DNA of 24,208 bases. Origin: a virus. Of this stretch, positions 1 to 24,208 are shown piece after piece (position 1 is the stretch's first letter; every line of letters begins with the position of its first letter). The stretch covers positions 1 to 24,208 of the IMG/VR virus record IMGVR_UViG_3300032242_000215, one strand, 5' to 3'. The notes below the pieces were generated by a model. The model saw only the letters and a program-made list of their open reading frames with translations, did no database searches and was not told the DNA's origin. A program made the position numbers and the translations under genes.

Positions 1-87
1 AAAAGACTTTGGGAATCTAAAGGACTTGATGGCTTAGTGAAAAGAAGGGAAGCAGAGGCAGATTTGGTAAGGGAATCAATTTGTTAA
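1..87 (+). CDS. C-terminal end of an unidentified protein (5' truncated)
   Basis: Frame 1 is open from the first base and stops at TAA 85-87, giving the last 28 residues of a protein whose start lies outside the window. The tail is charged (it ends EAEADLVRESIC) and looks helical. There is too little to name a family. It is followed after about 37 nt by the HNH gene, whose promoter overlaps its last codons, so it is probably the end of an upstream early or replication operon. Confidence 0.55.
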   Translation, partial: KRLWESKGLDGLVKRREAEADLVRESIC

Positions 88-109
88 TCAAATAAGTTTA
101 GTATCTTTG
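80..109 (+). promoter_or_regulatory. Bacteroidota-type promoter before the HNH gene
   Basis: TTTG at 80-83 and TATCTTTG at 102-109 match the Bacteroidota -33 (TTTG) and -7 (TAnnTTTG) elements with an 18-nt spacer, close to the usual 19-21. A TTG inside the -7 box could extend the HNH reading frame by six codons, but ATG 125 is the better start. Transcription would begin about 5 nt downstream of the box. Confidence 0.5.
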
Positions 110-124
110 GTAAAATCAAAGAAA

Positions 125-625
125 ATGATAAAGAAATTTGAATTACCAAAGTATTATGAAATTAGTATTAATGATGAAACAGGACAAGTAAATGTGCATT
201 CTAATTCTAAACACGCAAAAGGTAGAGAATTATCACAAAATAAAAGTCCTGAAGGTTATTTAAGAGTAAAATTAAATAATAAAAATGTTTCAATTCATTC
301 ATTAGTAGCTATGTTTATTTTAGGAGAAAGACCAAAAGATTATGTAATTAACCATAAAGATGGTAACAAGTTAAATAATAAAGCATCTAACTTGGAATAT
401 GTTACAATAGCAGAAAATATTAAACACTCAGTTAATACTGGATTGCATATTTGTAATAGACCTGAACAAATGGGAAGATATATAGATGGTAGATGCAAAA
501 ACCAAGTGGAATATAAACGCAATTGGTATCTTGAAAATAAACAACGTCTTTTAACTAAGGCAAAAAACCGCTACAATGACAACAAAAAACAATCTGCAAA
601 CCAAACGCAGAAGGCTTTACTTTGA
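125..625 (+). CDS. HNH homing-type endonuclease (NUMOD4 + HNH_3 like)
   Basis: The 166-residue protein begins with a NUMOD4-like segment (YYEISINDETGQV, residues 10-22) and continues into an HNH_3 core: SIHSLVAMF with His58, then VINHKDGNKLNN with the likely catalytic His77 and Asn84/85, then NLEYVTIAENIKHS. This is the pattern of free-standing phage HNH endonucleases, which nick or cut DNA and spread by homing. The C-terminal 60 residues are basic and probably bind DNA. The frame also opens at TTG 107, but that codon lies inside a promoter box, so ATG 125 is preferred. The last 50 nt overlap the next gene in another frame, which fits a late insertion next to the exonuclease gene. The family call is firm; mobility is inferred. 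Confidence 0.88.
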   Translation: MIKKFELPKYYEISINDETGQVNVHSNSKHAKGRELSQNKSPEGYLRVKLNNKNVSIHSLVAMFILGERPKDYVINHKDGNKLNNKASNLEYVTIAENIKHSVNTGLHICNRPEQMGRYIDGRCKNQVEYKRNWYLENKQRLLTKAKNRYNDNKKQSANQTQKALL

Positions 626-1325
626 TTTGGAATGCAGTCCCAATATTGGCTTTTTTTGGACGGCAGGTTATAAACTTAACATTAGCACAGAAAGTATTAT
701 AAAAGAAAGAGCAATCATTTGTATTTGCTACAAATGGGAAGACGAAGAAGAAACTCACGCAGTTTATTGGGATTCAAAACAAAACGATAAAAAATTACTT
801 CAAGAGTTTATTAAAGTTGCAAATGAAGCAAATGAATTAGTAGGTCATAATGGAGATAAATTTGACCTTGCTTGGATTCGTACAAGATGTTTATTCCACA
901 GGATTGAAATGTTCCCTAATTATGTAACGATAGACACCTTAAAGGTTGCTCGTTCTAAATTCAAGTTTAATTCTAATAAACTTAATTACATTGCACAATA
1001 TTTAGGTATTGGCGAAAAAATCCATACTGAATATAATTTGTGGAAAGATATTATATTGAATAAATGCAAGGAATCAATGGACAAAATGATAAAATATTGC
1101 AAACAAGATGTAATTTTATTGGAGAAAGTTCACAAAGAGTTAAATCATCATATCCCTGCTAAAACGCATTACGGAGTTGTTTTTGGCGAAGATAGAGGTA
1201 CTTGCCCTGAATGTGGAAGTGATGATTTAATAAAGAATAACAAAGTAGTTACTGCCACAGGATTGGTTAGGATACAATACAAGTGTAAAACTTGTCATAA
1301 ATATCATAGTAGAACAGATAAATAA
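576..1325 (+). CDS. DEDD-family 3'-5' exonuclease with C-terminal zinc ribbon
   Basis: The protein has 249 residues and an RNase H-like exonuclease fold. ExoI is YFDLECSP (Asp17, Glu19), ExoII is GHNGDKFDLAW (Asn92, Asp97) and ExoIII is YCKQDVILLEKV (Tyr174, Asp178). A Tyr four residues before the last Asp indicates the DEDDy subtype, as in the RNase_H_2 (PF13482) family. Residues 210-240 add a zinc ribbon, CPEC and CKTC, likely for DNA contact. It probably trims or proofreads DNA during phage replication or recombination. The start at ATG 576 lies 50 nt inside the HNH frame; since the catalytic motif comes only 16 residues later, a much later start is impossible. Confidence 0.87.
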   Translation: MTTKNNLQTKRRRLYFDLECSPNIGFFWTAGYKLNISTESIIKERAIICICYKWEDEEETHAVYWDSKQNDKKLLQEFIKVANEANELVGHNGDKFDLAWIRTRCLFHRIEMFPNYVTIDTLKVARSKFKFNSNKLNYIAQYLGIGEKIHTEYNLWKDIILNKCKESMDKMIKYCKQDVILLEKVHKELNHHIPAKTHYGVVFGEDRGTCPECGSDDLIKNNKVVTATGLVRIQYKCKTCHKYHSRTDK

Positions 1326-1332
1326 CAACAAT

Positions 1333-1518
1333 ATGCGTATGCCTAAAAACTGGAATAAACTTAATATAGCCGAGCAAGAAAGTTGGTTGGTTAAAAAGTA
1401 TCAAGAAATGATTAGCGAAGTTGAATCAGTTTCTAAAATGTTAGCTAAATTAAGAGGCGGACAAAGAATTGTGGTAAAGGAAATTGAAAGACCAGACGAA
1501 GCCTTACTTAAATCGTGA
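1333..1518 (+). CDS. Small coiled-coil protein, function unknown
   Basis: This 61-residue reading frame starts 7 nt after the exonuclease stop at ATG 1333; a second ATG at 1339 is equally possible. It is mostly helical and charged, with a heptad-like stretch (YQEMISEVESVSKMLAKLRG) and no cysteine pairs or membrane segment. Its stop overlaps the GTG start of the next gene as GTGA, so the two are probably translationally coupled. I do not recognise a family. The position suggests an accessory factor of the exonuclease operon. Confidence 0.6.
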   Translation: MRMPKNWNKLNIAEQESWLVKKYQEMISEVESVSKMLAKLRGGQRIVVKEIERPDEALLKS

Positions 1519-1784
1519 GAATTAAAATTATATACAAGAAACTAGGAAAAGAAAAAGTGCACGGCATTGCGTGGAGTGATGGTAATATTGAAATAGACCC
1601 ACGATTAAAAGGCAAGAAGCACCTAGAAATATTGATACACGAAATAATGCACTTATTGAACCCAAAGGATAGCGAAGAAGCTATTATACGGAAATCAATA
1701 ACTTTGACTAAGATTCTGTGGGCTGAGAATTATCGTAGAATGGATAATACAAACGATGAGCCTTTACAGGATGGGTCAATTTAG
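1515..1784 (+). CDS. Small HExxH zinc-metallopeptidase-like protein
   Basis: The 89-residue protein starts at GTG 1515, overlapping the previous stop. Its centre reads LEILIHEIMHLLNP (residues 37-50), containing HEIMH, the HExxH zinc-binding and catalytic motif of zincins. Glu54 or Glu55 just downstream could be a third ligand. Before it comes a beta-hairpin-like segment (VHGIAWSDGNIEIDPRLKG) that resembles the strand preceding the active helix in small phage metallopeptidases. Its substrate is unknown. It is the last gene before a strong terminator. The motif is clear; whether the protein is an active protease is inference. Confidence 0.7.
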   Translation: MRIKIIYKKLGKEKVHGIAWSDGNIEIDPRLKGKKHLEILIHEIMHLLNPKDSEEAIIRKSITLTKILWAENYRRMDNTNDEPLQDGSI

Positions 1785-1812
1785 GTTGTTTTTTTCTTGG
1801 TTCATACAGGTT

Positions 1813-1842
1813 CTCCCTGCCGAAAGGTGGGGAGTTTTGTTT
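1813..1842 (+). terminator. Rho-independent terminator with GAAA tetraloop
   Basis: CTCCCTGCC (1813-1821) pairs along all nine positions with GGTGGGGAG (1826-1834), with two G-U wobbles. The loop is the stable GNRA tetraloop GAAA (1822-1825), and TTTTGTTT follows. It closes the operon that ends with the HExxH gene 29 nt upstream. Confidence 0.88.
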
Positions 1843-1849
1843 ATATTTG
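1842..1849 (+). promoter_or_regulatory. -7 promoter element TATATTTG
   Basis: TATATTTG matches TAnnTTTG exactly and lies immediately after the terminator T-tract. It sits in a 13-nt block, TTATATTTGCATT, that recurs exactly at 5761-5773 before the kissing-loop RNA. No TTTG is found at the -33 spacing because the terminator stem occupies that place, so it may be weak. Confidence 0.42.
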
Positions 1850-1854
1850 CATTC

Positions 1855-1908
1855 ATAGATTATACTAATGGTTTCGGGGGTGCATTTTTATGCTGCCCCC
1901 CTTTTTTT
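1855..1908 (+). ncRNA. Predicted ~55-nt RNA between promoter and terminator
   Basis: If TATATTTG at 1842-1849 fires, transcription starts near 1855 and meets a strong terminator at 1876-1908, leaving a short RNA of about 26 unstructured nt plus the terminator hairpin. No convincing coding frame lies in it. It could be a small regulatory RNA or only a second terminator that insulates the region. The prediction rests on the promoter-terminator pairing alone. Confidence 0.3.
1876..1908 (+). terminator. Rho-independent terminator, GC-rich
   Basis: GGGGG (1876-1880) pairs with CCCCC (1896-1900). An inner stem GCAT (1882-1885)/ATGC (1890-1893) with a TTTT loop extends it, and seven T follow at 1902-1908. 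It is a second terminator about 60 nt after the first, on the same strand. Confidence 0.82.
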
Positions 1909-1948
1909 GCCTTTTAGTCAAGTTATAGCTTTACTTTATTTCCCCTTA

Positions 1949-1980
1949 AAAGTAACATAACAATATCTATATGTTACTTT
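1949..1980. repeat. 11-bp perfect inverted repeat (operator-like, copy A)
   Basis: AAAGTAACATA (1949-1959) and TATGTTACTTT (1970-1980) are exact reverse complements separated by 10 nt. The core GTAACATA/TATGTTAC recurs with an 11-nt spacer at 2117-2143. Arms about two helical turns apart centre to centre suit a dimeric DNA-binding protein. It is not followed by a T-tract, so it is not a terminator. Confidence 0.7.
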
Positions 1981-2024
1981 AATGACACATTATTATAATT
2001 TAGGTACAACAACTTTTTATAATG

Positions 2025-2077
2025 TTCACGTTTCCGTGAAAGGTTTAAAAATGTGAACACTTGCGTAGTATGACTAC
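2025..2077. repeat. Hairpin cluster with TTCACG half-sites
   Basis: TTCACG (2025-2030) and CGTGAA (2035-2040) form a perfect 6-bp hairpin with a TTTC loop. TGTTCAC (2023-2029) can instead pair with GTGAACA (2053-2059), so the same half-site occurs three times. GTAGT-ATG-ACTAC (2065-2077) follows. These may be protein-binding sites or single-strand structures of an origin. Confidence 0.5.
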
Positions 2078-2116
2078 TAACAATTAACAAATTATGTCAC
2101 AATTATTTGAAAATCA

Positions 2117-2143
2117 GTAACATATCTACCCTAATTATGTTAC
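2117..2143. repeat. 8-bp perfect inverted repeat (operator-like, copy B)
   Basis: GTAACATA (2117-2124) and TATGTTAC (2136-2143) are exact reverse complements separated by 11 nt. The arms match the inner eight bases of the repeat at 1949-1980, about 166 bp away centre to centre. Two copies with near-identical geometry suggest the same regulator binds both. Confidence 0.65.
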
Positions 2144-2167
2144 AACATTTTACATATTGTACCCTAA

Positions 2168-2183
2168 AACATTGTACAATGTT
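2168..2183. repeat. 16-bp perfect palindrome
   Basis: AACATTGTACAATGTT is its own reverse complement with no spacer. A related half-site, ATTGTACC, lies just upstream. It resembles a dimer-binding operator, and lies about 210 bp before the promoter of the early operon. Confidence 0.65.
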
Positions 2184-2267
2184 CCCAAATTGGTTACAAA
2201 AGTTTGCTAATAGAAAACTTTATCAATCACAAAAGTTACCTAATAAGGCAACTTTGAGCCGTAAATA

Positions 2268-2348
2268 ACCGATAATAGCCTCATTTATGACCGATAAATA
2301 CATAACTTATTGATTTTCAATGGTATATCATTTTAACACTATTTTAAC
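2268..2348. repeat. Short direct repeats (iteron-like)
   Basis: ACCGATAA occurs at 2268-2275 and 2290-2297, 22 bp apart, so both copies face the same side of the helix. ATTTTAAC occurs at 2330-2337 and 2341-2348, an 11-bp period. The AT-rich DNA after them could be an unwinding element. The repeats are short and could arise by chance in AT-rich sequence. Confidence 0.35.
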
Positions 2349-2369
2349 TAAAATAATTTAAATAATTTA

Positions 2370-2399
2370 TTGTTGCTATTGTAATTGTTTATATATTTG
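2370..2399 (+). promoter_or_regulatory. Promoter of the early small-gene operon
   Basis: TATATTTG (2392-2399) matches TAnnTTTG, and TTG (2370-2372) lies 19 nt upstream, the usual Bacteroidota spacing. The leader to ATG 2421 would be about 16 nt. An ATG at 2385 that would lengthen the next gene is upstream of or inside this box and is therefore unlikely to be used. Confidence 0.6.
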
Positions 2400-2420
2400 T
2401 TGAAACAAAACCAAATTAGT

Positions 2421-2894
2421 ATGAAACAGTCAATTTTAGATTTAGTATTACAATCAGACAAAGTTCAAAATACCATTGAACAATATAAGCAATGGGGTTT
2501 TACTTTAGATTTAGGAAACATTACCGATGTATGCGTTTTTGGGCTTTCTAAAGAATCATTTAAAAATGCTCGTGGTGCTGAATTAACATTTTATTTTGAT
2601 AATTGCAAATCCATTGATGCTAATGGTTCTTATTCTGAACCTAAGGAATTCTCTTTATCTATTGGGTATAAAACACCTAAAGGATATTTTTCAACTAAAA
2701 TGATTTCTGTAGAAGTTGCAGATACACAAAATGTAACTGAATCAGAAGTTGAGCAATTGCTTGAATTTTATACTGATGCTAAAGTAAATAGCTTTGACCC
2801 ATTTTGGCACGAGAATCAAGCTAAAACTAAAAATGCAGCAGCTTGGAACTACATAGCAGCAAACTTTATTACTGACCCTTATTGCACAAGATAA
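2421..2894 (+). CDS. Protein of unknown function, first gene of the early operon
   Basis: The 157-residue protein starts at ATG 2421, preceded by the A-rich context CCAAATTAGT that recurs before other genes here. It is acidic and soluble with mixed strand/helix composition (ELTFYFDNCKSIDANG, EFSLSIGYKTPKGYF) and a Trp- and Asn-containing C-terminus (FWHENQAKTKNAAAW). It has no signal peptide, membrane segment or metal motif. I do not recognise a family. As the first gene behind the promoter at 2370-2399 it is probably expressed early and could act on the host. Confidence 0.68.
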   Translation: MKQSILDLVLQSDKVQNTIEQYKQWGFTLDLGNITDVCVFGLSKESFKNARGAELTFYFDNCKSIDANGSYSEPKEFSLSIGYKTPKGYFSTKMISVEVADTQNVTESEVEQLLEFYTDAKVNSFDPFWHENQAKTKNAAAWNYIAANFITDPYCTR

Positions 2895-2915
2895 TTAACC
2901 ATAAAAACCAAAAGT

Positions 2916-3095
2916 ATGAAAACAGTAATTAGTTACAACAACAATTTCTATCCCTACAATTTCCAATTTATTCCATTAGGAGGCGACAACATTTTTCTTG
3001 ACTACGAAATAGAAGAAACAAGATTTTTTCTAGTAAAGTTTAGAACTATTGATATAGCCAACAATCAAATCATTATTTCAATAGTAAAAATTTAA
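2916..3095 (+). CDS. Small protein of unknown function (59 aa)
   Basis: ATG 2916 is preceded by ACCAAAAGT, almost the same start context as its neighbours. The 59 residues are rich in aromatic residues and asparagine near the start (YNNNFYPYNFQF), then predicted beta strand (NIFLDYEIEETRFFLVKFR, NQIIISIVKI), suggesting a small beta-sandwich or barrel. It is followed after 2 nt by the next start. No family is recognised. Support is the start context, tight spacing and coding-like composition. Confidence 0.55.
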   Translation: MKTVISYNNNFYPYNFQFIPLGGDNIFLDYEIEETRFFLVKFRTIDIANNQIIISIVKI

Positions 3096-3097
3096 TT

Positions 3098-3190
3098 ATG
3101 AACCCAAATAGTTTTGAAATCAAAGGAATTAAAGCAGTAATAGTAATAGTATTATGCTTAGTAATAGCAATGTTAGCTGATAACCTATAA
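3098..3190 (+). CDS. 30-aa single-pass membrane peptide
   Basis: ATG 3098 lies 2 nt after the previous stop and 8 nt before the next start, so it fills the gap between two genes in the operon. The peptide has a short polar N-terminus and one hydrophobic segment (AVIVIVLCLVIAMLA, residues 13-27). That is long enough to sit in the inner membrane. Similar tiny membrane peptides recur at 7302-7559. Function unknown; expression is inferred from packing. Confidence 0.45.
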   Translation: MNPNSFEIKGIKAVIVIVLCLVIAMLADNL

Positions 3191-3198
3191 ACCCAAAT

Positions 3199-3348
3199 AT
3201 GAAAACAGAAAAAAAAGAAGTAGTCTGCATCCGACTCCCTGAATCCATTAAAAAGAAAGTAGATGCCGAAGCTAAAAAGATGTATTTAGCACCAAGTAAA
3301 TTAGTGTCCATAATTGTCCAAAAATATTACGAACCTAAAAACCAATAG
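3199..3348 (+). CDS. Ribbon-helix-helix (CopG/Arc-like) DNA-binding protein
   Basis: The 49-residue protein has the RHH layout: a short strand with alternating residues (EVVCIRLPE, residues 7-15), helix 1 (SIKKKVDAEAKKMYL), a turn (APSKL), and helix 2 (VSIIVQKYYE). RHH proteins dimerise, the two strands entering the major groove as a sheet. The length fits a minimal RHH repressor. It is 8 nt after the membrane peptide and its TAG stop is one base before the next ATG. It may autoregulate the early operon through the inverted repeats at 1949-2183; that link is inference. Confidence 0.7.
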   Translation: MKTEKKEVVCIRLPESIKKKVDAEAKKMYLAPSKLVSIIVQKYYEPKNQ

Positions 3349-3349
3349 T

Positions 3350-3646
3350 ATGAAACTAGACTATCAAGGGAAACAATTAAAGTTGCATAAAAGAGCAACT
3401 TGTTTGCTGGAACTTTTAAAGAAGGCACAAAGCGAACAATCAAGACAGGAAGGCTTATTAGCTGAATGGAGAGCAGCAGGGCATTTTGACAATGTTCGAT
3501 TATTTACTCACGAAAACAATTACCTTATTAGGATTGCTGAATTAAACGACATACAAAAAAGAATCCTTAAAAGTTATTATTGGCTAATTGTAGAATTATA
3601 TTCTATAAGTGAGAATTTTATGTTACCTGTAAATGTTATCCAATGA
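3350..3646 (+). CDS. Helical protein of unknown function (98 aa)
   Basis: ATG 3350 follows the previous stop by one base and has the recurrent start context ACCAATAGT. An earlier TTG at 3314 would overlap the RHH gene and is rejected. The protein is almost entirely helical: a basic N-terminus (KQLKLHKRA), a helix (LLELLKKAQSEQSRQEGLLAEW), and a second helical half (IAELNDIQKRILKSYYWLIVELYSI). No motif is recognised. Its stop overlaps the next start (ATGA), indicating coupling. Confidence 0.6.
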   Translation: MKLDYQGKQLKLHKRATCLLELLKKAQSEQSRQEGLLAEWRAAGHFDNVRLFTHENNYLIRIAELNDIQKRILKSYYWLIVELYSISENFMLPVNVIQ

Positions 3647-3801
3647 GTTATGTAGATAACAGTAAAGCAGAATTGCATAGGCTGATTTACATCCTAGAAA
3701 TGGAGAACGAGATGCTAAGAAATCAAATTATTAAACTTAAAATTGAAAAAAATGAACTACTGGACAATGCCCTCATTAAAGGAAAGGGAAAAAGCAATTA
3801 G
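3643..3801 (+). CDS. Small coiled-coil protein (52 aa)
   Basis: ATG 3643 overlaps the previous TGA. Residues 8-42 form a leucine/isoleucine heptad pattern (LHRLIYILEMENEMLRNQII onwards), a probable dimeric coiled coil, followed by a basic tail (KGKGKSN). It overlaps the DnaA-domain gene by 50 nt in another frame, which is long but compatible with this compact genome. Function unknown. Support is the coupling signal and heptads. Confidence 0.48.
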   Translation: MSYVDNSKAELHRLIYILEMENEMLRNQIIKLKIEKNELLDNALIKGKGKSN

Positions 3802-4099
3802 AAAGAGGCTTGATTATGCTGATACAATAATAAAGCAGGTATGCGAGTATTATAAGATAACAAATAAGGACATTAGAGGCAAAAGCAGGAGGTTTATTCA
3901 CACCAAGCCTAGATTTGTAGCCATTTGGCTAATTAAGGATGAATTAGGGCTTAAATTGACCGCTATTTCAGATATGTTTGGGCGAAATCATACAACCATT
4001 ATCCATTCGCTAAGAACGATACAAGATAGCCTTTCGCAGAAGTATGATACCGATATATCGGATGACATAAAAGAAATAAAAAAGATTTTGAGTTATTAA
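3752..4099 (+). CDS. Stand-alone DnaA domain IV-like DNA-binding protein
   Basis: The 115-residue protein carries the DnaA C-terminal helix-turn-helix without the AAA+ ATPase. Residues 51-68 (TKPRFVAIWLIKDELGLK) match the basic helix region, and GRNHTTIIHSLRTI (77-90) matches the DnaA signature GRDHSTVIHA.. that reads DnaA boxes. The first 40 residues form an extra helix. It lacks Walker motifs, so it cannot initiate alone. It could recruit host replication proteins, compete with host DnaA or regulate transcription. ATG 3752 is preferred; a TTG at 3743 adds three residues. It is followed by about 40 nt without a terminator. Confidence 0.8.
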   Translation: MNYWTMPSLKEREKAIRKRLDYADTIIKQVCEYYKITNKDIRGKSRRFIHTKPRFVAIWLIKDELGLKLTAISDMFGRNHTTIIHSLRTIQDSLSQKYDTDISDDIKEIKKILSY

Positions 4100-4143
4100 C
4101 AAAAAAGTTTATTTTTAATTATTATTTACCTAAAAACCATAGT

Positions 4144-4698
4144 ATGATTACCTTACAAACAAATTCACTTATCAACATTTACAAGGCTTTAGCATCCTTT
4201 CAACAGGATTGCCCTGTAATTCACAAGGGAACAAATGGTCATAATTACACTTATGCCGACTTCCCTACAATTCTTGAAGTAATAAATCCGATACTCAAGA
4301 AACACAATTTAGGATTTACCCAGCTTCTTATTGAGGATGGGTTAAAGACAATTATCTTTCACACTATTAGTGGGGAGGCTATTGAATCCAATGCAACTAT
4401 TCCGCAGATTACTTTAAGAGGTATGAACGAGTATCAATCCTTTGGAAGTGGAATTACCTATTACAGAAGATATGCTTTAAGTGCTGCTTTAGGATTGGTA
4501 ACCGATAAAGATACAGATGCCTCTGGAGAGAAAGCTGCTTCAGTATTTATTAAGAAACACAAATCAGTATTGGATTTAACTCTTGCTATTGATATGTGCG
4601 AAAGTCTAAATGAATTGGCAAAACTACATTCTTTGAATAAGGATTTAATGAATGATGGTATTACCGCATTATTTACCGCTAAAAAATCAAGATTATGA
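4144..4698 (+). CDS. erf: ERF-family single-strand annealing recombinase
   Basis: The 184-residue protein matches the ERF superfamily (PF04404). An N-terminal helix (IYKALASFQQDCPVI) leads to the conserved YADFPTILEVINPILKKHNL (37-56), then TIIFHTISGEAIES, and the family signature YQSFGSGITYYRRYALSAAL with LGLVTDKDTDAS after it (97-127). ERF proteins anneal complementary single strands for phage recombination and circularisation. The C-terminal 55 residues are variable, as in relatives. It starts with the AACCATAGT context and overlaps the next gene by 4 nt (ATGA). It probably works with the SSB-tailed protein and exonuclease in this window. Confidence 0.92.
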   Translation: MITLQTNSLINIYKALASFQQDCPVIHKGTNGHNYTYADFPTILEVINPILKKHNLGFTQLLIEDGLKTIIFHTISGEAIESNATIPQITLRGMNEYQSFGSGITYYRRYALSAALGLVTDKDTDASGEKAASVFIKKHKSVLDLTLAIDMCESLNELAKLHSLNKDLMNDGITALFTAKKSRL

Positions 4699-4925
4699 TT
4701 GACTATAAACTACAAAAACTAAGAGAATTAGTTGAGTATTATAATTGGAAGTATGAATGTACTCGCCATATTGGTAAGCATTCATCTTGGGATGATATGA
4801 TACAAGCCAAGAAAAACTTAAAAGAATACAAAACTAAAACCTATCCAGCAACAAGATTATTAACCCCTGCTCAACCATTTTTACGAATGAATGATTGGAC
4901 AGAACAATACGAAAACTATGAATGA
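4695..4925 (+). CDS. Small protein of unknown function after ERF
   Basis: This 76-residue frame starts at ATG 4695, overlapping the ERF stop by 4 nt, so it is likely co-translated with it. It is rich in Tyr, Trp and Lys (YYNWKYECTRHIGKHSSWDD) with helices and no membrane segment. The composition suggests nucleic-acid or protein binding, but no family is recognised. It overlaps the next gene by 8 nt. Confidence 0.6.
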   Translation: MIDYKLQKLRELVEYYNWKYECTRHIGKHSSWDDMIQAKKNLKEYKTKTYPATRLLTPAQPFLRMNDWTEQYENYE

Positions 4926-5097
4926 ATTTCCTAGCATTGACTTAATGATTGGTCAATTACATAAATCAATAACAGAGATAGAATCTACAAGCCTTTCAAA
5001 AGAAAATTTTGTATTAAAAACATTGCAAACTGCTCTTAGATTAGCTTTAGATATTAAATCAGAAGAAATGAATTATTTTAAAACTAAAAACAATTAA
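4918..5097 (+). CDS. Small helical protein of unknown function (59 aa)
   Basis: ATG 4918 is chosen over ATG 4891 because it gives the short overlap typical of this operon and an A-rich context (GAAAACT). The protein is helical: FPSIDLMIGQLHKSITEIES then VLKTLQTALRLALDIKSEEM. There are no cysteines or recognisable motifs. It is followed after 1 nt by the zinc-knuckle gene. Function unknown. Confidence 0.55.
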   Translation: MNEFPSIDLMIGQLHKSITEIESTSLSKENFVLKTLQTALRLALDIKSEEMNYFKTKNN

Positions 5098-5098
5098 T

Positions 5099-5269
5099 AT
5101 GGCAATTAGTACTTGCTGCGGAGCAGAAACCGATATGGATGAAGTTGGAATTTGTCCTGAATGTTTAGAGCATTGTGATTGGGAAGAAGAAGATGAAGAA
5201 GAAATACAAAAGGATTTAGATGTAGAAAATCAAATTGAAGAAGAAAAAATTAATAACCAAAACAAATAA
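5099..5269 (+). CDS. Small acidic protein with CC...CxxC zinc knuckle
   Basis: The 56-residue protein starts at ATG 5099, one base after the previous stop. It has Cys6-Cys7 and CPEC (Cys19, Cys22) plus His25-Cys26, a plausible single zinc site (TCCGAETDMDEVGICPECLE). Residues 28-50 are almost all Glu/Asp. Similar small CCGAE..CPEC proteins are common in Bacteroidota phages, but no function is known. The acidic tail could mimic nucleic acid or bind a basic partner. It ends 2 nt before the next start. Confidence 0.66.
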   Translation: MAISTCCGAETDMDEVGICPECLEHCDWEEEDEEEIQKDLDVENQIEEEKINNQNK

Positions 5270-5271
5270 AA

Positions 5272-5541
5272 ATGATAGTATTATCAATTGAAAAAGAAGC
5301 CGTTAAATGGAAGAAATCCGAAAAGAATGGCAAAGAGTACGCAACAGTAGTAGTAGAAAAACGCAAAGAAAAGGATAAGTATGAGAATACTCATTCAGTA
5401 TCTAACTCCCAGTCTAAGGATGAAAGGGCTGAAAAAAAGAAAAAAGAGTATGTTGGCTCTGGTAAAGAATACAACTTTGAAAAGAAAGAATATCCTAAAG
5501 CCGTAAACCAACAAGAATCGGAAGATGACTTGCCGTTTTAA
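5272..5541 (+). CDS. Small basic protein with SSB-type acidic tip
   Basis: The 89-residue protein ends ESEDDLPF, which matches the C-terminal tip of single-stranded DNA-binding proteins (DDDIPF) that recruits replication and repair enzymes. The N-terminus holds two or three strands (MIVLSIEKEAVKWKK, KEYATVVVEKR) followed by a very Lys-rich, low-complexity middle. A full-length OB fold would need about 100 residues before the tip, so this is either a reduced SSB or an unrelated DNA-binding core with the same tip. Its place between ERF and the replication genes supports a role on single-stranded DNA. Confidence 0.65.
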   Translation: MIVLSIEKEAVKWKKSEKNGKEYATVVVEKRKEKDKYENTHSVSNSQSKDERAEKKKKEYVGSGKEYNFEKKEYPKAVNQQESEDDLPF

Positions 5542-5564
5542 TAATCAATCTAAAAACAAAAACA

Positions 5565-5759
5565 ATGAGCCAAAACAAACAAATCGCAGACTACCTAAAT
5601 AAAGGTAAAAAGCTAACTACAATTGATGCCTTAACTAAATTTGGATGCTTTAGATTAGCAGCTAGAATATCAGATTTAAGGAATAATGGAATGAGTATTG
5701 TAACTAAGACAATCAAGCTGGATAATAACAAGCAGATTGCCCAATATTCAATAAAATAG
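5565..5759 (+). CDS. Small helix-turn-helix protein (HTH_39-like)
   Basis: The 64-residue protein resembles the HTH_39 (PF14090) family: QIADYLNKGKKLTTIDALTK (helix 1-2), then FGCFRLAARISDLRNNGMSI (recognition helix), and a C-terminal hairpin (VTKTIKLDNNKQIAQYSI), i.e. a winged HTH. Phage members are probably regulators. It is the last gene of the early operon, and its stop lies 2 nt before the -7 box at 5762. Whether it controls that promoter is untested. Confidence 0.76.
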   Translation: MSQNKQIADYLNKGKKLTTIDALTKFGCFRLAARISDLRNNGMSIVTKTIKLDNNKQIAQYSIK

Positions 5760-5769
5760 GTTATATTTG
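5737..5769 (+). promoter_or_regulatory. Promoter of the kissing-loop RNA
   Basis: TATATTTG (5762-5769) matches TAnnTTTG; TTG (5737-5739) lies 22 nt upstream. The block TTATATTTGCATT is identical to 1841-1853. Transcription is expected to begin around 5773-5776, just at the first hairpin. Confidence 0.55.
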
Positions 5770-5772
5770 CAT

Positions 5773-5860
5773 TGAGTGTCGGATACTCATTAAGAACTTA
5801 TTGCCCTTGCGATGAACTACCAATCCGACTGGTAGGGATTCAATGGGGCTTTTTTATTTT
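5773..5860 (+). ncRNA. Structured leader or small RNA with predicted 7-bp kissing loops
   Basis: Hairpin 1 has stem TGAGT/ACTCA (5773-5777/5785-5789) and 7-nt loop GTCGGAT (5778-5784). Hairpin 2 has stem CTACCA/TGGTAG (5817-5822/5830-5835) and 7-nt loop ATCCGAC (5823-5829). The two loops are perfect reverse complements over all seven bases, the geometry of known kissing complexes such as ColE1 RNAI/RNAII. Hairpin 2 is extended by TGAA/TTCA (5813-5816/5839-5842) with a GGA bulge and closed by GCCCT/GGGGC before a T-rich tract. With the promoter at 5762 it makes a self-contained RNA of about 85 nt. Since ATG 5861 follows directly, it may be an attenuating leader of the replication gene or an independent RNA. 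I recognise no described family. Confidence 0.6.
5803..5860 (+). terminator. Terminator or attenuator ending the kissing-loop RNA
   Basis: GCCCT (5803-5807) pairs with GGGGC (5845-5849), enclosing hairpin 2, and TTTTTTATTTT follows at 5850-5860. The stem is short and the enclosed part long, so efficiency may depend on whether hairpin 2 and the kissing contact form. It abuts the start codon at 5861. Confidence 0.5.
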
Positions 5861-6517
5861 ATGGCTAAAGACCCTGCGGTGTTGTTCTACACATCTGATT
5901 TTTTAAGTGGAACATTTACTATGACCAATGAACAAGTTGGTAAGTATATTAAATTATTATGCCTTCAGCATCAAAAAGGACCATTAACAGAACGTGATAT
6001 GTTAAGCGTATGTCAAACATATGATGAAGATATATTTGCAAAATTTGAATATATAGATAATCATTATGTGAATATTAGGATGCAAACAGAATCAATTAGG
6101 CGAAAATCATATTCAGAAAGTAGAAAAAACAATAGACTAAAGCCTAAAGAAGAAAACATATCAATATCATATGATAATCATATGGAAACTGAAACTGAAA
6201 ATAGAACTATAACTATAAATAAAACTAAAGATATAAATATAGATTTTGACTTTTTTTGGGATTATTACGATAAGAAGGTAGGCGAGAAAGGTAAAATAAA
6301 AAAGAAATGGGATAAATTAACCGATGAAGAACGGCAAAAAGCATTTAATTTTATAGAATCTTATAAGATTGTGCAACCTGATAAATATTATAGAAAAAAC
6401 CCTGAAACATTTTTAAACAATAAATCTTGGAACGATGAAATCATTGAACGAACTATTAGTACAAAACTTACCTATGCAGAACGTGAGTGGGAAAAGTTTA
6501 AGCAGCTTGGACAATGA
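5861..6517 (+). CDS. DUF1376-like phage replication protein
   Basis: The 218-residue protein begins DPAVLFYTSDFLSGTFTMTN and EQVGKYIKLLCLQHQKGPLT, the winged-helix pattern of DUF1376 and related phage replisome organisers. A variable polar linker rich in Thr, Asn and Lys (about residues 82-125) joins it to a C-terminal helical domain (FDFFWDYYDKKVGEKGKIKKKW, KNPETFLNNKSWNDEI) seen in phage replication initiators. It probably loads helicase or binds the origin. An ATG at 5843 extends the frame but lies in the terminator stem, so ATG 5861 is chosen. The gene overlaps its downstream neighbour. Confidence 0.8.
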   Translation: MAKDPAVLFYTSDFLSGTFTMTNEQVGKYIKLLCLQHQKGPLTERDMLSVCQTYDEDIFAKFEYIDNHYVNIRMQTESIRRKSYSESRKNNRLKPKEENISISYDNHMETETENRTITINKTKDINIDFDFFWDYYDKKVGEKGKIKKKWDKLTDEERQKAFNFIESYKIVQPDKYYRKNPETFLNNKSWNDEIIERTISTKLTYAEREWEKFKQLGQ

Positions 6518-7136
6518 TGAAATAAAAGTATTTAAGGCTTTAGAATCAATGGGTATTAGACAATGTTCAAGGATTGAAGTAATAGAGCATCTAAAGATTT
6601 GCCTTGCTTTAAGCGGTACTCAAATGCCAACAAATGAAATATTTCAGCTTTGCGTTTCATTTGTGATTGAATCTTTTGGGCAATACAAACTTAAAGAATT
6701 AGGAACGGCTTTTAAGATGTTTGCAGAGGACAAGTTTTCTATTGATAAGCATATAAATTTTAGCCCAAAGTTAATTGGCGAGGTAATGAATGCTTATAAA
6801 AAAATAGCAGTTCAAGTAAGAAATAAGATTGAAGTAAACGAAATAAACGAAACACCTATGGAAATAGATGAAGAACAAGTAATGAAAGATGAAGCCGAAT
6901 ACTGGAAGACATCAAAGAAAGATTGGCGGTTTTTAAACTATCAATGTTTTGATTACCTGTGGAAGCGAAAGTTAATTAAAATAAGTCCAGAGAAGGCAGA
7001 TTTAATAAAAGCTAGGGTAAATGCCTATAATTTGGCACAGGCTAAAAAACCTGAAGATATTTTAACAGATGAAGAAACTATTAGGCAACAATGCAAAAAA
7101 TATTCCCTTAAACTTTATTACGACAACGAATTATGA
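6474..7136 (+). CDS. Replication-module protein of unknown function
   Basis: The frame is open from ATG 6435, but ATG 6474 (44-nt overlap) or TTG 6507 fits the operon better; the start is uncertain. The conserved-looking core is IKVFKALESMGIRQCSRIEV, then IFQLCVSFVIESFGQYKLKELGTAF and FSIDKHINFSPKLIGEVMNAYKK, a helical domain common next to DnaC- or DnaB-type genes in Bacteroidota phages. A charged linker leads to a basic C-terminal helix (WRFLNYQCFDYLWKRKLIKI). There is no ATPase motif. Placement after the DUF1376-like gene suggests a replication partner, perhaps a helicase-loader-like factor. Confidence 0.62.
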   Translation: MQNVSGKSLSSLDNDEIKVFKALESMGIRQCSRIEVIEHLKICLALSGTQMPTNEIFQLCVSFVIESFGQYKLKELGTAFKMFAEDKFSIDKHINFSPKLIGEVMNAYKKIAVQVRNKIEVNEINETPMEIDEEQVMKDEAEYWKTSKKDWRFLNYQCFDYLWKRKLIKISPEKADLIKARVNAYNLAQAKKPEDILTDEETIRQQCKKYSLKLYYDNEL

Positions 7137-7354
7137 TAGAAACATACATACCTATGGAAGATGTGCTTATTAGGGTAAAATACCATCCTGATATTACAAA
7201 GGAAGAAAAGGCACAATTTGAAGAAATAGTAAAAGGTATTTATATGACAGATAAAAGAAAGAAGAAAGTATTTAAACCTATAATCAAAAACCAACAAAGA
7301 AATGAAAATTGCAATCGGAATCCTGTGCATCCTATTAATTTGGATAATCTATGA
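7133..7354 (+). CDS. Small basic protein of unknown function
   Basis: ATG 7133 overlaps the previous stop (ATGA). The 73 residues start with a likely beta strand (IPMEDVLIRVKYHPDI) and a helix (KEEKAQFEEIVKGIYM), then turn into a basic, Asn-rich C-terminus. The last third overlaps the membrane peptide at 7302 in another frame, so the C-terminus may be less constrained. No family is recognised. Confidence 0.55.
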   Translation: MIETYIPMEDVLIRVKYHPDITKEEKAQFEEIVKGIYMTDKRKKKVFKPIIKNQQRNENCNRNPVHPINLDNL

Positions 7355-7382
7355 ACTTAAAAACGCACCCTATGAAAATTAA
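7302..7382 (+). CDS. 26-aa membrane micropeptide (1 of 3)
   Basis: ATG 7302 has an A-rich lead (CAACAAAGA). The peptide is essentially one transmembrane segment (KIAIGILCILLIWIIYEL) with a short polar C-terminus. It overlaps the previous gene by 53 nt and the next by 11 nt. It is the first of three consecutive overlapping membrane peptides. Function unknown; a holin-like, antiholin-like or host-membrane role is possible. Confidence 0.42.
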   Translation: MKIAIGILCILLIWIIYELKNAPYEN

Positions 7383-7488
7383 ACCATTAGAACTACTAAA
7401 GTTTTTCTTTATTTCAGTACCAGTATTCCTAGTTGTTTACTGCTCTGTAATGATATGTATTGAAATTAAAGACCTAATAAAACGATGA
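7372..7488 (+). CDS. 38-aa membrane micropeptide (2 of 3)
   Basis: ATG 7372 overlaps the previous frame by 11 nt. A basic start (MKIKPLELLK) precedes a long hydrophobic stretch (FFFISVPVFLVVYCSVMICI, residues 11-30) and a charged tail (EIKDLIKR), typical of a single-pass protein with cytoplasmic ends. The stop overlaps the next ATG (ATGA). It fills a gap between two real genes, which supports coding. Confidence 0.52.
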   Translation: MKIKPLELLKFFFISVPVFLVVYCSVMICIEIKDLIKR

Positions 7489-7559
7489 AAGTATTAATTG
7501 TCATATTGATTTGGGAATTACTAAAAGAATTATACTATTATCTTATAAAAAAACTATGA
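7485..7559 (+). CDS. 24-aa membrane micropeptide (3 of 3)
   Basis: ATG 7485 overlaps the preceding TGA, and its own TGA overlaps the next ATG at 7556, so it is linked to both neighbours by ATGA junctions. The sequence is a hydrophobic helix (KVLIVILIWELL) continuing into an amphipathic basic end (KELYYYLIKKL). Function unknown. Confidence 0.42.
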   Translation: MKVLIVILIWELLKELYYYLIKKL

Positions 7560-7753
7560 AAGGACACGAGAATGCACAACCTGTGAGAATGATATTTTTA
7601 GATACCAAAGAAGAAATAGAGTTTAAATCAGTAGCCTACGCAACAAGAGTAACAGGGGTAAATGAATACCAAATAAAGGAATCCTTTAGCCCAATCAAAA
7701 AGAAGCGGTTTGAGTACCAAGATCGAAAAATAACGTTTCGTATCAAAAAGTAA
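7556..7753 (+). CDS. Small basic protein of unknown function (65 aa)
   Basis: ATG 7556 is preferred over the in-frame ATG 7511 because it forms an ATGA overlap with the preceding micropeptide. The protein has a strand (VRMIFLDTKEEIEFKS), a helix-turn (VAYATRVTGVNEYQIKESF) and a basic strand pair at the end (RFEYQDRKITFRIKK). The middle looks like a short helix-turn-helix of the kind found as a NUMOD1-like DNA-reading module, but this is uncertain. It ends 2 nt before the -7 box of ninG. Confidence 0.5.
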   Translation: MKGHENAQPVRMIFLDTKEEIEFKSVAYATRVTGVNEYQIKESFSPIKKKRFEYQDRKITFRIKK

Positions 7754-7755
7754 CT

Positions 7756-7763
7756 TAGTTTTG
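7756..7763 (+). promoter_or_regulatory. -7 promoter element before the NinG gene
   Basis: TAGTTTTG matches TAnnTTTG and ends 4 nt before ATG 7768. Transcription would begin at or next to the start codon, giving a nearly leaderless mRNA. No clear -33 TTTG is present. Confidence 0.38.
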
Positions 7764-7767
7764 CATT

Positions 7768-8139
7768 ATGGCACTACCTACGATTCCAAAATTAACGGCA
7801 AAGGCTCAAGCAATATTTAATCGATACATTCGTACAAGGGATTCGCAAGATGGATTTTTTACTTGTATTTCTTGCGGTCAAACCAAAGGACACGAAGTTA
7901 TGGATGCTGGGCATTATGTCCCAGTCAAAGGAAGTTCTGCATTAAGATTTGATGAATACAACGTAAACGGAGAATGTAAATCTTGCAATGGATTTGACCA
8001 ATTTCATCTTATAGGCTATCGAAAGAATTTAATAGACAAAATAGGAGAAAGAATGGTTTTGCACTTAGAAAGTCAACATAGACTAATAAAACGTTGGTCA
8101 AGAACTGAATTAAACGAAATAATCGAAAAGTACAAATAA
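7768..8139 (+). CDS. ninG: NinG/Rap-like recombination protein
   Basis: The 123-residue protein matches lambda NinG (Rap, PF05766). CISC (Cys33, Cys36) and CKSC (Cys70, Cys73) form a zinc site around DAGHYVPVKGSSALRFDE (46-63) and the NVNGEC strand, an HNH-like beta-beta-alpha core with His49 as candidate catalytic residue. The end has the usual YRKNLIDKIGERMVLHLE helix. NinG cuts branched structures in phage recombination and would act with ERF. Lambda NinG is about 200 residues; shorter versions are usual in Bacteroidota phages. Its stop overlaps the next start by one base (TAATG). Confidence 0.88.
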   Translation: MALPTIPKLTAKAQAIFNRYIRTRDSQDGFFTCISCGQTKGHEVMDAGHYVPVKGSSALRFDEYNVNGECKSCNGFDQFHLIGYRKNLIDKIGERMVLHLESQHRLIKRWSRTELNEIIEKYK

Positions 8140-8261
8140 TGGCAAAAGGATTAACAACAGGCAAAGTAAACTTTGGCAGTAGAAAGAAAGGTAAATACAA
8201 AAAGAACTTTGGTCCTAAAGACAAACCAACAAAACCATATAATCGACAAGGCAGATGCTAA
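8139..8261 (+). CDS. 40-aa very basic peptide
   Basis: ATG 8139 shares one base with the ninG stop, and the stop overlaps the start of the ParB-domain gene by 7 nt. About a third of the residues are Lys or Arg (SRKKGKYKKNFGPKDKPTKP) with many Gly and a QGR end. It is unstructured-looking and probably binds nucleic acid. Similar Lys/Gly-rich small genes sit in the same place in other Bacteroidota phages, as far as I recall. Function unknown. Confidence 0.55.
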   Translation: MAKGLTTGKVNFGSRKKGKYKKNFGPKDKPTKPYNRQGRC

Positions 8262-8683
8262 TCAACGAAATCAAATCAAACCCAAACAACCCTAGATTAA
8301 TTAAGGATCATAAGTTTAAGCAACTTGTAAAGTCTATTCAGGATTTCCCCCAAATGCTAGAACTTAGACCTATTGTCATTGATGAGAACAATGTGGTACT
8401 TGGAGGCAATATGAGGCTTAAGGCTTGTATTGAAGCTGGGCTTACCGATGTTCCTGTAATACACGCAAACAATCTAACGGAAGCACAAAAGAAAGAATTC
8501 ATAATGAAGGATAACATCTCATTTGGCGAACACGACTGGGATATGTTAGCTAACGAATGGAACATAATCGAACTAGACGAATGGGGTTTAGATATACCAG
8601 CTTTTGCCAACAATGACATAGAAGAAAAACAAGACAATGCCAAAGGAGAGAAGAAATGCCCTAATTGTGGTGTATCTTTGTAA
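8255..8683 (+). CDS. ParB N-terminal domain protein with CPNCG tail
   Basis: The 142-residue protein has the ParB/Srx N-terminal fold: LINEIKSNPNNPR (2-14), SIQDFPQMLELRPIVIDENN, and GGNMRLKACIEAG (50-62), the ParB nucleotide-binding box. It ends with KKCPNCGVSL, half a zinc ribbon. In many phages this domain is fused to a DNA methyltransferase or sits next to the terminase; here the methyltransferase is missing and only the ParB-like module with the tail remains. It lacks the helix-turn-helix of plasmid ParB, so partitioning is unlikely. A role in DNA modification or packaging is inferred from position. Confidence 0.82.
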   Translation: MLINEIKSNPNNPRLIKDHKFKQLVKSIQDFPQMLELRPIVIDENNVVLGGNMRLKACIEAGLTDVPVIHANNLTEAQKKEFIMKDNISFGEHDWDMLANEWNIIELDEWGLDIPAFANNDIEEKQDNAKGEKKCPNCGVSL

Positions 8684-8698
8684 TTCAATGAAATTTCA
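8673..8698 (+). promoter_or_regulatory. Possible promoter and 10-bp palindrome before terminase
   Basis: TATCTTTG (8673-8680) matches TAnnTTTG and overlaps the ParB-gene stop. TGAAATTTCA (8689-8698), a perfect palindrome, lies between it and the small terminase start at 8706. This could be a late promoter with an operator. No -33 TTTG is seen, so support is weak. Confidence 0.3.
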
Positions 8699-8705
8699 GT
8701 GAGAT

Positions 8706-9053
8706 ATGGCAAATGAACAAAATCTTAAACCATTCCCAAAAGGAGTTAGTGGCAATCCAGCAGGTAAGCCAAAAGGAGTTCCAAATAGCAAAACTCGTTT
8801 ACTAAGATTATTAGAATTAGTACAAGTAAAGACCAATCCAATCACAGGAGACAAAGAAGAATTTACTGTGGCAGAGCAATTAGACCTAATGGTACTACAA
8901 AAGGCATTTAAGGGGGACTTAAGGGCTTACCAGGAAATACTTGATAGATTGGAGGGTAGAGCCAAGCAAACGAACGAAATAGAATTAAGCGGCGGTTTAA
9001 ATATTACTTGGGAGGAAAAGAAAACTTACGTTGAAAACAAAGGAAGCCTATAA
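8706..9053 (+). CDS. terS: Small terminase subunit-like protein (DUF5681)
   Basis: The 115-residue protein opens with LKPFPKGVSGNPAGKPKG (7-24), the signature of the DUF5681 family found directly before large terminases. Helices follow (SKTRLLRLLELVQ, VAEQLDLMVLQKAFKGDLRA, YQEILDRLEGRAKQ). The last segment, SGGLNITWEEKKTYVEN, is the usual end of these proteins and may contact TerL. It should recognise phage DNA and start packaging. Its stop overlaps the terL start. The family match is strong, while direct DNA-recognition data for DUF5681 proteins are limited. Confidence 0.8.
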   Translation: MANEQNLKPFPKGVSGNPAGKPKGVPNSKTRLLRLLELVQVKTNPITGDKEEFTVAEQLDLMVLQKAFKGDLRAYQEILDRLEGRAKQTNEIELSGGLNITWEEKKTYVENKGSL

Positions 9054-10366
9054 TGGAATTATCCATAAAGCAAACTATTGCTCTTGACTTATTAGAAGAT
9101 AAAACAACAAACGAAATACTATTTGGAGGCGGAGCAGGTGGTGGTAAAACTGCACTTGGATGCTATTGGCAGTTAAAACAAAGATTAAAATATCCCAATA
9201 CTAGAGGACTAATTGGTAGAGCCGTATTGAAAACCCTAAAAGAAACCACCCTTGTTTCGTTCTTTCAGATAGCTAAAATGCAAGGACTTGAAACTAATAA
9301 ACATTATAAGTTTAACGGACAATCAAGCCAAATTGAATTTCCTAATGGTTCTACTATCCTACTTAAAGACCTTTACTCCTATCCTTCCGACCCAAACTTT
9401 GATGAATTAGGTTCATTAGAGATTACCGATGCGTTTATAGATGAGGCTAACCAAGTAGATGACAAAGCCAGAAACATTATTAAATCAAGGATAAGATTTC
9501 AGTTGGATCAAAACGATTTAGTGCCTAAGATTCTTTACACTTGTAACCCAGCAAAAAATTGGGCTTACTCGGAGTTCTACAAACCCCAACAAGATGGAAG
9601 CATTGCCAATAATAAAAGATTTATAGCCTCATTAATAGATGATAATCCTTACATATCTAAGCACTACAAAGAAAACCTTTTAACTTTAGATAAGGTTAGC
9701 AAAGAAAGATTGCTATTTGGTAACTGGGAATATTCCTCTGACCCTGCACAATTAATAGACTATGAAAAAATACTTGATGCATTTACCAATGCTTTTGTTA
9801 TTAGCGGTGTTCCTTATATTACTTGTGACGTGGCACGTTTTGGCTCTGATAGTACTGTCATTGGGATATGGAGTGGACTTCGTGTTAAGTTATATCAATT
9901 TAATGGTAAATCGGTTGTTGAAGTTGCTCAACTTATAAAAGACTTTGCTTTAGAGCATAAAGTACCTGTTTCTAATATTTGCATAGATGAAGATGGGGTC
10001 GGAGGGGGTTGTGTTGACCTTATTAGGGGATGCAAAGGCTTTGTTAACAATTCAAGGGCATTAGATAACCCAATAACAAGAGGTAAGGAGAATTACGACA
10101 ATCTAAAATCGCAATGCTATTACAAACTTGCCGAAATAATAAATGATAGCAAATTATATATCAATGCTGACGGCAAACAAAAGCAATTAATTATTGAGGA
10201 ACTAGAACAAGTAAAGCAAAAATATGTTGACAATGATGGTAGCAAAGGAATAATACCAAAGGATAAAGTCAAGGCTGCAATAGGTCGTTCACCAGATTTT
10301 AGTGATTGTCTTGCTATGAGAATGTTCTTTGAATATACTCCTAAATTTGTTGTAAGTGTTTTCTAA
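9053..10366 (+). CDS. terL: Large terminase subunit (ATPase-nuclease)
   Basis: The 437-residue length is standard. Walker A is GGGAGGGKT (25-33), Walker B with the catalytic Glu is ITDAFIDEA (124-132), and the coupling motif is LYTCNPAKNW (161-170). The RNase H-like nuclease begins at YITCDVARFGSD (255-266, Asp259), continues with CIDEDGVGGG (310-319) and ends at SPDFSD (413-418), giving three acidic metal sites. It pumps DNA into the prohead at the portal and cuts the concatemer. It starts at ATG 9053 on the last base of the terS stop. Confidence 0.97.
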   Translation: MELSIKQTIALDLLEDKTTNEILFGGGAGGGKTALGCYWQLKQRLKYPNTRGLIGRAVLKTLKETTLVSFFQIAKMQGLETNKHYKFNGQSSQIEFPNGSTILLKDLYSYPSDPNFDELGSLEITDAFIDEANQVDDKARNIIKSRIRFQLDQNDLVPKILYTCNPAKNWAYSEFYKPQQDGSIANNKRFIASLIDDNPYISKHYKENLLTLDKVSKERLLFGNWEYSSDPAQLIDYEKILDAFTNAFVISGVPYITCDVARFGSDSTVIGIWSGLRVKLYQFNGKSVVEVAQLIKDFALEHKVPVSNICIDEDGVGGGCVDLIRGCKGFVNNSRALDNPITRGKENYDNLKSQCYYKLAEIINDSKLYINADGKQKQLIIEELEQVKQKYVDNDGSKGIIPKDKVKAAIGRSPDFSDCLAMRMFFEYTPKFVVSVF

Positions 10367-10377
10367 TATAAAATCTT

Positions 10378-10385
10378 TAACTTTG
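10378..10385 (+). promoter_or_regulatory. -7 promoter element before the portal gene
   Basis: TAACTTTG matches TAnnTTTG in the 35-nt gap between terL and portal, 16 nt before ATG 10402. A good -33 TTTG is not seen at the normal spacing. It may give extra head-gene transcription. Confidence 0.42.
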
Positions 10386-10401
10386 ACATAAATGTACTAA
10401 T

Positions 10402-11826
10402 ATGGCTATTTGGGATATTTTCTCCAAAAAAAAGATTACTGCCTCAAGACCTTTACAATCGGTTTTACCAATGACTGGTCCTTTGGGTTCTGCAGTTTCA
10501 ATAAATAGAGGCATAGTAACTTGGCAGGGTGCCGATGCTCAATCTTTTGTTAATGATGGTTATTGTAATAATGATATAGTTTATTCAATTGTTAAACTTA
10601 TTACTGATAAAGCAAGACTTGCTCCATTTAATGTTTTTAAGGTTATTAATGAACCCGCTGCAAAAAAATATAAGGCTTTAATGAGCCAACCAGAAAAGAT
10701 TAAAAATTGGAAAGAAATTTTAGAATTAAGAACGAAAGCATTTGAAGAATATTCAGGTGATGCAAGATTAAACGAATTATTAAAGCATCCAAATGATGAA
10801 GATTCTTGGGCAGACGTTGTAGAACAATGGTGTGCTTTTAAATTAGTTACAGGTAATTCTTTTGTTTATGGTCGTCTTATTGAAGGTGGTGCAAATATGG
10901 GTAAACCTTTATCTATTAACGTTCTACCTGCTCAATATATGGCTATAATAGCTAATGTGGAAGTATTTCCTCCACAAGTTGCTGGATACCAACTTTACTT
11001 TGGTAAACTTTGGTCATTTAAAAGAGAAGAAATTTTACACGATAAATATTTTAACCCGCAGTGGAATATCACAGGTAATCAACTTTATGGTCAATCTCCT
11101 TTAAAAGCCGCATCTAGGACTTTAACTAGAAGCAACGAAGCAAAAACTGCTGCGGTATCAGCTTTCCAAAATGGTGGACCTGCTGGAGTGTTGTTTATGA
11201 ACGATGATAGATTTGACCCAATAAGTGGAGCAGACCAAGCACAAGCATTAAAGAAATCAGTTAGTGAAAAAGCAGGTTCTACAAACTATAATCAAATAGC
11301 AGTATCTGGGTATAAAGTAGATTGGAAAGAAATAGGATTAAGCCCTGTTGAATTGGGCATCCTTGAATCTGAAAAGTGGGATATGGTTTCGCTTTGTAAT
11401 GTTTATGGAGTACCTAGTCAACTGATGAATGATTCATTGAATAAAACTTATAACAATCAACAAGAAGGCGAGAAGGCATTAACTTTACGTTGTGCTATCC
11501 CTTTATTGAATGAAATAAGAGATGACTTTAACAAGAAATTGCACACAGATTGGGGATATGCAAATCAACAAGATATATTTATTGATTACGATTTAACTGT
11601 TTACCAAGAACTTGAAGCAAATAAGACTGAACAAGTAGCTTGGTTAGATAAGGCTTGGTGGTTAACTCCTAAGCAAAAATATGAGGAAATGGGTATGGAA
11701 ATTCCTGATTATGTGGATCAAACTGAACTAGAAAAACTTTACATTCCTAGCAATATTGCAACAATTGACACTTTTGCACCTTTGGAAGTACCAAAGAATC
11801 TTAATGAACTTTTAAATAATAAATAA
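10402..11826 (+). CDS. HK97-type phage portal protein
   Basis: The 474-residue protein has the portal layout: an N-terminal segment ending in NDIVYSIVKLITDKARLAPF (58-77), a stem and clip region with WCAFKLVTGNSFVYGRLIEG, the LWSFKREEILHDKYFNPQW strand, and the SPLKAASRTLTRSNEAKTAA helix typical of phage_portal (PF04860). The late part, VYGVPSQLMNDSLNKTYNNQ, is the most conserved family motif. Twelve copies form the vertex through which TerL packs DNA. The gene ends one base into the next start (TAATG). Confidence 0.93.
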   Translation: MAIWDIFSKKKITASRPLQSVLPMTGPLGSAVSINRGIVTWQGADAQSFVNDGYCNNDIVYSIVKLITDKARLAPFNVFKVINEPAAKKYKALMSQPEKIKNWKEILELRTKAFEEYSGDARLNELLKHPNDEDSWADVVEQWCAFKLVTGNSFVYGRLIEGGANMGKPLSINVLPAQYMAIIANVEVFPPQVAGYQLYFGKLWSFKREEILHDKYFNPQWNITGNQLYGQSPLKAASRTLTRSNEAKTAAVSAFQNGGPAGVLFMNDDRFDPISGADQAQALKKSVSEKAGSTNYNQIAVSGYKVDWKEIGLSPVELGILESEKWDMVSLCNVYGVPSQLMNDSLNKTYNNQQEGEKALTLRCAIPLLNEIRDDFNKKLHTDWGYANQQDIFIDYDLTVYQELEANKTEQVAWLDKAWWLTPKQKYEEMGMEIPDYVDQTELEKLYIPSNIATIDTFAPLEVPKNLNELLNNK

Positions 11827-12329
11827 TGATAAACGATTTAGAAAAACAAATTAGCCAATTAGAGGCACAATTTAAAGCAGCAAAAGCATTTAGTGATGTT
11901 GAAATGTCTGAACCAATTGAGCAAGTAGAAAACCCAAATGAACCAAACGAAGACACTCCACAAGATAATTTTGCGGATTTTGTAGGTTATTTAAAATCTT
12001 CATTTGACCAAGCCGTTGTATGGCATCATCAAACAAATGTTTATTCAATGCACAAAGCTTTAAATAGCTTTTACGATGGCATTTTAGATTTAACAGACGG
12101 ATTAGTTGAAAGCGTTAGCGGTATTTATGGTCGTCCAGTTGATTATGCAATTATTCAACCAATGAACTATCAAAACCCTGAGCAAGTAATGGCATACTTC
12201 CAAGCTTGTTATGCAGAAATTCAAGATGATAGAACAACGATTTATCAAGAAACTTGGATACAAAACCAAGTAGATGAAATTGCTACTTTATTTGCAGAAA
12301 CTATTTATTTGCTATCATTAAATAAATAA
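11826..12329 (+). CDS. Ferritin/Dps-like four-helix protein in the head module
   Basis: The 167-residue protein has an acidic N-terminal tail (1-48) and a helical domain. AVVWHHQTNVYSMHKALNSF (63-82) followed by YDGILDLTDGLVES (83-96) matches the Dps/ferritin-like pattern of His on one helix and Asp/Glu (DxxDxxxE) on the next, as in the phage-associated DUF5856 family. Helices at 117-132 and 145-163 complete the bundle. Coupled by TAATG overlaps to the portal and MuF genes, it is probably made with the head proteins. It may be packaged or bind DNA; iron oxidation is not shown. Confidence 0.68.
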   Translation: MINDLEKQISQLEAQFKAAKAFSDVEMSEPIEQVENPNEPNEDTPQDNFADFVGYLKSSFDQAVVWHHQTNVYSMHKALNSFYDGILDLTDGLVESVSGIYGRPVDYAIIQPMNYQNPEQVMAYFQACYAEIQDDRTTIYQETWIQNQVDEIATLFAETIYLLSLNK

Positions 12330-13198
12330 TGAACCAATACAAGAAATTGTATGCAAGAGCACTCAAGACGTATTCCCCTAAGTTTAAAAAAGAACTTCAA
12401 GCACAGGTGGATGCGTTTTGTCGTACCCAGTCATTAGAGGATTTGCCCACAAAAGGCTTAAAACAGACGATTTATTCGCTTCACATAGCAATGGGTACAC
12501 AAATGGCAGATAATGCCTACAAAGGGCTAAAAAAGGGCTTAAAATCTAATTTACCAAATGAGCATAAAGGATATTTTAGTGATTTATGGCAAAGTGTTAT
12601 AATTCGTTACTTAGATTACAAGGGTTTGGGACAACTTATAAAGGATATTACCGACACTACTAAACAACAAATTCAACGCTATCTTAAAAAAGGAATTGAG
12701 CAAGGATTAACATTGCAACAAACAATTAAGAATTTAAAAACGGAAGGGATTACTGATTATCGTGCCGAACTTATCGCAAGAACTGAAACCGCAAAAGCTG
12801 CCAATACAGGTTCAGTAATTGGAGCAATTTCCACAGGATTAAGAACAAACAAGATTTGGATTAGTACGTTAGATAAACGTACAAGAATTATACCTAGAGA
12901 TAAGAATGACCATTATCATATGTATGGAATACAAGTGCCAATTGATTCAAAATTTGAAGTGCCTAGTTTAGATAATTTAGGATTTGAGTATATGGATTAT
13001 CCAGGTGATTTTCACGCATCCGCAGGAAACGTTTGCAATTGCCGTTGCACAATAGGTTATCAAGTCGTAAAAGATGCAAATAATGATTATGTAACCTATG
13101 ACACAAATCCGCCAAAAGGAGATATGGGAAAGATATGGAGTTTATTAAATGATAAAAACAATAATGACATTTATTCTTTAATTTCTCAAGCATTATAA
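12329..13198 (+). CDS. MuF/SPP1 gp7-like head morphogenesis protein
   Basis: The 289-residue protein matches phage Mu F (PF04233). A helical N-terminus leads to GLTLQQTIKNLKTEGITDYR and AELIARTETAKAANTGSVIG, the conserved RxELIARTE helix. The end has DKRTRIIPRDKNDHYHMYGI and YPGDFHASAGNVCNCRC, the Asp/His/Cys pattern of the family. MuF proteins bind the portal and are carried inside the capsid, helping head assembly and DNA ejection. Position directly after the portal and Dps-like genes is normal. No toxin domain is fused at the C-terminus. Confidence 0.88.
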   Translation: MNQYKKLYARALKTYSPKFKKELQAQVDAFCRTQSLEDLPTKGLKQTIYSLHIAMGTQMADNAYKGLKKGLKSNLPNEHKGYFSDLWQSVIIRYLDYKGLGQLIKDITDTTKQQIQRYLKKGIEQGLTLQQTIKNLKTEGITDYRAELIARTETAKAANTGSVIGAISTGLRTNKIWISTLDKRTRIIPRDKNDHYHMYGIQVPIDSKFEVPSLDNLGFEYMDYPGDFHASAGNVCNCRCTIGYQVVKDANNDYVTYDTNPPKGDMGKIWSLLNDKNNNDIYSLISQAL

Positions 13199-13206
13199 AA
13201 AAATTA

Positions 13207-13214
13207 TAACTTTG
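13207..13214 (+). promoter_or_regulatory. -7 promoter element before the prohead protease
   Basis: TAACTTTG matches TAnnTTTG and ends 4 nt before ATG 13219. A TTTC at 13182-13185, 21 nt upstream, is a weak -33 candidate. The transcript would be nearly leaderless and would cover protease and major capsid up to the terminator at 15034. Confidence 0.48.
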
Positions 13215-13218
13215 TTAT

Positions 13219-13920
13219 ATGGGTAAAATACAATTAAAAGATATTAACGATTCTATAATGGACGTTAGTACAAAGACAAGAACTGTAAAAGCAGTATGGT
13301 CAAGAATGAATAATGTTGATTTAGACAACGATATTATTGTTCCTGAAGCATTCACAAAGACATTAACTGAACGTGGACCAAAGGCTAAGAATATGATTTG
13401 GTCTTTAGTTGATCATAAAGCCGATATGAACCACGTAATAGGTAAACCTAGTGAACTTTATGTTGATGGCGACAAATTAGTAGCCGTTACTCAAATAGTA
13501 AAAACACAAGCAGGAGAAGATTTAATTAAACTTTACGATGCTGGGTTAATCAATCAACATTCAATTGGGTTTAGCACAATCAAACAAACAGAAGAAAAAA
13601 GTGGAGTAAGAACAATTAGTGAATTAAAACTTTACGAAGGTTCTGCAGTATTGTGGGGTGCTAATCCTGAAACCCCTACTTTGGGTTTTAAATCAGAAAA
13701 CAAAGAATCATTATCTTTGCGTTTAGAAAATCTATTAAAGGCAATTACTAAAGGGAATTATTCCGATAGTACTTATCAATTAATGGAATCCGAAATAAAG
13801 AGAATACAGCAATCTTTATTGACAATCACTCAACCCGCAGCAGCAGTCGAGCCGAAATCAACAGAAGAAACTGATATTTTCAAAGCAATTAAACAATTTA
13901 ATCAATTATTCAAAAAGTAA
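13219..13920 (+). CDS. HK97-type prohead protease
   Basis: The 233-residue protein has the herpesvirus-like S78 protease fold. RTVKAVWSRMNNVDLDNDII and VPEAFTKTL open the core, WSLVDHKADMNHVIGKP (61-77) holds the catalytic His66, and INQHSIGFST (111-120) the catalytic Ser115. ELKLYEGSAVLWGANPETPT follows, the usual end of the domain. The remaining 75 residues are helical and may act as scaffold. It trims the N-terminus of the capsid protein during maturation. It ends 2 nt before the capsid gene. Confidence 0.92.
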   Translation: MGKIQLKDINDSIMDVSTKTRTVKAVWSRMNNVDLDNDIIVPEAFTKTLTERGPKAKNMIWSLVDHKADMNHVIGKPSELYVDGDKLVAVTQIVKTQAGEDLIKLYDAGLINQHSIGFSTIKQTEEKSGVRTISELKLYEGSAVLWGANPETPTLGFKSENKESLSLRLENLLKAITKGNYSDSTYQLMESEIKRIQQSLLTITQPAAAVEPKSTEETDIFKAIKQFNQLFKK

Positions 13921-13922
13921 AA

Positions 13923-15008
13923 ATGGAAAATTTAGACTTAATTAAAGAGATGGCTGAAAATGTGAAGGGATTCGCAGGTCAAATCGAAGATGTAAAATCA
14001 TCTGTAAGCGTCGTTAAAGACGAAATGCAAAAGCAAATTGATAATGCTTTCGCTGCACAAAAAAAAGCTACTGCTTCAAAAGAAGTAAAATTCTTTGATG
14101 AATTAGTATCTGAAAAAATGGAAGGTCGTTTAGAAGAAATGGAAAACACTTTGAAAAAAGGTGGTAAATTCCGTCTTGAAATGCCTGAAGCAAAAACAAT
14201 GACTATTTCTGGTAACGTAACTGGTAATCCTGTAACTACCTATTCTCAACGTCAAGCTATTCAACCAGCACAATTAGTAAACTTTCGTGATTTAGTACCA
14301 ACTGTAAGAAGCGAAAGCGGTCTTTACACTTTCTACAAAGAGAACACTGGTTTAACTAACAACATTGCTGCTCAAACTGAAGGTTCATTAAAAGGTGCTA
14401 ACGATTATAGCTTAACTGAAACTAAGATTGTAAACTCTTACATCGCAGGTTTCTCTCGTTTCTCTAAGCAAATGATGAAATCTTTGCCTTTCTTATCACA
14501 AACTTTGCCAAGAATGTTGCAAAGAGATTTCTTTAAATCTGAAAATGCTTCTTTCTTTACAACTGTAAGTGCTGCTGCAACTGGAACTACAACTACAACT
14601 GAAACTGTTGATTTAAAGCAATTAGTTCAATTGATAGCTAACCAAAAAGCTGCTAACTTCAATCCATCTTTCATTTTAGTATCTCCTCCTCAACAAGCTA
14701 GAATCTTGATTGATACAATCAATGCTGGTTACTATGTAGGTTCTGGTAGTGTACAAATTGGAACTGGTGGCGACATCACTATTTGGGGTGTACCTGTTCT
14801 TTCAGCAACTTGGGTTACTGATAACAAAGCTTTAGTAATTGATGCTGATTACATCGAAAGAGTAGAAGTAGAAGGAATTGCAATCGAATTCTCTTATGAG
14901 GATAGCGACAACTTCCAAAAGAACTTAGTAACTGCTCGTATCGAGTGTTATGAGGCAATTAACTTAATGTTGCCAGGTTCTGCTATCTATGCTGCTTTGA
15001 ATCCTTAA
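13923..15008 (+). CDS. Major capsid protein, HK97 fold
   Basis: The 361-residue protein begins with a helical delta-domain (LIKEMAENVKGFAGQIEDVK onward, about residues 1-70) expected to be removed by the protease. GNPVTTYSQRQAIQPAQLVN and FRDLVPTVRSESGLYTFYKE match phage_capsid (PF05065), as do SFILVSPPQQARIL and the GVPVLSAT strand. The segment around MPEAKTMTISGNVTGN is a plausible cleavage zone. Codons differ from neighbours: CGT for Arg, AAC, TTC and GGT are frequent, as expected for the most abundant virion protein. A terminator follows 26 nt after the stop. Confidence 0.93.
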   Translation: MENLDLIKEMAENVKGFAGQIEDVKSSVSVVKDEMQKQIDNAFAAQKKATASKEVKFFDELVSEKMEGRLEEMENTLKKGGKFRLEMPEAKTMTISGNVTGNPVTTYSQRQAIQPAQLVNFRDLVPTVRSESGLYTFYKENTGLTNNIAAQTEGSLKGANDYSLTETKIVNSYIAGFSRFSKQMMKSLPFLSQTLPRMLQRDFFKSENASFFTTVSAAATGTTTTTETVDLKQLVQLIANQKAANFNPSFILVSPPQQARILIDTINAGYYVGSGSVQIGTGGDITIWGVPVLSATWVTDNKALVIDADYIERVEVEGIAIEFSYEDSDNFQKNLVTARIECYEAINLMLPGSAIYAALNP

Positions 15009-15033
15009 TTCTTATAGTTAGATATATAAATTA

Positions 15034-15062
15034 CCCTCTACTTAAAACGTAGGGGGTTTTTT
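15034..15062 (+). terminator. Rho-independent terminator after the capsid gene
   Basis: CCCTCTAC (15034-15041) pairs with GTAGGGGG (15049-15056) with one T-G wobble, loop TTAAAAC, followed by six T. It separates the capsid transcript from the connector/tail unit. Confidence 0.88.
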
Positions 15063-15075
15063 ATTATAATTAATG

Positions 15076-15083
15076 TAAATTTG
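15076..15083 (+). promoter_or_regulatory. -7 promoter element before the connector/tail operon
   Basis: TAAATTTG matches TAnnTTTG and lies between the terminator and ATG 15097, which is 13 nt downstream. No good -33 TTTG is visible because the terminator is in its place. Its position right after a terminator supports a real promoter. Confidence 0.5.
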
Positions 15084-15096
15084 TAAAAAAGAAAAT

Positions 15097-15642
15097 ATGT
15101 CGTTCTATAATTATTTAATTGACTATACTTTACAATATAATGGCGAAGTAACAGAACCAGTTACACTTGCAGAGGCTAAAAACTATTGTCGTGTATCAAC
15201 TTCATCTGACGATGCACTTATAACAGATTTAATTACTCAAGCTAGAGAAGCAGTAGAAAAAGCAACTGGATTGTGTATTATACCTAGAACAGTAACTGCT
15301 TGGTTTAACAATCCTAGCGGTAATTTCCAACTACCTTATGGTCCTATGCAGTATTTTTTAAGTATGCAAGATGCAGGTGGAAATGAAGTTGTCCCTCCAA
15401 CATATAACATAATCGGTAGTCAATTCCCTACTGTTATTTTCCCTATTTGGAATGGATTGAAGGCAACATATCAATCTGGGTACGATTGTGTCCCTAAAGA
15501 CCTTAAAACGGCTATTTTGGACCAAATAGACTTCGATTATGAGAATAGAGGAGCAGATATAGAAAGATACGATCAAACAGGTGTTTGTCAAAAGGCTTGG
15601 AGAGCTTGTCAAAGATATACTAGAACTAGTCCAATATTATAA
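15097..15642 (+). CDS. Head-tail connector (phage gp6-like)
   Basis: The 181-residue protein has the gp6-like connector motif: PVTLAEAKNYCRVSTSSDDA then LITDLITQAREAVEKATGLC (residues about 21-58), two helices packed at the portal, followed by strands (RTVTAWFNNPSGNFQLP, YGPMQYFLSMQ) and ATYQSGYDCVPKDLKTAILD. This matches PF05135-type proteins, which form the first ring below the portal. The C-terminal KAWRACQRYTRTSPIL is ordinary. It starts the tail operon behind the promoter at 15076. Confidence 0.85.
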   Translation: MSFYNYLIDYTLQYNGEVTEPVTLAEAKNYCRVSTSSDDALITDLITQAREAVEKATGLCIIPRTVTAWFNNPSGNFQLPYGPMQYFLSMQDAGGNEVVPPTYNIIGSQFPTVIFPIWNGLKATYQSGYDCVPKDLKTAILDQIDFDYENRGADIERYDQTGVCQKAWRACQRYTRTSPIL

Positions 15643-15643
15643 A

Positions 15644-15985
15644 ATGCAAATAGGTCAAAAAAAAGGCAGAAACGTTAATTCATCAACGATGACTCGTAGG
15701 GCAGATTTATACGCATCAACGACCACAAGTGATGGGGAAGGTGGATATACTACGGCTTTTACCTTGCAAGAAACAGTTTGGGGAGATTTTAGACCTGCTC
15801 ATAGCATTAGAACTTTGCTAGAAGATGAAAAGACTTTTTATCAAGATGCTAAACTTTTTATTCGTTATGGCACTACAATTAGCGAAGAATATCAAGTTTA
15901 TGTAGAAGGCAAAATGTACACTATTCAATCAATAAATGATGTTGACAATGCTCATCGTTTCTTAGAAATCAATTTTTATGGCTAG
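15644..15985 (+). CDS. Head closure / head-tail adaptor protein
   Basis: The 113-residue protein fits the phage head-tail joining family (PF05521; SPP1 gp16-like): MTRRADLYASTTTSDGEGGY, then TVWGDFRPAHSIRTLLEDEK, and the strand pair FIRYGTTISEEYQVYVEGKM with YTIQSINDVDNAHRFLEINF. It is a small beta-barrel that plugs the filled head. The frame extends upstream to 15581 inside the connector gene, but ATG 15644, two bases after the connector stop, gives the standard length. It overlaps the next gene by 8 nt. Confidence 0.82.
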   Translation: MQIGQKKGRNVNSSTMTRRADLYASTTTSDGEGGYTTAFTLQETVWGDFRPAHSIRTLLEDEKTFYQDAKLFIRYGTTISEEYQVYVEGKMYTIQSINDVDNAHRFLEINFYG

Positions 15986-16403
15986 TGAAATGAATGTTTT
16001 TGGTATTGATAAACTTATAACTGAATTGAAAAATTATAGTGAAAAAGTTAATATTGACATAAATAATTCAGTAAAAGCAGCAGCTTTAAACGTTGAAAGT
16101 AGAGCAAAAATGGATTGCCCAGTAGATATGGGAACATTAAGAGCCTCAATAAATACAAGACCAATAAAAGATGATGAAGGTTATGGGTATGAAGTTTTTA
16201 CACCTTTAGAATATGCACCTTATGTTGAATTTGGAACAGGGACTAGGGTGTCAATCCTAACAGGATATGAAGAATACGCTAGACAATTCAAAGGTCAAAA
16301 ATCAATAGTGGGTATGAATGCTCAACCTTATTTAATACCTAACTTTGAAATGGAGAAAATGGCATTAATTGAAAATATAAAAAAAATAATAGGAAATGTA
16401 TAA
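15978..16403 (+). CDS. HK97 gp10-family tail component
   Basis: The 141-residue protein has the gp10 pattern: GIDKLITELKNYSEKVN, then VKAAALNVESRAKMDCPVDM and GTLRASINTRP (about residues 31-59), followed by YAPYVEFGTGTR, the family signature. It is a neck or tail-completion protein found between head-closure and tail-terminator genes, the order seen here. It overlaps both neighbours by 8 nt. Confidence 0.9.
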   Translation: MASEMNVFGIDKLITELKNYSEKVNIDINNSVKAAALNVESRAKMDCPVDMGTLRASINTRPIKDDEGYGYEVFTPLEYAPYVEFGTGTRVSILTGYEEYARQFKGQKSIVGMNAQPYLIPNFEMEKMALIENIKKIIGNV

Positions 16404-16803
16404 TCCTAACGTAGATATAAAAAAATGGTTTTATACCACATTAACTTCAGCTACTGGATTAGGGGTTTATGATGGTATTGCACCAATGACGGCAGGAAAT
16501 GAATATCTAATTTTAACAGGCAGAACATCAAGCCAAGTACAAGGCAAGAATGGATATACAAATACATTAGTGTTTATTATAGACATTGTTACAAAAAATG
16601 CTAACTTTGGCTTTAAACGTGCTGAAGAAATTAGCAATTTGATTTTAAGTGCTATAAATTCTGATACTACAATAACACTACCCGCAGGATGGAAAGCGTC
16701 TAGTTTAAGTGTTGCAGGAATCAGAAATTTACAAGCTTTAAACCCACTTGACAACGTATTCAGGACTTTAATAACATATAATTTAACAATAACTCAAAAT
16801 TAA
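16396..16803 (+). CDS. Tail terminator/completion protein (DUF3168-like)
   Basis: The 135-residue protein sits in the usual tail-terminator position between gp10 and the tail tube. It has an N-terminal helix (VDIKKWFYTTLTSATGLGVY), then strands (NEYLILTGRTSSQVQ, YTNTLVFIIDIVTKN), a helix (FGFKRAEEISNLILSAINSD) and a final strand (NVFRTLITYNLTITQ), the fold of DUF3168 and lambda gpU-type proteins. It should cap the tail tube at the head end. The call depends on fold pattern and order rather than on a sharp motif. Confidence 0.75.
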   Translation: MYNPNVDIKKWFYTTLTSATGLGVYDGIAPMTAGNEYLILTGRTSSQVQGKNGYTNTLVFIIDIVTKNANFGFKRAEEISNLILSAINSDTTITLPAGWKASSLSVAGIRNLQALNPLDNVFRTLITYNLTITQN

Positions 16804-16809
16804 AATAAA

Positions 16810-17262
16810 ATGGCAGAATCTAAAGTATCAGCTAGAAGTTACCTATTATTCGCAGATGCAACAAATAGTGGCACATATGCAGTAGTAGCTTGTTTAACTT
16901 CAAACTCTATTACATCAAGTAATAATGTAATCGATGCATCTTCTAAATGTGGAGATGACTACGAACCAGGACCAAATTTCAAACAATCTATCAAAGCAGA
17001 AGGATTTGCAATTGATCAAACAGGAACACCTAGCAAGGATTCTTATAATTTGCTTTATTCTTTGCATATTGCTAAAACTAAATTTGCTATCAAAATGGGA
17101 CCATCAACTCCTGTAACTGGTAACGTAGTTTATGGCGGTACTGCTGGTGATTTAGTATTTATTTCTAATTGGGATTTAACTGCTCCTGATAAAGAAGATG
17201 TGAAGTTTACTGCAACTTTTGAAGTAGTAGTTCCTCCATTAACTCAAGTAACAACTTTATAA
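16810..17262 (+). CDS. Major tail tube protein
   Basis: The 150-residue protein resembles the TP901-1-type tail tube family: VVACLTSNSITSSNNVIDAS, FKQSIKAEGFAIDQTG, SLHIAKTKFAIKMG, and DLVFISNWDLTAPDKEDVKF with FTATFEVV at the end, alternating strands of a tube beta-sandwich. Its place before the chaperone and tape measure genes is decisive. It polymerises into the tail tube. The N-terminal ACLTSN and later strands resemble the middle domain of the tip protein at 22275-23435. Confidence 0.85.
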   Translation: MAESKVSARSYLLFADATNSGTYAVVACLTSNSITSSNNVIDASSKCGDDYEPGPNFKQSIKAEGFAIDQTGTPSKDSYNLLYSLHIAKTKFAIKMGPSTPVTGNVVYGGTAGDLVFISNWDLTAPDKEDVKFTATFEVVVPPLTQVTTL

Positions 17263-17275
17263 AAAACTAAAAACT

Positions 17276-17638
17276 ATGTTTGAATTAAGACTGAACAACA
17301 ACACAATCCATTTAAAGTGGGGAACTTGGGCTATGCGTGAGTTTTGCAAAGAATACGATATTACTTTAGAAAAGTATTTTGAAATTCTAGCTACCTCACA
17401 AAAAGACATTAGCGTAATTATTAAACTTTTTTATATTGGTTACAAGTCCGCTTGTATTAGTAAAAAAGAAGAAATAATTTACACTGAAGATGATGTTTGC
17501 GAATGGATTGATGAAATAGGCTCTATTTTCAAGGCTGATGGAGAATTAGTAGAATACTTTAAGTATATACTTGCAGCCACTAATCTTGATGTTAGTGGTC
17601 CAAAAGAAACCGAGAAAAAAAAAGCCTCAAAAAGTTAA
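17276..17638 (+). CDS. Tail assembly chaperone, short form (gpG-like)
   Basis: The 120-residue protein starts at ATG 17276 and is helical: IHLKWGTWAMREFCKEYDIT, LEKYFEILATSQKD, DDVCEWIDEIGSIFKAD, the pattern of Bacteroidota tail assembly chaperones. It coats the tape measure during tail assembly. Its last codons contain nine A (17615-17623) and it stops soon after at TAA 17636. The next frame, -1 relative to it, is open through the stop region, so a fraction of ribosomes should make a longer product. The gene is located between tail tube and tape measure, as expected. Confidence 0.85.
   Translation: MFELRLNNNTIHLKWGTWAMREFCKEYDITLEKYFEILATSQKDISVIIKLFYIGYKSACISKKEEIIYTEDDVCEWIDEIGSIFKADGELVEYFKYILAATNLDVSGPKETEKKKASKS
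17615..17624 (+). other. Predicted -1 ribosomal frameshift site (A9G)
   Basis: Nine A followed by G lie in the frame GAG-AAA-AAA-AAA-GCC, so both tRNAs can re-pair after slipping back one base. The -1 frame is open from here to 17943. The position, between a gpG-like gene and the tape measure, is that of the conserved frameshift of tailed phages. No clear downstream stem-loop is seen. Confidence 0.75.
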
Positions 17639-17943
17639 CTTGGGATGATATTTTAGTTAAGGCTGCTGAATGTGGAATAAGACCAAGCGAATTTTGGGAA
17701 ATGACTTGGAAAGATTATTGTATTATCGTTTTGGGAACAGAACGAAAAGAAGTAAATGAATGGGCGAGGACACGAAACCTCGCCTATATTATATACCTAA
17801 GTAATAGTTCAGATAAGCATCCTAAATCATTAACTTCATTTTGGCATATTCCACAAATAGATGATGTAGAAGAACCTGAACAAGAAGAATATTTATCAAG
17901 TGACCAACTTTTACGAACTTTGGAACTATACGGAGTAAATTAA
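17623..17943 (+). CDS. Tail assembly chaperone frameshift extension (gpT-like)
   Basis: After slipping at the A-run, translation continues in the -1 frame with LTWDDILVKAAECGIRPSEF and WEMTWKDYCIIVLG, the classic T-domain sequence of tail chaperones (a TWDDI..A.E.GI...FW.MT pattern). It ends at the stop 17941-17943, giving a fusion of about 222 residues. An ATG at 17701 in the same frame could be called as a separate 80-residue gene, but the conserved motif begins well upstream of it with no start codon, which supports fusion. The T part recruits the tail tube to the chaperone-coated tape measure. Confidence 0.82.
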   Translation, partial: SLKKLTWDDILVKAAECGIRPSEFWEMTWKDYCIIVLGTERKEVNEWARTRNLAYIIYLSNSSDKHPKSLTSFWHIPQIDDVEEPEQEEYLSSDQLLRTLELYGVN

Positions 17944-17949
17944 TAAAAT

Positions 17950-19842
17950 ATGGCAACTGATTTTACATCTTATTTAGGGGTCAAATTCAAATTTGATAGT
18001 GCTGAAGCTAGAGCAGATATAGTTAAACTTCTTAATGATTTAGATTATTTTGAGAAAAAGTTAAAGGGTAATTTTGATACTAAAGCAATTACAGATTGGA
18101 ATAACAAGATAGATACTGCCAAACAAGGTTTAAATGAGTTTGGTGTTCAAGTAGATACAGTTACACAACAATCATATCAGAATTTTAGAGCCATTGGGCA
18201 AATGGACAGAATTACTCGTGAATTTGCTTCTGGCGGATTAACAAGTGGATTGAATGGGTTAACAATGTTTGGTAATTCATTAACTCGTTTAGCAGTTCAA
18301 GAAGGTGGATTTAAAAATGCAATTACAGGTCTTGCAAGTGCTTTTACTGGTCCTGCTGGAGTAGTTTTAGCTATTTCTGCGGTTATAGGGTTTTTTGAAG
18401 AATATAGTAAATCAATTAAAAAAGCTGAAGATGAAAATAAGAAATTTATTGATTCTTTAAATGAAATAAATAAAGCAGCTTATAAAATTGCAGGTGGTGC
18501 TCAAGCAAAATTAGCAACAGGCAATGTATTAATTGGGGTAATATCTGACACTTCAAAAGATATAGAAACAAGAAAAAGTGCGTTAGCTAGTTTAAAAACT
18601 TTATACGGAGATAGCAAAGAAATTCAAGATTTAGATATTAAAAATAAAAATATCAATAATAGAGAATTGCTTAATTATGCTATTAATAGGGCAGCAGTTC
18701 AACAAGTAGATATAGAAAACCAAAAAAATGAAGAAAATAAATTAACAGTATTATTTGAGCAAAAAAGAATAAGAGATGCTAAATATAAACAAGATTTAGC
18801 CAATATTAAACCAAAATATACAAGAGGGGAATTAACAACAACAGTAGCAGACCAAAAAGATGTATTAGATAAGGCTTATAAAATTTCAACCGATGATTTA
18901 AATACTAAAATAGCAGAAGCACAAAAACAAAACAAAAAATTTGCTGAAGCATCTTCACAATTCCCTGTTATAGATAAAGCAGCTAATAAAGAATTAACTG
19001 ATGCTGAAAAAGAAAAGATTGCATTATTAGAATACGACATTAGACAAACTGAAAAGTGGGCTAATGAACAAATGAAGATTCACGATAAAGTATCTGCAAA
19101 TGCCAAAAAGGGGACTATAATTGATTGGAGAGATACAATAGAAGAACCAAGAAATCCTGATTTAGATGTCCCTGATTGGAGAATAAGGCAAATGGGAGGT
19201 AAAAATATAGCAACTGAAAAAATAGATTATAAAAAAATTGAGCCTGTCGTTATTAAAGATTATGAAAGGGATCAAAAAGAAGAAGCAGATGCAATACAAA
19301 AAAGAACTGAAATGTATAAAAAGTTTGCTAATACTATTTCAGGTGAAATGACTAACGCATTTAGGTCAATGGTTGATGGTATTTCAAGTGGGAAAGATGC
19401 ATTAGACCAATTAGGGCAATCATTTTTAAAATTAGCAGAAGATATTGCATTTACACTTATTAAAGAAGAACTTTTTGCAGGTATTAGTGCAGCTTTAGGA
19501 TTAAATAAAACACAAACAGGCACAGGAGCAGATACAACAACATCTGGAAGCGGAGTAGATGTAGGAAGTATAGCAAGTTTTATAGCTAAGATTGCTCCTT
19601 TATTTTTAGCAGATGGGGGAGTAGTTTCTAGCCCAACTTTAGCAATGGTAGGGGAAGGAAGTCAACCTGAAGCGGTGATGCCATTAAGCAAATTAAGTTC
19701 AATGATGAATAGCACATTTAGTGCAGGAGCAATGAGTGGTGGTGGTATTGGGGGAAGTGGTCAATTTACATTAAAAGGCAATGATTTAGTGTTAGCTTTG
19801 CAAAGGTCTAATTATTCACTTAATCTTAGAAGGGGAGCATAA
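17950..19842 (+). CDS. Tail tape measure protein
   Basis: The 630-residue protein has the tape-measure build: a mostly alpha-helical sequence, a hydrophobic patch (TGPAGVVLAISAVIGFF, 133-149) that may insert into the host membrane, a long charged helical middle (about 155-480), and a C-terminal region MTNAFRSMVDGISSGKDALD with ADGGVVSSPTLAMVGEGSQP and EAVMPLSKL, the conserved end of these proteins. By the usual 0.15 nm per residue rule, the tail would be about 95 nm. It follows the chaperone genes and overlaps the hub start by one base. Confidence 0.92.
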   Translation: MATDFTSYLGVKFKFDSAEARADIVKLLNDLDYFEKKLKGNFDTKAITDWNNKIDTAKQGLNEFGVQVDTVTQQSYQNFRAIGQMDRITREFASGGLTSGLNGLTMFGNSLTRLAVQEGGFKNAITGLASAFTGPAGVVLAISAVIGFFEEYSKSIKKAEDENKKFIDSLNEINKAAYKIAGGAQAKLATGNVLIGVISDTSKDIETRKSALASLKTLYGDSKEIQDLDIKNKNINNRELLNYAINRAAVQQVDIENQKNEENKLTVLFEQKRIRDAKYKQDLANIKPKYTRGELTTTVADQKDVLDKAYKISTDDLNTKIAEAQKQNKKFAEASSQFPVIDKAANKELTDAEKEKIALLEYDIRQTEKWANEQMKIHDKVSANAKKGTIIDWRDTIEEPRNPDLDVPDWRIRQMGGKNIATEKIDYKKIEPVVIKDYERDQKEEADAIQKRTEMYKKFANTISGEMTNAFRSMVDGISSGKDALDQLGQSFLKLAEDIAFTLIKEELFAGISAALGLNKTQTGTGADTTTSGSGVDVGSIASFIAKIAPLFLADGGVVSSPTLAMVGEGSQPEAVMPLSKLSSMMNSTFSAGAMSGGGIGGSGQFTLKGNDLVLALQRSNYSLNLRRGA

Positions 19843-22265
19843 TGGCATATACAAACCCAAAATATAAAATAACAATGGCTACCAAAAGTGGTAGTATTGC
19901 TTATTTATATTTAACTGAAAATGATAGTTATAGTGGTTTGCCATATCAATTTCCTGCGGTTAGTATAGAATTACAATATTTGCCAAAAAGTGATGATATT
20001 TTTGAATCAATAGTATCAAGTCAACTAAGTGCAACTATTGATGTAACTGATGATACAACAGGACAGGCAAGTTCAAATATGCCTAATTTAACGACATTAG
20101 ATGATAGAAAATATTTAGCACAATTATATTATGATTCAACACTAGAATGGCAAGGATGGGCTATAAGTGATAATGTACAGTTTAATTTTAGTACAGGTAG
20201 AAAAACAATTGCTTTTAATGCAATAGATGGTTTAGGAATGCTTGAAAGTATTTATTACCCATTGCCTACAAATTATTCTTTAGCTGATAAAGTTCTTTGT
20301 TTACAATTTATTAATCAATGCTTGGCACAAATACAATTCCCAACTGGATTAAATATAGTTAGTGGTATAAGTTATTACGCAGGAACAATGAACAATAGAA
20401 GCACTTCTAGTGCAAATGAACCATTAAATCAATCATATTTAAAATATAACACATTTGTTGATAATAATAATTTAATTACCACTACTAGTAATATAAAAAT
20501 TACCACTAATTGTTTATCTATTTTAAGTCAAATATGCAAAGGATTTGGTGCTAAATTATTTCAAGCAGAAGGTAAATGGTTTATAATTGCAATAAATGAA
20601 TTTGCTCAAACATCTTTTTATTATACTGAATATAATACTTCTTATAGTGTAGTTTCAAGTGGAACAAGAAGTGTAAATGGACAAATACAAGGATTTGCAG
20701 GTAATACAAGTGGTTTATTTTTTGTAGATAATGGTCAATATAAAATATATAGAAAAGGGTATAATAAAATTGTATTTAATAAAACAATTGATTATAATTC
20801 TAATTATATTACAAATTTTGATTTAAAAAACTTTACTGGGAATGTTGCTAATAGTTGGACAAATACTCAAATAGGGACAGGAGGAACTATTATACTTAAA
20901 GATTACCCTCAAATTTCGTTAAATTCTTTTGTATTATCATTAAATACATATAAAACAAGTGTTGCTCCTATTAATGTACCATCATTATCTAAAAATGAAA
21001 GTGCTACTTTAAGTTTTGATGTTAATGCAATTGGTGCTGCAAATGGTCCAATAGCAATATGTTATGTAAGAATTTTATTAACAACTGCTTCTAATACTTA
21101 TTATTTAGATAATACTAATAAGTGGACAAATGAATTTACAAAGAATTATAAAGGATTATGGAACGCTGCTACTAATACACCAACTTTACATAATGGGACA
21201 GGAACGGCAGGAGATACTTATTTATGCAATGTCGCTGGGGTTAATAATTTTTTAGCTTCAAATTATTCTTTTAATATTGGAGATTTAGCTTATTATGATG
21301 GTTCTACTTGGTCGGCAAAACCAGGTTATAATTTTGTACCATACAATGGTAATTCTACTGCAAATGCTTCTATTCAATTTGCATCTATACCTGATAACGG
21401 GGATATATCAATTGAATTTATATTATCACAAGGTGCTGCTTATACAGGATATTCAAGAGAGCCATTTTACACTCAAGCTGCTTGTGAAATTCAAAACTTT
21501 CAACTTCAGTTATCTCCTAATTATAAATCTTTATTAACTGAGGCTTATGTAAGTAATTCTTTAGAATATAATTATACTGCCAATATAACATTAGGGTTTA
21601 ATGATTATAAAAGTGGGTATTATAATTATAAAGGATTTTTATGCGATTCATCAGGGTTAAGTTTAAGTGGTTGGTATAGATATGAATACCCAACAGAAAT
21701 ATATAATGCATTAAGCGAATTGGTTATAAAACAATATCTAAATTCATTTAGCAATAACTTGATTAATATTGATTCTTCAATAATGGGGATGAATACTAAT
21801 ACAGGAAGATTTAGCGGAGCAATGAGACTTACTGCTACTGATACTGACCCTTCTCAAATTAATGTTAGTTCAAAATCATATATGGTTGGCAATACAACTA
21901 TTGATTTATTTAATAATACAATAAAAACAACTTTATTAGATATTAATTCTTCTAATTTAGATTCTTATAGTTTACAAACAAAATACTTTACAAATAATTT
22001 ACATACAACTAATACTGGTTATGGTCATTTAAGGTCAAGTGCGTATGCAACAAGAGAAGCTGCTTATGCTGCACCTTTAACTACTAATTTGATTTATAAT
22101 AATACCACAGGAGCTCCTAGTGTTGGGGATAGATATTATACTGATGAGAATTTGATTTCAGGCTTTAATGGTGCTAATTTATGGTGGAGAGTAATGAATG
22201 ACGTATTATCATACCACGCTTACAAAATAAGTTCAAGTGGTTATATTTTAGAAATATATGGTTAA
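19842..22265 (+). CDS. Large tail-tip/baseplate hub protein with fibre-like inserts
   Basis: The 807-residue protein lies where distal tail and hub proteins occur. The N-terminal 130 residues (SIELQYLPKSDDIFESIVSS, LEWQGWAISDNVQFNF, TIAFNAIDGLGMLESIYYP) have the pattern of Bacteroidota tail-tip hubs, with a W-G-I/W and A-x-DGLG motif. Near residues 440-500 there is a fibre-type insert (GLWNAATNTPTLHNGTGTAG, then NIGDLAYYDGSTWS) often found in phage fibres. A further insert-like segment (AAPLTTNLIYNNTTGAPSVG) is near the C-terminus. It is Asn/Ser/Tyr-rich and soluble. Probably it forms the tip and contacts the receptor or holds the fibres. Confidence 0.75.
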   Translation: MAYTNPKYKITMATKSGSIAYLYLTENDSYSGLPYQFPAVSIELQYLPKSDDIFESIVSSQLSATIDVTDDTTGQASSNMPNLTTLDDRKYLAQLYYDSTLEWQGWAISDNVQFNFSTGRKTIAFNAIDGLGMLESIYYPLPTNYSLADKVLCLQFINQCLAQIQFPTGLNIVSGISYYAGTMNNRSTSSANEPLNQSYLKYNTFVDNNNLITTTSNIKITTNCLSILSQICKGFGAKLFQAEGKWFIIAINEFAQTSFYYTEYNTSYSVVSSGTRSVNGQIQGFAGNTSGLFFVDNGQYKIYRKGYNKIVFNKTIDYNSNYITNFDLKNFTGNVANSWTNTQIGTGGTIILKDYPQISLNSFVLSLNTYKTSVAPINVPSLSKNESATLSFDVNAIGAANGPIAICYVRILLTTASNTYYLDNTNKWTNEFTKNYKGLWNAATNTPTLHNGTGTAGDTYLCNVAGVNNFLASNYSFNIGDLAYYDGSTWSAKPGYNFVPYNGNSTANASIQFASIPDNGDISIEFILSQGAAYTGYSREPFYTQAACEIQNFQLQLSPNYKSLLTEAYVSNSLEYNYTANITLGFNDYKSGYYNYKGFLCDSSGLSLSGWYRYEYPTEIYNALSELVIKQYLNSFSNNLINIDSSIMGMNTNTGRFSGAMRLTATDTDPSQINVSSKSYMVGNTTIDLFNNTIKTTLLDINSSNLDSYSLQTKYFTNNLHTTNTGYGHLRSSAYATREAAYAAPLTTNLIYNNTTGAPSVGDRYYTDENLISGFNGANLWWRVMNDVLSYHAYKISSSGYILEIYG

Positions 22266-22270
22266 CTTTG
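22263..22270 (+). promoter_or_regulatory. -7 promoter element before the second tip gene
   Basis: TAACTTTG overlaps the hub stop codon and ends 4 nt before ATG 22275, the same spacing seen before the ninG and protease genes. A -33 match is weak, so it may be minor. Confidence 0.38.
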
Positions 22271-22274
22271 ACTT

Positions 22275-23435
22275 ATGGCAAACAATAATGTAACTGGTAA
22301 GAATATAATGTTGTACAATACAACGTACAATGCTAAATACTATTTTAATGGCAATGTTGCTGGTGCTACTATTGGGTCTATTGCTTATAAACAATTAGGC
22401 ACTAAAAACAATTCAGGAAGCGAAGCGGATTTTGCTAGAACAGGAGATGGTTTAATAGCAGGTTTTATAACTGCGGTAGGCATACCTTATACAACTTTAA
22501 TAAAAGCAGGGACTTGGACTTTTGATAATTTCTTTACTTTAACTACAAATACAACAGGCACTCCTTCTGTTTATTATAAGATTTATAAATATGATGGTAC
22601 AACATTAACTTTATTATCTACAACAGGGAATACTTTGCTTACAAGCATAAGCAGTACAGAATATGCTACATCAGTAACTTTTGCTGATACTTCAATTTCT
22701 GCAACTGATAGAATAGTAGTTGAGGTTTATGCTATAAATATAGGTTCAAGAACAATAACTTTACAAACTGAAGGAATAAAAACAGGTTATGTAGTAACTA
22801 CTTTGCCTAATGATATGCCTTTTGCTTGTTCTACAAATTGTACTTTTTCGGTTCAAACTTCTCAAAAAGAGGTAACAAGTCAAAGTTCGGCTTGGTATAG
22901 AGAATATAAAAATGACATAGCTACTTGGACAATTTCTTGCGATGGGTTAATAACTTTAGATAATTATGGTTACTTATATCTTTTACAACTTCAACAATCT
23001 AGGGCATCAATTTTTGTAAAATTTGTTATAGATAACGGAACTTATGGTTTAGTAATAGTAAGTGGCACTGTTAATATGACTTCGCTTCAAATAAATGGTC
23101 CTTGGAAAGATATAGCTACTTATGCAGTAAGTTTACAAGGTACAGGCGGTTATGGATTAAGTGGAACTACAATTACTTCAACTGGAAGCATAATAATAAA
23201 TGGTGGCGTAAGTGGTAAACAATATATAGCAACAGGCGGTCAAACTTCAATTACTTGGACTGATATGATAGGTAAAACTTGTCTTTATGTTTCAAGGGGT
23301 GGAGTTGATGTTCAAAATATATTTACAAGCGGTACTCCAACAGGAAATGATGTAATGTGGAACTCTGTATCAGGGGTATTAACTTTTGGTACTGCGTTGA
23401 CGGCAAATGAATTTGTAAGGGCTTTATTTAATTAA
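22275..23435 (+). CDS. Tail-tip protein with a tail-tube-like domain
   Basis: The 386-residue protein has three parts. Residues 1-170 are Thr/Ser-rich strands (IKAGTWTFDNFFTLTTNTTG) of a fibre-like beta domain. Residues about 180-300 resemble the phage tail tube fold: PFACSTNCTFSVQTSQKEV, then YKNDIATWTISCDGLITLDN, and LVIVSGTVNMTSLQINGPWK, matching the pattern of the tube gene at 16810. The C-terminal part (GKQYIATGGQTSITWTDMIG, GNDVMWNSVSGVLTFG, ANEFVRALF) is a short beta domain seen at the end of phage adhesin modules. It probably continues the tube at the tip and anchors the fibre encoded next. Exact role is inferred. Confidence 0.68.
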   Translation: MANNNVTGKNIMLYNTTYNAKYYFNGNVAGATIGSIAYKQLGTKNNSGSEADFARTGDGLIAGFITAVGIPYTTLIKAGTWTFDNFFTLTTNTTGTPSVYYKIYKYDGTTLTLLSTTGNTLLTSISSTEYATSVTFADTSISATDRIVVEVYAINIGSRTITLQTEGIKTGYVVTTLPNDMPFACSTNCTFSVQTSQKEVTSQSSAWYREYKNDIATWTISCDGLITLDNYGYLYLLQLQQSRASIFVKFVIDNGTYGLVIVSGTVNMTSLQINGPWKDIATYAVSLQGTGGYGLSGTTITSTGSIIINGGVSGKQYIATGGQTSITWTDMIGKTCLYVSRGGVDVQNIFTSGTPTGNDVMWNSVSGVLTFGTALTANEFVRALFN

Positions 23436-23440
23436 TAACT

Positions 23441-24208
23441 ATGAATCAATTACAAGTAGTAAACTCTGCACAATTTGGAATTTTAGCAGGTTCTGGAAAT
23501 ATTTTGGCAGGTGGAGATAATTTAGGTGTACTTAATAAGATAACAATTGGATCTAATTTATCTTTAACTGCGGGAGTATTATCTGCTATTAGTGGTGGTT
23601 CAGGTTCTGTTACTTCGGTAGCTATGACAACTCCAACAGGACTTTCAATTAGTGGTTCTCCAATTACAACAAGTGGTACTTTAGCGATTACTTTTACTAC
23701 AGGATATTCTATTCCTACTACGGCATCTCAAACAAATTGGGATACTGCTTATACTAATAGGATTACAAGTTTAACAACAACTGGTTCTAGTGGTTCAGCT
23801 ACTTTAGTTTCTAATATTTTAAACATCCCTGCTTATACATTAAGTGGATTAGGTGGTCAACCATTAGCTACAAACTTAACTTCTTTAGCAGCTTTATCTT
23901 ATGTATCAACTTCTTTTGTGAAAATGACTGCGTCAGGAACATTTGCTTTAGATACAAATACTTATGAAAGCCCTTTAACATTTAGCTCCCCTTTAGTAAG
24001 AACAACTAATACTATTTCTATACCTGTTGCTACTCTTACTGTTTCTGGATATTTAAGCAACGCAGATTGGGGGGCATTTAATGCTAAACAAAATAGTTTA
24101 GGTACAGGAACGGCAGGTCAATTTTTAGCATATAATCAAACTTGGCAAACAGTACCTTATCCTACTGCATTAAGCCAATTAAGTGATGTAACATTTACTT
24201 CTCTTTCT
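23441..24208 (+). CDS. Tail fibre protein, N-terminal part (truncated by the window end)
   Basis: ATG 23441 opens a frame 5 nt after the tip gene that stays open to the last base, giving 256 residues of an incomplete protein. It is Ser/Thr/Gly-rich with repeated strand units: SVAMTTPTGLSISGSPITTS, then TASQTNWDTAYTNRITSLTT, NIPAYTLSGLGGQPLATN and SGYLSNADWGAFNAKQNSLG, all common in Bacteroidota phage fibres. The N-terminus (MNQLQVVNSAQFGILAGSGN) should attach to the tip. The receptor-binding end lies outside the window. Confidence 0.85.
   Translation, partial: MNQLQVVNSAQFGILAGSGNILAGGDNLGVLNKITIGSNLSLTAGVLSAISGGSGSVTSVAMTTPTGLSISGSPITTSGTLAITFTTGYSIPTTASQTNWDTAYTNRITSLTTTGSSGSATLVSNILNIPAYTLSGLGGQPLATNLTSLAALSYVSTSFVKMTASGTFALDTNTYESPLTFSSPLVRTTNTISIPVATLTVSGYLSNADWGAFNAKQNSLGTGTAGQFLAYNQTWQTVPYPTALSQLSDVTFTSLS

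Follow-up and report, generated by a model that had tools for sequence, protein, structure and literature searches.

The window analyzed in this study, meaning the whole stretch of 24,208 nucleotides, is a 24.2-kb IMG/VR virus record. It contains a recombination-replication module (DnaA-C-like, ERF) in which a leader RNA of approximately 80 to 85 nt lies between two genes of the plus strand, ahead of a replication gene. The upstream gene (positions 5565 to 5759) encodes an HTH_39 winged helix protein, is co-directional with the RNA and ends 2 nt before a promoter box. The downstream gene (5861 to 6517) encodes a replication-initiator-like protein with a DUF1376-like N-terminus, annotated by PHROG as replication initiation protein/primosomal protein; its DUF1376 match is weak. 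The leader RNA, whose features are all on the plus strand, consists of two hairpins, P1 and P2, with mutually complementary tips.

A Bacteroidota-type -7 promoter box, TATATTTG, occupies positions 5762 to 5769, 3 nt 5' of P1, and from this box the transcript is predicted to start at about position 5773, the base of P1. A possible, weak -33 element (TTG, 5737 to 5739) lies 22 nt before the -7 box; a TTG at a spacing of 17 to 24 nt was found in only about half of the homologues. P1 (5773 to 5789) pairs TGAGT (5773 to 5777) with ACTCA (5785 to 5789), as indicated by the sequence, the predicted fold and a covarying stem in homologues, and it closes the loop L1, GTCGGAT (5778 to 5784). A linker of 13 nt (5790 to 5802) follows, which holds AACUUAUU (5795 to 5802), a stretch predicted to be unpaired. 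P2 spans 47 nt (5803 to 5849) in the minimum-energy fold. Its base stem pairs GCCCU (5803 to 5807) with GGGGC and is followed by a 3x3 internal loop, a GA/UC pairing, a 4x4 internal loop (UGAA/GGAU) and an apical stem of 6 bp, CUACCA/UGGUAG (5817 to 5822 and 5830 to 5835). The apical stem closes the loop L2, ATCCGAC (5823 to 5829), which is the exact reverse complement of L1. From P2 to the ATG start codon at 5861 runs an intrinsic-terminator-like U-tract, UUUUUU-AUUUU (5850 to 5860), such that GGGGC-T6 falls at 5845 to 5855. A preliminary description of this DNA had listed the -7 box, hairpin 1, both loops, GGGGC-T6 and the ATG, which are all confirmed at the positions that it states, and the exact complementarity of the loops that it reported is present in the window sequence. 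Its hairpin 2 requires correction: the stem CTACCA/TGGTAG with the loop ATCCGAC exists, but it is only the tip of the 47-nt P2, and GGGGC is paired with GCCCU at 5803 to 5807. That description included neither the larger, terminator-like form of P2 nor the invariant linker AACUUWUU, nor did it connect the RNA to homing endonucleases.

For the window RNA, the P1/P2 layout is the fold of lowest energy, and a similar layout is predicted for distant homologues (z approximately -2 to -4.3). A longer stretch of the window folds with a z of only -0.54, and folding energy alone would not prove the P1/P2 structure. The start region (5850 to 5860) is unpaired in the predicted leader fold and holds no Shine-Dalgarno (SD) sequence. 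An outer stem enclosing the whole RNA, CATTGA/TCAATG, was rejected, as it is present in the window and not conserved in homologues. A K-turn in the internal loop was also dropped, the loop being symmetric in the predicted folds. In addition, an in-frame ATG occurs within the 3' strand of P2 (5843 to 5863, MGLFYFMAKD...), which would give the initiator six extra residues. This ATG is probably due to chance, because the GGCTC/GAGCC type of leader does not have one.

Several hundred homologue loci were collected from IMG/VR contigs through relatives of the downstream protein and through DNA patterns, and counts are to be read as lower bounds. The element was found in well over 100 other IMG/VR contigs and is thus shared by many phages of aquatic origin. 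No match above the gathering cut-off was obtained in the window with Rfam 15 (the best at a relaxed threshold had an E value of 2.5, as expected by chance), and the leaders of 14 loci, which represent several subfamilies, likewise matched nothing in Rfam 15, in keeping with the statement in the preliminary description that no described RNA family is known to have this layout. The nearest named phages, Flavobacterium phage 11b, Cellulophaga phi10:1 and Flavobacterium phage immuto, contained no copy by regular expression and inspection or by covariance model. Searches with blastn found no real match to leader sequences in 50,697 phage records or to the window leader in 72,556 plasmids. Two patterns run across 84,980 bacterial and archaeal genomes found no copy and returned three unrelated AT-rich stretches only. 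The leader RNA is not described in the open-access literature searched; it may be listed, unnamed, in catalogues of candidate phage RNAs. We rate it as a new and in some respects unusual family of cis-acting leader. Flavobacteria are the most likely hosts, because the neighboring proteins have their nearest relatives in Flavobacterium and Cellulophaga phages and because the promoter box is of the Bacteroidota type.

The pairing of L1 with L2 is conserved across the homologues. Nineteen distinct 7-nt loop pairs were all perfect, with 133 of 133 positions forming Watson-Crick pairs against a mean of 66 and a maximum of 100 in 10,000 shuffles. This set was chosen in part for complementarity, and the test was therefore repeated on 126 distinct RNAs picked by the P2 base stem only, among the matches listed. 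Complementarity between the loops covered at least 6 bases in 125 of the 126 and at least 7 bases in 120, compared with 36 and 12 of 252 controls, respectively; one subtype accounts for most of the control matches. The only RNA that fails appears to have lost part of P1. As the RNAs are related, these counts are not independent, and a better measure is the number of different loop words: at least 24 occur among the 126 RNAs and are nearly always matched (some overlap, and one or two may be chance). Natural variants of the window pair include GTCGTAT/ATACGAC and GTCGTTT/AAACGAC. In loci selected by protein, matching loops were found in 73 of 77 stretches, and three of the remainder hold GTAGGAT/ATCCTAC on inspection. 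The loop words are swapped in three RNAs (L1 ATGCGAC, L2 GTCGCAT).

An alignment of 44 sequences contained changes on both sides at all seven loop-loop pairs, with 90.6% of cells paired. The covariation score of the whole structure in this alignment was 0.597, compared with 0.184 +/- 0.012 for 500 shuffles and no more than 0.24 (0.237) when the partners were slid by 1 to 3 columns. The base and apical stems of P2 covary there, as does the P1 stem. In the first alignment just 68% of the P1 cells were paired, a figure lowered in part by the displacement of the 3' strand of P1 by MAFFT. An anchored analysis found a P1 of 4 to 7 bp in 55 of 56 RNAs, a set that was itself chosen for kissing. The results support a conserved loop-loop (kissing) pairing, which could be intramolecular or form between two copies of the RNA. 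The kissing fold predicted in the preliminary description is thereby strengthened, for the stems as for the loop-loop pairs; rather than losing their complementarity, the loops keep it by extensive compensatory change. Four contigs (L129, L135, L222 and L143) carry two copies of the leader, and in the two where both loops were read (L129 and L222) the loops differ between copies, as if the copies were kept from cross-pairing.

The linker holds the most conserved stretch of the family, AACUUAUU. In the form AACUUWUU, the AACUU and the last two U are invariant in 44 divergent RNAs, and AACUUAUU is also found in the endonuclease subfamily; most of the homologue searches used this word. The sequence AATAAGTT, which would pair with the linker in antisense, is not enriched in the window. 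Of 106 distinct homologous RNAs, 94 carry a TAnnTTTG -7 box just 5' of P1, at a distance that the script measured as 2 to 8 nt in nearly all of them. Within the window the motif by itself shows no enrichment (44 occurrences, with 43 expected), and the argument for a promoter is therefore the position of the box. An ORF on the same strand precedes the leader in 140 of 140 homologous loci examined, ending a median of 13 nt before P1, which is just enough for the predicted promoter box. Elsewhere in the window, a second TATATTTG box lies in a long non-coding stretch (approximately 1785 to 2385), and about 30 nt beyond it comes the hairpin GGGGGTGCATTTTTATGCTGCCCCC, which is rich in GC and has a T7 tail. 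This site (1842 to 1910) could be a short transcript of about 55 nt, and no kissing layout was seen in it. A terminator-like hairpin, CTCCCTGCCGAAAGGTGGGGAG-TTTT, is found at 1813 to 1834, 3' of the first gene block.

A GC base stem with an adjacent U-tract is present in all subfamilies, which is the arrangement of an intrinsic terminator, a GC-rich stem followed immediately by U residues. The quality of the U-tract differs among homologues, and it is imperfect in some (GGGCACUUUU, GGGCUAUUUU). A U-run was present in 45 of 45 homologues obtained with a pattern that did not demand one; in the script-built sets a T-run was required. A generic sigma-70/terminator scan did not flag the site, where P2 is long and broken by internal loops. 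The distance to the start codon is nearly constant. Among the matches listed, an AUG followed the U-run within 17 nt (6 to 17) in all 126 RNAs selected by base stem and within 11 nt in 125 of them, and neither the base-stem search nor several of the other pattern searches demanded an AUG. In at least 158 instances the AUG lies 7 to 13 nt after the start of the U-run; the few exceptions are plainly false positives, except for one at the truncated end of a contig. Ahead of the AUG, T makes up 68% of the bases at genes with the leader, whereas 590 other ORFs on these contigs have 48% A and 26% T there. Thus, the U-tract belongs to the element and is not a general property of start sites in these phages.

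The leader holds this constant position ahead of genes of several unrelated families, as is characteristic of a cis-regulatory leader. In approximately 130 of the 158 instances, among the matches listed, the product of the following gene is replication-initiator-like, with several types represented (Lin1244_N, DUF1376-like and others). In four contigs (L077, L112, L229 and L272) an HNH, GIY-YIG or methylase-like gene is located between the leader and the initiator, some of these names being based on visible motifs instead of a Pfam match. Two contigs, L072 and L073, encode relatives of the initiator (58% identity) without the leader RNA, and L072 has an SD-like AAAGGAGG before the ATG. The L072 locus suggests that the leader RNA is tied to hosts that do not use SD sequences.

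A second subfamily was matched by the covariance model trained on the first, with E values of approximately 1e-3 to 3e-5 per genome. Its members lie ahead of homing endonucleases of the HNH and GIY-YIG types in larger T4-like phages, at times with several on one contig, and some of these endonucleases matched NUMOD1, NUMOD3, NUMOD4 or HNH_3. In Flavobacterium phage immuto, recA, exonuclease and helicase are contiguous, and contig L222 has leader and endonuclease together in two junctions that are empty in immuto. The T4-like phages of contigs L326, L339, L343 and L222 have numerous homing endonucleases placed at operon junctions (dUTPase, dCMP deaminase, recA, exonuclease, helicase), and several of these endonucleases come with a leader RNA of their own. 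Contig L339 also carries a phage-borne tmRNA and a tRNA (7462 to 7897 and 6981 to 7052, by Rfam). The endonuclease subfamily shows almost no variation in the lower part of P1, TTATAGATAG/CTATCTATAA, which also overlaps the promoter; therefore, the palindrome TTATAGATAG...CTATCTATAA may be a DNA operator as well as part of the RNA, comparable to I-TevI autorepression. This near-invariant palindrome lies over the promoter of unrelated endonuclease genes, for instance at 3437 to 3470 of L222.

Several known RNAs share features with the leader. ColE1 RNAI/RNAII kiss through fully complementary 7-nt loops; however, they are an intermolecular sense/antisense pair of one locus, whereas the leader has both loops in one RNA tied to a gene start. 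Purine-riboswitch-type and guanidine-II RNAs are leaders organized by an intramolecular loop-loop contact, and the present leader differs from them in having neither a junction aptamer nor conserved ACGR loops. The HK022 put antitermination RNAs fold into two hairpins at the 5' end of an early phage transcript. We know of no kissing loops in put RNAs, and the second hairpin of the leader, unlike put, has its own U-tract. The guanidine-IV riboswitch (GGAM-1/mepA motif) has the same architecture as the leader, with two kissing hairpins, the second of terminator type, and a short linker. Like the leader, it is always upstream of a gene and serves several unrelated genes. In the published guanidine-IV model, when P1 kisses P2, which is the terminator hairpin, the linker is stretched and the outer pairs of the terminator are blocked (PMC7736828; PMC11611296), and this opposition of kissing and terminator base could be transferred to the leader. 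The guanidine-IV loop positions are 97% conserved and essential for binding (PMC7736828). Guanidine-IV has near-invariant loop nucleotides for its ligand, including those of its second loop, whereas the leader loops vary freely (at least 24 words) and the invariant bases are in the linker. Guanidine-IV serves guanidine-related genes such as transporters, and the leader serves replication initiators and endonucleases; the leader also differs in its location in phage genomes and in having no Rfam match. By this comparison, the best reading is that the leader would work like guanidine-IV riboswitches but is no member of that class. Structured RNA is also found directly 5' of T4-type homing endonuclease genes (I-TevI, segB, Aeh1 mobE), with an own promoter near the hairpin (PMC2988022), and in its position ahead of such genes the leader is similar. 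However, the T4-type hairpins are single and hide an SD sequence, whereas the leader has two hairpins, a covarying kissing pair, a U-tract and no SD, and is common to HNH and GIY-YIG genes and replication initiators.

At the level of sequence comparison, both hairpins, the loop pairing, the invariant linker, the U-tract and the fixed AUG distance are established. A GC stem and U-tract before the start codon, with a predicted promoter flush with the 5' hairpin, is an attenuator layout. Most likely, the leader sets how often the downstream genes are read. We lean, by a little, toward a cis-acting leader in which loop-loop kissing tunes a predicted intrinsic terminator ahead of a timing-critical gene. 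Transcription would start at the base of P1, which would fold first and whose 7-nt loop would pair with the apical loop of P2. P2, with its GC-rich base and the U-tract just ahead of the start codon, would act as a partial terminator (attenuator). Kissing across the short 13-nt linker would compete with or modulate closure of the P2 base, and this closure would set the read-through of RNA polymerase into the gene. By rough helix geometry, the kissing rod would contain approximately 30 stacked pairs and a 13-nt linker would be at the limit of the possible span, so that kissing and P2 base closure probably influence each other. The signal would be read by the linker AACUUWUU and/or the purine-rich internal loop and not by L1 and L2, because the loop words drift freely as long as they are matched. 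The genes guarded in this way would be those of replication initiators and homing endonucleases, proteins whose dose and timing matter. The imperfect U-tracts of some homologues and the missed terminator scan count against an attenuator, as does the operon cost in the endonuclease insertions, where a strong terminator would be costly because these leaders sit in an operon with an essential-looking downstream gene.

The main rival to the attenuator is a role in translation or mRNA stability, which we judge unlikely, in which the kissing fold would cap the 5' end against RNases and/or hamper 30S binding at the U-rich start, P2 and the U-run being no terminator. Such a role would suit a P1 flush with the predicted 5' end, a P2 that ends 11 nt before the AUG, inside the usual ribosome footprint, and the initiator relatives of L072 and L073 that lack the RNA, with the SD-like AAAGGAGG in its place in L072. 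It also has a precedent in the T4 and Aeh1 endonucleases, whose translation is delayed by RNA structure (PMC2988022). However, a GC-rich stem with an immediate U-tract is needed for an intrinsic terminator and not for translational control, other genes of these phages have A-rich and not U-rich start regions, and the predicted folds leave the start region itself free.

A spacing to the AUG that stays fixed in front of unrelated protein families argues for cis action, and control of the following gene, one of the functions put forward in the preliminary description, gains from it, as the RNA is always 6 to 17 nt (nearly always 6 to 11) ahead of the AUG whatever the gene. Control of read-through, as proposed there, is plausible in view of the terminator-like P2 and its U-tract. 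The free small RNA proposed there as another option is disfavored by the fixed spacing. A phage small RNA of about 80 nt with a function in trans, such as loop-loop pairing with a second RNA, would account for the own promoter box and terminator-like end, and its complementary loops could also pair between molecules; nevertheless, it is improbable, since trans action leaves unexplained why all 126 RNAs selected by base stem have their AUG at this distance, and free diversification of the loops is contrary to a fixed target. A binding site for a phage or host protein, serving autoregulation by the gene product or a put-like modification of RNA polymerase, is quite improbable. Here the kissing fold would present AACUUWUU and the internal loop, consistent with an invariant single-stranded AACUUWUU and a purine-rich internal loop next to freely changing loops. 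However, the downstream products (replication proteins, HNH, GIY-YIG, methylase-like) are unrelated, which argues against simple autoregulation by one protein family; protein binding and attenuation could coexist. The location in a replication module beside the initiator gene would fit a transcript that primes phage DNA replication in the manner of ColE1, but the same kind of RNA occurs ahead of homing endonucleases far from any initiator, in several copies per genome, and this explanation is highly improbable.

Beyond the attenuator itself, a wider and more tentative proposal, somewhat doubtful as a whole, is that the leader represents a new regulatory RNA class, carried along with the homing endonuclease genes of phages and captured by phage replication operons. 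Its terminator would be gated by kissing, its drifting loop pair, with each RNA holding its own key and lock, would let many copies coexist in one genome, and a signal made by phage or host would be sensed through AACUUWUU. The leader appears to be an undescribed and common family of structured RNA in Bacteroidota phages, a group with few known RNA regulators and little SD-led translation. Its more than 20 natural loop variants, with built-in compensatory mutations, make the idea of kissing versus termination, which was put forward for guanidine-IV riboswitches, testable in an RNA whose loops hold no ligand pocket. In addition, the leader links the control of replication initiators with that of homing endonucleases, and this suggests that a regulatory RNA can move inside a homing cassette.
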